Source: Thiorhodovibrio litoralis
GTDB taxonomy: Bacteria; Pseudomonadota; Gammaproteobacteria; Chromatiales; Chromatiaceae
DNA length: 64,000 nucleotides
NCBI RefSeq assembly: GCF_033954455.1
Contig: NZ_CP121473.1
Span: forward strand, 4,574,501 to 4,638,500
Direction of reading: 5' to 3'
Shown piece by piece: positions 1-64,000 of the stretch; within the stretch, counting starts at the first letter, position 1, and each line of letters starts with the position of its first letter. The position numbers and the translations under genes are program-made. The notes under the pieces are model-generated. The model worked only from the letters and a program-made list of their open reading frames with translations. It had not been told where the DNA came from and did not search any database.

Positions 1-183
1 ACACGTTTCTGCCAGCTGGTGCGCGAGATGTCCAACCGGACGCAGTTCATTTTCATCAGCCACAACAAAGTCACCATGGAAATCGCCGATCAGCTGATTG
101 GCGTGACCATGCATGAGCCCGGCGTCTCAAGGTTGGTCTCGGTCGATATCGATGATGCCGCGCGTTTGGCGGGGGCATCCTGA
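1..183 (+). CDS. smc: Chromosome segregation protein SMC, C-terminal end (partial)
   Basis: Only the last 60 codons are present, open at the left edge and ending TGA at 181-183. The peptide contains [22 protein letters not shown], the end of the SMC ATPase head just after Walker B, where a histidine switch and the D-loop region lie. SMC condenses and organises the chromosome. It is followed by zipA and ligA on the same strand, an smc-zipA-ligA order common in gammaproteobacteria, which supports the call. Confidence 0.85.
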
Positions 184-323
184 GGGCGCGCGCCCTGCTT
201 CCGAGAAACGACGGTGCCCGTTAGGGGGTCGGTTGTGGGCCAGCCAAGCCCGGATCGCAAAGGCGCGCAACTTTCGGTATATACTCAGGGGCAAGGTCTG
301 CAAACACGGGAATCCCGACGCTG

Positions 324-3106
<2,783 letters not shown>

Positions 3107-3292
3107 CCGGCGTCGTAAGGCAACCTATGACGGGCCCCAGGTCATCGCCCCCGCCCGATATCAATCGCGCGCACTTTCGCCTCTCAGACTGGCAGCGCGC
3201 ACCCATTGCCCCAACCTCCGATGATACTGGGCCGTAACGCGTCTATTCAATTTCTCAATTTCTCCCTTAGCCTCTGCACTCAGGAGACCCAC

Positions 3293-3574
3293 ATGCCTGA
3301 ACTCAGTCAGGAACAGCAAATACTGATCGCCATGCGCAAAACACTGGCGTCGGTCATCAAAGACGTCACCCCACCCCCGGGCATGAAACACCCGCTCTCC
3401 GAAAGCACCATCGAGGACGTGCGCCAATGCTTCGCGCTAATTTCCGCGCGGGAAAAGGAACTGGCCGATCTTGATGGCCGCGGCGGCGAACGCCCTTATT
3501 ACCCCGATCAGGAACAATCAGCCCAGGTCATTCCGGTGACGTCGCTCGGCAAGAAACCGCGCGACATTCATTGA
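3293..3574 (+). CDS. Small conserved-looking protein of unknown function
   Basis: A 93-residue soluble, mostly helical protein with no signal peptide or membrane segment. The start follows an AGGAGA ribosome binding site 7 bases upstream; longer readings of the frame have no such site. It has PPPGMKHPLSESTIEDVRQCF in the middle and a basic C-terminus. It sits 186 bases after ligA and just before a strong terminator, so it is probably expressed alone or at the end of the ligA unit. I do not recognise a function. Confidence 0.7.
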   Translation: MPELSQEQQILIAMRKTLASVIKDVTPPPGMKHPLSESTIEDVRQCFALISAREKELADLDGRGGERPYYPDQEQSAQVIPVTSLGKKPRDIH

Positions 3575-3606
3575 GCACTGGGCGCGGCATCAACTTTTTC
3601 AGGGCC

Positions 3607-3636
3607 AAAAAAAAACAGCGGTAACCGCTGCTTTTT
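3607..3636. terminator. Bidirectional intrinsic terminator between the 93-aa gene and pufA3
   Basis: A perfect CAGCGG/CCGCTG hairpin with a three-base loop is flanked by nine A (3607-3615) and five T (3632-3636). On the - strand the hairpin is followed by nine T, an ideal terminator for the end of the puf operon 95 bases downstream of pufA3. On the + strand it ends the ligA-side transcript. Confidence 0.85.
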
Positions 3637-3730
3637 AGGTGACCGAGCCGCGAATCAGCAGCGAAACACTTCGCTCGCTGTCGCGGCTTGATTGGATGAT
3701 CTTTTTTCGAGCAGTGTCCCGCGCCTGGCG

Positions 3731-3874
3731 TCAAAGAGGCGGAATGCCGTCGCTCAGCCAGTTCAAATCGGTGCCGAGCAGAATCAGATGGATCAGCAAC
3801 CCGAGCATCAGCTGAAAAGCCACGACGGCGATCAGCGTTCTGCGAGGATCAAGGATCTGCCACATTTTATGCAT
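3731..3874 (-). CDS. pufA: LH1 light-harvesting alpha polypeptide, third copy
   Basis: A 47-residue antenna peptide starting [14 protein letters not shown], with one membrane helix and the bacteriochlorophyll-binding His (LLIHLILL), followed by [13 protein letters not shown]. It is below usual ORF-size cutoffs. The C-terminal tail is cut short compared with copies 1 and 2, and the residue before the Asp of the NWLxD motif is Ser rather than Asp. The start is the first of two nearby ATGs (3874 and 3865), chosen because MHK starts are typical of LH1 alpha. It is the last gene before the terminator at 3607. Confidence 0.93.
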
Positions 3875-3945
3875 ATCCAACTCCCAGTTAAGAAGTCTGG
3901 GTTATTCGCAAAAAGAAAGACGGGACGCGTCCTCCTTCCGGTCAA

Positions 3946-4086
3946 TTACAGCCAGGGACGATACATCCAAGCCAGTAAGTGCGCGAAAACGACCAAACCA
4001 AAATAGGCGCTCATGCTCGCCATGAAGATACCGTGGAATTCTTTCGCTTCGGCGTCGGTCAGCCCTGTCATGCTCTTTTCAGCCAT
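3946..4086 (-). CDS. pufB: LH1 light-harvesting beta polypeptide, third copy
   Basis: A 46-residue beta polypeptide (MAEKSMTGL ... MYRPWL) with one membrane helix and the bacteriochlorophyll-ligating His in FAHLLAW. AGAGG lies 8 bases before the ATG. An upstream ATG at 4092 would add two residues. Its protein sequence is identical to the first copy at 8266 despite many silent codon differences. It precedes pufA3 by 71 bases. Confidence 0.95.
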
Positions 4087-4207
4087 TGTCATAGCCTCTC
4101 AGGTTGCGGCGGCCTTGCGGCCGTAATTGGATTCCGCGCTTTGTTTGCTATCAGGAAGTGCTATCAGGTACGCCCGTTAAGATAACGCATCGGGCGGGAC
4201 ACTGACA

Positions 4208-4244
4208 CCGCGGCAGCGAGAACTGAGTCCATCGGCTGCCGCGG
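4208..4244 (-). other. Perfect 10-bp hairpin between pufA2 and pufB3
   Basis: CCGCGGCAGC at 4208-4217 pairs exactly with GCTGCCGCGG at 4235-4244 across a 17-base loop. It follows the pufA2 stop in the transcript. There is no T run, so an RNA-stabilising or processing hairpin, as known between puf genes in Rhodobacter, is more likely than a terminator. Confidence 0.65.
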
Positions 4245-4265
4245 CTTACCTGAACCAATGCGGGA

Positions 4266-4499
4266 TCAGTTGATGGTACGAGTCTCAGGCATCGCCGACA
4301 TCTGACCAACGGAAGCCGTAGCAGCGCCCATGTAGGAGGTCGGGATACCGTCATCCAGCCAGTTCAGATCCGAGCCCAACAGGATGAAATGGATCAGCAG
4401 TCCCAGCACCAGCTGGAAGCCCGCGATGGCAACCAGGGTACGACGCGGATCAAAGAAGGTCCAGATTTTGTACATTCCGGCCATGTTGTTAGTGCTCAT
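4266..4499 (-). CDS. pufA: LH1 light-harvesting alpha polypeptide, second copy
   Basis: A 77-residue alpha polypeptide: N-terminal [22 protein letters not shown], one membrane helix with the bacteriochlorophyll-binding His (LLIHFILL), then [11 protein letters not shown] and an unusually long tail of about 25 residues. A GGAG ribosome site precedes the start. The spacing from the ligand His to the NWLDD tryptophan is 10 residues, as in Thermochromatium tepidum LH1 alpha, whose NWLDD region binds calcium. Confidence 0.95.
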
Positions 4500-4600
4500 A
4501 ATGTTTTCTCCACATTCGAGTGCGGCAAATCCGGTAGTGACTGGATTTTAACAGCCGCGAATTATCACGTTAACGTCAAACGATCAGACTATCCGCAGCA

Positions 4601-4741
4601 TTACAGCCAAGGACGATACATCCAAGCCAAGGCATGCGCGAAAACCACAAGCCCGAAGTAGGCGGTCATGCTGGACATGAAGATACCGTGAAATTCTTTG
4701 GCCTCGTTGTCGGACAGACCAGTCATGCTCTTTTCAGCCAT
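4601..4741 (-). CDS. pufB: LH1 light-harvesting beta polypeptide, second copy
   Basis: A 46-residue beta polypeptide ([15 protein letters not shown] ... MYRPWL) with one membrane helix and the His ligand in VFAHALAW. It differs from copies 1 and 3 at a handful of positions (for example SDN for TDA, HAL for HLL). It is the first gene after pufC, 91 bases downstream, in a gap with a short GC-rich inverted repeat near 4771. Confidence 0.94.
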
Positions 4742-4832
4742 GGTAGTTACCTCGTTGTTTCAGGAATCGGCCCGAGGGCCCTAATTAACCATCAATGAAT
4801 GTCGGCGGTCCTTCGCCTCGATCGATCTGCCT

Positions 4833-6029
4833 TTAGCGCTCCGCGGGTGCCGGTGGCATGGGCGCGGGTTGATAACGCATGGGCGCCGGGACGTACTGCA
4901 TCGGCGGCGCGGCTGGTGCTGCTGGCTCCGCAGCAGCTTGGTCTGCAGGCTTAGCCTCTGCAACCGGGCTTGGGGCAGCCGGGCTTGGGGCTTCTGCCGC
5001 AGTCTCGGCCGGAGCAGCCTCTGCAGCCGCGGCCTCATAAAGGGCTGGATAGTCCTTTGCCATAGGCGCACCGAACAGCGGCTTGTAAACCCCCTGGTGG
5101 CAGGTCTTGCAGTTCACTTTGAACGCATCGCCAAGAGGACCTTTCCGCGAAGCCGGCAGGACTTCGCCCAAAGGCGCAACATAGTCGTTGTTCATCTCAC
5201 GCACGTGGCGAATGGCATACCAAGCCGTCGTCCGTTTCGGGGTACTCTGATCCCAAGCGTAGAAGGACCGCGAATTGTGGCAGTAGGTGCAGTTCACCCC
5301 AAGGCCGTCCATGAAATGCCCCATCAGGCTGTAAGTCCATTCCGCCTGCTTGATCGACTTGCGGTTGCCCGTTGGCAACGCGGTTTGGCCGATAATCCGA
5401 ATATCCTGGTCACCCAAAAGGAAAGGCGTGAAAGGATCATAGGGCATTGAGGTGTAACCCGTGGCATAGCCGATGGTATTCTGCCCGGTCGGTGTGAAGC
5501 CGGATGGATGATCCGGTCCTGGATCAGAGGTCCACACATATTCCGGTACTGGATTGCCCCGATGGCAGGTGTAGCAGGTCACACCCGTCTGAGCCAGATG
5601 GTCGGTCCAGTTGGAGTTGGACGCCCGGGTCATCTCCAGCATACGCCGCGAAGCGATCTTGGTATAGACGCCGTCGGACTCCCACTGAACGCCTTCGTGG
5701 CAGTAGGTGCAGCCTTCTTTCGGAGCCACCCAGGTTGTCAGCGCCACCATGGTGCGGTTGAACTCATTGACCGTCAGGTCGCCGAGCACCTGGACGTTCT
5801 TGTAGACGTCCTTCGCCAAGCCGCCACCCGGAGTCGCTGCAGGAATCGCATCCGGCGCCTGATTGGCGTCGACCAGTTCCTTCAACAGGTCCGGGTTGTA
5901 GTTCTGCTGCATGGCCAAGCCACGATAGCCGTTTTGGACAATCTCGGGTGGCGGTGCCTCGCAGCCGACGATGAACGCGGTCGCCCCCAGGCTCAGGAGC
6001 GCCAGCGCATTGCGGTTACGCATCTTCAT
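4833..6029 (-). CDS. pufC: Photosynthetic reaction centre tetraheme cytochrome c subunit
   Basis: A 398-residue lipoprotein that re-reduces the photo-oxidised special pair. It has a lipobox (FIVGC, Cys about 23) and four CxxCH haem motifs (CTYCH, CYTCH, CTYCH, CKTCH). The C-terminal 75 residues or so are an Ala/Pro/Glu-rich tail ([27 protein letters not shown]), longer than usual and likely extended in the periplasm. The start ATG lies in the pufM stop (ATGA). The frame stays open further upstream, but the lipoprotein signal fixes this start. Confidence 0.96.
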
Positions 6030-7000
6030 TGCGACACCCCCTGCGTCAGATAGGGATTCTCGATGGACAGCTCCGACGGGTAGGTCGGCGCGAATCCGTG
6101 CTTGACGGCCCAAAGGTACCAGTTCTCGACCACGGTGCCGGTCAGCAGGATACCCAGACCAGCGGTTATGACCGTAAAGACCGCGAACCACCAGGCCCAG
6201 CGATGGATAGACTCCATGCTGGCGTTGAAGCCCATGCACCAGCGCCACAGCAGCATTGCACGCTCGGCCGCGGTACCGCGATCAGTGATCTGATCGATCT
6301 CGCGGTCGCCGCCGTAACGCGACACGGCCAGAATGGTCCCACCGTGCATCGCAAAGAGCACCGCTGAGCCGTACAGGAAGGCGATCGACAGCGCATGGAA
6401 CGGGTTGTAGTAGAAGTTCCCGTAGCGAATCGAAATAGCCGCTGTCCAGTCAAGATGCGGGAAGATGCCAAACGGAGGAGCCTCACCCCAGCTACCCATC
6501 AGGATTGGGCGAATGAAGCCCAGCGTCAGGTAGAAGAAGATCGCCGCAGCAAAGGCCCATGCCAGATGGGTACCCATGCCAAGATCAACCGCACGCTTGT
6601 AGACCCGCACCCACCACAAGAGGATGGAGAGAGTCAGGAAGAACCCGGCGATCAGCCACCAGCCACCTTCAGCAAGGGGTGGGAAGCTCAGGCCGTAAGC
6701 GGGCGGTGGTGGCTCCAGGGCTAACCAGAAGAATTCTTTAAGGAAAAGAATTGGACTCCAGTCGACCGACGCCAGCATATTGAGACCCATGATCTCAATG
6801 GCGATAAAGCCCGCGATCAGCGAAGCGATGCCCCAGCCCCCGAGATAGAGCGGACCAATCTGCGCGTCGCCAATCTTGCCGATCCAGTAATTGAAGATCG
6901 GCTTGCCAAGGCGAGGCAGACTGCCTCTCGGGAGCTCGACACCAGGGTAGCCAGGTTCGCGAACCTGCACCCTCGTGAAAATGTTTTGATATTCAGGCAT
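6026..7000 (-). CDS. pufM: Photosynthetic reaction centre M subunit
   Basis: A 324-residue membrane protein of normal length. With PufL it binds the special pair, accessory pigments, quinones and non-haem iron. It starts [21 protein letters not shown] and has five membrane helices with the expected His ligands ([26 protein letters not shown]). It follows pufL by 15 bases with a GAGGA ribosome site and overlaps the pufC start. Confidence 0.98.
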
Positions 7001-7015
7001 TTTGGTGTCCTCAGA

Positions 7016-7837
7016 TTACCAAATTGGGAGGTTAGGCCACCACATCCACCATTCCGGCCATCCGCGCGTCCAGAAGGGACCGGTCAGCACGATGCAGACC
7101 GCGCTCCAGAAAGCAGCGTTGATCGCAAGGAACAGACCGAGGCGATGGATGCCCAACGCACCGATGGAATAACCAACGATGTCCCGGAAGACGGTGTTTT
7201 CATGCTCGCCTGTCTTCACCGGCTCGCCGTCGCGCGGGTTGACCACGGAAAGGATCAAAGATCCGTGCATCGCCAGCGCCAGGCAGTTGGTGAAGAAGAA
7301 GCTGATCGCCAGCATATGCGCCGGGTTGTAATGGAAGTGCAGCGTTTGGTAGCCGATATTGGAAACCCAATCGAGGTGACTGAAGATTCCGTAAGGGAAA
7401 CCATGTCCCCAAGCACCAAGCAACACTGGACGAATCACAACCAGGGTGACATAGGCCAGGATGGCAAACGAAAAGGCGAAGGGTACATGGAGCCCAATGC
7501 CCAGCTTCCGGCAAATCTCAACTTGTCTGAGCGCCCAGGACACAAAGGCCCCGATTGCACAGATGGTAATAAACTGCCAGAGACCACCTTCTCTCAGTGG
7601 TGCAACACCTAACCCAACATCCAGGTTCGGCGGAGCAATACTGATTGCCCAGAGATTCCAGGTCGGCCCAAGAGCCGCACCGTAAATGATAAGCAGGGTA
7701 CCGAGGGTCGCGAAGAAAACCGTCGACACACCGAAGAAGCCGACATAAAACGGCCCCACCCAGAAGTCGAACAGATCTCCCCCGACCAGCGTCCCACCGC
7801 GTACGCGGTATTTTTTTTCAAAACTCAGCATGGCCAT
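7016..7837 (-). CDS. pufL: Photosynthetic reaction centre L subunit
   Basis: A 273-residue membrane protein starting [17 protein letters not shown], the conserved PufL N-terminus; the frame is open further upstream, but AGAGGA lies 9 bases before this ATG. Five membrane helices carry pigment and iron ligands ([30 protein letters not shown]). It forms the reaction-centre core with PufM. It is separated from pufA1 by a large hairpin (7891-7950). Confidence 0.98.
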
Positions 7838-7890
7838 CGTTAATTCCTCTGCTGGGGAGACACCATGACCTGCTGCCTCCACATAGCAAC

Positions 7891-7950
7891 TCGGATGCTG
7901 ACCGGCACGTGGGCCCGGGGGGCGAGCCCGCGCGGGTCAGCACCATCCGA
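7891..7950 (-). other. pufA1-pufL intercistronic hairpin
   Basis: TCGGA plus TGCTGACC at 7891-7903 pairs with GGTCAGCA plus TCCGA at 7935-7950, with a three-base bulge and an inner GGGC/GCCC pairing. It lies directly after the first antenna pair. In Rhodobacter a hairpin at the same place protects the pufBA message from 3' decay, so antenna peptides are made in excess over L and M. The same role is inferred here. Confidence 0.75.
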
Positions 7951-7960
7951 AAAGGCCTTC

Positions 7961-8164
7961 TTATTTGTTCTGGGGCGCTGCCGATGCAGCCTGTGCCTGA
8001 TAAGTCACAGGCACGCCGTCGTCCAGCCAGTTGAGGTCGGTGCTGAGCAGGATCATGTGGATCCCAAGACCCAAAACGATCTGAAAAACGCCAAGAGCGA
8101 CCAGGACCTGAGCAGGATTGATCAGCAGCCAAACTTTGTGCAGGTTTTGCAGGCTTTCGTTCAT
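7961..8164 (-). CDS. pufA: LH1 light-harvesting alpha polypeptide, first copy
   Basis: A 67-residue alpha polypeptide ([21 protein letters not shown]...). It has one membrane helix with His in LGIHMILL, then [16 protein letters not shown] and a 12-residue polar tail. It is paired with pufB1 and precedes pufL, the normal position for the main LH1 alpha gene. Spacing from His to Trp is 10 residues, one less than in Allochromatium vinosum alpha as I recall it. Confidence 0.96.
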
Positions 8165-8265
8165 CTTGATATCTCCAAATTTGGTGTAAGGCGCTGCCTA
8201 GAAGCAGCATCAGAAAAAAGGTCCGGCGGGCTCGCGATGAGCTCCCGTTATGCTGAAGGAGCGGA

Positions 8266-8406
8266 TTACAGCCAGGGGCGATACATCCAAGCCAGCAGAT
8301 GGGCGAAAACCACCAAGCCGAAGTAGGCGCTCATGCTAGCCATGAAGATGCCATGGAATTCTTTTGCTTCAGCGTCGGTCAGACCGGTCATTGATTTTTC
8401 AGCCAT
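8266..8406 (-). CDS. pufB: LH1 light-harvesting beta polypeptide, first copy
   Basis: A 46-residue beta polypeptide ([19 protein letters not shown] ... MYRPWL) with the His ligand in FAHLLAW. GGAGGA lies 7 bases before the ATG, the strongest ribosome site of the three beta genes. Protein sequence is identical to the third copy at 3946. It is the first gene of the core puf operon. Confidence 0.96.
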
Positions 8407-8434
8407 GAGTAAATCCTCCGAAGAGATTTAAGTG

Positions 8435-8659
8435 TTAAGCCTTGCGGCTGTCAGCGCGCCCGCGGCGCACCATAACGGGCGTCGAGGCAAGCAGATGCCC
8501 CAACAGACCAGAGGTCCGGTTGCCCGGACGACTATGTGCTTCCTGGGTGCACAAAAACGCGACTAGCACCTCTGAAGCGCGAAATGCGTCGGCACCCCGG
8601 ACATACGAAGTCCCGAAAACCGAACACAAAGCTTTTAGCTGGCTCGCGGCTTTTTTCAT
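8435..8659 (-). CDS. Possible small ORF in the pufQ position
   Basis: A 74-codon frame whose ATG overlaps the bchZ stop (ATGA) and which ends 28 bases before pufB1. The product ([16 protein letters not shown]...) has no clear membrane helix, motif or similarity I recognise, and it does not look like Rhodobacter PufQ. Third-position GC is weaker than in real genes nearby. The coupling overlap is the only positive evidence; the stretch may simply be the puf leader. Confidence 0.3.
8514..8529 (-). other. GNRA-tetraloop hairpin in the bchZ-pufB1 spacer
   Basis: On the - strand GTCCGG-GCAA-CCGGAC forms a six-pair stem closed by a GCAA tetraloop. Just beside it, TGTGC and GCACA (8535-8553) form a second short inverted repeat. 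Both lie in the leader of the core puf message. They could be processing or stability elements; nothing in the sequence proves a role. Confidence 0.45.
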
Positions 8660-10152
8660 GCCACGGCCTCCTGATTCATCGCCGAGCCCGCTTGTGCGAC
8701 ATGCTCGGCTGTTACTCGATCTTCACCCGCGCTGCGCGCTGCGCGCTCGGCCGCGTCGCGCAGCCGCTTGGCAGCGGAGATGCGCACCAGAACGGGCGCT
8801 GATTCCAGCATCTCGTCGAGCTTGCGCTTGGCATCGCTCTCCCACGGCAGCTCGCGGTGGCGCTCGCTGCCGGCGCGGGCAAGAGTCCCTTCGACCCGGT
8901 CAAGGTCCGTACCCAGGGGCAAAATATTAAAGAGCGCATCAAAGAGCGCGTTGCAGACTTCCTGCACTAGATAGGTCGCGCCCGAGAAGCCCATGAAGGG
9001 CGTGCCGGTGTGGCGGCGCACCAGGGTGCCGGGCAGCGAGGCCGGGATGAAAGCCGCGCGTCCGCCGGCCTCGGCCAGATACATGCGCTCGTTGTAGCCG
9101 CCGAAGACCACCAGCGGAGTCTTGCCACGCACCGCCTCGCGCGTGGCAGCGTTATCGGTCTTGACCCCGGGGCGACGCGCGATGGCGAAATGACAGGGCA
9201 TGCCGAGCTCGTCTTCGAGGTAATGGCGCACGCCACGGCTGTAGGTCTCGGTCGCGGCGATGCCGAAGCTCGCGGTGCCGAAGAAATCTTGCGTTACTGA
9301 GCGCCACAGGTCCCAGATGGGCTTGATGGTGGTGTGCTTCTCGCGCTCAATGAAAGGCTCGGGGTCGAGACCCAGAAGTTCACCAAGCTTGCGCAAAAAG
9401 GCGACAGTGCTGTGCAGGCCGATGGGCGCTTGCAGGAAGGGCTTCTCGAGCGCCTCGCACAGCTTGCGACCATACTCACGGTACATGCAGATGTTTACAT
9501 CCGCATCGGCCAGGCGCGGAATCTCATCGAGGTGCGCACCCAGCGGGAAAATCATGTTGATCTCGGCGCCCATGCCCTCGACCAAGCGACGCACCTCGGC
9601 CAGATCGGAAGCGGTGTTAAAGCAGCCATAGGCCGGGCCGATGATATTGACGCTTGGCTTGGCCGCCGTCTCGTTGGCGATCTTGCCCTTGCCCTTTTGG
9701 TTGGCGGCCTTGCCTTTGGCACGCTTGCCTTTGGCGCCGAACTGCGTCCACAACCAGAAGATGGCACGATCCGCGCTCTGCCACTGATCTTCATCAATGG
9801 TACGCGGCAAGAAACGCTGAATATTGGTACCAGCCGGGGTCACGCCGCCGCCGATCATCTCGGCGATGGAGCCGGTCACGACAACAGCGGGCTGCTTTGG
9901 ATCGAGCGTGGCGAAGGCGCGCTTCATGGCCTGCTCGGTGCCTTCCTGGCCGAGCTCTTCCTCGCCCAAGCCAGTGACAACCACCGGCAGTTCATGCGGC
10001 GGCAGCGCATCGGTGTAGTGCAGCACCGCCGTCACTGGCAGATTCTCACAGCCGACGGGGCCGTCGATGATGACTTGCAGGCCCTTGACCGCAGTGAAAA
10101 CATACACTGCGCCCCAGTAGCCGCCCGCGCGATCGAGGTCGAGCACCAACAT
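8656..10152 (-). CDS. bchZ: Chlorophyllide a reductase subunit BchZ
   Basis: A 498-residue catalytic subunit of chlorophyllide a oxidoreductase, which with BchX and BchY reduces ring B on the way to bacteriochlorophyll a. It shows [24 protein letters not shown] near residue 35 (iron-sulfur Cys), the nitrogenase-like fold and a C-terminal PCP_red-type domain ([22 protein letters not shown]). A lysine-rich low-complexity linker (about 140-168) is longer than I would expect. The start ATG overlaps the bchY stop (TGATG). Confidence 0.95.
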
Positions 10153-11672
10153 CAGTGTGCCCCCCCAACTGCTGTCATGGGAGCCGAAGAAGCGCCAAGC
10201 GGCATCTGCGGCCAAACTCCAGCGCTCGCGCCCGTGCCCACGCCTTTGAAGAAGTCGGTCATGCGATCGAAACGCGGCTTACTCGCCAGCGCGGCATTGA
10301 CCACTTGGGCCAGCGAGCCGGCACCAGCCGCTCCGATCAGCGGACGTGCCGAGATCAGGTTGGTGAAATAGAGCGCCGGGATGGATTGCTCTTTGGCATG
10401 CTGCACCACAGGCGTGGTGCCGATGGCCAGATCGGGCTTAATGGCATCAACGGCGGACTTATCCTGCTCCAGCGAGGCGCGGAAGCGAACCTTAACGCCC
10501 TTGGACTCAAGCCATTCCCGATCGGCATCGGCCCAACGGGTGCGACCGGTCGCGGTGCCAACGTAGGGCACGTTCGCGCCGCTTTCGACCAGCAGGCGGG
10601 CGACCAGCAACTCCGAGCCCTCGTAGCCCGAGACGGTGATGGTTCCATTGATCGGCGCCCCGGACAGCGCGCCTTTGATGGCGGGCAGCACGGCATTCTT
10701 GGCGGCGGCGACCAAATCGGCCTTGATGTTGCAGGCCTCGCCTACTGCGTTCAGCCAGGCTTCGGTGCCGTCGTGACCAACAGGCGCGGAGCCGATGATG
10801 GGGCGACCAGCCTGCTCAAACTCGCGGATGGAGGCAACATAGTAGGGGTGGATCGCAGCCACGGCGGCGCAGTCGAGCGCCCCATAGAGCTCGCGCCATT
10901 CGCGCGTCGGCAACACGGGACCGGCGGCCAGACCCAGCGGCTCGAGCAGCATGCCGATGCCGACCGGATCAGCCGGGAACATCTCACCAAGCAGCGTAAT
11001 GGTGGGCTTCTCGCTGCGACCACCGCGCGGAGCCTGCACCGGGCCGGTTTCGGCCTCGCTACGAGCGCGGTTGAGCATGGCGCCGCAGAGCACGTCTTTT
11101 GCCTCAGCATGCGTGGGGACGCCAAAGCCGGGCACATCGATGCCGATCACGCGCACGCCATTGATGGACTGAGGCAACAGGCGCAGCGGGACGCCAGAGG
11201 CGGTCGGCACGCACAGGTTCATCACCACGATGGCGTCGTATTGCTCAGGATCGGCCAGTTGCTCGACCGCATCGCGCAGATCCTCGAACACCTTGCCGGT
11301 GACCAGGGTTTCCGAGTCAAAAGGTACATAGCCGACGCTGCGCTTCGCCCCATAGAAATGGGAGGTGAAGCTCAGGCCATAGACACAGCATGCCGAGCCG
11401 CAGAGAACGGAGGCGGTGCGACGCATGCGCAGACCGATCCGCAGCGAACCAAAGGCCGGACACATGGTCTGCGGCCGATCATGAGGTCCAGCAGGATAGT
11501 CGGCAGCAAAGCGCTCTAGCAGCTCGCTCTGACCCGAAGCCTCCGCGGCACGGCGTAAATGGTGCTCGCTCGCATTAGGGCCCGCATGACAGCCGCCAGC
11601 GGACGCGGCCGAGATCTGGTCTGGAACCAGCTCGGGGGCGCGCAGCGCTTGGTTGTCGATTGGGCGAAGCAT
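10152..11672 (-). CDS. bchY: Chlorophyllide a reductase subunit BchY
   Basis: A 506-residue subunit that pairs with BchZ and supplies Cys ligands for the shared [4Fe-4S] cluster ([14 protein letters not shown], then [20 protein letters not shown]). The rest follows the nitrogenase-like fold, ending in [18 protein letters not shown]. It lies 33 bases after bchX and overlaps bchZ by one base, so bchXYZ are cotranscribed. Confidence 0.96.
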
Positions 11673-11705
11673 AATAGTTCGTTGCGAGTGTTTAGTGGTT
11701 AGTGA

Positions 11706-12686
11706 CTAGGCGTCGTCGTAGATGACTTCTAGCGAGGGCTTGACGATCTTCTTAACGCTGCACATGTCTTCAGGTTTGGCCGGCTCGAGCACCACGTTGC
11801 GACCGACGGCGTCGCTGGCAAAGAGGCTCAGGAGATCCTCGTGCGCCAGGGGCTTGGTACGGAGCGGCGGCGCGGCGGCGACTTGCTCGGCCAGACCTTT
11901 GAACAAGCCAGCCCAGGGGCTGTCGAGCTTGCCGATGATCTGATAGGCGGCGCTCTTGCGGCGGATATCGTCGTCCTGCGGGATATCGGCCAAGACCGGA
12001 ATGCCGACATTCTTGGCAAATTGCTGAGCCTCGCCAGTGCCATCGTCTTTGTTGATGACCATGCCGGCGACGCCGACATTGCCACCGAGCCCACGGAAGT
12101 ACTCGACCGCGGAGCAGACGTTGTTGGCCACATAGAGGGATTGCAGATCGTTGGAAGCGACCAGCATCACCTTCTGGCACATATCGCGTGCGATCGGCAG
12201 GCCGAAGCCCCCGCAGACCACGTCGCCGAGAAAATCGAGCAGGACGTAGTCGAAATCCCAATCGTGAAAGCCCAGACTCTCGAGCAGCTCGAAACCATGA
12301 ATGATGCCGCGCCCACCGCAACCACGACCGACCTCGGGACCGCCTAGTTCCATCGCGAACACACCGTCGCGCTTGAAGCAGACATCGCCGATCTCGACCG
12401 GCTCGCCGGCGAGCTTCTTTTTGCTTGAGGTCTCGATGATGGTCGGGCAGGAGCGACCGCCGAACAGCAGGGTGGCGGTATCGCTTTTCGGGTCGCAGCC
12501 GAGCAGCAAAACTTTCTTGCCAAGCTGGGCGAACATGTAGGACAGGTTAGCGAGCGTGAAGCTCTTGCCGATCCCGCCCTTGCCATAGATAGCTATGATC
12601 TCGGGGCGCTTGGATGCGCTGCCGCCGCCGGATTCGGGCATACCAGAAGGCTGCTCGGGCATTAAATGACTGCCGGCATTAAACAT
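11706..12686 (-). CDS. bchX: Chlorophyllide a reductase iron protein BchX
   Basis: A 326-residue NifH-like ATPase that delivers electrons to BchYZ. Visible are the P-loop YGKGGIGKS, the switch region GCDPKSDT, and the two Cys ligands of the bridging [4Fe-4S] cluster (GRGCGGRG and DVVCGGFG). The start at 12686 was chosen because GGAGG lies 7 bases upstream; ATG at 12692 is possible but too close to it. The start lies inside the end of bchC. Confidence 0.95.
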   Translation of the reverse strand: MFNAGSHLMPEQPSGMPESGGGSASKRPEIIAIYGKGGIGKSFTLANLSYMFAQLGKKVLLLGCDPKSDTATLLFGGRSCPTIIETSSKKKLAGEPVEIGDVCFKRDGVFAMELGGPEVGRGCGGRGIIHGFELLESLGFHDWDFDYVLLDFLGDVVCGGFGLPIARDMCQKVMLVASNDLQSLYVANNVCSAVEYFRGLGGNVGVAGMVINKDDGTGEAQQFAKNVGIPVLADIPQDDDIRRKSAAYQIIGKLDSPWAGLFKGLAEQVAAAPPLRTKPLAHEDLLSLFASDAVGRNVVLEPAKPEDMCSVKKIVKPSLEVIYDDA

Positions 12687-13617
12687 CGACATGCCTCCAG
12701 TCGAGAATCATTTTCAGGCAGCTCGGGTCGGAGAACGCGGTGACATAAGCCTCGTCCGCCTGCTCCGCTGGCATCCTGTGTGTAATCAGCTCGTCGAAGG
12801 ACAGGCGCCCAGACTCGATCAGCTGCTTCACGGCGATCAGGTCCGGCTCTTTGAACTCGGCGGCGACCCGCAAGCGCAGTTCACGCATGAAAGCCGGCGG
12901 GAAATCGAACGACAAAGGCGCTTCATAAAAGCCGGCGAGCACGATCTCGCCGCCGGGAGCTAGACGACCGATCAGGGTATCAAGCAGCTTGCTGTCGCCG
13001 CTAACATCGCAGATGCAGCGATAATCGCGGCGCTCGTCTTGTTCGGGGTCGATGACCTGATAGCCCTCGGCACCGCTGGTGCGAGCGGGATTGCGCTCCC
13101 ACACCACGGGTGCGGCACCATGAGCAACCGCGAGGCGCGCCAGCAGCCGACCGAGCACACCGTGGCCGATGATCAAGTCTGGCTGCTGGCCTTGCGGCCC
13201 GGTGACGTGATAGGCCGTTGCTGCCAGGGCCATCAATACGCCCTGCTCGCCAAGACCGGCTGGCAGGGTAATCAAACGGCTACCGGGTGCAACAATGCGC
13301 GCTGCCGCGCCACCAAAGAGGCCAGCCACATCACCGTAACAGCGCGCGCCGGGGACAAACACCAGCTCGCCCTCGACACGGCCGCTCTCCTCACCCGCGG
13401 CCACGACTTGGCCGACGGACTCATAGCCTGGCACCAAGGGATAGGCCAGACCGGGAAAAGGCGGCATCCGACCGGACCAGAGCAGACGCTCGGTGCCGGT
13501 GCTGATGCCGCTCCAGTGAATGTCCACGACACAGTCAGCCGGGCTCGGCGGGGTCAGGTCCAAACGCCTGACCGCGAGCTGTTCCGGCTGCTCTAGAACG
13601 ACCGCTAAGGTGTTCAT
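12679..13617 (-). CDS. bchC: Bacteriochlorophyllide a dehydrogenase BchC
   Basis: A 312-residue zinc-type alcohol dehydrogenase family protein that oxidises the 3-hydroxyethyl group of the bacteriochlorin. Visible are the substrate domain (WSGISTGTERLLWSG, PLVPGYESVGQV), the nucleotide-binding turn (IIGHGVLGRLLA) and the family end. MNTLAVVLEQPEQLAV gives the usual N-terminus; an ATG at 13629 would add four residues. It is preceded by a promoter with two CrtJ/PpsR-type sites. Confidence 0.93.
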   Translation of the reverse strand: MNTLAVVLEQPEQLAVRRLDLTPPSPADCVVDIHWSGISTGTERLLWSGRMPPFPGLAYPLVPGYESVGQVVAAGEESGRVEGELVFVPGARCYGDVAGLFGGAAARIVAPGSRLITLPAGLGEQGVLMALAATAYHVTGPQGQQPDLIIGHGVLGRLLARLAVAHGAAPVVWERNPARTSGAEGYQVIDPEQDERRDYRCICDVSGDSKLLDTLIGRLAPGGEIVLAGFYEAPLSFDFPPAFMRELRLRVAAEFKEPDLIAVKQLIESGRLSFDELITHRMPAEQADEAYVTAFSDPSCLKMILDWRHVDV

Positions 13618-13792
13618 GTCAATGGGCATAGTCACTAGAAACCGACATTTAGCCGCGAGAACCAAGGGTAAAAACCGATTGACCCCGCGATGGAGTTGAC
13701 CTGCGAACCTCGCCGTGCGCCTGTCCTGCCGAAGGCAGAGATCACATCAGGCACTGATAAAAGAGAGGGGCAGCCAACATTGGGAAACTAGG

Positions 13793-13836
13793 TGTCAGTT
13801 TAGCCTGACTAGTGAGCATGTCAAGCCTGATTTACA
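13793..13836 (-). promoter_or_regulatory. bchC promoter with two CrtJ/PpsR-type palindromes 8 bp apart
   Basis: TGTCAAGCCTGATTTACA at 13819-13836 is an exact TGT-N12-ACA. A second, TGT-N12-ACT, lies at 13793-13810, separated by exactly 8 bases. On the - strand TTGACA (13824-13819) and TAAACT (13802-13797), 16 bases apart, form a sigma-70 promoter; one palindrome covers the -35 and the other the -10. This matches the known CrtJ-repressed bchC promoter of Rhodobacter capsulatus. Repression under oxygen is inferred. Confidence 0.8.
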
Positions 13837-13845
13837 CTTCGACTG

Positions 13846-14976
13846 TCAATTTGCCTTGGCAGTCATCACCCGTGTTTGCATCGGCCGTCGCGTCCGATGC
13901 AGCCGCACCGCGGAAAAGCCCGCGGCCTTGAGCATGGCCTTGAGCTCGCGCGGGGGGCGTGGCCGGCCGCTGCCCATGGCAAAAAGATAGAGACCGAAGT
14001 AGGCATCGCCGATCGGCTCGGCCCCGGGCGTCTCGGACATGGGCTCGGTTAGCAGCAAGGTGCCGCCGTCAGGCAGGGCTGCGCGCGCGGCGCGCAGCAT
14101 GGTCATGGCCGCGTCATCGTCGTGGTCGTGAATCACGCGAACAAAAGAAATGATATCGGCGCCCCGCGGCAACGGGTCGCGCAGCAGATCGCCGCCGAAG
14201 GTCTCACTGCGCTCACCTAGGCCGAAGTCCCGCAACCGGGCGGCGGCGCGCTCGGCCACCGCCGGCAAGTCGAACAGCTGCAGCTTCAGATGCGGCCAGC
14301 GCTCCCCGGTGGCGATGAGGAAATTACCCTCCCCTCCGCCGACGTCGAGCAGGCAGCGGTGACCCTTGAGAGAATAGGCATCGAGCGTATCGCCGGCCAC
14401 AAAGGCATGCGAGGAAGTCATCAGCTCACTGTATGAGGCAACCTCGGCATCGCCTGCCGCATCGGGTGTCTCCGCACCCGCATAGGCCCAGAAACGCTGA
14501 AGCTCTTTCTCTTTGAGCTCCCCGCGCAGCAGGGCCAGCGGATCGGTCAGATCCCGATACAGCATGCGATGATGCCGCACCATGGCCGCGATACCCGGAT
14601 TGCCGAGCATGGCCGCACCATGAGGACCCAGGCCGAAACGCCCACCCATGCGCCGCTGCAATAGCCGCAGCGCCACAGCCGCGCGCAGCAGACGCTCGGC
14701 CGCCGCCGGGGGCAGATCGACCTGCGCGGCCAGTTCCTCTGACGTCATCGGCTGCTCGGCCAGGCGCTCGAACAACTCCAGGCGCACGCAGGCATCAAGA
14801 ATCTGGGAATAAATAAAGCCGGCGCACAGATCAAAGAGCGCACTCGCGCGGTGCTGAGCAATCGGGCGCGTCAACGGAAAATCCGCCGCCCAGCGCTGGA
14901 ACTTGGGGCTTGAGATGAGACGGTCGCGGCGCCGATAGAAGGCATCCTGCAAACGCGCAAGCAGAGTTTCCATCAT
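13846..14976 (-). CDS. crtF: Hydroxyneurosporene-O-methyltransferase CrtF
   Basis: A 376-residue SAM-dependent methyltransferase that methylates the C1 hydroxyl of acyclic carotenoids in the spirilloxanthin pathway. It has an N-terminal winged-helix dimerisation region (about 45-110), the SAM motif LLDVGGGEGNF (about 210), and FVRVIHDHDDD with the likely catalytic histidine. It lies between crtE and bchC, as in the Rhodobacter superoperon. ATG at 14973 is an equal alternative start; no ribosome site distinguishes them. Confidence 0.92.
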   Translation of the reverse strand: MMETLLARLQDAFYRRRDRLISSPKFQRWAADFPLTRPIAQHRASALFDLCAGFIYSQILDACVRLELFERLAEQPMTSEELAAQVDLPPAAAERLLRAAVALRLLQRRMGGRFGLGPHGAAMLGNPGIAAMVRHHRMLYRDLTDPLALLRGELKEKELQRFWAYAGAETPDAAGDAEVASYSELMTSSHAFVAGDTLDAYSLKGHRCLLDVGGGEGNFLIATGERWPHLKLQLFDLPAVAERAAARLRDFGLGERSETFGGDLLRDPLPRGADIISFVRVIHDHDDDAAMTMLRAARAALPDGGTLLLTEPMSETPGAEPIGDAYFGLYLFAMGSGRPRPPRELKAMLKAAGFSAVRLHRTRRPMQTRVMTAKAN

Positions 14977-15054
14977 TGCGGAGAACCGAACGGAAAGCGC
15001 ATGACCAGGCCAGCTGGAACGCCGGTTGGCACGAGTCTATTCAGGCGCAACATC

Positions 15055-15930
15055 TCAGCCGGCATCCAGGCGGTCCGCCAGCTCGGCCGGCAGTAGCCGG
15101 CGCATTTCCTGGCGCACCAGCGCGGCGAGCTGCTCTTGGCCCGGGCAGGGCGGAATCCCGTCCACCGCCGCCGCGACCAGCTCACGCAGACGCCCGATTG
15201 CGCCATCCAAACCCAGCTCCGCTACAGCACTCGGGCGCCCGTGCGCCTGATCCTGCCCCTTGGGCTTACCCATGTCAGCTTCACTGACCGCGACGTCGCG
15301 CAGATCATCAGCAACCTGATAGGCCAACCCGAGCTTCTCGCCGAAGCCATACCAGGGCGCGGAATCATGCCCAGCGGCGGCAGCGCCGGCTTCGGTCGCG
15401 GCAAAAAAGAGCGCGGCAGTTTTCTGGCGATGGTATTCGGTCAGCTCCACCTCGGGCTCGCATTCCCAGGCCTGGCCGGCGACGATACCCGAGGCGATAC
15501 CCACTGCGCGACCGATGATGGAGGCCAGGCGGGCAGCCCGCTCGGGATGAGAGCCCGCATTCCACGCGAGCAGCTCAAAGGCGCGCACGATCAGCCCATC
15601 CCCCACCAGCACAGCCAGCCGCTCGCCATAGGCCGCATGCACCGACGGACGCCCGCGACGGGTGGCAGCATCATCGAAACAGGGCAGATCGTCATGCACC
15701 AGGGAGGCACAATGCAGCAATTCCAGGGCGGCGGCGGCGGCGTCACTGAGCACCGGAGCATCGTCGCCGCAGGCCAACGCCACGGCAAGACACAGGCGCG
15801 GGCGGATGCGCCCACCGCCGGGGAAGACCGCATGCCGCGTCGCGGCTTCCAGCAAGGGCGGCGCGGCTTCCCCGCTGCCTTGGGCAATCGCGCGCTCGAG
15901 CGCTTGTTCGATTCGCGGCATCACATCCAT
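15055..15930 (-). CDS. crtE: Geranylgeranyl diphosphate synthase CrtE
   Basis: A 291-residue trans-prenyl synthase that makes GGPP for carotenoids and the bacteriochlorophyll tail. The first Asp-rich motif is HDDLPCFDD (about 79-87), the second is YQVADDLRD, and FPGGGRIRPRL is the usual early substrate site. The start is the ATG at 15930 (MDVMPRIEQ); a TTG at 15987 would add a low-complexity Ala/Thr stretch and is less likely. It is the first gene of the superoperon, with its own promoter near 16033-16061. Confidence 0.94.
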   Translation of the reverse strand: MDVMPRIEQALERAIAQGSGEAAPPLLEAATRHAVFPGGGRIRPRLCLAVALACGDDAPVLSDAAAAALELLHCASLVHDDLPCFDDAATRRGRPSVHAAYGERLAVLVGDGLIVRAFELLAWNAGSHPERAARLASIIGRAVGIASGIVAGQAWECEPEVELTEYHRQKTAALFFAATEAGAAAAGHDSAPWYGFGEKLGLAYQVADDLRDVAVSEADMGKPKGQDQAHGRPSAVAELGLDGAIGRLRELVAAAVDGIPPCPGQEQLAALVRQEMRRLLPAELADRLDAG

Positions 15931-16024
15931 CGGTAGCTGAGTCCCCTTGGTGGTGGCATTGGCGGTGGCAGCGGCTGCCGCGGGCAAGTCCCGCGTGCAT
16001 CATAAAGGTGTTGCCGCATCCATG

Positions 16025-16061
16025 TGTCCTGTAAGATAGACAGGGTACTCAGAGGCGTCAA
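16025..16061 (-). promoter_or_regulatory. crtE promoter with a CrtJ/PpsR-type site over the -10
   Basis: On the - strand TTGACG (16061-16056) and TATCTT (16038-16033) are 17 bases apart. TGTCCTGTAAGATAGACA at 16025-16042 is an exact TGT-N12-ACA palindrome covering the -10. This lies in the crtE-crtD divergent region, so one repressor could control both directions. A short GCGGGCC/GGCCCGC hairpin follows at 16066-16085. No second palindrome at 8-bp spacing was found. Confidence 0.65.
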
Positions 16062-16337
16062 TTGCGCGGGCCCAGCAAGGCCCGCCACAGCACTCTGCAA
16101 TCCAGCCACCGCTAACTCGGATTTTCGTAGTTCCGTGTCCCCAAGCCGCCCACCAAAACGCGACCCAAATCCCCTCTCCAGCCTCCTCTTGCAGGCTCGC
16201 GCAACAGCGGCTTATGGCTGGCGCCGAACAGCAAGCCAGCTGGCACACCAACTGGCAGACCAGCCGGCAGGTCATTCACCGAACCTGGCTGAAAGATCAG
16301 CCCGTGAGCTTCAGGGCTTCAGCCCCAGGTTACGCAC

Positions 16338-17906
16338 GTGAGCCTCGGCAGACAGTCCGAACGGGTCATTATCGTCGGCGCCGGCGTCGGCGGGCTTGCG
16401 AGTGCCATCACACTTGCAGCCCAAGGGCTTGAGGTCGAGGTGTTCGAACGCGCACCAACCCCCGGTGGCAAATTGCGCGAGGTCGCGGTCGGCGATGCCC
16501 GCATCGATGCCGGGCCCACTGTCTTTACCATGCGCTGGGTCTTTGAGGAGTTGTTCGCCGCCGCTGGCACGTCGTTGGAAGCAGAACTCCCCTTGCAGCC
16601 GGCCGAAGTCCTTGCCCGCCATGCCTGGAGTGAGCAAGAGCGGCTCGACCTGTTCGCCGATCAGCAGCGCTCGGCCGATGCGATCGGTCAGTTCGCCGGC
16701 GCGCGGGAGGCGGAAGGCTTTCTGCGTTTCACCGCTGATGCACGCGGCATCTTCAACACGCTCAAAGACGCCTTCATCACCAACACCCGCACCACGCCCG
16801 CGGGGCTAATGCAGCGGGTTGGCATCGGCGGCATCGGCGCGCTGATGAATATCCGGCCTTACTCAAAGCTGTGGCCAGTCCTCGGGGAATATTTCAAAGA
16901 TCCGCGCCTGCAACAGCTGTTCGGCCGCTATGCGACCTATTGCGGCAGCTCACCCTTCCTGGCGCCAGCCACCCTGATGCTGGTCGCCCACGTCGAGCAG
17001 GAAGGAGTCTGGCTGATCGAAGGCGGCATGCACCGGCTCGCGCGCACCATGGCCGGGATCGCTGAGCGCCTCGGCGTGCGGATCAACTACTCGGCCCCGG
17101 TTGCGGAAATCCTGATCGAGCAGGGTCGCGCCCGCGGTGTGCGGTTGGACTCGGGCGAGACCCACAAAGCTGCTGCCGTGGTGCTGAATGCCGACACCGC
17201 CGCGCTCGGCGCTGGTCTGTTCGGCCATGCCGCCACGCGCGCCCTGGGCCCGACGCCGGCGGACAAGCGCTCGCTGTCGGCGCTGACCTGGAGTCTGACT
17301 GCCGAGACATCAGGCTTCCCGCTGGTGCGCCACTCGGTGTTCTTCTCGCGCGACTACCCGAAAGAGTTTCAGGATTTGCTCCAGCGACGGCGTTTGCCCC
17401 AGGAGCCAACCGTCTATATCTGCGCCCAGGACCGCAGCGACAGCGGCCAGACCACGGCAGCAGGCTACCCAGTGACCGGGCCTGAGCGCTTATTGTGCCT
17501 GGTCAATGCCCCAGCGATCGGGGACCGTCATGAATTCACATCCGCGGAGATCAACGCATGCGCCGAGCGCACTGTTGCGCTGCTCAGCCACTGTGGTCTG
17601 CAGTTGCAGATTCACCCGGAGCTGATCGAGCCCACCTCACCGACGCACTTCAACCAGCTGTTCCCGGCGAGCGGTGGCGCGCTCTATGGCCGCGCCTCCC
17701 ACGGCTGGCTGGCGTCTTTCAGTCGGCCGGGGGCACACAGCAAGGTACCGGGTCTGTATCTGGCGGGCGGCAGCACCCACCCGGGGCCGGGACTGCCAAT
17801 GGCGACCCTGTCCGGACGCCTGGCGGCGCAGACCCTGCTCGCGGACCTGCCTTCAATCAGCCCATCCCGAAGGATGGCTACCTCTGGTGGTACATCGACG
17901 CGCTGA
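16338..17906 (+). CDS. crtD: Carotenoid 3,4-desaturase CrtD
   Basis: A 522-residue FAD-dependent desaturase that introduces 3,4 double bonds in methoxy- or hydroxy-carotenoids. Visible are the N-terminal dinucleotide site VIIVGAGVGGLASAITLAAQG, the phytoene-desaturase body, and the C-terminal GLYLAGGSTHPGPGLPMATLSGRLAAQ. The start is a GTG with a weak AGG 8 bases upstream; no in-frame ATG fits. The last 20 or so residues are read out of the crtC N-terminal region and have no family match. Confidence 0.9.
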   Translation: MSLGRQSERVIIVGAGVGGLASAITLAAQGLEVEVFERAPTPGGKLREVAVGDARIDAGPTVFTMRWVFEELFAAAGTSLEAELPLQPAEVLARHAWSEQERLDLFADQQRSADAIGQFAGAREAEGFLRFTADARGIFNTLKDAFITNTRTTPAGLMQRVGIGGIGALMNIRPYSKLWPVLGEYFKDPRLQQLFGRYATYCGSSPFLAPATLMLVAHVEQEGVWLIEGGMHRLARTMAGIAERLGVRINYSAPVAEILIEQGRARGVRLDSGETHKAAAVVLNADTAALGAGLFGHAATRALGPTPADKRSLSALTWSLTAETSGFPLVRHSVFFSRDYPKEFQDLLQRRRLPQEPTVYICAQDRSDSGQTTAAGYPVTGPERLLCLVNAPAIGDRHEFTSAEINACAERTVALLSHCGLQLQIHPELIEPTSPTHFNQLFPASGGALYGRASHGWLASFSRPGAHSKVPGLYLAGGSTHPGPGLPMATLSGRLAAQTLLADLPSISPSRRMATSGGTSTR

Positions 17907-18787
17907 GCGACGACGGCCAGCACGGGCTCACCATCATCGCGCTGCTCGGCAGCGTCTTCTCACCCTACTACGCCTGGTCACGGCGCCGTGGCCCGGCCGA
18001 GCCCGAGCGCTTCTGCGCGCTCAACGCCGTGCTCTATGGCGCGAGTGGCAAGCGCTGGGCCATGACCGAACGCGGCCACAATCGCCTGCAGCGCAGCCCT
18101 ACCGAACTCAGCATCGGCCCCAGCGCCCTGCACTGGGATGGGGATGATCTGGTGATCGACATCCAGGAGACCGCGGCCCCGATTCCGCTGCCCCTGCGCG
18201 GGCAGGTGCGCGTTCACCCTCAAGCACCGACCCGCCATCTGCAGCAACTCGACCGCCAAGGCCGCCATCACTGGTGGCCGATCGCGCCCGACTCGCGTGT
18301 CAGCGTCAACCTGAGCCACCCACGCCTGTCCTGGAGCGGCGATGGCTACCTCGACAGCAACTGGGGCTCGGAACCTCTAGAGCAGGGCTTCACGGACTGG
18401 GACTGGTCGCGCGCCAAACGCCGGCAGGGCGGCGCGGCAGTGCTCTACGAGGCCAATCGCCGCGACGGCAGCAGTCTGTCACTCGCGCTGCAGGTCAACA
18501 AGGACGGCTCGGTCGAGCACTTCGAGCCGCCGGCCCGGGCACCCCTGCCAACCACACGCGTCTGGCGCATTCCGCGCGCCACCCGCAGCGAACAACCCGA
18601 GAGCGGGGAACCTCCGGTCAGAGTGATTGAAACACTCGAAGACACGCCCTTTTATGCCCGCTCCACCATCACCACCCGGCTCGTGGGCGAGCCGGTCACT
18701 GCCGTGCATGAGAGCCTCTCGCTTGATCGCTTTGCCAAGCGCTGGGTACAGATGCTGCTGCCCTTCCGCATGCCGCGCTGGACCTGA
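17852..18787 (+). CDS. crtC: Carotenoid 1,2-hydratase CrtC
   Basis: Hydrates the terminal double bond of acyclic carotenoids (C1 hydroxylation), upstream of CrtF. Family similarity begins at FNQPIPKDGYLWWYIDALSDDG and continues through SVFSPYYAW, GHNRLQRS and YLDSNWGSEPLEQGFTDWDWSR to the end. The start is unresolved: in this frame there is no ATG, GTG or TTG between an ATG at 17558, which would add about 100 meaningless residues, and the conserved N-terminus. The position given is where homology starts. It overlaps the end of crtD by 55 bases in the -1 frame. Confidence 0.85.
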   Translation, partial: FNQPIPKDGYLWWYIDALSDDGQHGLTIIALLGSVFSPYYAWSRRRGPAEPERFCALNAVLYGASGKRWAMTERGHNRLQRSPTELSIGPSALHWDGDDLVIDIQETAAPIPLPLRGQVRVHPQAPTRHLQQLDRQGRHHWWPIAPDSRVSVNLSHPRLSWSGDGYLDSNWGSEPLEQGFTDWDWSRAKRRQGGAAVLYEANRRDGSSLSLALQVNKDGSVEHFEPPARAPLPTTRVWRIPRATRSEQPESGEPPVRVIETLEDTPFYARSTITTRLVGEPVTAVHESLSLDRFAKRWVQMLLPFRMPRWT

Positions 18788-18808
18788 ACCAGCAGAACTT
18801 TGTCGGCT

Positions 18809-20398
18809 TCAACGACCTCCGATCAGCCGCAGTCCGAGTGATAACTGCTGAATGAATTGGCGAAAGCTTACCTCATCCGAGGCTTCGATCGGGCGCTCCG
18901 AGCTGGCGCGGTCGCCGTAGAGGAAGCCGATGCATTTGTCGGTGAAGAGCACCGGATGAATCAGAAAATCGGCCTTGCCGACAAACTGCGCGAAAGGCCC
19001 GCGCACCAGTTTGCGATCATCGGGCGGGGAGTCGGCATGAATCCAGAACGCCCGGCGCTGACCAATAACCGCTGCCAGTAACGGGTTCATCTCTGGACGC
19101 AGACTGAAGCGGAAGCTCGCCTGCAAGCGTTCCTCGAATTCCGTCAGCACGAATTTGGCCGCCACGGCGTCCTTCTTGGTGGTCAGCAGCGCGAAAACTG
19201 TGCGATCCATCCCGATGCCACGGTGAACACCCTCAACAACTGTATTGAGCAACAGGTTGAGATCCGGCTTGCCACCGAGTTGCTCTGCCATTCGACCCAG
19301 CATCTCGAGTTGCACCACGGGGTTGGGACGCAGCAGCCCTGACATCTCATCGTCGCCGCCCGAGTCCGCCCCGCTGCCAGCATCATCCCCGGCACCCTGC
19401 TTGCCATGGGACTCGGCACCATCGATGCCATCTCCATTGATGTCATCTAGGGCCTTTTTCTCGGCCTTTTCGCGCCGCGCCCTGGCCTTGGATGTTTCCG
19501 GGATCAGCGGCGCCACCTTGGTGGCACCGAACTGCACCGCCATCTCGCGCGCCACCTCAGAGCTTTCGTGGACCTTCTCGCGCATGTCGGGAAGATTCAG
19601 CCCCATGGTGCGCGCCACCCGAGCCAGAAGCTGATGGGTTTGATTCGACTCCCAACCGCAGCGCATCGATACCTCGGCGACACGGCGGGCGGTTGCAATG
19701 CGATCGGCCAACGGACTCGACTCTGGCGCCAGTGCCTTTTGCAACGAATGCCCCAGTGACCAATGCTGCGCCAGGCGACGAGAGAGCTGGGTCATGTCGC
19801 AGCCGAAAGTGCGCTTCTCGAGACGGGTGACCTGGCTCGACTCGCCAACGGCAATTTCCGCCTTCTCGACCAGGAAGTCGTTCACCCGGGGATCGGAGCC
19901 CGAGAGCACCGCTAGTGATCCAATACGGTATAACAAACCAGCAACGAAGATTTCCGCTACCCCGTCATCCTGTGCCATCCGCGCCAAGGTTTGCGACTGG
20001 GTCGCGGTATGAAACGCCAGCGCCATCTCCTCGAGCAAGGCATCACGACTCTGGCCGCGCAGGACTTGTTCGATCACGCTGAGCGAAATGGCCAGATCGC
20101 GCACCGCGTCGAAGCCAAGCAGCACCACGCCGCGATCAACCGTCTGGATATTACCGTGACTGCTCGGAAACAGTGGACTATTGGCCAGCTTGACCAGACG
20201 CGCGGCCATGGCCGCATCCTTGGAGATGGCGCTGGAGAGCTTCCAGGCGCTGGCTTCCGGATCATCGGCGATCCGATTCACCTCGCTCACGGTGCGCGCA
20301 AAGGCAGGCAGCTCGGTATCAGTGAGGAAATTGGTCCAGGCATTGAGCGTCGTGGGTAAGGCACGACCTGAACCTGCGCCGCGATCTAAAGGTGCCAT
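18809..20398 (-). CDS. HDOD domain protein with C-terminal GAF-like domain
   Basis: A 529-residue soluble signalling protein. An HDOD domain (about 20-225; AMAARLVKLANSPLFPS, VVLLGFDAVRDLAISLSV) is followed by an acidic low-complexity spacer (about 300-345) and a GAF-like domain (about 350-525; GMDRTVFALLTTKKDAVAAKF, VLFTDKCIGFLYGDR). HDOD proteins act in regulatory and stress pathways, but the ligand or partner here is unknown. The start at 20398 has GGGAG 6 bases upstream. It is convergent with crtC, 21 bases apart. Confidence 0.85.
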   Translation of the reverse strand: MAPLDRGAGSGRALPTTLNAWTNFLTDTELPAFARTVSEVNRIADDPEASAWKLSSAISKDAAMAARLVKLANSPLFPSSHGNIQTVDRGVVLLGFDAVRDLAISLSVIEQVLRGQSRDALLEEMALAFHTATQSQTLARMAQDDGVAEIFVAGLLYRIGSLAVLSGSDPRVNDFLVEKAEIAVGESSQVTRLEKRTFGCDMTQLSRRLAQHWSLGHSLQKALAPESSPLADRIATARRVAEVSMRCGWESNQTHQLLARVARTMGLNLPDMREKVHESSEVAREMAVQFGATKVAPLIPETSKARARREKAEKKALDDINGDGIDGAESHGKQGAGDDAGSGADSGGDDEMSGLLRPNPVVQLEMLGRMAEQLGGKPDLNLLLNTVVEGVHRGIGMDRTVFALLTTKKDAVAAKFVLTEFEERLQASFRFSLRPEMNPLLAAVIGQRRAFWIHADSPPDDRKLVRGPFAQFVGKADFLIHPVLFTDKCIGFLYGDRASSERPIEASDEVSFRQFIQQLSLGLRLIGGR

Positions 20399-20651
20399 CG
20401 TCATCTCCCGACCCGTCGGCGCCCGCGCACCCGGAATTCGCGGCTGAACCAAACAAAGGTACTTCTTGTTGCCACCGTCTTAACCTACCCCGCAAGCAGT
20501 GGCCCACAACTCCAGGTTCGCATCCGGAGCCGACTTTCCGTTTCCTGCGGAAATTGGCCAGAGAGAGACTGCGGAAAAACGCCGCACCTCACTCCTGACA
20601 CTAGGCATAAAGCGGCGATTTGTCCAGCAAAAATGCTGCTGATGCCCTCAG

Positions 20652-22874
20652 CTAAGAGTGGCTGCGGCGGCGAATGACTAAGCGCCTCTCACGCAAGATT
20701 AGCGCCGCTCGCGCCTGGCCGTTTTCCGCACCGCCAAAACGCAGCGGCAGATACAACCGCAGCCATACACCAAGCGCCTCGGCCAGATCCGGCCGCGCCG
20801 CCGCCACCCGCGCAAGATAATCGCGCGGCCCCTCGCCTGGCGTGCGCGGCAGCCCTACCCTCTCCAGACGCCGGCTCAGACGTGCGAAACTTCGCTCGAT
20901 CGGATCGGCCGGCCAGCGTCGGCGCGCGAGCAACGCATGCAGCGCCAGCATCAGCACTGCTCCGCCACTGGCCAGCCCCAGCACCAGGCCATAGGCGCCG
21001 AGGTGCTCCAGCCCCAGTGCTTCAAGCAAACGCTGTTGGCGAGTGCTAGAGAAATTCACCACCCAGTTGTTCCAGTTGGCATTGGCCGCATCCGCCAACA
21101 GTCGCAGACTGTGCGCCATCTGCCCGAGCGCGCTGTCGCGGGTGACGCGAAAGCGCAGCGGCGCGGAGTCGCCCAGATCGGCCAGCTCGGCATCGTTGTC
21201 GATGCGCTCGGGCGCGACCGCCGCCGTTGGATCGACCCGCGTCCAGCCGCTATCCGCGAGCCACACCTCAGCCCAGGCGTGGGCGTCGGACTGACGGATC
21301 AGATAATGCCCGCCAAGCGGATTGCGCTCGGCGCCCAGATAGCCCACCACCAAACGGGACGGAATGCCGGCTAAGCGCATCAAAAGCGCGAAACTGCTCG
21401 CATAATGTTCGCAATAGCCGGCACGGGTTTCGAACAGGAAATCATCGACGGGATTCGCCCCCAGCGGCGGCGGGCGCAGGGTATAGTGGAAAGGCTCGCG
21501 ATTGAAATGGGTCAGCGCCCGCGCCACCACGGCACCAGGCCCACCACCCTGCTCCTGCCACTCCCCGACCAGCAGCTGCATGCGCGGCGTGATCACGCGC
21601 TGCGGCACTTCGAGTGCCAGTTCGCGTTCCGCGTCGCTCAGCGCGAGCGATCGGTAGCTGAGCGCCGAGCGCAGCTCGAAGCGCTTGAGCTCCTGCAGGG
21701 GCTCTTTGGACACCAGCCGCGCATCGCGCGTCAGGCGCGCGTCAGCCGGCGCCGCAAGCGGCAGGTCCAGAGCGAAGATCCAGCGCTGCTCGGTCGGCTC
21801 CATCACAATGGCATAATCGAGCCGGTCTCCCAGAGGCTCGATATCCGCCGCAAGCCCCGTCATCAGCTCTTGCGGCCCCGGCTCCCAGCCGCGCCCATCA
21901 GTCTGCCACAGCACGGGCCCGCGCCAATAAAGCTGGGAGGGCTCCACCGGCAGGGGTTGATCGAAATAGGCGTGAAAGGCCACCTCACCCGAGCGCACCA
22001 GCTCGCTGAAATTGCCAAGCTCAAGCGAATCGCTCACCCCCGTCTTGGCCCGATCGCGCTCCAGCCCCAGGCTCCACAACGGCGCGTCCAGTCGCGGGAA
22101 GAGCAAGAATAACAAGGCCGCCAGCGGCACCGCCTGGGCGCTCAGCACCAGTGCCCGACGCCCGGCGACGCGCAGGCGCTCACGCCAAAGGCGGCGAAGC
22201 CAGACTTGGCCCCCAGATTTGCGCCCCTCTCGGCCTCCAGCTTGGCCAGCGGCGGGGCCGGTGGCTTGATGGCGGGAGTCCGAGGCCGGATTCGCACGCA
22301 CCGCGCTCAGGTCGGCCAGCAACGCGAAACTGCCAAGCAGCAACGCAGCCAGATAGGCCGCGAACAGCGGTGACTGGTTGAACAGAAAGGCCACCACCAG
22401 CAGAAAGCCAAACAGCAGCAAGGAGACGCGCAAATCCCGCATACCGCGCACTTCAAGCGTCTTCAGCACCATCATGGTGAGTAAGAGCGCGGTGCCGGCG
22501 TCCTGCCCCGCCAGCTCGCGGTAAGCCCCCAACACCACACCGACCCCGAGCAACGCCAGCGCCACCAGCGGCCAGCGCCCCGGCGCCAGCGCCGGGCGCA
22601 ACAGCACCGCCACGCGCAGCAGCAGCAAGAGTCCGATGAAGACCGCGACCGGGGCACGCATGTAAAACAGCAACGGCAGCGCGGCCAGTGCGAGCAGTGC
22701 GCTCAGCAAACCGATCTGTAGCCGATCCGGCGCTGTTTCCTTGAACGAAGTGGCTACCTTTGGCACTTCGGCTGTCTGAACTGCTGCAGCCGCCCGCGCT
22801 CCAGTCGCCCTGGGTGTTCCAGTTGCCTTGATTCCTCTGGCTGCCCGGGACCCTGACGTAGGCCTAATCTTCAC
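20652..22874 (-). CDS. Transglutaminase-like membrane protein (TgpA/DUF3488 type)
   Basis: A 740-residue protein. Several membrane helices (about 50-185 and 235-255) precede a large domain with the transglutaminase core: TRAGYCEHYASSFALLMRLAGIPSRLVVGYLG (catalytic Cys), DAHAWAEVW (His) and WTRVDPTAA (Asp). A further helix at about 630-655 is followed by a DUF4129-like tail. It starts with GTG overlapping the DUF58 gene by 11 bases. The moxR-DUF58-tgpA order is typical; the pathway is not well known. Confidence 0.88.
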   Translation of the reverse strand: MKIRPTSGSRAARGIKATGTPRATGARAAAAVQTAEVPKVATSFKETAPDRLQIGLLSALLALAALPLLFYMRAPVAVFIGLLLLLRVAVLLRPALAPGRWPLVALALLGVGVVLGAYRELAGQDAGTALLLTMMVLKTLEVRGMRDLRVSLLLFGFLLVVAFLFNQSPLFAAYLAALLLGSFALLADLSAVRANPASDSRHQATGPAAGQAGGREGRKSGGQVWLRRLWRERLRVAGRRALVLSAQAVPLAALLFLLFPRLDAPLWSLGLERDRAKTGVSDSLELGNFSELVRSGEVAFHAYFDQPLPVEPSQLYWRGPVLWQTDGRGWEPGPQELMTGLAADIEPLGDRLDYAIVMEPTEQRWIFALDLPLAAPADARLTRDARLVSKEPLQELKRFELRSALSYRSLALSDAERELALEVPQRVITPRMQLLVGEWQEQGGGPGAVVARALTHFNREPFHYTLRPPPLGANPVDDFLFETRAGYCEHYASSFALLMRLAGIPSRLVVGYLGAERNPLGGHYLIRQSDAHAWAEVWLADSGWTRVDPTAAVAPERIDNDAELADLGDSAPLRFRVTRDSALGQMAHSLRLLADAANANWNNWVVNFSSTRQQRLLEALGLEHLGAYGLVLGLASGGAVLMLALHALLARRRWPADPIERSFARLSRRLERVGLPRTPGEGPRDYLARVAAARPDLAEALGVWLRLYLPLRFGGAENGQARAALILRERRLVIRRRSHS

Positions 22875-23904
22875 AGCGATACCCCGCCAGCACCGTCAGA
22901 CAGCGGTGCTTATGCGCATCGCCCTGCCCGCGCTCAACGCTCAGGCCCGGCAGACGCAGCCCGTAGACCAGGTTTTGCTCGGCGGCATCGAGTACCTGAC
23001 GGGCGAGCAGCGCAATGCGCGTTTCGTCATCCACCGGCGGCAGCGCAGCCCAGTCGAGCCATACCCGCGCGGCGCGATCGCCACCGAACTGCTTGACCAG
23101 CAGCCCGCGCTCGCGCGCCAGTGCCTTCCAATCGATGCGGCGCAGCGAATCGCCCGGCGCATAATCGCGCGCGCCGACGAAGTCGTCCGCTCCGGTACCC
23201 TGATCGCCGCTGGCATTGTGATCGACCGAGGTCAGCTGCGGCGGCGCGCCAGCCCGTGCTGCCGGACGCGGGTAGACGGTCGCGACTGCATCCACCGCCA
23301 CCAGCGACCAGGCGCGAAACAGCCCCAGCGGATAACGGGTCTCAAGCACCACCTCGCCGAGCGGCAACAGACCGCGACGCTCAGTCGGCACCGGCAAGGT
23401 CAGCCGCGCGGAGCCGCCGGCAGGCAAGTCGGTGCACTCAGGCCACTGGCCACCCGGCACACCGCGCAAACAAAGCGCGCCGCGTTCGCGCTCGCGCAGG
23501 TCCTCGAGGGTGACGGTGAACTGCACCTCCTGACCGGCAAACACCGGTGCACCCGGCTGCGCTCGCAGCCGCAAGCGCAGCAGATTGAACCAGGCGTGGT
23601 GCATGCTGACCAGGCTGACGCCGGCCATCACGAAGGTAAACAACAACCCGAGATTGTTCTGGTAGTTGAGCGCCCCGAGCAGGGTGACGAACAGCAGCAC
23701 GCCATAGCCAATGCCGGCGCGCGTGGGCAGAATGTAGATCTGCCGCGCGCCAATGGTTGCCTGGCCCTGATCATCGACCGGCACCCGTCGCAGCAGCTTG
23801 CTAAACCAATGCGTAAACAGGGGCTTTTGCCCAGACATCCGCGGCTGCTCCCGGCGGCGCCAGAACGGGAACCACCCGGTGGCCGTGTGACGCACAGCCG
23901 CCAT
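22864..23904 (-). CDS. DUF58 domain-containing protein
   Basis: A 346-residue protein with two N-terminal membrane helices (about 60-100; GYGVLLFVTLLGALNYQNNLGLLFTFVMAG), a beta-rich middle (about 120-215) and the DUF58 signature DDFVGARDYAPGDSLRRIDWKALAR (about 245-270), which precedes a von Willebrand A-like fold. DUF58 proteins are partners of MoxR AAA+ ATPases. It starts 6 bases after moxR. Confidence 0.9.
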   Translation of the reverse strand: MAAVRHTATGWFPFWRRREQPRMSGQKPLFTHWFSKLLRRVPVDDQGQATIGARQIYILPTRAGIGYGVLLFVTLLGALNYQNNLGLLFTFVMAGVSLVSMHHAWFNLLRLRLRAQPGAPVFAGQEVQFTVTLEDLRERERGALCLRGVPGGQWPECTDLPAGGSARLTLPVPTERRGLLPLGEVVLETRYPLGLFRAWSLVAVDAVATVYPRPAARAGAPPQLTSVDHNASGDQGTGADDFVGARDYAPGDSLRRIDWKALARERGLLVKQFGGDRAARVWLDWAALPPVDDETRIALLARQVLDAAEQNLVYGLRLPGLSVERGQGDAHKHRCLTVLAGYRCED

Positions 23905-23910
23905 CGGCGA

Positions 23911-24879
23911 TTAGGGAACCGGAACCGCGCGCAGAATAAAATCCGCGATCTCGGCATGACCGACCGGGCCGTTATCATCCCCGCTCAGCAGCCGATGCGG
24001 CACGCACGCTGGCAGCACCGCCTGGATGTCCTCTGGGATCACATAGGCGCGGCCATGGATCAAGGCCCAGGCTCGGGCCGCGCGCAACAGCCCAAGCCCG
24101 GCGCGCGGTGATAGTCCATGCAGAAAGCGATTGCTCGCGCGCGTAAAGGCCAAAATCCGGTGACAGTAGTCGATGACCGGCGAGGCGACATGCACGTCGG
24201 CGACCCGCTGCTGCAAATCGAGCAGCTGCGCAACACTAAGCGCCGGTTCCATGTCAGCCAGGAGCGCACGCCGATCGCTGCCGGCAAGCAAGGCTTTTTC
24301 CTGCTCATCATTCGGATAGCCAAGCTCAATGCGCATCAGAAAGCGGTCGAGCTGCGACTCGGGCAGCGGAAAGGTGCCAACCTGATAGGTCGGGTTCTGC
24401 GTGGCGATGACAAAAAAGGGCGATGGTAGTCCGCGCGTCTCGCCATCGGCCGTCACCTGGCGCTCCTCCATTGCCTCGAGCAGCGCGCTCTGCGCCTTGG
24501 GCGTGGCACGGTTGATCTCATCGGCCAGCACGACCTGGGCAAAAATCGGGCCGGGGTGGAACTCGAAGCGCTCGCGCACCCGCTCGTAGACCGACACGCC
24601 GAGGATGTCCGCCGGCAGCAGATCGCTGGTGAATTGGATGCGGGAATACTTCAGCCCGAGCAGGCGCGCGAGCAGATGCGCCATGGTGGTCTTGCCGACA
24701 CCCGGCAGATCCTCGATCAGCAGATGCCCGCGCGCGAGCAGACAGGCCAGCGCCAGGCGCAGTTCCGCATCCTTGCCGAGAATGATCTCCCCGGCCGCGG
24801 CCAGGACTTGATCAACGGAAGGAGCGTCGGCCAGCGCCGAGCTTGCCGGCACGGAATCAGGATTCAGCGGTTGCTGCAT
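23911..24879 (-). CDS. MoxR family AAA+ ATPase
   Basis: A 322-residue AAA+ ATPase, likely a chaperone for assembly or maturation with the DUF58 partner. Walker A is EDLPGVGKTT, Walker B is VVLADEINRA, followed by ALLEAMEERQVT and sensor 1 FFVIATQNP. The start MQQPLNPDSVPAS was chosen because the longer frame reads through the upstream gene; it overlaps that gene by 23 bases. Confidence 0.93.
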   Translation of the reverse strand: MQQPLNPDSVPASSALADAPSVDQVLAAAGEIILGKDAELRLALACLLARGHLLIEDLPGVGKTTMAHLLARLLGLKYSRIQFTSDLLPADILGVSVYERVRERFEFHPGPIFAQVVLADEINRATPKAQSALLEAMEERQVTADGETRGLPSPFFVIATQNPTYQVGTFPLPESQLDRFLMRIELGYPNDEQEKALLAGSDRRALLADMEPALSVAQLLDLQQRVADVHVASPVIDYCHRILAFTRASNRFLHGLSPRAGLGLLRAARAWALIHGRAYVIPEDIQAVLPACVPHRLLSGDDNGPVGHAEIADFILRAVPVP

Positions 24880-25312
24880 CGCTTGCTGGGTCTGAATCGA
24901 GCGGATCGACGCGCAGCTTCTCGACAATACTGCCGCCGAGCGCGACCCGCGTTGGGCCGATAGAGACCACCCGTCCGCGGCCGCGGTGGTGATCAATGCG
25001 CAGCTCGCTGCCAAGGCGGACGCCGAGCGCAAGCAAACGACGATTGAGCTCGCGCCCGCCGTCGATGCCGATCACCCGCGCGCGAGCGCCAAGCGGCAGG
25101 TCGGCGAGCGAGGTGGCGACGCCCGCAGAGACTCCGGTCGAAACATCGGCAGAGCCCGAGCGGCGAGCGCTCTTGGCCTGCGGGTCGCGCGCGGGGCCGG
25201 CAACCACAGTGGAAGCGGGGCCTGCGCCTGGCTTGGAGGCCGCACAGCAAGTTTCGCGGGACGCAGCGTCGGGTGGTAAGTCGAACATCGCGGGAGGAGC
25301 ACAGGCAGCCAT
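24857..25312 (-). CDS. FeoA domain-containing protein
   Basis: A 151-residue protein: about 65 N-terminal residues of low-complexity sequence with three cysteines, then a FeoA/SH3-like domain (about 68-140; LADLPLGARARVIGIDGGRELNRRLLALGVRLGSELRIDHH). FeoA domains assist FeoB iron transport, but no feoB lies nearby, so a role in iron transport is not established. It heads the moxR-DUF58-tgpA operon, overlapping moxR. The N-terminus is uncertain (ATG 25312 or 25288). Confidence 0.7.
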   Translation of the reverse strand: MAACAPPAMFDLPPDAASRETCCAASKPGAGPASTVVAGPARDPQAKSARRSGSADVSTGVSAGVATSLADLPLGARARVIGIDGGRELNRRLLALGVRLGSELRIDHHRGRGRVVSIGPTRVALGGSIVEKLRVDPLDSDPASDAATAES

Positions 25313-25351
25313 GTCGTCAAATTATTGGAAAGTCTAGCCCAAGCAGGAAAA

Positions 25352-25376
25352 CGAATCAAGAATCACTATCAATAAC
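25352..25376 (-). promoter_or_regulatory. Possible Fur-like box upstream of the FeoA-domain gene
   Basis: On the - strand the run GTTATTGATAGTGATTCT resembles the Fur pattern of repeated GATAAT hexamers with several mismatches. It lies 40-64 bases before the FeoA-domain start, in an AT-rich patch within GC-rich DNA. The match is partial and no promoter was identified with confidence. Confidence 0.3.
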
Positions 25377-25478
25377 AACTTTCGCTGACTTTCTTGGCGT
25401 AGCCTTTTTTTCGGCGCCGCCCTATTCTTGGCGCCGCCCTGTTTTCAGTGCCATCAGGGCTTTCGCTCTGGCAGCGAC

Positions 25479-27038
<1,560 letters not shown>

Positions 27039-27098
27039 GCTGTGCAAGCTAGTCTCCTTCGAAAGGTCGCGCGGCAATCCCAGCAATGATTCCGTCGG

Positions 27099-28640
27099 CT
27101 ATTCCTGCGTTGGGGCGTGATTCAGCACCAGCTTGACGCGGCAGCCGTCGTGATATGCCGCATCGATCTCGATGGTCCCTTCATGCTGGTTGACGATCTC
27201 CTGCGCCAGCGCCAACCCCATGCCGGCGCGGCCGCGTCGCCGCCGCCAACCAACAAAAAAGGGCTCGAACGCCTTGAGCCGGTCGGCGGCTGGCAATCCC
27301 GGCCCATTGTCTTGAATGATGACCTCGACCGAATCTTCCAAGGTCCTGGTGGTCAGGCGCAACTCGCGCTGCGCGCGGCGGCTTTCATTCAAGGCCTGCA
27401 GCGCGTTATCGATCAGATACTTAAACAGGGAGCGCAGCTGGTTGCGATGCCCTGACAGCTCCGGCAGCTGCAGCGCCGGCTGCCAGTCGATGACCACGCC
27501 GGCGGCGAGCAGGCGGTCGGTTTCGAGCTCCAGCACATGGCGCAGGAGCTCGTTGATGTTGACCAGCACGCCGGCCTCGAGAGATTCCGTCGGCAAAGCG
27601 GCGCGGAGCGTGGCCAGCGCTGTTTCGCTGGCGGTGCTGATCTGGCGCAAATTATCGACAAAGATCGCCAGCTCGCCGTCTTTATCGCTGAACATGGCCG
27701 TGGCGGCGCGGATCAGGTTTAACGGCTGCTCGATTTGGTAAATGGCCGCGCCCAAAGCCTCGCGCACGCCTTCAGTCAGTTGTTGCTCGGCCAGTCGGGC
27801 ACGCAAATGCTCAAGATGGGCGCGGTCAATTTCGCGCCGGCGCGCAGTGACCTCGTTCGCAAGCAACAAAAGCCGGTGCTCGCCCTGATCGGCGGCACCA
27901 AAATAGCCGCGCGCGCTCGCGTCGGATTCGTTCACCGCCACCCCCGAACAAGAGAACCAGCGCAGGGCGCTGCCGCCGGGCGGCATCAGGCTGATCTCGA
28001 CATCCTTGAAGCCCTCCCCCTCGAGCACGCGCTCGAGCGGATCGAACCCGGCCTGTTCGATCAGCGCCTGGCGCAACCAATTAACGGGCTCTTCGCTACG
28101 CAGGTCGCCGAGGAGCTTTTTATACTCCATATTGTCGAGCAGAATTCGTCCCTCGGCATCGAGCAAGACCACCAGTACGGGCGCGGCATTCAGCACCGCT
28201 TCAATGCGGGTCTTCTGCGCGCGCAGGTCCACCTCAAGGCGATGCTCGCGGCTCACATCGCGCTGCATGCCGAGGAAGAAGCGAATCCGCCCACCAGCGT
28301 CGAGCACCGGGGAGATGGTCAGCTCGGCGAGATAGTCCCCGCCAGCCTTGGTGCGATTAACCAGAATACCACGCCACGTTTGCTTGTCTTGAATGGCGCG
28401 CCACAGTTGCCGGTAGATAGTGCTTGGCGTGGCGTTGTTTGACAGGATGGATTCATTGCGACCGATGACCTCGTCACGGCGATAACCGGTGAGCTGCTCG
28501 AAGGCCGCGTTGACATAGAGGATGTCCGCCTTGTCATCGGTGATGGAGATGGCCACCGGCGCTTGTTCAACCGCCTCTAAATACACCCGAGGCGGCAGCG
28601 GCGAGTCGGCATCGTTCTTGGCGAATTCTTGTGCAGCCAC
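27099..28640 (-). CDS. nifL: Nitrogen fixation regulatory protein NifL
   Basis: A 513-residue redox and nitrogen sensor that inhibits NifA. PAS1 (about 18-135; the FAD-binding PAS in Azotobacter), PAS2 (about 145-265), a helical H-like region (about 290-350) and a GHKL ATPase-like domain (about 395-505; LIDNALQALNES, DNGPGLP, AGMGLALAQEIV). The H-box position reads IYQIEQPLNLI, without the phosphorylatable His of true kinases, consistent with inhibition by protein contact. Lies 60 bases upstream of nifA in one operon. Confidence 0.93.
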   Translation of the reverse strand: MAAQEFAKNDADSPLPPRVYLEAVEQAPVAISITDDKADILYVNAAFEQLTGYRRDEVIGRNESILSNNATPSTIYRQLWRAIQDKQTWRGILVNRTKAGGDYLAELTISPVLDAGGRIRFFLGMQRDVSREHRLEVDLRAQKTRIEAVLNAAPVLVVLLDAEGRILLDNMEYKKLLGDLRSEEPVNWLRQALIEQAGFDPLERVLEGEGFKDVEISLMPPGGSALRWFSCSGVAVNESDASARGYFGAADQGEHRLLLLANEVTARRREIDRAHLEHLRARLAEQQLTEGVREALGAAIYQIEQPLNLIRAATAMFSDKDGELAIFVDNLRQISTASETALATLRAALPTESLEAGVLVNINELLRHVLELETDRLLAAGVVIDWQPALQLPELSGHRNQLRSLFKYLIDNALQALNESRRAQRELRLTTRTLEDSVEVIIQDNGPGLPAADRLKAFEPFFVGWRRRRGRAGMGLALAQEIVNQHEGTIEIDAAYHDGCRVKLVLNHAPTQE

Positions 28641-28713
28641 GGGGGTCTCCTCTTGGGTCAGCGTGCCTCGAGTCGCGTCTTGATCTCAGTCGAAGCGTTC
28701 AGCCACAGCTTAA

Positions 28714-28729
28714 AGCAGAAATTGCGCCA
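28714..28729 (-). promoter_or_regulatory. Probable sigma-54 promoter for nifLA
   Basis: On the - strand TGGCGC-AATTT-CTGCT keeps the essential GG and GC at the correct 10-base gap of the TGGCAC-N5-TTGCW consensus, with two mismatches. It lies about 74 bases before the nifL start. The NifA sites at 28758 and 28801 lie upstream of it, so nifLA may be autoactivated. Confidence 0.5.
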
Positions 28730-28757
28730 GCGTCGAGCAGCCTGCCACGGGGGTCTT

Positions 28758-28773
28758 TGTCGCAAAGGCGACA
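28758..28773. promoter_or_regulatory. NifA upstream activator site 1
   Basis: TGTCGCAAAGGCGACA is an exact TGT-N10-ACA; the palindrome extends to TTGTCGC/GCGACAA. It lies 119 bases upstream of the rnfA -24 element and 29 bases upstream of the nifL -24 element. Confidence 0.75.
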
Positions 28774-28800
28774 AGGGGCTCGCGCAAAGCGCGGGTCGGC

Positions 28801-28816
28801 TGTGGCGTCCCTGACA
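28801..28816. promoter_or_regulatory. NifA upstream activator site 2
   Basis: TGTGGCGTCCCTGACA is a second exact TGT-N10-ACA, centred 43 bases (about four helical turns) from site 1 and 76 bases upstream of the rnfA -24 element. Two sites on one face of the helix are typical of strongly NifA-dependent promoters. Confidence 0.7.
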
Positions 28817-28891
28817 ATGCTCCGCGCGACCAACCGTCTGTGATAACGCAAGATTGCGCTGAGCGCGCCAATCCCCGCATTCCCACACCCT

Positions 28892-28907
28892 TGGCACCGG
28901 CTTTGCT
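28892..28907 (+). promoter_or_regulatory. Sigma-54 promoter of the rnf operon
   Basis: TGGCACCGGCTTTGCT matches the full TGGCAC-N5-TTGCW consensus, 56 bases before rnfA. With the two NifA sites upstream it predicts NifA-dependent expression of rnfABCDGEH under nitrogen-fixing conditions. Confidence 0.85.
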
Positions 28908-28962
28908 TGGGTACCCGGAACTGCTTCCCTGAGCCGCTTCGCAATCGCCGCTTTCGCCTGCC

Positions 28963-29538
28963 ATGTCCGATGCTCTGCTGCTAATCCTCGGTACCGCGCT
29001 GGTCAACAACGTGGTGCTGGTTAAATTTCTGGGTCTGTGCCCCTTTATGGGCGTGTCCAACAAGCTCGACAGCGCGCTGGGGATGGGCCTTGCGACCACC
29101 TTTGTGCTGACCCTGGCTGGCGCGGCGAGCTGGCTGCTGGAGCACTGGCTGCTGCAACCACTGGACCTGGCATTCCTGCGCATTCTCACTTTCATCCTGG
29201 CCATCGCCGCCGTGGTGCAGTTTACCGAGATGGCAGTGCGCAAGATGTCTCCCGCGCTCTATCAGGTACTGGGCATTTTCCTACCGCTGATCACCACCAA
29301 CTGCGCGGTGCTCGGCGTGGCCCTGCTGAATGTGCAGGAAGCGCACGGATTCGCCGAGAGCCTGCTCTATGGCTTCGGCTCCGCGCTTGGTTTCACCCTG
29401 GTGATGGTGCTCTTCGCCGGCCTGCGCGAGCGCCTGGCGCTGGCACAGGTACCGGATGCTTTCGCCGGCACGCCGATCGCTTTCGTGGTGGCGGGCCTGC
29501 TGTCGCTGGCCTTCATGGGCTTTGCGGGGTTGGCATGA
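28963..29538 (+). CDS. rnfA: Rnf electron transport complex subunit RnfA
   Basis: A 191-residue integral membrane subunit with six helices. Signature segments [18 protein letters not shown] and [16 protein letters not shown] carry the membrane Cys residues that hold an iron-sulfur cluster between RnfA and RnfE. Rnf couples ion flow across the membrane to electron transfer between NADH and ferredoxin. First gene of rnfABCDGEH; its stop overlaps the rnfB start (ATGA). Confidence 0.96.
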
Positions 29539-30158
29539 TCAGCGCAATCCTTAGTCTGACCGCACTTGGCCTGGGCCTTGGCACCCTGCTCGGCATTGCC
29601 GACCGCTTCTTGCGCGTGCAGGGCAACCCGCTTGAGGGCGAAGTGGAGGCGCTGCTGCCCGGCTCTCAATGCGGCCAATGCGGTTATCCAGGCTGCACAC
29701 CGGCGGCCGCCGCCATTGCGGCTGGAGCAGCCCCCGTCACCTGCTGTCCGCCTGGCGGGCGGGCCTTGGCGGAGGCGCTGGCTGAGAAGCTCGGCGTCTC
29801 GCTCGACGCATCCGCGGTGACCGAATCCGAGCCCAGGGTGGCCTTTATTCATGAGCGCTCCTGCATCGGCTGCACCAAGTGCATGAAGCGCTGCCCAACC
29901 GATGCCATCATGGGTGCGAAGGACATGATCCACGCCATCTTCGCCGATGCCTGCACCGGCTGCGAGTTGTGCTTCGATGTCTGCCCGACCGAGTGCATCG
30001 AGATGCGCCCGATCGGGCAGACACCGCAGAGCTGGTATTGGCCACTGCCGGGCAAGCGCTCTGGCGCCGATGCGCCAGGGACAGACTTGGGTGCGATTAC
30101 CGACCCAGCCGGCACGCCCGCCATGGCCACGGCCAACACCAGCGGGGGCTCCGTCTGA
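29535..30158 (+). CDS. rnfB: Rnf complex ferredoxin subunit RnfB
   Basis: A 207-residue subunit with one N-terminal membrane helix, a 4Fe-4S domain ([22 protein letters not shown] ... VTCCPPGG) and two ferredoxin clusters ([32 protein letters not shown]). The middle domain is slightly atypical, with CC before PPGG. It accepts or delivers electrons at the ferredoxin end. The start was set by the overlap with rnfA although the frame is open for 166 codons upstream. Stop overlaps rnfC (TGATG). Confidence 0.95.
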
Positions 30159-31699
30159 TGCGCTTGTTTCGTATTCGCGGGGGGGTGCATCCGCAGGATC
30201 GCAAGAGCCTGTCGGCCGAGCGCCCGATCGAGCCGCTGCCACTGCCGCAGTTGCTGCATATCCCGCTGCAGCAGCACATCGGCGCGGCCGCCAATCCCAT
30301 TGTTGAGCGCCGCCAGCAGGTTGCCAAGGGCGAGTTGATCGCGCGCGCTCAGGGGCCGGTATCGGCTCCCATCCATGCGCCCACCTCGGGGCGCATCGCC
30401 GGCATCGGGCTCTATCCCGCCAATCACCCCTCGGGCTTGTCAGTGCGCACCATCTCTTTGCAGCCCGACGGCGAGGACCGCTGGGCCGCGGGCAGCGAAG
30501 AACTTGTGGGCGTTGCCGACCCTTTCGCCCTCGAGCCCGAGGAGATCGCCAAGCGCGTCGCCGCCGCCGGGGTAGTCGGCATGGGTGGCGCCACCTTTCC
30601 GGCGGCGGTCAAGCTCAATCTGCGCAACCGCTACGACTTGCATACCCTGGTAATCAATGGCGCCGAATGCGAGCCCTACCTGACCTGCGATGATCGGCTG
30701 ATGCGCGAGCAGGCTGCCGCCATTGTCGATGGCGCGCGCATCATGGCCCACGCACTGGGCGTCGAGCGCATCATCATCGCGATCGAAAAAAACAAGCCCC
30801 AGGCTCAACAGGCCATGCTGAGCGCGGCATCGAGCCATGACCGCGGCCAGGCTGGCGATCAGATCGGCGGCAAAATCGACGGACGCCCCGGTGAACGGGC
30901 CAAGATCGAGATCGTCGGCCTGCCGATGCACTACCCCATGGGCTCGGAGAAGCACCTGGTGCAGACCCTGACCGGCCTGGAAACCCCGGCGCGCGGACTG
31001 ACCGCCGATATCGGCGTGGTGGTGCACAACCCGGCCACCGCCTTCGCCGTGCATCAGGCACTGCGCGAAGGACGCCCGCTGATCGATCGGGTGGTGACCA
31101 TCACTGGCGGCGCGATCAAGGAACCCCGCAACCTGCGGGTGCTGATTGGCACCCGCATCGAGACGCTGCTTGAAGCCAGTAGCGGCTTTGCCGAAGCACC
31201 CGCGCGTCTGGTCAGCGGCGGCCCGATGATGGGCCAGGTCATCCCCAGCGCACGCGCCCCAGTCATCAAGGGCACCAACGGCATCCTGGCCCTGACCGAA
31301 GCCGAAACCCGCACCCGCGAGCCGGCGGCCTGCATCCGCTGCGGCAAATGCGTCGAGGTCTGCCCGTGCGGGCTGGTACCACTGGACATGGCAGCTTTTG
31401 TCCGTGCCGGCCAGCCCAAGGGCGCCGTCGACCGGGGCCTGCTCGACTGCATCAGCTGCGGCTGCTGTGCCTACGTCTGCCCGGCGCACCTGCCACTGGT
31501 GCAGTATTTTGCCCACGCCAAGGGCGCCATGGCTGAGCGCGACCGCATCAAACAGAAACAAACCGAAACCAAGCGCCTCGCCGAGCAGCGCACGGCGCGC
31601 ATGGAAGCCATCAAACAAGCCAAGCGCGCCGCCATGGCCAAGCGCAAGCAAGCGGATAAAGCCAAGTCGGCAGCCAGCAACCCAAGCCCGGCGGATTGA
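30158..31699 (+). CDS. rnfC: Rnf complex subunit RnfC
   Basis: A 513-residue peripheral subunit that binds NADH and FMN. It has the RnfC N-terminal domain (FRIRGGVHPQDRK), the glycine-rich Rossmann-like region (GVVGMGGATFPAAVKL, INGAECEPYLTCDDRLM), SLBB-like domain and two 4Fe-4S clusters (CIRCGKCVEVCPCGLVP, CISCGCCAYVCPAHLP). The tail (about 460-513) is a basic Ala/Lys coiled coil. It begins inside the rnfB stop. Confidence 0.95.
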   Translation: MRLFRIRGGVHPQDRKSLSAERPIEPLPLPQLLHIPLQQHIGAAANPIVERRQQVAKGELIARAQGPVSAPIHAPTSGRIAGIGLYPANHPSGLSVRTISLQPDGEDRWAAGSEELVGVADPFALEPEEIAKRVAAAGVVGMGGATFPAAVKLNLRNRYDLHTLVINGAECEPYLTCDDRLMREQAAAIVDGARIMAHALGVERIIIAIEKNKPQAQQAMLSAASSHDRGQAGDQIGGKIDGRPGERAKIEIVGLPMHYPMGSEKHLVQTLTGLETPARGLTADIGVVVHNPATAFAVHQALREGRPLIDRVVTITGGAIKEPRNLRVLIGTRIETLLEASSGFAEAPARLVSGGPMMGQVIPSARAPVIKGTNGILALTEAETRTREPAACIRCGKCVEVCPCGLVPLDMAAFVRAGQPKGAVDRGLLDCISCGCCAYVCPAHLPLVQYFAHAKGAMAERDRIKQKQTETKRLAEQRTARMEAIKQAKRAAMAKRKQADKAKSAASNPSPAD

Positions 31700-31766
31700 C
31701 CTGCGCCCCCAGATGACTGCTCGCCGCCAGCTGAACCTAAATACCTAAAGTCCGAAGCCTGCCCAG

Positions 31767-32906
31767 ATGACAACCGCCTTCGCCGCCAATCCCCATACTC
31801 ACGCTTCGACCAGTGTCGCGCGTGCCATGCAACTGGTGATGCTGGCGCTGGTGCCGGCAACCCTGCTCGGGCTGTACCAGTTCGGCTGGCCGGCGATTAT
31901 TCTATTCGCCATCACCGTGCTGGGCGCACTCTTGTGGGAAGCGTTGGGGCTCAAGCTCGCTGGCAAGGCAGTGCGCCCGGGACTCCTCGACGGCTCGGCG
32001 CTGCTCACCGGCTGGTTGCTGGCCATGACCCTGCCGCCCTGGGCGCCCTGGTGGGTCGGGCTACTCGGGGCCTTTTTGGCCATCATCGTCGGCAAGCAGA
32101 TTTTTGGCGGCTTGGGGCAGAACCTGTTCAATCCGGCCATGGTCGCGCGCATCGCGCTGCTGATCGCGCTACCACTGGAAATGACCAGCTTCGTCGCGCC
32201 AGCGCCGCTGTTTTCGCCCGGCGCGCCCGGGTTCATCGACGGGCTTGGCATCGCCTTCGGCCACAGCAGCGACATCGCGATCAGCACCTATGACGCCATG
32301 AGCGGCGCATCAGTGCTCGACGAGGTACGCACCGGGCTTGGCCAGGGGCAGTCGCTCGACACCATTCTGCCCGGCGTCTTCGACCCGCTTGCCGCGCTCT
32401 GGGGAGGCGTGGCCGGCAGCCTGGGCGAAACCTCCGCCTTGCTGCTGTTGCTGGGCGGGCTTTTTCTGTTGCAACAGCGGGTGATTCGCTGGGAAATCCC
32501 GCTGGCAGTGCTCGCCAGCATCGGGCTGCTGGCAGGGCTGATGCATCTCATCGACGCCGGGCGCTATCCCGGACCGCTGTTCCATTGGCTGCAGGGTGCG
32601 ACCCTGCTGTGCGCCTTTTTCATCGCCACCGATCCAGTCACCTCACCGGTTTCGCGCTCCGGGCAGTTATTGTTCGGCGCCGGCTGCGGGGTGCTGATTT
32701 ACGTCATCCGCACCTGGGGTGGCTACCCGGAGGGCGTCGGCTTCGCGGTGCTTTTGATGAACGCCTGCGCGCCCTTGATCGATCATTACCTCAAACCACG
32801 CATCTATGGCCGCGATCGCCGCGGGCAGCCGCTCCAAGTCACACCCACCCGAGTGGCCACCGCAAAGGCCCGCGTGTCGACCAGTCCCCGGGGAAGTCAG
32901 CCATGA
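31767..32906 (+). CDS. rnfD: Rnf complex subunit RnfD
   Basis: A 379-residue membrane subunit with about nine helices and a covalently bound FMN. The predicted attachment motif is DAMSGAS (about 171-177), so the acceptor would be Ser where Thr is usual. Other features: KQIFGGLGQNLFNPAMVARI, FIATDPVTSPVS and GVGFAVLLMNACAPLIDHY near the end. It starts 67 bases after rnfC and overlaps rnfG by 4 bases (ATGA). Confidence 0.95.
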   Translation: MTTAFAANPHTHASTSVARAMQLVMLALVPATLLGLYQFGWPAIILFAITVLGALLWEALGLKLAGKAVRPGLLDGSALLTGWLLAMTLPPWAPWWVGLLGAFLAIIVGKQIFGGLGQNLFNPAMVARIALLIALPLEMTSFVAPAPLFSPGAPGFIDGLGIAFGHSSDIAISTYDAMSGASVLDEVRTGLGQGQSLDTILPGVFDPLAALWGGVAGSLGETSALLLLLGGLFLLQQRVIRWEIPLAVLASIGLLAGLMHLIDAGRYPGPLFHWLQGATLLCAFFIATDPVTSPVSRSGQLLFGAGCGVLIYVIRTWGGYPEGVGFAVLLMNACAPLIDHYLKPRIYGRDRRGQPLQVTPTRVATAKARVSTSPRGSQP

Positions 32907-33568
32907 GCGCCGTTCTCAACCCCAGCTATCGCCAGCGCATCGGCTACCAGGCCGGGCTGCTCGGCGGCTTTGCAATGGTGGCCGCCGCGCTGCTCACCAT
33001 GGGCGATATTGCCACGCGTGAGCCCATCGCCGAGCGCCGCGCTGAGGACCTGCGCGCCTCGCTCGAGCAGGTGATTCCATCATCCACGCACGATAACGAT
33101 CTGCTCGCGGCCACGCTGGAGCTAGATGGCCCCGATGGCGACACCCGGACTGTCTACCGCGCCCTGAGCGGACTCGACATCCAAGCACTGGCCTTCCGCG
33201 TGAATGAGCCCGGCTATGCCGGCCCCATCGATCTAATGCTGGGGCTGGACGCCAGAGGTCACATCCTGGGTGTGCGTGTGCTGGCGCATAGCGAAACCCC
33301 GGGACTGGGCGACAAGATCGAGGTCGAACGCGACGACTGGATTCTCGGCTTCAACGGCCTGTCGCTGGATGATCCACCACCCGAGCGCTGGGGGGTCAAG
33401 AAAGACGGCGGCGACTTCGATCAGTTCAGCGGCGCCACCATCACCCCACGGGCCGTGGTCAAGGCCATTCGCGGAGGGTTGCAATGGTTTGATGATAACC
33501 GCGAGGCACTGACCGCCTCGGCCGTGATTCAGCAGGAGCAAGCCCATGGCGACAGCGACGGCGACTGA
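32903..33568 (+). CDS. rnfG: Rnf complex subunit RnfG
   Basis: A 221-residue subunit with one N-terminal membrane helix (about 16-34) and a periplasmic FMN-binding domain ending in FDQFSGATITPRAVVKAIRGG, where Thr of SGAT is the FMN acceptor. ETPGLGDKIE is also typical. The start in the rnfD stop fixes the N-terminus; the frame runs open 106 codons upstream. Its end overlaps rnfE by 23 bases. Confidence 0.95.
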   Translation: MSAVLNPSYRQRIGYQAGLLGGFAMVAAALLTMGDIATREPIAERRAEDLRASLEQVIPSSTHDNDLLAATLELDGPDGDTRTVYRALSGLDIQALAFRVNEPGYAGPIDLMLGLDARGHILGVRVLAHSETPGLGDKIEVERDDWILGFNGLSLDDPPPERWGVKKDGGDFDQFSGATITPRAVVKAIRGGLQWFDDNREALTASAVIQQEQAHGDSDGD

Positions 33569-34259
33569 AACCACCGATTTGGCAAAAGCGCCAGCCACCG
33601 ACTGGTCGCGCCTGGCGCGCGATGGGCTTTGGGACAACAATGTCGTCTTCGCCCAGGCGCTGGCGCTGTGCCCGCTGCTGGCCGTCACCGGCACCGCAAC
33701 CAATGGCCTGGGTCTGGGGCTGGCAACCACCTTCGTCCTGGTGATGTCCGGTTTCGTCATTGCGCTGCTGCGCGGCATCATCACGCCCCAGGTGCGCATC
33801 CCTGTGTTCGTGCTGATTATCGCCACCCTGGTCACCCTGGTTGATCTGGGCATGAACGCCTGGATGCACGACCTACACAAGGTGCTGGGGCTGTTCATCC
33901 CACTGATCGTCACCAACTGCGCCATCCTCGGGCGCGCGGAGTCTTTTGCCTCGCGCAACCGGGTGCTGCCGTCAGCCTTCGACGGGCTCATGATGGGCCT
34001 GGGCTTTACGCTGGTGCTGGTGGTGCTAGGCGCGGTGCGCGAGATCATCGGCTTCGGCACCCTCTTCGCCAGTGCCTCGCTGCTGCTCGGCGAGGGCCTG
34101 CACTTCCTGGAGCTGACCATCATCCCCGACTATCGCGGCTTCCTGCTGATGATCCTGCCACCGGGCGGTTTCCTGGCACTGGGTTTCTTGCTCGCCGGCA
34201 AGCGCCTGATCGACCGGCGCGCCAGCCAGCGGCAGGCCGCGGCCACCGCCACGCGCTAA
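33546..34259 (+). CDS. rnfE: Rnf complex subunit RnfE
   Basis: A 237-residue membrane subunit homologous to Rnf[39 protein letters not shown] and LFIPLIVTNCAILGRAESFA carry the conserved Cys residues. Six membrane helices. The N-terminal 20 residues are a Thr/Ala-rich extension. Forms the ion-conducting core with RnfA. Confidence 0.95.
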   Translation: MATATATETTDLAKAPATDWSRLARDGLWDNNVVFAQALALCPLLAVTGTATNGLGLGLATTFVLVMSGFVIALLRGIITPQVRIPVFVLIIATLVTLVDLGMNAWMHDLHKVLGLFIPLIVTNCAILGRAESFASRNRVLPSAFDGLMMGLGFTLVLVVLGAVREIIGFGTLFASASLLLGEGLHFLELTIIPDYRGFLLMILPPGGFLALGFLLAGKRLIDRRASQRQAAATATR

Positions 34260-34305
34260 GGTTCCGCGCCCCTGGGTTTCAGCAACAAATTGGGAGGCAA
34301 TCCGA

Positions 34306-34566
34306 ATGCAAGTCGGTGTCGCGTACGCGGACAAGTTCAAGCATACCTGGCTCACGCTCGACGTCCCCGATGGCAGCAGCATCCGCGAGGCCATCGACCG
34401 TTCGGGCATCCTGCGCCAATTCCCTGACATTAATCTGGAGACACAGCGCGTCGGCATCTTCGGACGCCTAAGCAAGCTCGAGGCCCAGCTCTCCCCCGGC
34501 GACCGCGTCGAGATCTACCGCCCCATCACCGCGGACCCCGAGACCATTCCGCGGCGGGATCAGTAA
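34306..34566 (+). CDS. rnfH: RnfH family protein
   Basis: An 86-residue ubiquitin-like-fold protein (UPF0125/RnfH family). It has VGVAYADKFKHTWLTLDVPDGSSIREAIDRSG at the front and VGIFGRLSKLEAQLSPGDRVEIYRPITADP at the end, a nearly diagnostic C-terminus. Not an electron carrier; the role is unclear but it closes nif-linked rnf operons. GGGAGG lies 9 bases before the ATG. Confidence 0.93.
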   Translation: MQVGVAYADKFKHTWLTLDVPDGSSIREAIDRSGILRQFPDINLETQRVGIFGRLSKLEAQLSPGDRVEIYRPITADPETIPRRDQ

Positions 34567-34596
34567 TAGCCGTGGTTCGGACATCCTATTGCTTGA

Positions 34597-34752
34597 TCAT
34601 TTCCCCATGCCAGGTTGATCGCGAAGCACGGAACAGGTCTTTTCGATGTCATCGAGTATGCGATCAGCGGCACGGACATTGTCATTGGCAATGTATAGCC
34701 AGATGTCGATGAGGTCTTCTTCGGCCTGCGCGGTTCGCTTGATGACAGGCAT
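34597..34752 (-). pseudogene. Truncated ParE-type toxin
   Basis: A 51-codon frame starting MPVIKRTAQAEEDLIDIWLYIANDN, a clear ParE/RelE N-terminus, that stops after LRDQPGMGK. The family needs about 95 residues; the C-terminal beta strands with catalytic or binding residues are gone. It lies 6 bases after the intact antitoxin gene parD, so this is a type II toxin-antitoxin operon with a disabled toxin. A single TGA or a deletion could be the cause, as nothing similar follows. Confidence 0.75.
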
Positions 34753-34758
34753 GATGCC

Positions 34759-35052
34759 TCAACACGATTTGGTTTTCGTGGCCTGGATCGAGTCGAGCCG
34801 TCGCCGCGCCTCCACCTTAATCGCGGCCATATCGCCAAAAGACCCGGGTCCACTCGCAAGCCCCTCCTTCCAGATACGCTGAAGCTCCTCGACCTCTTTT
34901 TGCTGCAGGGAACGGCGGCGCCTCCAATCCCGCAGAGCCTCGCACATCACCTCGCTGCTGGATACATAATCCCCGCTCTCGACGGCTTCACGCATGGCGG
35001 TGATCAGTTCCGGTGTCAGCGCAACGCTGACTGTTTCCGCAGCTTGGGACAT
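34759..35052 (-). CDS. parD: ParD-like ribbon-helix-helix antitoxin
   Basis: A 97-residue antitoxin. The N-terminal ribbon-helix-helix (TVSVALTPELITAMREAVESGDYVSSSEVMCEALRDWR) binds DNA and autoregulates; the C-terminal half would wrap the toxin. AGGAGG lies 8 bases before the ATG at 35052, which outweighs the longer frame upstream. Downstream toxin gene is truncated, so the antitoxin may be a remnant or may guard against related toxins elsewhere. Confidence 0.85.
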   Translation of the reverse strand: MSQAAETVSVALTPELITAMREAVESGDYVSSSEVMCEALRDWRRRRSLQQKEVEELQRIWKEGLASGPGSFGDMAAIKVEARRRLDSIQATKTKSC

Positions 35053-35948
35053 GGCAACAATCCTCCTGGCCTGAAGCGAGCAATTCCCGCCTCTCGTCAC
35101 TTGATGGTGGAATTGTGTTTCGGAGCATAGCCCGCCAGCGTCTCCTCATCAACGGCGACCTGAGCGGGAGCCCGCCGATGCAGGGACTCGACGCCAAGCC
35201 CTCCCCCGGCGACCGGGTCCTCACCTGCCCTCGGACAACTTGCCGCCAGACCGAAGGTTCACGCCCTTCACCCGCCACCCAGGTCAGTGGAAATTCCTAA
35301 CACGACTGCACGGGTTGGACCGTCCGGGAGCAGAGAGAACGCTGCCGACACCAGCCAGCATTTGCACCTTTCGCTTGTCCGCTTCCGACCCAAAACGGAC
35401 ATCAGTTGGGCGAATAACGATGGCGGCAATGCACCCCACAGCGGACGTTGTGAGCGTCTGTGCCTTTGTCACTGGCGCGCCCGATTGGCCTCGCCGGCAG
35501 ACTCTCTCGCCAAGGGAGCTTCCTGTCACGTTGACATCGGACTGTGACAACCTCCGTCAGCCCGAGCCAGACTTCGAGTTTGACCAGCGCATCGCCTGAT
35601 AGCCGCAGTATCCTGCGGGCGAGGAAACAGCAGTCCGTGTGTTCCGCCCGACCGCTGCACCCCGGAGCCGCGTTCCAGCACTTGGCAACACCAGTACGAC
35701 TGTTCTTAACGAAATCCGGCAGTTAGCCTCGCTTCAAAAAGGTAACCAACCGGCTTCGTTGAGATTTCCCCCAGGGTAGCCTGCACCTATTTGGTGGCGC
35801 CTTCAACTGCTCCGCAGTTGAGCCGATGTCAATCTAATCAGTAGGTTGCACGATTTCGGCGATCATCAACTCCTCTTTATCGGTTTAACCGCGGGGCCGT
35901 TGCGGTATAAGCCCTGGGAAATTGGAAGCTCTCGAGGAGATATCTGTT
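35053..35948. other. 900-bp stretch with no convincing gene
   Basis: No frame here shows good codon use or a recognised protein. Peptides such as SDPKRTSVG and VRFGSEAD on either strand resemble short spurious frames seen in many proteobacterial genomes, suggesting decayed repeat DNA. At 35190-35220 a 32-base run resembles the end of rnfH (tcccccggcgaccg core shared), which may be chance. Composition becomes AT-richer from about 35700. Confidence 0.5.
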
Positions 35949-36077
35949 ATGAAGGTTGTCCTTGCTATCGTCTTTAATTTAAGCGTGAGGCCCAGTGTTT
36001 CAAGCATATTGGCACAGAGCGGGCAGCCGCCCGCCCATAATACTCAGCGGCGCAAGCATCAACAGCTATCAGGGTGA
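35949..36077 (+). CDS. Possible 42-residue secreted or membrane peptide
   Basis: ATG at 35949 follows GAGGAG with 8-base spacing. The peptide starts MKVVLAIVFNLSVRPSVSSILAQS, resembling a signal peptide with a possible cleavage after AQS, then 18 polar residues. It overlaps the 3' end of the large - strand gene by 19 bases. Could equally be the broken 5' end of a lost secreted-protein gene. No similarity recognised. Confidence 0.3.
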   Translation: MKVVLAIVFNLSVRPSVSSILAQSGQPPAHNTQRRKHQQLSG

Positions 36078-38452
36078 TAGTCTACGCAAAAGTGCTTGAG
36101 CCCCCCCGACTTGCCGCAGGGATCGAGCGTGATTGAATCCGACGACCCGACGCAGATCATGCTGTCACCGCCGACATCAGGGTCGTCATGTTTACCTCCG
36201 AGATTTCTGCAAGACGCATCGTCAGGTAAGCACTGTAACCAATAAGAGGTGATACCCAGATCCTTATACTCGTAGGCGATCACTGCCCTCGAAAATGTAG
36301 TAGATTTTCTCCCATTGGCTGTCACAGCGAATTGAAGGACGCCTGTGTGATATGAGTCACCGGAATCGCCAGGATCAGCGACATAGAATTCCGTATCGCT
36401 GCGCCAAAGGAACATATTACCCTGGTCGAGAATTGTGAAAGTAGCTGACTCTGGATCACCCCAATACGTTATTGGCGCATTGAATGCAATTAAACCTCTG
36501 TCATTGTTATGGGTTCGGAAATCGTATTGCCCCGGGACTGGGTCCATTAGCTTATAGCGTCCATTCGGGTCCGAGCCGCCGCATGTCACTTGCCCTTGAC
36601 TGACCGTGAGCCCATTCCCGATTAAGTCGACGCACCAATCGTCAAAGACAGAAGATCCATAATAGATGTCTTTGCTTGGATCTAGTCTGCAGTGTACATA
36701 TTCCAAGGAAGTGCCGTCGAACGAGGCATTTGGAAAACGATCCGATTCGGGAAAATCAGTAAATCCATACCATTGATAAACTTTGCAGTTATCGACCCAG
36801 TCTCCGCTTGGCATGTTAATCCAATCCTGCGCTGTCGCTTGCTCGATTTCCATTTTCACCGCGCTGATCCAGTGAGTCTCATAAGCGCTGCTTTTTGGGC
36901 TTGTGTGTCCCCAAATAGCATCAGAAATCAGCACTGAATTGAAGAAGTTGTCGAGCACGCCACTGACGCCCATCTTCAGCTTTCCGACACTGTTGTAATA
37001 CCCCTGAAGAGTGACCAGATTCTTCGCAAAGGATTTTGTCTCATCCATATTTTGCTCTGCCAGCGTCAAAGAAAAATTCTTCTTGCAATCGTCAGAGACG
37101 CCTGTATCGGGTGAACGTATATAGAGTGCAGTATGCTCGAACAAGTACAGGCTCTGAAGGATGCTAACCGCTTGCGCGAGTTGATTCATAGCACCTTCAT
37201 TGTATTGATCCAATAATGCCGATGTCTCGTCGGACGAAACTGACCCGACCTTCGGCAACTTAGTTGACAAATGCTGCTGAGCGGCGACGAAAAGTTGTGC
37301 GAGAGGCTTGCTGTTATCGGCTTTTGTTGATTGAAAATCCAAGGCAGCGGCCAGGATTTGATCCCTAATGACAGGCGCTGCTGCTAGAATCGGAAGGTCG
37401 TTTGCGACGGTCGGATCGGTAGCTGCGGGCAGTATTCCTTGCATGAGATCTTCAAGCGCGCTGCAATTGTCGGAATTCGTGAGCGTTTGTTCTAGGGTTT
37501 GTCCGCTCAAAATATTGTTGTACTCTTTCTGATAATTTCCTATGTCAGTCGTTATATCGGTGAATAAGGCATTGTATGCGGCTTGCTTCGTGGCATCCAA
37601 ATAGTTAAAGAGCTTGGCAAAGTCGCCAAGTAACTTCTTGTCGTCCTGAATCACGGTCTGAATTTCGCTGTTGAGATTCTCAAGCTGAGTTGATAATTCA
37701 GCAAGTTTTTCACTCGTGTCGTCTCCTAGACCAAGTGTATCGAGCACTTGGGAGCTCAGATATTCCTTAGCCGTGTCGCCAAGAAAGTCAAGGACCATAT
37801 CTTCTGATTTCACACCCTTCGGCAACTGCACTAATGTCAATCGAAAATCCCGCACAAAAGTCCCGTCTTCGTGAAAATGACGATCGAGATGCCGCTCGGC
37901 GCGCGCAACCGAAGTCAGGTTAGGTGGATCGAAATGCCCGCTGAATGCCAGGTTCACTGATGGATCGCCGACATCTAAATCAACGTTCTGAACCTGCTCA
38001 GCCAACTCGTCGACCACGTAGAGTCGCTCAGCACCAAACACGGAAACAGTTTCAAGAATCGCATACAATGCTGCCGCTTCTTCCTCGGTTTCTGTAAAGT
38101 CGTGGACCGAGATGTACTTGCCGATCACCTCAAGCCCACCAGGGTTCCGCGAAATCGTATCGAGTTTGAGCTCGAGTTCCCCTATCAAGAAGGTGCATTG
38201 TTGGCCGCGACGAAAATAAAATCCACCCTCACCGTCTGTTCTGCCTTTTCGTTTACCGCACTGATACGGCAAATTCACGACAAAAGGATAGATAAAGTGG
38301 CCGCGTTGCCACGGCCCACTCATCCGATCAGCAAAAAGCGGAACCGAGTCAGCAAAAAGCGGAACCGACGTGAAGAAGAGCAGAATCGCAATGCCTAAGC
38401 ACACCATCTGACGACGACCTTGAATAGGAGAACTAAGTTTTAGTTGTTTCAC
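36059..38452 (-). CDS. Large secreted protein of unknown function
   Basis: A 797-residue protein with a signal peptide (about 16-35, MVCLGIAILLFFTSVPLFA) followed by a short duplication (SVPLFAD twice). The body has a helical region (about 230-500) with EKLAELSTQLENLNSEIQ coiled-coil character, then a Cys/Trp/Gly-rich C-terminal part (about 560-797) that looks beta-rich (DDWCVDLIGNG, VTCGGSDPNGRYKL). Start is GTG with AGAGG 5-6 bases upstream. GC content and codon use are clearly lower than in neighbours, indicating transfer. I recognise no family. Confidence 0.75.
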   Translation of the reverse strand: MKQLKLSSPIQGRRQMVCLGIAILLFFTSVPLFADSVPLFADRMSGPWQRGHFIYPFVVNLPYQCGKRKGRTDGEGGFYFRRGQQCTFLIGELELKLDTISRNPGGLEVIGKYISVHDFTETEEEAAALYAILETVSVFGAERLYVVDELAEQVQNVDLDVGDPSVNLAFSGHFDPPNLTSVARAERHLDRHFHEDGTFVRDFRLTLVQLPKGVKSEDMVLDFLGDTAKEYLSSQVLDTLGLGDDTSEKLAELSTQLENLNSEIQTVIQDDKKLLGDFAKLFNYLDATKQAAYNALFTDITTDIGNYQKEYNNILSGQTLEQTLTNSDNCSALEDLMQGILPAATDPTVANDLPILAAAPVIRDQILAAALDFQSTKADNSKPLAQLFVAAQQHLSTKLPKVGSVSSDETSALLDQYNEGAMNQLAQAVSILQSLYLFEHTALYIRSPDTGVSDDCKKNFSLTLAEQNMDETKSFAKNLVTLQGYYNSVGKLKMGVSGVLDNFFNSVLISDAIWGHTSPKSSAYETHWISAVKMEIEQATAQDWINMPSGDWVDNCKVYQWYGFTDFPESDRFPNASFDGTSLEYVHCRLDPSKDIYYGSSVFDDWCVDLIGNGLTVSQGQVTCGGSDPNGRYKLMDPVPGQYDFRTHNNDRGLIAFNAPITYWGDPESATFTILDQGNMFLWRSDTEFYVADPGDSGDSYHTGVLQFAVTANGRKSTTFSRAVIAYEYKDLGITSYWLQCLPDDASCRNLGGKHDDPDVGGDSMICVGSSDSITLDPCGKSGGLKHFCVDYHPDSC

Positions 38453-38538
38453 AATAACCTCTAGCTGTTTATCTGGGATCTTTCTCAGGCGGAGGACGGT
38501 CTTGATCTTTGAAATGCGCGGCGCCTATCCCGAGTATG

Positions 38539-38567
38539 AAAATACTTGATTTAAGGTGACTTTACAA
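38539..38567 (-). promoter_or_regulatory. Possible sigma-70 promoter of the 797-aa gene
   Basis: On the - strand TTGTAA (38567-38562) and TATTTT (38544-38539) are 17 bases apart, about 87 bases before the GTG start, in an AT-rich stretch. Each hexamer has four of six consensus bases. The rest of 38453-38755 shows nothing else I can name. Confidence 0.35.
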
Positions 38568-38755
38568 GACATTATGTAGAGAATTATGGAATGACGCGAA
38601 AAAGGCATGGCAAAAACTGTAGCTTCTCATAATTCATGGCGATAGTCTTACCGTGGATCGAAAGACATGGTTTAGGGATCATTGAATTCTAATACTAGCG
38701 TTTCTTATGGCTCACTACTAGTACCGCGTCCGCCAGGGCGAGCGCGTATAAATTC

Positions 38756-39540
38756 TCAGCCAAACACAATCTTGGCGTGGTAGTCATCGTTCCAGGTTGC
38801 CTTGCGGCGTTTCTTTGATAAGCGTTGTTTGGAGGGTTCTTGTTCGAGCAGATTCATGCAGAGATGGCGGATCGAGGGCAAAATTGCCGGCGCATTGCCT
38901 TTGCGGATGCGGCAGGCGTCTTCGCGAAAAAGGACATCCAAGCGCCAGTGCAGTGGATTCTCCACCCCCCAGTGGCCACGCACCGCCGTGGCAAAACGCG
39001 AGGCTCATGTGCAGAGACTGAATTGATAAAGAAGCGCCGTTCGATGCTGTAATGCTCCCTGATCCAACATTCACGCTCCAACATCCCGATGCTGAGTAGC
39101 CCCTTCCAACGAGCGCTCTCCGAGAGGGTGCTCAGTTCCTTGGTGAACTAGTACCAGCGCGCTTCCAAGCTTCCATAATCCTTGTCGGTCTCCTCGGTGA
39201 AGTCATGAGCGACATCGGCAAAATCACCGTCACGCGCGGTGTCAAAGAAGTCCTTGACCTCATCATGCAGGGTGCTCTGATTGCCCTTGAGTCCCAGGAC
39301 GTAATCCCCGCCCTGCTCGATGATCTGCTCGGCGATTTTGGTCTGACAGCCCATCGCATCAATGGTCACGATACAGCCCGTCAGCTTAAGGAGTTCCAGC
39401 AACTACGGGATCGCCTTGATTTCGTTAGGCTTCTCCTCGGTGGCTTCTCGCCCCAGTACCAGTCGGTTGCGGTTGGCCCAAGCGCTGACCATGTGCAGCG
39501 CCGCTTTGCCGCGGCGGCGATCACGCGAGCCGCGTGCGCT
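38756..39540 (-). pseudogene. Broken ISAs1-family transposase
   Basis: Read from right to left, fragments match successive parts of ISAs1-type transposases: RRRGKAALHMVSAWANRNRLVLG, a TAG at 39403 where Glu is expected, [39 protein letters not shown], a second TAG at 39148, then WKGLLSIGMLERECWI and SIERRFFINSVSAHE, a frameshift, and RGHWGVENPLHWRLDVLFREDACRIRKGNAPAIL to the end. About 130 N-terminal residues are absent. Two nonsense codons and at least one frameshift make it inactive. No terminal inverted repeats were identified. Confidence 0.85.
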
Positions 39541-39773
39541 CAGCACTGTGCTCAGGATTCTCATGCTTGTCATTGAGGCGCAGTGGCGCAAAAGCAGTTC
39601 CGCGAGTGCCCGGTTAAGATTTGGCGCGGTGAGCTTTATCCACCGGTTTGGCTTGTCTCTCAATCGTCACGTCCACTACCAAAGACTCATCGAACCCGCA
39701 GCTGAAGCTGGGATTTCGCAGTCCGATCGCTTCAACGTCCGCTAACAAAGCGGCTGCGGTCGCCGACCCTTTG

Positions 39774-40130
39774 TCAATCGGCGGCAGCTCTTGGCCGATA
39801 GAGGACGCTGCGCAAGCAGCCAAAGGCTCGGCACAGATGGGCGGCGTCGAGCGGCTGCTGCAGGTGACGGTCGATGTAGGCGAGCAAGGCGCCTTGGTTC
39901 AACACCGGCGCTGGCGGTGCCCGCTGCATTGTGTCTAGCCCTGGCAGCCGATGACCTCGGTCAGCGCATGCAGCAGGCAGTTCACCACGGCGGGTGTCTC
40001 GCCTTCGTTCAGCTCGGAAAGCGTGTCCCAAACAGCGAGCAGGTGGGCGGTGAGGATGCGCGCGAGCCGCTGTCGGCGATCAGCAGGTCTCCGAGGCTGA
40101 ACGCGCGTTTGGGCGGCGAAGTTCTGCAAG
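39774..40130 (-). pseudogene. AraC-family regulator remnant
   Basis: One frame gives ILTAHLLAVWDTLSELNEGETPAVVNCLLHALTEVI and stops. A shifted frame continues with LNQGALLAYIDRHLQQPLDAAHLCRAFGCLRSVLYR, the start of an AraC-type DNA-binding domain, and breaks off after the first helix-turn-helix. Frameshift plus truncation mark it as a relic. The stretch 39541-39773 between it and the transposase relic holds only an unrecognised 69-codon frame, and 40131-40303 may be more of the regulator's N-terminal coding region. Confidence 0.6.
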
Positions 40131-40303
40131 CGCTACCCGGCGACCGGCTCCAAGTCGAACAGTGGGCGCAGGCTTTCGCGCCATATCTCGAAGCCCTGGT
40201 CGGCGAGGAACTGACAGGTATCAAGCTCGACGGGGCTGGCGGTTTACTCGTTGGTGCTGGATGGGTGCATCATGGGGTTGCTTGGCAGGCCAAAGCGACT
40301 TGG

Positions 40304-40612
40304 TTAATGGTAGTCGCTCTCGCGCTGGTGGCGTACCGCCAGCACGGTGACGGTTTCGGCATCGTCTATCTCGAATAACGCGACATAGCCAGCCGAGCCA
40401 AAGGGGATCAGCAGCTCCCGCAAGAGCGGCGAGTCGCTCGCGGCTTTGCGGCAGGTAAAGGAAAATCGCTCCAGTGTGATCAGGCCTGCTCGGATCGCTT
40501 CCAGGGCACGTTCAGCGAGCGCCCAGTCCGTGGCATCCCGCTCAAGAATAAACCCGTAGAGCCAAACGAAATCGGCCTCGGCTTCCGTCGTCAATCGAAC
40601 CCGATAGGTCAT
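40304..40612 (-). CDS. ParE/RelE-superfamily toxin
   Basis: A 102-residue small basic protein of the RelE/ParE fold: YRVRLTTEAEADFVWLYGFILERD at the start, LRELLIPFGSAGYVALFEIDDAETVTVLAVRHQRESDYH at the end, where the ALFEID and VRHQRE strands are characteristic. Length is complete, unlike the toxin at 34597. It overlaps the antitoxin stop (ATGA), so the pair is coupled. Whether it targets mRNA or gyrase cannot be told. Confidence 0.85.
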   Translation of the reverse strand: MTYRVRLTTEAEADFVWLYGFILERDATDWALAERALEAIRAGLITLERFSFTCRKAASDSPLLRELLIPFGSAGYVALFEIDDAETVTVLAVRHQRESDYH

Positions 40613-40896
40613 TTCGGAGCATGGTTGGCTTTGGCTTTGTTGAGCATCCCTTCAAGCCGCTCGATCACGGCGGACGCATCGACATAGCGTCCCGTCTGTC
40701 GGGCAAGATCCCGCGACTTCAAACCACGTGCGACAAATTCCGCCTCGGCACGACGATAGGCAATGTTTTGACGAATCGCTTCCTCCACGAAGCCAGACAG
40801 GGTTTCACCCTCATGTAAAACACTCTCGACGGACAGGCGAAGCTCTGGATCGACTCGAAGCGAGGGAATGGTGGCTGTTTTCATGGCTGTTTTCAT
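40609..40896 (-). CDS. Antitoxin of the downstream ParE/RelE-type toxin
   Basis: A 95-residue protein: TIPSLRVDPELRLSVESVLHEGETLSGFVEEAIRQNIAYRR is a ribbon-helix-helix-like DNA-binding N-terminus, and the rest a helical toxin-binding tail. Start choices lie at 40914, 40896 and 40884 because ATGAAAACAGCC is tandemly duplicated at the front, giving MKTAMKTATIP. No good ribosome site helps decide. It is followed by the toxin gene with a 4-base overlap. The 290 bases to gshB show no gene. Confidence 0.82.
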   Translation of the reverse strand: MKTAMKTATIPSLRVDPELRLSVESVLHEGETLSGFVEEAIRQNIAYRRAEAEFVARGLKSRDLARQTGRYVDASAVIERLEGMLNKAKANHAPK

Positions 40897-41187
40897 CAGG
40901 GAGACAGGCTGCATTGCATTTGCAACGCATGATGCCGATCTCTTGCTGTCAGTGCAACAATGGGATCAGTGCAGCTGCTGCTCGGCGAAGTGGACGAGAT
41001 CGGCGGGCTTGGCGTTGCCGAAGCTCCGCGCCATCGCCGCTTAGGCGCAGGCACTTGTCCATCGCCCCCCAGGGCCAAGGGGGAATTCGACCCGCACAGT
41101 CTCAAAAGGCCAGATCGGCGACCGGGCCAAAGCCAAGCCGCGCACGCATGACCTGACAGCGCCCGGCGGCTCGGTTAGACTCTCGCC

Positions 41188-42141
41188 ATGACAGTGCGCC
41201 TTGCAATGGTGATGGACCCGATTGCGTCCATCGATATCAAAAAGGACAGCAGCTTCGCGATGCTGCTGGCCGCGCAGGCGCGCGGCTGGGAGCTCGGCTA
41301 CCTGGAGCTGAATGACCTGTTCCTGCGCGATCAGCGCATCTATGGCCGCGCCCAGCCGGTGCGGGTGCGCGATGATCCGAGCGACTGGTTCGACCTCGGC
41401 GAGGCCAAGCTCGCGCCGCTCGAGACCTTCGACGTGGTGCTGATGCGCAAGGACCCGCCCTTCGACATGGAATACATCATCGCCACCTATCTGCTCGAGC
41501 GTGCCCAGCACCAGGGCTGCCTGGTGGTGAATGACCCGCGCGCGCTGCGCGACGCGAACGAGAAAATCTTCGCCACCGACTTCCCCGAGCTGGCCCCGGC
41601 GCACCTGGTTGCGCGCGATGGCGCCGACCTGCGCGCCTTCATCGCCGAGCAGCAGGACACGGTACTCAAACCGCTCGATGGCATGGGCGGGCGCTCGGTG
41701 TTTCGCGTGCGCGCCGATGACCCCAATCTTGGCGTCATCATCGAGACCCTCACCAACAACGGCCAGCGCTTTTGCATGGCGCAGCGCTTTATCCCGGAGA
41801 TCACCGACGGAGACAAGCGGGTGCTGATCATCGATGGCGAGCCGGTGCCGCATCTCCTCGCGCGCATCCCGACCGGCACCGACTCACGCGGTAACCTGGC
41901 CGCCGGTGCGCTGGGGCAGGTGCGGCCCCTCGGCGATGCCGAGCGACGCATCGCCGAGCAAGTGGGCCCGGTGCTGAGCGAGCGCGGCATTGTCTTCGCC
42001 GGGCTGGATGTGATCGGTGAGTTCCTGACCGAAATCAATATCACCAGCCCCACCTGTATTCGCGAAATCGACCGCGAGCGAGACACCGACATCGCCGGCG
42101 ACTTGATGGAAGCCATCGCCCGGAGGTTGAATGCACGTTGA
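41188..42141 (+). CDS. gshB: Glutathione synthetase
   Basis: A 317-residue ATP-grasp enzyme that joins gamma-glutamylcysteine and glycine. Typical pieces: MDPIASIDIKKDSSFAMLLAAQ, MRKDPPFDMEYI, VLKPLDGMGGRSVF (ATP-binding loop), and FLTEINITSPTCIREI at the metal site. First gene of a gshB-(apbE-like)-tonB-yqgE-ruvX-pyrR-pyrB-pyrC row. Confidence 0.96.
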   Translation: MTVRLAMVMDPIASIDIKKDSSFAMLLAAQARGWELGYLELNDLFLRDQRIYGRAQPVRVRDDPSDWFDLGEAKLAPLETFDVVLMRKDPPFDMEYIIATYLLERAQHQGCLVVNDPRALRDANEKIFATDFPELAPAHLVARDGADLRAFIAEQQDTVLKPLDGMGGRSVFRVRADDPNLGVIIETLTNNGQRFCMAQRFIPEITDGDKRVLIIDGEPVPHLLARIPTGTDSRGNLAAGALGQVRPLGDAERRIAEQVGPVLSERGIVFAGLDVIGEFLTEINITSPTCIREIDRERDTDIAGDLMEAIARRLNAR

Positions 42142-43324
42142 ATCCGTCTGTCCGGGCTGCCTGACCAGCGCGCCCCGAAATTCCCGAATATGGCCCGCCC
42201 CAAAATGGCTTGCTGAAAGCCAAGCACTTGATAACCAACCGTCTCGACGTTCCCCAGCTCCGCGTCACCTAGCCTTGATCGCGGTTCTGGCGATGATTGC
42301 GGCACTGCTGCAGGGCTGCGGTCGCGGCGAAACCCCCGTCCATGTCAGCCAATTTGACGCCTTTGGCATCCGCATCGACATGCAGCTGCTGGGTGCGCCC
42401 GAACAGCTGGCCACCGAGGTGGCTGAGCAGACGGCTCAGGACTTCGCGCTGACCTCCTATTCCCTCGGGCTTGAGCAACCCGGCCCCATGCAGCGCGTCA
42501 ATGAACTGCTCGCCACCACCGAGCCCTTTGCCGCGCCGCCCGCATTGCTGCCGCTGCTTGAGCAGACACGCGATCTAAGCGAGCGCAGCGGTTATTTGTT
42601 CAACCCTGCCGTCGGCATGCTGACTGACTTGTGGCGGCCGGACCCGGTGACCGGAAAATGCAGCGAACCGCCCGATGACGAGTCTATCGCCCGCCTGGTC
42701 GAGGCCGCACCAACGCTTGACGACATCAGCCTGAACGGCATCGAACTGCTAAGCGACAACCCTGCGGTGAAGCTCGACTTCGGCGCGGTGATCCGCGCCT
42801 ACGCCGCTGACATCGCCGTTGCCAACATGCGCGCCCGTGGTATTCGCGGCGCCATGATCCGCATCGGCAGCGATCTGCGCCTGATGGGCGACCGCACCGG
42901 CCAGCCCTGGCGCGTCCCGGTGCTGCGCGGCAGCGGTGGTGCAGTTCTCGGCACACTCGATCTGCGCGGCGACATGAGCGTGGTCACAGTCGGGCGCTTC
43001 CAGAGCCCCTGCTTTCGCAACGGCAAGGAATATTCGCGCATCATCGACCCACGCACCGGCTATCCAGCGCAAGGGACCCAGGTTGTCACCGTGCTCAATT
43101 CTGGTGATGCCGTAACCGCCGCCGCGGCCGCCACCGCGCTCTTCGCCGCCGGCCCTCAGCAATGGGGCCAAATCGCTCGCCAAATGGGCATTTCCGCCGC
43201 ACTGCTGATCGATGACACCGGGCATATCCACTTGAGCCCGGCAATGGAGCGCCATTTGCAGATCATTGACCGCAATGCCCAAGTCAGTGTGAGCCCCGCC
43301 TGGCAGGACTCCGGCCCCCAGTAG
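42131..43324 (+). CDS. ApbE-like lipoprotein with degenerate active site
   Basis: A 397-residue protein with an unusually long N-region before a lipoprotein signal (LALIAVLAMIAALLQGC, Cys about 63) and an ApbE/FAD:protein FMN transferase fold (LDFGAVIRAYAAD, RIIDPRTGYPAQGTQVVTVLNS). Positions conserved in active enzymes differ: GGD is GSD, the HIIDP His is Arg, and the ADALSTAL metal-binding Asp is Ala (AAAAATAL). Active ApbE loads FMN on RnfD/RnfG and similar proteins; this one may be inactive or altered. It overlaps gshB by 11 bases. Confidence 0.75.
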   Translation: MHVESVCPGCLTSAPRNSRIWPAPKWLAESQALDNQPSRRSPAPRHLALIAVLAMIAALLQGCGRGETPVHVSQFDAFGIRIDMQLLGAPEQLATEVAEQTAQDFALTSYSLGLEQPGPMQRVNELLATTEPFAAPPALLPLLEQTRDLSERSGYLFNPAVGMLTDLWRPDPVTGKCSEPPDDESIARLVEAAPTLDDISLNGIELLSDNPAVKLDFGAVIRAYAADIAVANMRARGIRGAMIRIGSDLRLMGDRTGQPWRVPVLRGSGGAVLGTLDLRGDMSVVTVGRFQSPCFRNGKEYSRIIDPRTGYPAQGTQVVTVLNSGDAVTAAAAATALFAAGPQQWGQIARQMGISAALLIDDTGHIHLSPAMERHLQIIDRNAQVSVSPAWQDSGPQ

Positions 43325-43334
43325 CAACCGCGCC

Positions 43335-44324
43335 ATGTCCGCTGCCACCCCTGCTGCGCACCGCGGAACCGATCCTCAGCCGTTCCACTCCCGCGTGCGC
43401 GCCTCGCGGCGCTCGCTGCTTATCGCCTTCGCGATCGCCCTACTGATCCATCTGGGTGCGAGCATTGCGCTGACGGGATTTGACTGGCAACCCCCGACCC
43501 TGACGGCTCCAGGTGAGCACGCCGCCGCCCCGCTGGCGTTCGAGCTGCTGCCAACGCCAGCCACCAAGCCGACCCCCGCGCCTCCCGCTGAGGTTCCACC
43601 CAAGCCCCCAGCAGAGGATGCAGCCGAGCTCGCTCCCGAGCCAGCGCCCGAACCTGAATCAATCTCGGCATCAGAGCCTGAATCAAAGGCGACACTCGAG
43701 CCGACGCGCGAATCCCCGCCAGCGCGCGCCGTCCAGACCGAGCCCGACCAAACATCCGCTGCAGCGCCTGCCACAACCGACACCACTCCGAGCAGCGCGG
43801 CGCGTTCCACCGCCCCAAGCGAGGACCGACCATCCGCGCTCGACAGCCTCGCCGGGCCGCCCGCGCGCGCAGTTTCAGCCGCGGACATCCTCGCCAGCCG
43901 CGATCAAGCGCTGGCCGGCCTGACACAGCATCAGTTGCGCCGGCAGCCCGGCGCGGCTCCGGCCAGCCGGCGCAAAGCCATCAGCGCCAGTACCCAGGAG
44001 TATATTTACGCGAATTATCTCGAATCCTGGCGGCGCAAGGTCGAGCGGATCGGCAACCTCAACTATCCGGAAGAAGCCAAGGAGAAACACCTATTCGGTA
44101 GCCTGGTGCTGCAAGTTGCTGTGCGCGCCGACGGCAGTCTGGAGAGCGTGCGGGTGCTGAGATCATCCGGCCACGACGTCCTGGATCAGGCCGCGGTGCG
44201 CATCGTTGAGCTTGCCGCACCCTTCGCGCCCTTTCCCAAGGACATTCGCGCCCGCCATGATGTGCTCGATATCACCAGAACCTGGCAGTTTCTAAGAAAT
44301 CAAAAGCTTGGCTGGGATCAATAG
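43335..44324 (+). CDS. tonB: TonB family protein
   Basis: A 329-residue protein with one N-terminal membrane helix (about 27-46), a long Pro/Glu/Ala periplasmic spacer (about 60-190) and a C-terminal TonB domain (about 225-320; NLNYPEEAKEKHLFGSLVLQVAVRADGSLESVRVLRSSGH). It transmits inner-membrane proton energy to outer-membrane receptors. It lies 10 bases after the ApbE-like gene. The paralogue beside gshB in Pseudomonas is in the same place. Confidence 0.88.
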   Translation: MSAATPAAHRGTDPQPFHSRVRASRRSLLIAFAIALLIHLGASIALTGFDWQPPTLTAPGEHAAAPLAFELLPTPATKPTPAPPAEVPPKPPAEDAAELAPEPAPEPESISASEPESKATLEPTRESPPARAVQTEPDQTSAAAPATTDTTPSSAARSTAPSEDRPSALDSLAGPPARAVSAADILASRDQALAGLTQHQLRRQPGAAPASRRKAISASTQEYIYANYLESWRRKVERIGNLNYPEEAKEKHLFGSLVLQVAVRADGSLESVRVLRSSGHDVLDQAAVRIVELAAPFAPFPKDIRARHDVLDITRTWQFLRNQKLGWDQ

Positions 44325-44422
44325 CCGAATAGCGCCGCTTTGCAAGCCCATCTCCCGCGTCCGGCAAGAAGCCGTTCAAAGAGGCTTGCTTCCCGACTCT
44401 AGGCTCGGGATACTATGTCCCT

Positions 44423-44986
44423 ATGAGCGTTTCAACGTCGCTGACCAATCACTTTCTTATCGCGATGCCGGGTCTTCAGGACCCGAACTTTTCGCGTACC
44501 GTCAGCTATATCTGCGAGCACAACTCGCAGGGCGCGATGGGGATCGTCATCAATCGTCCGATGGACCTGCGCTTGGGCGACGTGCTCGAGCAGCTCGACA
44601 TCGAACCCCAGGTTACGGATATCAGCAACCAGATCGTCTATCTGGGTGGTCCAGTGCAAACTGATCGCGGCTTTGTGATCCACTCCGGGCCTGAAACCTT
44701 CGACTCCACCCTGAGCGTCACGCCGGACATTCGCGTCACCACCTCGCGCGACATTCTCGAGGCCATTGCCGCGGGCACCGGCCCCGAGCTGTGCCTGGTG
44801 GCACTAGGCTACGCCGGCTGGACCAGCGGCCAGCTCGAGGAAGAACTCAGCGCCAACGCCTGGCTCAGCGGCCCGGCAAATGACGAAACACTGTTTAAGC
44901 TGCCCGCATCCAGTCGCCTGCAGGCAGCGGCGCAGCTCATCGGCATCGACCTCAACCTGCTGATCGGCGAAGCCGGGCATGCGTGA
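44423..44986 (+). CDS. yqgE: YqgE/AlgH family protein
   Basis: A 187-residue protein of full family length: LTNHFLIAMPGLQDPNFSRTVSYICEHNSQGAMGIVINRPMD, YLGGPVQTDRGFVIH and ALGYAGWTSGQLEEELSANAWL are diagnostic. Fold is known, biochemical role is not. It precedes ruvX as in most gammaproteobacteria. Confidence 0.96.
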   Translation: MSVSTSLTNHFLIAMPGLQDPNFSRTVSYICEHNSQGAMGIVINRPMDLRLGDVLEQLDIEPQVTDISNQIVYLGGPVQTDRGFVIHSGPETFDSTLSVTPDIRVTTSRDILEAIAAGTGPELCLVALGYAGWTSGQLEEELSANAWLSGPANDETLFKLPASSRLQAAAQLIGIDLNLLIGEAGHA

Positions 44987-45097
44987 TGACGCCCGTGACC
45001 CAACCCCGCTACGCATGGCCCTGACCACTGCGGTAACAGCGGCTGCTGCTCCACGCGCAAGCTGCTAACCGACTCAGACCGCATTGTTGAAACCCCA

Positions 45098-45592
45098 TTG
45101 GCACCAGCGACCCCATTGGCAATAGCGCAAACCAGCCAACTCCCCACAGCAACTTTGCTGGGCTTCGATTTCGGCCCGCGCAAGATCGGCGTCGCGGTCG
45201 GCCAGATGCTGACCGGCACTGCCACCGCGCTCACCACCCTGCGCAGCCAGCGCAATCGCCCTGACTGGGCCGGGATTGAGCGCCTGATGCGCGAATGGCA
45301 GCCGCAGGCCGCCGTCCTCGGTCTGCCGGTGAACATGTACGACCGCGAAGAAGACTGGGCGCCGCAGGTCCATCGTTTCCGCCGCCAGCTTGAGGGGCGC
45401 TTTGGGCTTCAGGTTCATCTAGTGGATGAGCGACTGACCAGCCGCGCCGCGCGCGAGGAGTTGGGCGGGCGCTTCGATAACCGCGACGATGAAGTCGATG
45501 CGGTCGCGGCCAAGCTGATCCTCGAGACCTGGCTTGGCGAACAAACGCGCCCGAGCGCAACTCCCACCCCCGGAGACTCCGGCCATGGCTGA
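45098..45592 (+). CDS. ruvX: Holliday junction resolvase-like RuvX (YqgF)
   Basis: A protein of about 164 residues with the RNase H-like fold: [17 protein letters not shown] (first catalytic Asp), VLGLPVN, and the end [13 protein letters not shown] ... [12 protein letters not shown]. Implicated in pre-16S rRNA processing and in resolvase activity. There is no ATG or GTG in this frame upstream of the conserved core back to a stop at 44996, so the start must be TTG (45098 or 45116). It overlaps pyrR by 8 bases. Confidence 0.88.
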
Positions 45593-46130
45593 CGCCGCCA
45601 CCTGGAAAGACGCCGCCGAGATCGACGCCCTGCTCGCCACCATGGCGCAAGAACTCGCCGCCCTGTGCCAGGCGCGCGGCATCGAGCGGCCCTTGATGGT
45701 CGGCATCCACACCGGTGGCGTCTGGGTTGCCGAGCATTTGCACCGCTTGCTTGCCCTGGAGGACCCGCTCGGGTTTCTGGACATTTCCTTTTATCGCGAC
45801 GACTTCACCCGCATTGGCCTGCACCCGCAGGTGCATCCGTCCGAACTGCCGGTGGCCGTCGATGACCGCGCCGTGATTCTGGTCGATGATGTGCTCCAGT
45901 CAGGGCGCACCATCCGCGCCGCGCTCAATGTGTTGTTCGACTACGGTCGCCCCTCGCAGGTGCTGCTCGCCATTCTGGCCGAGCGCGATGGGCGCGAGTT
46001 GCCGATCAATCCCGACGTGGTCGGTCTGCATGCGGAGCTTGAGCCCGGCAGTCACATCAAGCTGAGCGGCCCCGACCCGCTGCACCTTGAGCGGCGCGGC
46101 GCCGCCCCTGGCAACGCGGACCAGCCCTGA
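45585..46130 (+). CDS. pyrR: Bifunctional PyrR regulator / uracil phosphoribosyltransferase
   Basis: A 181-residue phosphoribosyltransferase with the PRPP loop [19 protein letters not shown] (about 105-123) and [10 protein letters not shown], matching PyrR. GGAG lies 9 bases before the ATG at 45585. In proteobacteria PyrR mostly supplies UPRT activity rather than attenuation, and no attenuator-like leader is visible. Its stop shares one base with the pyrB start. Confidence 0.93.
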
Positions 46131-47152
46131 TGAACCTCGCCGCCCCGGGATTGCAGCAGCCCAACCCGCAGCTCGACGCGCAGGGCAACCTGCGCCATTT
46201 CCTGACTCTCGACGGCCTCGACCGCGCGCTGCTGACGGACATTCTCGACCGCACCGAGGGGTTTCTGAGCGTTGCCCGTCAACCGGTCAAGAAGGTCCCG
46301 CTATGCCGTGGCAAGGTCATCGCCAATCTGTTCTTTGAGAACAGCACCCGCACCCGCACCACCTTCGAGCTGGCTGCCAAGCGCCTGTCCGCCGATGTGC
46401 TTAACCTCAACATCAGCACCTCGGCCACCGCCAAGGGCGAGACACTGCTCGACACCCTGCGTAATCTGGAGGCCATGCATGTCGACATGTTCGTCGTCCG
46501 CCACGCGGACAGCGGCGCGGCTCACTTCATCGCCAGCCATGCCGCGCCCCATGTCAGCGTGATCAATGCCGGCGATGGCTGCCATGCGCACCCCACCCAG
46601 GGCATGCTGGATATGTTCACCATCCGCCAGCACAAAGGCGACATCGCCGGACTCAAGGTCGCCATCGTCGGCGATATTCTGCATTCGCGCGTCGCCCGCT
46701 CACAGATCAGCGCCCTCAACACTTTGGGCGCTGCCGAGGTGCGCGTCATCGCACCCCGCACCCTGATCCCAACTTGCGCCGCCGAGGCACTTGGCGTTGA
46801 GGTCTTCCATGATCTGCGCGAGGGGGTCACAGACTGCGACGTGATCATCATGTTGCGCCTGCAGCGCGAGCGCATGACCGGCGGCTTTCTGCCCAGTGAG
46901 CACGAGTATTTCTTGCTGTTCGGCCTGACCGAAAAACGCCTGACCACCGCCAAGCCCGACGCCATTGTGATGCACCCCGGCCCCATCAATCGCGGGGTGG
47001 AGATAGACTCGGAGGTCGCCGATGGGCCGCGCTCGGTTATTCTCGAGCAGGTCAGCAACGGCCTGGCGGTGCGCATGGCCATCATGTCCACCTGCATCGG
47101 CACGCAGTATCTGGCGGGCCAGGGTGCCGAACGGGACAGACCCCATGACTGA
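46130..47152 (+). CDS. pyrB: Aspartate carbamoyltransferase catalytic subunit
   Basis: A 340-residue transcarbamoylase, first committed step of pyrimidine synthesis. Carbamoyl-phosphate loop [13 protein letters not shown] (about 69-81), HPTQGMLDM and [11 protein letters not shown] are all present. The 20-residue N-terminal extension is the class A (Pseudomonas) type, in which PyrB forms a complex with a pseudo-dihydroorotase, encoded next. Overlaps that gene by 8 bases. Confidence 0.95.
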
Positions 47153-48455
47153 GCCCTCCCCTCAACGCCTGTCCGTGCTAGCCGCACGCGTGATCGATCC
47201 CGCCAGCGGGCATGACGGAATTGCCGACCTGCATCTGGCCGACGGCCGGATTCTCGCGATTGGCCCAGCACCGGCGGATTTTCAGCCTGAGCAGCGTATC
47301 GACGCCAACGGCCTGCTCGCCATCCCGGGCCTGGTCGACCTGTGCGCGCGCCTGCGCCAGCCCGGCCTGGAGCAAAAGGCCACCATTCGCAGCGAAACCC
47401 GAGCCGCAGCCAGCGCTGGCATTACCACCCTATGCTGCCCGCCCGATACCCAGCCAGTGGTTGACACACCGGCGGTTGCCCAGCTGATCCACCAGATCGC
47501 CGAGACCAATGGTTATGCCCGCGTGGTGCCGGCCGGCAGCCTGACGCAGAATCTCGCCGGCGAGCAGATCAGCGAAATGGCCGCACTCGCGCGCGCCGGC
47601 TGCCCGGTGCTCAGCCACGCCGACCGCCCCATCCGCAACACCCGGGTGCAAAGACGCGCACTCGAATATGCCGCCACCTTCGGCTTGACCTGCTTTCTGC
47701 ACCCAGCCGATGCCGCGCTCTCCGAAGGCGGCCTGGTGCATGAAGGACGCGTCAGCACCCGCCTCGGCCTGCCCGGCATTCCCGAGGCATCCGAGACAGT
47801 CGCCGTCGCCCGCGATCTGGCATTGGCCGAGCAGACAGGCGCGCGTATTCACTTTCGCGGCCTATCCACTGCCCGAGCCACCGAAATGCTGGCCGAAGCG
47901 CGTGCCCGCGGCGTTCAGGTCACCGCCGACGTGAGCGCTCATCAGCTGTTCCTGACCGAAGACGACATCGGCACCTTCAACGCCAATGCGCTGGTCCTGC
48001 CCCCGCTGCGCACCGAGGCCGACCGCAAGGCGCTGCGCGCCGCCGTGGCCGCCGGCGTCATCAGCGCCATCTGCTCCGATCACCAGCCACACGAGCCCGA
48101 CGCCAAGCTCGATCCTTTCCCCCAGACCTCGCCCGGCATCTCGACACTGGAAACCCTGCTGCCACTGGTCCTGCGGCTGGTTGAGGAGCAACTGCTACCC
48201 CTGCACGACGCGCTCGCCTGCGTGACCAGCCATGCCGCCGACATCCTAGGCCTGCCCTTTGGCCGTCTGCAGCCGGGCGCGCCCGCCGATTTCTGCCTCC
48301 TGGCACCAGAACAACGCTGGACGCTAACCCCAGAACGCATGCAAAGCCAGGGCAAAAACACCCCTTTTCTCGGTCAGACCCTGCAAGGGCAGGTAAGCAT
48401 GACCTTTCTCGGCGGCCGGCTTGTCTTCAAAGACGAACGCGACGGGGCGAGTTGA
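47145..48455 (+). CDS. pyrC: Dihydroorotase-like, probably non-catalytic subunit (PyrC'/PyrX)
   Basis: A 436-residue amidohydrolase-fold protein. The metal-binding HxH that follows GLVD in active dihydroorotases is [10 protein letters not shown] here, so the first two ligands are missing, though [11 protein letters not shown] near residue 305 remains recognisable. This matches the inactive PyrC' of Pseudomonas, which is needed structurally for aspartate carbamoyltransferase. The true start overlaps pyrB; a longer frame upstream is a shadow. Confidence 0.88.
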
Positions 48456-48524
48456 TTCGCGCCAATCGGCCACAAGGTGATCAGCTAGCCAAGATCAGAC
48501 TTTGAAGCCCAAATTAGTTCCAGG

Positions 48525-48641
48525 TTTTGGGCCGGGTGACGGGCGCGGGGGGTCTCGGCGGCAGGACGTCGCTGGAAAGCAGCCTATTTGAAATTGGGGA
48601 TGTATTCACGGCGCCCCCCGCGACCGTCACCCGGCCCAAAA
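48525..48641 (+). repeat. Palindromic structured repeat, copy 1
   Basis: TTTTGGGCCGGGTGACGG (48525-48542) pairs perfectly with 48624-48641. After one G-A mismatch the stem continues with CGCGGGGGG/CCCCCCGCG to about 28 pairs. Inside, GGCGGC-AGGAC-GTCGCT forms a second hairpin using two G-U pairs, and the loop GGATGTATTCACGGCG is identical to copy 2 at 55761. The G-U pairs exist only in the + strand RNA. It lies between the pyrimidine operon and the aldo/keto reductase gene, so it could also end the upstream transcript, although no T run follows. Confidence 0.85.
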
Positions 48642-48709
48642 CAAGCCAAAAGCCCTTGCTTTTCTCTGACACCAATAGCAAAAAAACCGACCAAACAAAG
48701 GAAGTATCG

Positions 48710-49750
48710 ATGCGTTATCTACCACTTGGCCGGACCGACATCCGCGTGAGCGAAATCTGCCTCGGCACCATGACCTGGGGCGAGCAAAACACCGAGGCCG
48801 AAGCCTTCGAGCAGCTCGACTATGCGCTCGACCAGGGCATCAACTTCATCGACACCGCCGAGCTCTACCCTGTACCGCCACGCGGGGAGACCCAAGGCCT
48901 GACCGAAACCTACATCGGCAACTGGCTGGCGCAGCGCAAGGTGCGCAACAAAGTCATCCTCGCAAGCAAAGTCGTGGGCGCGGCAAACTGGATTCCGCAT
49001 ATCCGCAACGACCAAGCCAAGCTTGATCGCGCCAATATCCACAAGGCACTCGATGACAGCCTGAAACGCCTGCAGACCGACTACCTCGACCTCTACCAAC
49101 TCCACTGGCCGGATCGCGAGACCAATTACTTCGGCAAGCTCGGCTACGAGCCACCAGAGGAAGACAAAAGCGTACCTCTGCTCGAGACGCTGGAGGCGCT
49201 CGACGAGTTGGTCAAAGCCGGCAAGATTCGCCACGTCGGCCTGTCGAACGAAACTCCGTGGGGCACCATGACCATGCTCAAGCTCGCCGAGCAACATGGC
49301 CTGCCGCGCATGGTCAGCATCCAGAACCCATACAGCCTGCTCAACCGCACCTTTGAGATCGGTCTCGCCGAGGTCGCCATGCGCGAGGACTGCGGCCTGC
49401 TCGCTTACTCGCCGCTCGGCTTTGGCGTGCTAAGCGGTAAATACCTCAATGGCGCCAGGCCCGCCAATGCGCGCGTCACACTCTTCTCGCGCTTCGACCG
49501 CTACTCCAACCCGCAGGCCGAAAAAGCCACCGCAGCTTATGTCGACATCGCCCGTCGCCACGCCCTCGACCCGGCGCAGATGGCCCTGGCCTGGGTCAAT
49601 AGCCGGCCATTCCTGACTGCCAATATCATCGGCGCCACCACCATAGCGCAACTCAAAGCCAACATCGCATCAAGCGAGGTGATTTTGAGCGCCGAGGTCA
49701 TCGCCGAGATTGAATCCGTGCATCAGAGTCAGCCGAACCCGAGTCCTTAG
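48710..49750 (+). CDS. Aldo/keto reductase (Tas family)
   Basis: A 346-residue NADP(H)-dependent oxidoreductase with the TIM-barrel pattern: LGRTDIRVSEICLGTMTWGEQN, FIDTAELYPVPPRGETQG (catalytic Asp and Tyr), YLDLYQLHWPDR (catalytic His), VGLSNETPWG and LLAYSPLGFGVLSGKY. MRYLPLGRTDI with AAGGAAG 6 bases upstream sets the start; the frame continues upstream into the repeat and is not coding there. Substrate unknown. Confidence 0.93.
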   Translation: MRYLPLGRTDIRVSEICLGTMTWGEQNTEAEAFEQLDYALDQGINFIDTAELYPVPPRGETQGLTETYIGNWLAQRKVRNKVILASKVVGAANWIPHIRNDQAKLDRANIHKALDDSLKRLQTDYLDLYQLHWPDRETNYFGKLGYEPPEEDKSVPLLETLEALDELVKAGKIRHVGLSNETPWGTMTMLKLAEQHGLPRMVSIQNPYSLLNRTFEIGLAEVAMREDCGLLAYSPLGFGVLSGKYLNGARPANARVTLFSRFDRYSNPQAEKATAAYVDIARRHALDPAQMALAWVNSRPFLTANIIGATTIAQLKANIASSEVILSAEVIAEIESVHQSQPNPSP

Positions 49751-49899
49751 TCACTGGGCAACTCCTCATGAAACCAGTCCCCTATGGAGGGTGGATCATC
49801 CGTTCGCCCCTGGCCGGAAGGAGTATGTGCTCTGTCTATGACTTAACGCACAGCGGCTCATGCTATGCTCACCTGATACAGTGATCCGGGAGCCGCCGC

Positions 49900-51474
49900 A
49901 TGCGTTTCTTCAACACCGAAGGCCCGAATCAATCCGACCGACATTACAGCCTGCCGCCCTTGAGCCGCTGGGATCTGGAATCGATTCTCGGCCTGATCGA
50001 TCAGGAAAAGTATTTCCTACTCCACGCCCCGCGCCAGACCGGTAAGACCAGTTGCCTGCTGGCGCTGGCCGAGCATCTGAACCAAGCAGGGCGCTATCGG
50101 GCTTTGTACGTCAACATCGAAAGCGCGCAGGCCGCGCGCGAACAGGTCGCGCTCGGCATGGCGGCGGTCGTGCAGGCAATCGCCAACAGCGCCCGCTGGC
50201 GTTTGGGCGACACCACGACCGAGCCGCTCGCACAGCAGGTGCTCCGTGATCAGGCGGGGCTTACGAGCCTGGAGTCCTTTCTCACCCGCTGGTGCGAACA
50301 ATCGCCTCAATCCCTGGTGCTGCTGCTCGATGAGGTCGATGCGCTCGTCGGCGATACTCTGATCTCGTTGCTGCGTCAGTTGCGCGCAGGATACACGCAG
50401 CGCCCAGGGCATTTTCCCCAAACGGTGATCCTCTGTGGGGTGCGCGATCTGCGCGACTATCGCATCCATTCGATGTCCGAGGCCGCTGTCATCACCGGCG
50501 GGATTGCTTTCAACATCAAGGCCAAGTCGTTGCGGCTGGGGGATTTCAGCGCGGATGAGGTGCGGACCTTGCTCGGCGAACATACCGATGATACCGGGCA
50601 GCTCTTTACCCCCGAAGCGCTGGACCGAGTCTGGGCGTTGACCCAGGGCCAGCCCTGGCTGGTCAATGCTCTCGCCTATGAAAGCTGTTTCGAGATGCCC
50701 GAGGGGCGCGATCGCGACCGCCCGATCGGGGTTGAGCTGATCGACCGGGCCAAGGAAAACCTAATCCTGCGCCGCGTCACCCATCTGGATCAGCTCGCCG
50801 ACAAGCTGCGCGAGCCACGGGTGAGGCGGATCATCGAGCCGATGCTGGCCGGCACCACCTTGGGCGAGGTTGCGGAGGATGACATTCAGTATCTGCTCGA
50901 TCTGGGACTGTGCCAGATGGCGTCCGGTCAGGGCCTGACAATCGCCAATCCGATCTATCGTGAGGTTCTGCCGCGTGCCCTGACCTTCACTGCGCAGGCA
51001 TCTCTGCCCCAGATCACGCCGAGTTGGCTCACGCCCGCAGGGGAACTGGACGCGGATGCTCTGCTCACGGCCTTTCTCGATTTCTGGCGCCAGCACGGCG
51101 AGCCTCTGCTGGGCAGTGCGCCCTATCACGAGGTCGCCCCGCATCTGGTGCTGATGGCCTTTCTGCAACGCGTGGTCAATGGCGAGGGAACACTGGAGCG
51201 CGAGTATGCCATTGGACGCGGGCGCATGGATCTGTGTCTGCGGTATCGGACGGTGACACTCGGCATCGAGCTGAAGGTGTGGCGCGACGGAGCGCCTGAC
51301 CCGCTCCCGCAAGGGCTGGTCCAGTTAGACGGTTATCTGGCGGGTTTGGGGCTGGATAGCGGCTGGCTGGTGATCTTCGATCGGCGCGCGGGACAGACAC
51401 CGGTGAGCGAGAGGCTGACCAAGGGCGATGAGACCAGCCCGCAAGGCCGGCGGGTCCGGGTGGTGCGGGCCTGA
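49900..51474 (+). CDS. AAA-family ATPase with C-terminal PD-(D/E)XK-like nuclease domain
   Basis: A 524-residue protein. N-terminal ATPase: Walker A HAPRQTGKTSCL (about 43-54), Walker B LVLLLDEVDALVGD (about 138-151), sensor-like VILCGVRDLRDYR. The C-terminal part (about 350-515) has EYAIGRGRMDLCLRYRTVTLGIELKVW, the D...ExK pattern of the PD-(D/E)XK fold. Proteins of this layout are common, usually stand-alone and of unclear role, possibly defence or mobile-element related. GGGAG lies 8 bases before the ATG. Confidence 0.82.
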   Translation: MRFFNTEGPNQSDRHYSLPPLSRWDLESILGLIDQEKYFLLHAPRQTGKTSCLLALAEHLNQAGRYRALYVNIESAQAAREQVALGMAAVVQAIANSARWRLGDTTTEPLAQQVLRDQAGLTSLESFLTRWCEQSPQSLVLLLDEVDALVGDTLISLLRQLRAGYTQRPGHFPQTVILCGVRDLRDYRIHSMSEAAVITGGIAFNIKAKSLRLGDFSADEVRTLLGEHTDDTGQLFTPEALDRVWALTQGQPWLVNALAYESCFEMPEGRDRDRPIGVELIDRAKENLILRRVTHLDQLADKLREPRVRRIIEPMLAGTTLGEVAEDDIQYLLDLGLCQMASGQGLTIANPIYREVLPRALTFTAQASLPQITPSWLTPAGELDADALLTAFLDFWRQHGEPLLGSAPYHEVAPHLVLMAFLQRVVNGEGTLEREYAIGRGRMDLCLRYRTVTLGIELKVWRDGAPDPLPQGLVQLDGYLAGLGLDSGWLVIFDRRAGQTPVSERLTKGDETSPQGRRVRVVRA

Positions 51475-51566
51475 GGCCGGATGGCGTGGAATGCGCGGGC
51501 TGAGGACTGCAGGTTTTATTGATGCATTCCTGAGCCCAGCTGACTTGACCACGAGCCCCGAAACCA

Positions 51567-51604
51567 AAAACGGGTAGCTCCCGCGATGGGGAGCTACCCG
51601 TTTT
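51567..51604. terminator. Bidirectional intrinsic terminator
   Basis: AAAACGGGTAGCTCCC pairs with GGGAGCTACCCGTTTT across a 6-base loop, a 16-pair stem with A/T-rich outer ends. It lies 93 bases after the ATPase gene and 35 bases after the stop of the parvulin gene on the other strand. On the - strand five T follow the stem. Confidence 0.9.
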
Positions 51605-51638
51605 AGACACTAAGACTGCGAGCAGCCTTTCCCCGGTA

Positions 51639-52580
51639 TCAGTCGTCTTTCTTCTCGGCGTTGTCACCTTCAGCTGCGTCTTCGCCGTCTTTCTTCATCT
51701 TGACGACGTCTTCATTCAGCTCGACCTTCGCCTTCTCGCGCAGTTCGCCAAGCTTTTCGACTACCATCTGGCGCTTCAGCGAGGCCTCGAGCTGAGGCTT
51801 GACGTCCTCGAATGACGGCGGCTCGGCGTCGCGGGTCTCCTCAAGCATAATCACGTGCCAGCCGAATTGGGTCTTGACCGGCTCGGTGGTGAAGGTGCCG
51901 ACTTCCATCTCGCCAACGGCATCGGCGAAGGGCTTGACCATCTGGCGCGAGTCGAACCAACCGAGATCACCGCCTTTCTCGGCGGTTGGGCCGAGTGAGT
52001 TTTCTTCAGCCAGCTTCTCGAAGTTCTTGCCCTTTTTCTTCTCAAGCTGCTTGATGATGTCATTGGCCTTGTCTTCGCTATCGAGCAGGATGTGGCGGGC
52101 TTTGTACTCGGTGCGCTTGGCCTGCTCCACGAACTTTTCATAGGCCTCTTTGAGCTCGCCCTCGCTTGGTTGAGCCTCCTCGCCGAATTCCTGCAGCGTG
52201 GCGGCTGACAGGATCATCATGCGACGCAGTTCCATCGCGGCTTGCACGCTGCGCTCAGCTTCCAGATTGTCCTTCGCGGCTTGCTGGGAGGCGACAACGA
52301 GGTTGAGGAACTCATTGAAAGCACGCTCCTGCATCTCAGGAGTATTCTGGTTGCCCTGAACACGCTCGCTGTAGAAGGCGCGAAACACGTCGAGCGGATA
52401 CCCAACGCCATTGATGGTGGCGATCAGGGTGGACGGATCATCCGCCGCAGCCGTTTGCTCTTGCGCCAGCGCAACGCCAGTCCCCAGCGTCATGGTCACC
52501 AGACCGATCGCCGCGCACGAGGACAAAATATTGAAACGCTTCACTTTCGTTTGAGCCATGGAATGTTGAGTTTGAGTCAT
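51639..52580 (-). CDS. Periplasmic parvulin-type peptidyl-prolyl isomerase
   Basis: A 313-residue secreted protein: signal peptide ending near ALA-QEQ, a SurA-like helical N-domain (about 45-150), a PPIC domain (about 155-250; YKARHILLDSEDKAND, NSLGPTAEKGGDLGWFDSRQMVKPFADAV, TQFGWHVIMLEE) and an acidic/lysine-rich tail. It folds outer-membrane or periplasmic proteins. The start at 52580 has TAGGA 9 bases upstream; ATGs at 52628 and 52559 are alternatives. Confidence 0.9.
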   Translation of the reverse strand: MTQTQHSMAQTKVKRFNILSSCAAIGLVTMTLGTGVALAQEQTAAADDPSTLIATINGVGYPLDVFRAFYSERVQGNQNTPEMQERAFNEFLNLVVASQQAAKDNLEAERSVQAAMELRRMMILSAATLQEFGEEAQPSEGELKEAYEKFVEQAKRTEYKARHILLDSEDKANDIIKQLEKKKGKNFEKLAEENSLGPTAEKGGDLGWFDSRQMVKPFADAVGEMEVGTFTTEPVKTQFGWHVIMLEETRDAEPPSFEDVKPQLEASLKRQMVVEKLGELREKAKVELNEDVVKMKKDGEDAAEGDNAEKKDD

Positions 52581-52722
52581 AGAGTGTGGTCCTAAGTTTT
52601 CATGGTAGTGAGTGGAGTAGTGATTCATTCTCCGGGGTCGTCAAGACGATCGACGTTACTGTGAATCACACGGATTCATTCTCCCCGGTAGCCTCAACCA
52701 GGTGGCCTCGACCATTTAAGCC

Positions 52723-53025
52723 TCAGGCCGGCAGAACTTTCACGAACGGCTTGACCTCGACCTGCTGGTAAACACCAGCCGCGACATAAGGGTCCTGGTC
52801 GGCCCAGGCCTGGGCAGCGGCCAGGTCGGCGAACTCGGCCACAACCAGCGATCCGGTAAAGCCCGCCTCGCCCGGGTCAGTTGCATCCACGCCCGGATGC
52901 GGACCGGCCAGCAGCAAACGCCCCTGCTCGTGCAGCGCCTGAAGCCGTTCGAGATGCGCCGGGCGCGCCCCGCGACGGGCCTGCAAGCTATCGGGACGAT
53001 CACGCGAGATGATTACATATAGCAA
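52723..53025 (-). CDS. yciI: YciI family protein
   Basis: A 100-residue dimeric ferredoxin-like fold protein: [43 protein letters not shown], then [35 protein letters not shown]. His and Asp positions match the family, whose activity is poorly known. Only a TTG at 53025 gives the conserved start; the longer frame upstream lies inside yciB coding sequence on the same strand and is not coding. Downstream of yciB. Confidence 0.88.
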
Positions 53026-53074
53026 AACGGCTTGGCTCCAGCGATGACGGTTTTGTAATGATCGCCCGCTCCGG

Positions 53075-53869
53075 TCACTCTGGCCCGACCTGTGACGGCG
53101 CTGGCTGCTCCCTGCGCGTTGCCTGCGGACCGGACTGCGTATCAGGTTGTGGCTCGGGTCGCGAATCGGATTCCGGGTTCGCCGGCGACTGCGTTTCAAG
53201 CGGGCAGGCCCCGCCCTCGACATGCTGCATGTGGCGCGAAAGGTAGAACGCTTGTGCAATCACAAAGGCCAGGGTCAAGCCCATCATACCGAAGAGCTTG
53301 AAGTTGACCCAAATCTCCTCGCTCGCATGGGCAGCCTGACACAGCTTGAGCAGTTCGCCCTCATATGAGGCCAGGCATTGGGCCAAATCAACTTGGCGCT
53401 CGCCGCTCGCCGCAATCAGTTCCTGCTGCGCAGCGGCAAAACCGCTGCCGAAGTAGATCACATAGAGATTGATCAGCCCTGAGATGAAAAAGAATCCAAC
53501 CCAAGCCCAGTTGAGACGGTACCAGATGGGCTCGGGCACCTGGACCGCCTGCCCCATCATGCGCTCTGTCAGCGGTTTCTTGCCGATCCAGAAGCTGCCG
53601 AGGAAAGCGCCGGCGAACAGCCAGTTAATGATGGTCGGCTTCCACATCACGAAGATTGGATCGCGCAGTGCCAGGGTCAGGCCGCCGAACAGCAGCAACA
53701 AGATCAGTGTGATCAGGTGGGTTTTCTCGATCCGCCCATGGCGCCAGCGCATCCAGCCGACCTGCACGGCCGCGGCGCCAATGGCCACCAGGGTAGCAAC
53801 GAAAATGCCTTGCAGCTTATAGGCGATGAAAAACAGGATAACCGGCAGAAAATCGGCAAGAAATTTCAT
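53075..53869 (-). CDS. yciB: Inner membrane septation-related protein YciB
   Basis: A 264-residue protein with five or six membrane helices: [55 protein letters not shown] and [31 protein letters not shown] are diagnostic of the YciB/IspZ family. It is about 80 residues longer than E. coli YciB, due to an insertion around 150-185 with three Cys-containing turns and a Pro/Gln/Glu tail of about 45 residues. Confidence 0.92.
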
Positions 53870-54124
53870 AACAAAGCTCTAAGAAAAGCGAAGCCGCACC
53901 TGGCAACTGGACATGACCGCTGGGCAGCCAATATGGCACCGCAAGCAGCCCAAACCCGCCATTTTATACCGAACTGATACGCAGTTGCGGCCAAGAACCG
54001 AAAAGTTCGCGGTGGTCAATCCTTACCCGACGCCATATCGGCTCTGCCGCTCATCAGACTGTTTGAGCGACAACGCGGAGGCGCTCCCCGCATCAAACCC
54101 GAGCAAATCGGTTAGAATTAGCCA

Positions 54125-55000
54125 ATGCGCATCTCTCCCGATCTCCACACCCACTCCACCGCCTCTGACGGCACCTTGACGCCGACGCAACTGGTGCGGC
54201 GCGCGGCTGACGCCGGAGTGACTGTCCTTGCACTGACCGACCACGATACCTTAGCCGGTATCGACGAGGCCCGGCGGGCGGCAGCCGAATGCGCGCTGCA
54301 TCTGGTCGCAGGCGTCGAGATATCCGTGACCTGGCATAGCCAGACAGTTCACATCCTGGGGCTGGATGTTGCTACGGAAGACCCAACGCTCAATGCCGGA
54401 CTGAATAACCTGCGCGACTTTCGCCGCTGGCGCGCTGAGGAAATCGGCCGGCGTCTCGACAAGGTCGGTTATGCCGGGGCCTTTGAGGGCGCCAAGGCGC
54501 TGTCCAACGGCCGGCTAATCGGGCGCATGCATTTTGCGCGTTTCCTCACCGCGCGCGGAGCGGCCGAGAATGTCCGTGGTGTCTTCAAGCGCTTTCTGGT
54601 CAAGGGCAAGCCGGGGCATGTCAGCGGGCAATGGGCCGAACTGGCCGATGCCGTCAGCTGGATTGGCGCCGCCGGGGGCCAGGCGGTCATCGCCCATCCG
54701 GCGCGCTATGGTCTCACGCGCTCGAAAATGCTGCGCTTGATCGGCGAGTTCAAGGAAGCCGGCGGCACCGGCATTGAGGTCGTCTCCGGCAGCCATAGCC
54801 GCGATGAATATTTCGTCTTTGCCCGCCACGCCCGCGAGCAAAATCTACTGGCCTCGGCGGGCTCGGACTTTCACGACCCAGCCTACCCGTGGATCGAACT
54901 CGGACGCCTGCCGGCTCTGCCCGAAGGCTGCACCCCGATCTGGCACGACTGGGCCTGCGTCCCACACACAGAAGACCCGCAGAACCGCGCCGCGGCCTGA
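54125..55000 (+). CDS. PHP-domain phosphoesterase (RNase AM / YciV family)
   Basis: A 291-residue metal-dependent phosphoesterase. Metal ligands are visible: PDLHTHSTASDG, LTDHDTLAGI, VAGVEISVTW, GRMHFARFL, VIAHPARYG and ASAGSDFHDP. E. coli YciV processes 5' ends of rRNA and hydrolyses 3',5'-nucleoside bisphosphates. It is followed by a YciO-type gene 48 bases downstream, as yciV-yciO in E. coli, and diverges from yciB. Confidence 0.92.
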   Translation: MRISPDLHTHSTASDGTLTPTQLVRRAADAGVTVLALTDHDTLAGIDEARRAAAECALHLVAGVEISVTWHSQTVHILGLDVATEDPTLNAGLNNLRDFRRWRAEEIGRRLDKVGYAGAFEGAKALSNGRLIGRMHFARFLTARGAAENVRGVFKRFLVKGKPGHVSGQWAELADAVSWIGAAGGQAVIAHPARYGLTRSKMLRLIGEFKEAGGTGIEVVSGSHSRDEYFVFARHAREQNLLASAGSDFHDPAYPWIELGRLPALPEGCTPIWHDWACVPHTEDPQNRAAA

Positions 55001-55048
55001 AAATCTCAACCCCTTCGACAACGCCTGATCCACGAAAGCCGTACCCAG

Positions 55049-55672
55049 ATGGCGCAATTCTTCGAACTACATCCAGACAACCCGCAGCCGCGACTGGTCG
55101 AGCGGGCCGCGGAGATCTTTCGCAACGGCGGCGTGGTCATCTACCCCACCGATACCAGCTATGCACTCGGCTGCCATCTCGGCGACAAAGCCGCGATGGA
55201 GCGCATTCGCCGCATCCGCAGGCTGTATGACAAGCACAACTTCACCCTGGTGTGCCGCGACCTGTCAGAGATTGCCACCTATGCGCGCATCGACAACCAG
55301 GACTACCGCCTGCTCAAGTCCCTGACCCCCGGACCTTATACCTTTGTCTACCAGGCCACCAAGCAGGTGCCGCGTCGTCTGCTACACCCCAAGCGCAAGG
55401 CCATCGGCATCCGCGTCCCAGACACCCCTATTTGTCTCGCCCTGCTCGGCGCCCTCGACGAGCCCATCCTGAGTACCACCCTGATCATGCCAGGGGACAG
55501 CGACCCCCTGACCGACACCTATGACATGCGCGAGCTGCTCGGGCATTGCGTCGATCTGATCATCGACGGCGGCTTCTGCGGCACCGAGCCCACCACGGTG
55601 GTGGACATGACCGGAGATACGCCCGCAATCCTTCGGGCGGGCAAGGGACCGGCTGAGGCGCTTGGTTTGTGA
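55049..55672 (+). CDS. YciO-type Sua5/TsaC family protein
   Basis: A 207-residue protein of the YrdC/Sua5 fold: GGVVIYPTDTSYALGCHLGDKAAMERIRRIRRL, KSLTPGPYTFVYQATKQVPRRLLHPKRKAIGIRVPDTPI and STTLIMPG. KxR motif and length fit the YciO branch, related to the tRNA threonylcarbamoyladenosine enzyme TsaC but with uncertain activity. Confidence 0.9.
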   Translation: MAQFFELHPDNPQPRLVERAAEIFRNGGVVIYPTDTSYALGCHLGDKAAMERIRRIRRLYDKHNFTLVCRDLSEIATYARIDNQDYRLLKSLTPGPYTFVYQATKQVPRRLLHPKRKAIGIRVPDTPICLALLGALDEPILSTTLIMPGDSDPLTDTYDMRELLGHCVDLIIDGGFCGTEPTTVVDMTGDTPAILRAGKGPAEALGL

Positions 55673-55760
55673 CTTCAAGCAACAAACAAAAGCGCGCCCA
55701 TTTTCCTCCAAGCCTCCAACTCTTGAAGATCAGCAAACTATCAGTAGCCACAATGCTTGG

Positions 55761-55880
55761 GGTTTGGGTCGGGTAACGTGCGCGGGGGTCTCGGCGGCAG
55801 GACGCCGCCGGGAAGCACCCGATTTGAAAATTGGGGGATGTATTCACGGCGTCCCCCGCGCGCGTTACCCGACCCAAACC
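55761..55880 (+). repeat. Palindromic structured repeat, copy 2
   Basis: GGTTTGGGTCGGGTAACG at 55761-55778 and following bases pair with 55853-55880 in a 28-pair stem with one U-G pair and no mismatch. The inner hairpin GGCGGC-AGGAC-GCCGCC is fully Watson-Crick here. Compared with copy 1 at 48525, three stem pairs change on both sides (T-A to G-C, C-G to T-A, G-C to A-T). It lies 88 bases after the YciO-type gene, between convergent genes, and the rest of 55673-55946 holds no gene. Confidence 0.85.
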
Positions 55881-55946
55881 TGGCCCGAACCCATCTATCA
55901 CTGCCACGAAGATCGACAGCTCATCCACACAGGACAGCGAGAGCCA

Positions 55947-58900
55947 TTAGCCCGAAACTGAGCCGGTTTGCACTCCCGTCGCCTGCTCCACAAAAACCCG
56001 AGTCTCGTCAATCAACTCCGCGAGCAGCGCCGGCGGCAGCGCATCGCCGCTGTGCGCGAGCGACAGGGCGCGGGTCAGCAACGCCCCCTCGGGCGCTGAC
56101 AAAACCCCGCTTGGCAACACCTCGGTATGCAACCAGACGCCGGCAGTCTGAGCGGTGGGCGCCTCCTCGCGGCCAGTACGCAGACAGGCGGCTGCCAGCA
56201 GGGATTTCATCAGCAATTCCATCGCGGTAGCCATACGGCCATGCTCAGCCAACACGCCAGATGCCTCGAGGTTGTCGCGTGCACGCTTCACCAGACGGGC
56301 GCTGGCCGCATTCGGCTGTGATTGCGGCGGGGGCTCATAGAGCGGCTCGCTGTCGGCGACCGGCGAGGCGTCGCCCAGGCGATTCAAGCTGGCGAGCGTG
56401 CGTTTATCGATCAGTGCCACCGGCACCGCAGCCGGCAGTTCGGTCGTGATCTCGGCAGCAAGACGATCATCCTCGGCACTGACCTGATCGAGCACCAGCA
56501 GCAGGCCGCCGGCCAGCCCCTGACGCGGGCGGGTGCCGAGAATGCGCTCGATGCGAATGCCGAAGCGCTGCTGCAAGCCGAGCACCACCTGGCGAACCGC
56601 CTCGTTGTGCGCGGCATTCTCGCCGCTGCGCTGGCCTTGCGCCAAGTTCGGGGGTGCAGAATCTGCCAACTCGGCGGGTGCCTCGGGGGCCTGTTCCCCG
56701 GCTGTTTCCGCAGCTGATTCCGGTCGCACATCCGGGTCGGCCTCCGCCGTGGTGGCCAGGTCCTCGGCCAGCACCTCAGCCAGGCGCTTGGAGACACCAA
56801 CCACTTCCTCGGTCGCGTCCGGATCGACCACATTGTCGAACAGATGGCGTTTGCCCTGCACCAGCGACAGCACATGTTCCTCATAAGAACCCGCCGCCAC
56901 CAACAGCAGAATCTGTACCTTTTGCGTCTGCCCAAGACGATGCACCCGGGCAATGCGCTGATCGAGCACGGCTGGGTTCCAGGGGATATCGAGATTCACC
57001 AGCACGGCGGCATTCTGAAGATTGAGCCCCACGCCGCCAGCGTCGGTCGAAAGGAACACCTGGACGCTATCATCCTCACGGAAGGCGTCCATCAGGGCAC
57101 CGCGCTTCACCGTAGGCACACCGCCATGCAGGCGGACCGTACCCAGCCCCAGCGCGCGGGCGCGCCGCTCGGCCAGTGCGGTCATGCGTTCCCATTGCGA
57201 GAAAACAACGGCTTTTAGGCCCGTGTTGACGCACAGCTCGGTCAAAATGGTTTCCAGCTCATCAAGCTTGGGCGAGCCGACACTGTGCTCATCCACTAGC
57301 TCCGCCGCATCGCAGGCCATGCGCGCACGCTGCAATGCGGCCATCATGCGGTTCTGTTCCGAGGGCGTCAGCGGCCGGCGCTTCATGATCTGCGCCAGAC
57401 GCGCAGCGGCACTGACCGCATCATCATGAATGTCCTGCTGGGCTGCGGTCAGCTCCAGATCGATGCGGGTTTCGATGCGCTCCGGTAGCTGATCACGCAC
57501 CAGGGTGCGGTCGCGGCGCAACATGACGGACTTGAGCCGCCGGCGCAGCTCGGAGAGATTGCGGTAGCCGAGCACCTTGCCGCGCTCGTCGGTGATGTGA
57601 AAATCCACCATGTAACGCCACAGCGGGCCAAGCACCCGGGCGTCGATCGCCTGCATCAGGCTGTAGAGATCCTCGAGCCGGTTCTCAAGCGGCGTGCCGG
57701 TCAGCACGAAGGCATAGCGCGAGCCGACACGCTTCACCGCCGAGGCGATCTTGGTGCGCCAGTTCTTGATGCGCTGCGCCTCGTCGAGAATCAGCAGGTC
57801 CGGGCGCAGGCGCTCGTTGATGACGGTGAGGTCACGCATGACCAGCTCATAGTTGACGACGAAAAAGCCCCGTCCGCCGCTATATTGAACCTGGCGCGAG
57901 CCAATTGGCCCCTGGATGATCTGCGCGCGCTCGCCAGTGAATTTCTCGATCTCCCGCGCCCACTGCAGCTTGAGCGAGGCAGGACAAACGATCAGCACCC
58001 GCTCGACCTGCTCGTGGCGATGCAGCCAATAGGCGGCAGCAATGGCCTGCAAGGTCTTGCCCAGACCCATGTCATCGGCGAGCAGCGCGCGTCCGTGGCC
58101 GGCCAGAAAGGCCACACCCTCAACCTGGTAGGGATAGAGCCGCGCCCGCACACCCGGCAGCTGGCCGCCACCGGCGCGAATCTGCTCGCCGATCGCCCGC
58201 GCGCGCACCTCACGGCTAGCATCCTCGGCCAGGCGGCGCGCATAGCCGGCGGCATCATCGCCAATCAGTAAATCCGGGCGCTCACCCAAGCGCGCGGCAA
58301 AACGCGGAAAGTCTTCCGCCGGGCGGCCGCGAAAGTCGCCGCTGGCATCGAAATAGTCATCAAGCAGCGGCTCGAGTGCCGGATCGGTCGCCGCGCCCCG
58401 ATGCAGGCGAATGCGCGGCGCGCGCTCTGCCTCCCAATCCAGATACACATAGCCCACCGGCGGCGGCTGGCGCTTGAGCTCATCGATGCGCGGATGCAGC
58501 TTGTCGATGCGATGCACCACCGCCTCGATATGCTTGCAGGTGCCAAGCTGGTTGGTGGCAAAATCCGGGCAGGTACAGTAATTGGCTCGCGCGGCGAGCG
58601 AGCGCACATGCACCCGGTAGCTGACCGGAAAGTGGGTGGTCGACTGCACCGAGCGCGCGCTCCAGGTGCCATAGACGGGAACCTCATCGAGCAGCTCCGC
58701 AGTCAGGGGCGCGACCTGCACCTCTGCGCGGCCACGTGCGATGCGTTCCTCCAATGCGGCAACCTGGGCATCGCGCACCAGCTGACCATCGACAGGCTCC
58801 TTGGCGTGGTCGATCAGCAGCGCCAGGGCATGGACGCAGAGCTTGCCCGCCGAGGCGTCATCTCCATCTGACTCATCGCGTTCGGACAGACACTCGCAGG

Positions 58901-59117
58901 CGCCGGTCAGGCCGACTTCTTCGCCCCAGTGCAGCTCGACCCGGAACAGCGCGTCATCGGTTTCGTCTTCCACCTCTCCTTGCAGGTAGTGTCCCTCAAG
59001 CACGCTGGAGATGACACGATGTTCATTGGCATAGCGCACCGCGTCGCGCAGGGTTCCGTGGGCGGACAGCGCGGCGAGCTGGTCGTGGTCGAGCAGGAAT
59101 GGGTCGCTTGCGTTCAT
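55947..59117 (-). CDS. SNF2-family DEAD/DEAH box helicase with SWIM zinc fingers
   Basis: A 1056-residue protein. Two Cys-His SWIM-type zinc motifs lie in the N-terminal 200 residues (CECLSERD ... KLCVHALALL; CTCPDFATNQLGTCKHIEAVV). The SNF2 motor follows: ALLADDMGLGKTLQAI (motif I), LLILDEAQRIKNW (II), VLTGTPLENRLEDL (III), then the second half with VFLSTDAGGVGLNLQNAAVLVNLDIPWNPAVLDQRIARVHRLGQTQ. The C-terminal 250 residues are acidic and unassigned. Probably translocates on DNA; target unknown. Confidence 0.92.
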   Translation of the reverse strand: MNASDPFLLDHDQLAALSAHGTLRDAVRYANEHRVISSVLEGHYLQGEVEDETDDALFRVELHWGEEVGLTGACECLSERDESDGDDASAGKLCVHALALLIDHAKEPVDGQLVRDAQVAALEERIARGRAEVQVAPLTAELLDEVPVYGTWSARSVQSTTHFPVSYRVHVRSLAARANYCTCPDFATNQLGTCKHIEAVVHRIDKLHPRIDELKRQPPPVGYVYLDWEAERAPRIRLHRGAATDPALEPLLDDYFDASGDFRGRPAEDFPRFAARLGERPDLLIGDDAAGYARRLAEDASREVRARAIGEQIRAGGGQLPGVRARLYPYQVEGVAFLAGHGRALLADDMGLGKTLQAIAAAYWLHRHEQVERVLIVCPASLKLQWAREIEKFTGERAQIIQGPIGSRQVQYSGGRGFFVVNYELVMRDLTVINERLRPDLLILDEAQRIKNWRTKIASAVKRVGSRYAFVLTGTPLENRLEDLYSLMQAIDARVLGPLWRYMVDFHITDERGKVLGYRNLSELRRRLKSVMLRRDRTLVRDQLPERIETRIDLELTAAQQDIHDDAVSAAARLAQIMKRRPLTPSEQNRMMAALQRARMACDAAELVDEHSVGSPKLDELETILTELCVNTGLKAVVFSQWERMTALAERRARALGLGTVRLHGGVPTVKRGALMDAFREDDSVQVFLSTDAGGVGLNLQNAAVLVNLDIPWNPAVLDQRIARVHRLGQTQKVQILLLVAAGSYEEHVLSLVQGKRHLFDNVVDPDATEEVVGVSKRLAEVLAEDLATTAEADPDVRPESAAETAGEQAPEAPAELADSAPPNLAQGQRSGENAAHNEAVRQVVLGLQQRFGIRIERILGTRPRQGLAGGLLLVLDQVSAEDDRLAAEITTELPAAVPVALIDKRTLASLNRLGDASPVADSEPLYEPPPQSQPNAASARLVKRARDNLEASGVLAEHGRMATAMELLMKSLLAAACLRTGREEAPTAQTAGVWLHTEVLPSGVLSAPEGALLTRALSLAHSGDALPPALLAELIDETRVFVEQATGVQTGSVSG

Positions 59118-59183
59118 GGCAATGTGCGGATCAGGGGCAGTGCGTTTAGCAAGACCGCAGACATAAAAAGCATGTTCGAGCCG

Positions 59184-59543
59184 CTACATGCCAGCTTGCT
59201 GAAAGGCAACTAGGGAAGGAATCATGATCGCGGCCACCATGCCGAGCAGGGCCAGGACGAGAGCCAGCAGCAGCAGGATGCCAAAGATTTTGAAGTAGGT
59301 CGCCAGCCGTTCCAAGGCACCCAAGAACGCGCCCTCGTCGCCGAGCCGTTCCGCTTCTCCGATCAGATCGCTCGCCTTGTAAAGCAAGAAGCCCATCCAG
59401 ATGGGTAGCCACGCCACCAAGATGCCGACGATGGACAGGGCCGTCAGACCTCCCTGAATCATCAGCAGAACACCAGCAAACTTCATCCAGCCGCGTGCCT
59501 TGGACAAAGGGCCAACAAAGCGCATGATCGCTGCATCTGTCAT
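59184..59543 (-). CDS. Small membrane protein (DUF5362-like)
   Basis: A 119-residue protein with two N-proximal membrane helices (about 20-62; WMKFAGVLLMIQGGLTALSIVGILVAWLPIWMGFLLYKA) and a third near the C-terminus (FGILLLLALVLALLGMVAAIMIPSL). An AGGAG site 7 bases before the ATG at 59543 sets the start. Resembles DUF5362 proteins; function unknown. Confidence 0.7.
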   Translation of the reverse strand: MTDAAIMRFVGPLSKARGWMKFAGVLLMIQGGLTALSIVGILVAWLPIWMGFLLYKASDLIGEAERLGDEGAFLGALERLATYFKIFGILLLLALVLALLGMVAAIMIPSLVAFQQAGM

Positions 59544-59738
59544 ATTCGAGCTCCTGTTGTGAGATCCGAGAAATGATAACGGCGGACTGGCAAGATACCG
59601 CAACCCTGCCGCGCCTGTGTCGGTGTCGAATGCGTCCCGCAGGGAATCATCGCGCATTCAGCACCGGCGCTAAAGGTAACCCGTCGCCAGGGTTGCTGCC
59701 GAGATTTTTCTGACCGCGCGGCGCTTGGCGGAGGCACC

Positions 59739-61583
59739 TTACCCCACCGTGCCGCCGAGCATCCTCAGCAAGGCATCCAGCACGCCGACCAGGCTTTCGC
59801 CCGCCACCAGACCGGCGGCGGCGACAATCAGGAAGCGGCGCTGCCAGTTCGGCACCAGGGCCCGGGCGAGCAGGCCAAGCAGCGCGCCCAGGCACAGCGC
59901 CAGACTGATCGAGGCTGGAATCACGAAGGCGAAGCCGAGCGCCGGCGCGCTCGGCACCCAATGCCGGCGCTCCGCCGGGACCAAGGCTTCGGCCACGGCC
60001 AGCGCGATACCCATCAGCGCGGCGATGGCCATGGCCGGCACCGTGCCGGCGGGCAGGCTGCCGAGCCCCGCGGCCAGGACCTCGGCCACCGCTTTCCAGG
60101 TCGCCACGGCGGGCGCCGGCCACTCGGGTGTGAGCAGCATGGCCTGGGGATCGGGGATCAGAATCAGATAGGCGGCGCTGCCGGCCAGCGCGCCCGAGAG
60201 AATACCGAAAACCTGCGCAATACTCTGCAAGCGCGCCCGCGCGCCCACCAGCATTCCGGTTTTGAGGTCATGTAGCAGGTCGGAGCATTGGCCGGCCGCG
60301 CCGCCGGTGACATTGGCCGCCATCAGATTGACCGTGGTATTGGTTGGCGCCAGCGCGCCGAAGCTGAGCTGGGTGATCTTGCCAAGCGCGCCAATCGGCG
60401 GAATGCCGGTCTCACCCGAGACTCGCGCCGCGACTATGGCCAGAATAAAGGTCAGCAGCACCGCGAGCACGCCAAGACCGATCGGAATGGCGAAGATGGC
60501 CTGTTGCGCCCAGGTCGAGATCACCAGGGCGATTGCCAGCCCGCCCCAGAACCAGCTCCAGGGGATGTGCAAGCGGACGGCTTCGGATTCGGCATCAGCC
60601 CCGCCATGCGCATCGGTCGGCTGAGCTCGCACCTCGCCCCGGCGCGCCTTCCAGCGCCGCGCCATGCGAAACAGGGAAAAACCGAAAGAAGTCAGGGACG
60701 CGACCAGCATCAAGGTCACCCCCGGCCACAATAACCAGTCGAGCAGCGCGGTAAACCAGGACATCGTGGGATCGGCGGGGCCAGGCGGAATCCATCCCTG
60801 GGCCACCGCCCAAGGGCCCAGCCAGCCCCAGGCCAGCAGCGCACCGGCGAGCATTGACACACCCACCCGTGCGCCGACGATGGCGCCGAAGCCGATCATC
60901 ATCAGCGAGGGTTCGAGCACAAAGCCCAGATTCCGCAAGCTGAGCTGGGTGACACCCTGAGCAGCCAGCCCCCAGGCCGCTGCGAGATCGACACCCCAGG
61001 ATTTGGATAAGGGAAGCACCAGCGCCGGCAACCGCACCCAGAAGGCATCGACCGCCTTGACCAGGCCGGCCATCAGCCCCGCGCCAAGCAGCCAGGCAAT
61101 GCGGGCCATGGCCTCTTGTCCGCGGCCATAGATTTCGCGCAGAGTCTCAGCCGCCGCCACCCCGTTGGGGAAAGGCAGCTGCTCCTCAACCAGCATCTGC
61201 CGGCGCAGCCCGATGGCCATGACAATGCCGGTGAAGCTCACGGTGAAGACCCACAGGGCCAGCAGCGGAAAGGCCAGCTCGCGCCCGGTCAGCAGCGTCA
61301 GTGCGGGGATGGGCGCCACCAGACCGGCGGAAATGATCGACGCGGCCGAGGAGGCCGTGGTCTGGTTGATGTTGTTCTCGAGCAGGCCCCATGGCCGGGC
61401 CAGCCCAAGCCGATGCAGACCCGCCCAAAAGCCGTAGCTCAACAGCGCCGCGGCAATGGACATATTGAACGACCAGCCGATCTTGAGCCCGCTGTAGATA
61501 TTGCAGGGCGCGAGCAAAGCGCCGAGCACAAAGCCGGTCAGCACCGCGCGCAGGGTGAGTTGTGGCGGCGTGGGAGAAGTCAC
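59739..61583 (-). CDS. OPT family oligopeptide/metal transporter
   Basis: A 614-residue membrane protein with about 15 predicted helices. Family signatures: PCNIYSGLKIGWSFNMSIAAALL near the start, ENNINQTTASSAASIISAGLVAPIPAL, EEQLPFPNGVAAAETLREIY, and NLMAANVTGGAAGQCSDLLHDLKTGMLVGA. OPT proteins move peptides or metal chelates with protons; substrate cannot be told. Start is GTG. A cytosolic Gln/Ala-rich loop with RRWKARRGEVRAQ lies in the middle. Confidence 0.9.
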   Translation of the reverse strand: MTSPTPPQLTLRAVLTGFVLGALLAPCNIYSGLKIGWSFNMSIAAALLSYGFWAGLHRLGLARPWGLLENNINQTTASSAASIISAGLVAPIPALTLLTGRELAFPLLALWVFTVSFTGIVMAIGLRRQMLVEEQLPFPNGVAAAETLREIYGRGQEAMARIAWLLGAGLMAGLVKAVDAFWVRLPALVLPLSKSWGVDLAAAWGLAAQGVTQLSLRNLGFVLEPSLMMIGFGAIVGARVGVSMLAGALLAWGWLGPWAVAQGWIPPGPADPTMSWFTALLDWLLWPGVTLMLVASLTSFGFSLFRMARRWKARRGEVRAQPTDAHGGADAESEAVRLHIPWSWFWGGLAIALVISTWAQQAIFAIPIGLGVLAVLLTFILAIVAARVSGETGIPPIGALGKITQLSFGALAPTNTTVNLMAANVTGGAAGQCSDLLHDLKTGMLVGARARLQSIAQVFGILSGALAGSAAYLILIPDPQAMLLTPEWPAPAVATWKAVAEVLAAGLGSLPAGTVPAMAIAALMGIALAVAEALVPAERRHWVPSAPALGFAFVIPASISLALCLGALLGLLARALVPNWQRRFLIVAAAGLVAGESLVGVLDALLRMLGGTVG

Positions 61584-61646
61584 GGCCCTAACAAACTCCG
61601 CTGGTTACCCCGGACAAACGGGGGATTCCGCCCCCTGATTCTCGGT

Positions 61647-61883
61647 TCAAGCCGACAGCCAGCTTTTCACCGAGGGCATGTCCGGCACCCCGCCGCTATG
61701 CACCACCTGCCCATCGATCACCACGCCCGGCGTGCTCATAACACCATGGGAGAGAATTTCCCCCATGTCGGTGACTTTCTCGAGTCTGATTTCGACCCCC
61801 GCCTCGGCGGCGGCGCGCTCGATCAGCTCGGCGGTGACTTCGCAGTTGCGGCAGCCGCCGCCCAGGACCTTGATGGTTTTCAT
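61647..61883 (-). CDS. Thioredoxin-like redox-active disulfide protein
   Basis: A 78-residue thioredoxin-fold protein: MKTIKVLGGGCRNCEVTAELIERAAAE has a CxxC active site, and GVMSTPGVVIDGQVVHSGGVP the cis-Pro loop. It belongs to the small Thioredoxin_3 family found near permeases and arsenic or metal genes. AAGGAAA precedes the ATG; the frame upstream is not coding. It lies 63 bases upstream of the OPT gene on the same strand. Confidence 0.88.
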   Translation of the reverse strand: MKTIKVLGGGCRNCEVTAELIERAAAEAGVEIRLEKVTDMGEILSHGVMSTPGVVIDGQVVHSGGVPDMPSVKSWLSA

Positions 61884-62232
61884 GCTTATGGTTTCCTTGG
61901 AATTCAGGCCGCCAGGGCGTTGAAGCCCCAGCCAACCAGGGTGAATGAGACCGCCAGCACCGAGGAACCGGAACGGAAGATGACAGGATAACGCCAAAGC
62001 CCGCCTTTATGGAGTAAATTGGCACCCACCCAGCCCTGACGCACGACTTACCAGACCAAGGCGCTGGACCAGGAATTTCGAGAAGATTTCGCGCCGAGTG
62101 GGGTGAAAACCGAACATTGGCGCCCGTGTGACGGAGCCTGCCGGAGAAAAAATCGCTGCCGCAGGACCTCTTGGCCATAGGGGGCCGCCGCCTGCGCTGT
62201 GAGCAAGCGGTAGACTCCTGGCGATATTGAGC
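61884..62232. other. 350-bp gap with no recognised gene
   Basis: No frame carries a recognised protein or a good start. The transposase stop lies at the right edge, so one end of the insertion element should be here, but I could not identify a terminal inverted repeat because the other end is outside the window. Confidence 0.5.
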
Positions 62233-63776
62233 TCAGAGCAAGCGTAATCGAAACGGTCGTTGCAGGCGCTGCTCCACCTCTTGGGGATCGAGCCAAGGGC
62301 CGGTGAGGGTATTGCGGATGAAGCCGATGGTGGCCTGCACCCCAAGCTGCACGAATAGCGCCGCGAGCGCCTTGGAGAAGCGTGCCAGGGTGTTGATCAG
62401 ATGCGCCAGACGCATCAGCAAATGATAGCCCTTCATCGCGTTCCACTGCTTGGCGAAGGCATGTTCGTAGCCGTAGCCCTGGTGCTTTTCGACCAAAAAC
62501 GCCCCTTCGATGCCCCAGCGGTAGCGCGCCCCGAGGTTGCAGCGGGTATGCACATTGAGCCGGCTGAGGGGGCGCGAGGAGAGCCAGACATGGCAGGCGT
62601 GCTTGGTGATGATCTCCGCAGTCTTGGGGTCCACCACCTGCCAGTGTTCGTGGCAACTCACCACATGGACCTCAAGGAACTTCTTGCCATTGGGTCCATA
62701 CTCGTAGCGAATCGCGTTGACCCACTGAAATTGCTGCTGGCGCTCGCCCCATGTCTGTTCGCAGCGATGCTCCGGGTGCTCGTGGGCCAAGCTGCGATAC
62801 TCTTCCCAGACAGTTGGCAGCGAGCCATCCTTAAGCACGATCATAAAATCCCAGTGGTAGGAACGACAGCGTTCCATGATCGGGCCGTTGGCATAGAGCC
62901 CATCGAGCAGCAGCATCACCGGCAGACGGGGAAAGGCGTTTTTGATGCGCTCGGCCAGACGGTGAAAGGCCTTGGTCTCGCAGTCCTGCTTGCGCTGCTC
63001 GCCCTGCTCTGGGGCAAACTCAAGGAACTCGCTCATCAACGGAATCACCATCCCGTTACGGAAGCACAGGCTCGCCTCCAGCACATAGACGTAGCACTGA
63101 TATTCCTGCTCCTCGTCGCTGTCGGGGTCCACCTTGGGACCGACACGGCGTTGGGATAAATGCTCATCCCACAGCACGGGAAAAGCGAGTTTCTGCGAGC
63201 CATCGATCCCGATGGGGTAACAGTTGTTGATCAGGTAACGCGAGAAGGCTTTGTTGCGGATCAGCCGCCGGACGAGCTCAAGATGCGCGTGGGCGATGGC
63301 GTTGACATCGATGCGCGCGAGCAGGCGAAACAGCGTATCGGCGTGAGGAAGGGCGTCGAGTTGCGGGAAGAGCAACCGCAGGTTGGCCTCGAACATCGGC
63401 CGGGTAAGCTCCCCATTGCTCGCGCGTCGTGAGCCATACTGAAACACAAACACCAGGATCCCATAGAGCATCAGGACGGTGAGTTTGTGTTTGACCTTCT
63501 TGGGGTGACGTGGATCGGGGATCTTGCCGAAGCGTTTGAGCAGGATCGGCAGCATCTGGCGCATGATCAAGATCAGTGTCGTCACCGCCTCGGTGCGCGC
63601 CGCGCGTTCCTCGGTGTTGTCGCGGAAAGGGCAGGTGCGATTGGACGGGGTAGCGCTCGGCGGCGGACTCAGTCCCGCTTCACGTTGCTGTTGGCGCAAG
63701 CGCTTGTGTTGGTCTTTTTTTTTCTCGCGTGCGCTTTGATCTCCTCGCGTCCCGGACGCCGGCTTGGCTTGCTCAT
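62233..63776 (-). CDS. IS4-like DDE transposase, apparently made by -1 frameshifting
   Basis: Frame 0 begins MSKPSRRPGREEIKAHARKKK from an ATG at 63776 that overlaps the upstream stop (ATGA). At A AAA AAG (63714-63720) a -1 shift joins it to the long frame DQHKRLRQQQREAGL..., giving 514 residues. The main frame has GIDGSQKLAFPVLWDEHL (first acidic residue), VMLLLDGLYANGPIM (second) and ARYRWGIEGAFLVEKHQGYGYEHAF (Y/R/E region), as in IS4-superfamily transposases. Without a shift frame 0 ends after 35 codons. A plain frameshift mutation remains possible. Confidence 0.78.
63714..63720 (-). promoter_or_regulatory. A AAA AAG slippery site in the transposase gene
   Basis: On the - strand a run of nine A followed by G contains the heptamer A AAA AAG in the correct frame for the codons started at 63776. 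This is the same heptamer used for -1 frameshifting in dnaX and several insertion elements. The shift direction needed to enter the transposase frame is also -1. Confidence 0.65.
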
Positions 63777-64000
63777 CGCTCGTTTTGACCTCGCAGTTGA
63801 TGGGAGCACAACAGGGTTCGAAACTCCGCCTGCAAGGACTTGGCAAACATCAGCTTGGGGCGGGTGTGGTAGGTTTTCCCCGGACGCACCAGGCCTCTGC
63901 CGCTGGTGCGTCCCAGCAGCGTCCAACCGGCGGCGCGGTAACAGCTGCCGCGAAAGCGCTCGGGGTCGACGAAGGTCTCCAGCAGCAGCGGGCGGTAGCC
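63773..64000 (-). CDS. DUF4338 (DruA-like) protein, C-terminal part (partial)
   Basis: Open at the right edge; 75 residues are visible, starting GYRPLLLETFVDPERFRGSCYRAAGWTLLGRTSGRG, the end of the DUF4338 domain also found in DruA of Druantia systems. It stops at 63773, inside the transposase start (ATGA). DUF4338 genes very often precede such transposases, so it is probably part of the insertion element rather than a defence system. Confidence 0.75.
   Translation of the reverse strand, partial: GYRPLLLETFVDPERFRGSCYRAAGWTLLGRTSGRGLVRPGKTYHTRPKLMFAKSLQAEFRTLLCSHQLRGQNER

Follow-up and report, generated by a model that had tools for sequence, protein, structure and literature searches.

A transposase gene split at a run of adenines in a DruA-carrying insertion sequence of Thiorhodovibrio litoralis is probably expressed by slippage

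An insertion sequence of Thiorhodovibrio litoralis carries a transposase gene whose two parts, in different reading frames, meet at a run of nine adenines (A9). The element lies at the end of a 64,000-nucleotide stretch of the genome (contig NZ_CP121473.1, positions 4,574,501 to 4,638,500; here called the window), and coordinates below are those of the window, counted from its first letter. Comparison with related elements indicates that the transposase is very probably made by programmed recoding. The mechanism we favor, and consider probable, is slippage of RNA polymerase in the A run, which would rescue the split gene and limit transposase output. The features on which the analysis is based are as follows.

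62022 to 62030, no strand: left copy of a 9-bp target-site duplication, GCACCCACC; the right copy is at 64838-64846, outside the window.
62031 to 64837, minus strand: insertion sequence of 2,807 bp, with 62031 to 64000 inside the window and the last 837 bp past its end; the boundaries are the same in three genomic copies that are 99% identical.
62031 to 62043, no strand: 13-bp terminal inverted repeat, CAGCCCTGACGCA; its partner, TGCGTCAGGGCTG, is at 64825-64837, outside the window.
62233 to 63714, minus strand: transposase frame reached through the shift; it has 493 codons and a stop and matches PF13808 (DDE_Tnp_1_assoc) and, weakly, PF01609.
63669 to 63776, minus strand: zero-frame open reading frame from the coupled ATG, 35 codons and then a stop; the transposase N-terminus is encoded by the first 21 of these codons.
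63714 to 63723, minus strand: slippage site A9-G, read from the sequence, with the heptamer A_AAA_AAG at 63720-63714.
63773 to 64000, minus strand: 3′ part of the upstream gene (in full, approximately 63773-64690) for a 305-amino-acid DruA-domain protein (PF14236; Pfam E value, 2.5e-28).

The DruA-domain gene is the first gene of the element and the DDE transposase gene is the second. The two are joined at an ATGA, in which the minus-strand ATG at 63776-63774 overlaps the TGA of the upstream gene at 63775-63773. The frame that begins at the coupled ATG reads MSKPSRRPGREEIKAHARKKKTNTSACANSNVKRD and ends at a stop at 63671-63669 after 35 residues. Nine As occupy 63723-63715 and are followed by a G at 63714, such that the heptamer A_AAA_AAG (63720-63714) is in phase with the coupled frame, and a −1 shift at the run leads into a frame that starts with GAC at 63714, ends at 62233, and gives a predicted fusion of 514 amino acids. 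A preliminary description of this DNA had proposed that the ATG is coupled to the upstream stop, that a slippery heptamer stands in the right frame and direction to enter the long transposase frame, and that the unshifted product has 35 residues, and each of these points was confirmed. The A9-G sequence is identical, GCGAGAAAAAAAAAG, in all three full genomic copies, each of which is out of frame. An unbroken reading in the transposase frame from an upstream TTG at 63846 was rejected, as the added stretch lies over part of the DruA gene, which uses a different frame, and holds the DruA stop in those relatives that need a +1 shift. Runs of nine As on either strand occur twice in the window, which is 62% GC, versus 0.10 expected from shuffled sequences. 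The one away from the element, at 3607-3615, falls within none of the listed open reading frames but directly after a small one. It adjoins a palindromic stretch, AGCGGTAACCGCT, and is possibly part of a terminator.

The 21 residues encoded ahead of the run were assigned to the transposase because a sister clade that lacks the A run encodes the same segment in one frame. Members of that clade (L060, L061, L025, and L063; roughly 57-60% identity, with six copies in the L060 genome) share the coupled ATG and open with MSKPCRRLSRAAIKEQRAHKKQQEQALRQQQR, one example reading MSKPCRRLSRAAIKEQRAHKKQQEQALRQQQRQDGL, in keeping with the earlier view that these residues are the N-terminus of the family. 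Within the A-run clade, MSxPSRRPGRExIKA is kept in the coupled frame and LRQQQREAGL is kept in the other frame right after the run. Moreover, differences between relatives were in third-position excess on both sides of the run, falling by codon position as 33/25/95 in the coupled frame before it and as 222/222/430 in the transposase frame after it, and the signal from the 51-nt upstream segment alone was suggestive at most (p 0.03-0.06 by column permutation). An AlphaFold model of an in-frame relative, with a mean pLDDT of 51 and too weak for a fold search, tentatively predicts a helix over residues 10-33 that would span the junction. The relatives that need +1 might instead read through the DruA stop, but this was rejected, as the reading beyond that stop is not conserved and the N-terminal motif is. 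We conclude from these alignments that the 21-residue N-terminus is part of the transposase.

The ends of the element were sharply defined by comparing its three full copies in the finished genome. A second copy is flanked by its own, different 9-bp target duplication, AAAAGCAGA, and thus fresh 9-bp duplications are found at two of the three copies, all of which are A9. The third (L011 3164-5970) has intact ends and no target duplication, for which recombination between copies may be the explanation. A remnant elsewhere in the genome (L004 1502-1735) encodes the C-terminal 80 residues of the transposase at 91-94% identity. Related elements of 2,807-2,818 bp have the same ends, and several are flanked by 9-bp duplications, among them a Halochromatium copy with a run of eight As (A8). 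The nearest named relatives are Chromatiaceae (Lamprobacter and Halochromatium). A search of viral contigs and phage records returned no match, and matches on plasmids were confined to 22-31% identity. The preliminary description had placed its feature at 62233-64000, a span that lies within the insertion sequence but covers only part of it, as the element extends from 62031 to 64837 and past the window end. With inverted ends, a target duplication, and a transposase split over two frames, the element belongs to the insertion sequences with recoded transposases. We conclude that it is a complete, autonomous insertion sequence with a two-frame transposase gene.

Six related lineages carry runs of seven, eight, or nine As at the junction, and none of the six is in frame at the run. 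The source genome (three copies) and the congener G002 have A9 and need a −1 shift. The Lamprobacter type, the Halochromatium type, and G494 have A8 and each need +1, as does a proteobacterial metagenome-assembled genome (Bpl MAG) with A7. Lineage G017 has A8 and needs −1, for which the heptamer would be A_AAA_AAC; its frame was set by homology. This copy (L040) is truncated where its contig ends and has a divergent N-terminus. Identical pairs (G465 and L049; G067 and L051) were counted once per pair. The chance that six lineages would all miss the frame was estimated at approximately 0.001 naively (1/3 each) and nearer 0.01-0.04 with shared descent. The set of lineages is small, and some of them are not independent, the A8 of Lamprobacter and Halochromatium being inherited from a common ancestor. 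In a tree, the −1 group and the A8 +1 group, the latter comprising close relatives that are ~80% identical and carry A8-C, are sisters with support of 99/99. Run length therefore appears, from these alignments, to have changed between lineages without ever landing in frame.

Comparison with other copies had been proposed earlier as the way to recognize a programmed shift, and it gave a divided answer: the break is kept at the run, and A9-G is present in three of three genomic copies, but run length and direction vary among relatives. Homologues with one continuous frame, which had been taken in advance as a sign of simple deletion or sequencing error, do exist, but all of them lack the A run, whereas every homologue with seven to nine As is out of frame. 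An error in sequencing or a plain deletion is unlikely and was rejected, as A9 is found in three copies and again in another species, and the remaining A-run relatives are broken as well. The 9-bp duplications at two A9 copies and at the A8 Halochromatium copy indicate that the out-of-frame form has been mobile recently in both the −1 and the +1 states, and the finished genome contains no in-frame copy able to supply transposase in trans. Separately, transposase copies of the congeners (G002, L021 1486-2999, L035, and L046; G001, L026/L037) have a further break in common, close to residue 403, which in L021 is an 11-bp alignment gap that brings in a stop. These copies look dead, and the A9-G site is intact in the G002 copies that were read.

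We favor polymerase slippage because neither the length of the run nor the direction of the shift is conserved among relatives, and gain or loss of As in the transcript would restore the frame in each lineage. Ribosomal frameshifting conserves direction and transcriptional realignment need not, and DDE_Tnp_1 transposases occur both as +1 and as −1 clusters (Antonov 2013, PMC3711429); direction is likewise not conserved among the A-run orthologues here. Insertion sequences use runs of A8-A10 for transcriptional slippage (Baranov 2005, PMC1088944), and IS1447 slips in both directions at ~16% each, with seven As sufficing (PMC6211511). The source genome encodes tRNA-Lys(TTT) and a separate tRNA-Lys(CTT), with a CUU anticodon, and possession of separate tRNAs for AAA and AAG has been linked to polymerase slippage in Thermus (Atkins review, PMC5009743). 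Under polymerase slippage, translation would restart at the ATG coupled to the DruA stop and would end after 35 codons on faithful A9 transcripts. On a minority of transcripts, slippage in the run would give A10 or A7 in place of A9, and ribosomes would run straight into the transposase frame to make a protein of ~514 amino acids. Confining the fusion to few transcripts would limit transposase production, and in the window copy the in-phase A_AAA_AAG might add some −1 ribosomal slippage. We infer that the two frames are expressed as one protein, that most of the slippage is by RNA polymerase, and that the arrangement serves to dose transposase.

The preliminary description instead invoked programmed −1 ribosomal frameshifting, in which two tRNA-Lys on A_AAA_AAG slip back one base into the transposase frame. 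Its premise that the two frames must join at the A run stands, but its specifically ribosomal −1 mechanism does not carry over to the A8-C and A7 relatives, which need +1; relatives ~80% identical to the window copy are thus beyond the reach of −1 shifting. The canonical heptamer is in phase in three of three genomic copies and in G002, and in E. coli A_AAA_AAG is the dnaX site and ranks among the most efficient heptamers (PMC5009743, PMC4066793). An in-phase X_XXY_YYZ heptamer was found in A9 copies only, however, and with four related lineages needing +1, neither −1 direction nor the heptamer is conserved among orthologues. Moreover, a hairpin search found downstream folds no better than those of shuffled sequences (z −1.1 to +0.5), a GGAG-like sequence 5′ of the run in the window copy is not kept in other copies, and the dedicated tRNA-Lys(CUU) of the host should keep a firmer hold on AAG (PMC5009743). 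We regard −1 ribosomal frameshifting as an unlikely explanation. Somewhat more doubtful is that the family switched mechanism, with A7-A8 relatives using polymerase slippage (+1) and the A9-G lineage having gained A_AAA_AAG, such that ribosomal −1 shifting takes over or adds to it; if true, the family would be a natural series for the transition from transcriptional to translational recoding. The gene could also be expressed with no recoding, from an internal GTG or ATG ~45-60 codons into the transposase frame, if the N-terminus were dispensable and the break a neutral indel. Such codons lie ahead of most of the conserved domain, and in a distant relative from the Bacillota (L052) the protein starts after the N-terminal region, but the stretch from the A run to these codons shows conservation of the transposase frame, both in the codon-position differences after the run and in the alignment, and the motif of the coupled N-terminus is kept across A-run lineages, making this reading very improbable. 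Least probable of all is on/off phase variation, in which DNA replication slippage would change the A count and only in-frame copies would express transposase. Runs of As are mutable in DNA too, and the run differs between lineages (7, 8, or 9), but no A-run lineage is in frame, and A9 is uniform across the three genomic copies, two of which have moved recently although the genome offers no in-frame copy. Polymerase slippage is thus the reading we retain.

The transposase matches PF13808 at 1.5e-12 and PF01609 just below the cutoff. PADLOC models gave no match, and of the components of a Druantia defense system, in which DruA occurs with the DruE helicase and partners, the DruA domain was the one identified within the element. 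Elsewhere in the same genome (L013/L014/L015), DruA-domain genes lie directly 5′ of transposases of two unrelated types. One is a Tn5-like transposase with DNA-binding and dimerization domains, apparently in ~20 copies, and the other is an IS66-type transposase that adjoins another DruA gene. In the source genome, insertion sequences thus appear commonly to carry DruA as a passenger. The literature searched yielded no description of a DruA/DUF4338 gene within insertion sequences, nor of the type of element reported here, in which recoding accompanies a DruA-domain gene.

Recoding at A runs is already known in insertion sequences, and the element is a newly described case. Annotation would label its transposase frameshifted or a pseudogene despite recent movement without an in-frame genomic copy. 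The family offers close +1 and −1 versions at one A run together with an in-frame sister clade, and its chief use may be as a comparison set for polymerase versus ribosome slippage, along with the caution it gives against pseudogene annotation.

Among known systems, the closest likeness is to slippage-dependent insertion sequences, namely, the Deinococcus and Nostoc elements of Baranov 2005 and IS1447 of the IS3 family, which likewise have two overlapping frames with 7-10 As at the junction, run lengths that vary between relatives, and a full transposase that requires fusion. Slippage was measured in those systems and is inferred here, and whereas in IS1447 the fused frames are OrfA and OrfB of an IS3 element, the upstream frame here is a tail of ~21 codons that issues from a stop-start overlap with the DruA gene. 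The DDE_Tnp_1 clusters of the GeneTack study (Antonov 2013) likewise are of the PF01609 class, have a poly-A site, and include both directions in one family; that study pooled many families, and the present element is one that carries DruA. E. coli dnaX and insertion sequences with −1 ribosomal frameshifting use the same in-phase A_AAA_AAG as the window copy, but unlike at dnaX-type sites, the heptamer here is not conserved in relatives, stimulators are not evident, and there is a second tRNA-Lys in the host. Finally, the element resembles the ISAs1 and IS1380 families in the DDE_Tnp_1_assoc domain and in a weak IS1380 profile match. Unlike those families, it scored 21 bits with the curated IS1380 model against a cutoff of 180, had no match to the ISAs1 model, and carries the extra DruA gene. 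It is also longer than typical members of either family.
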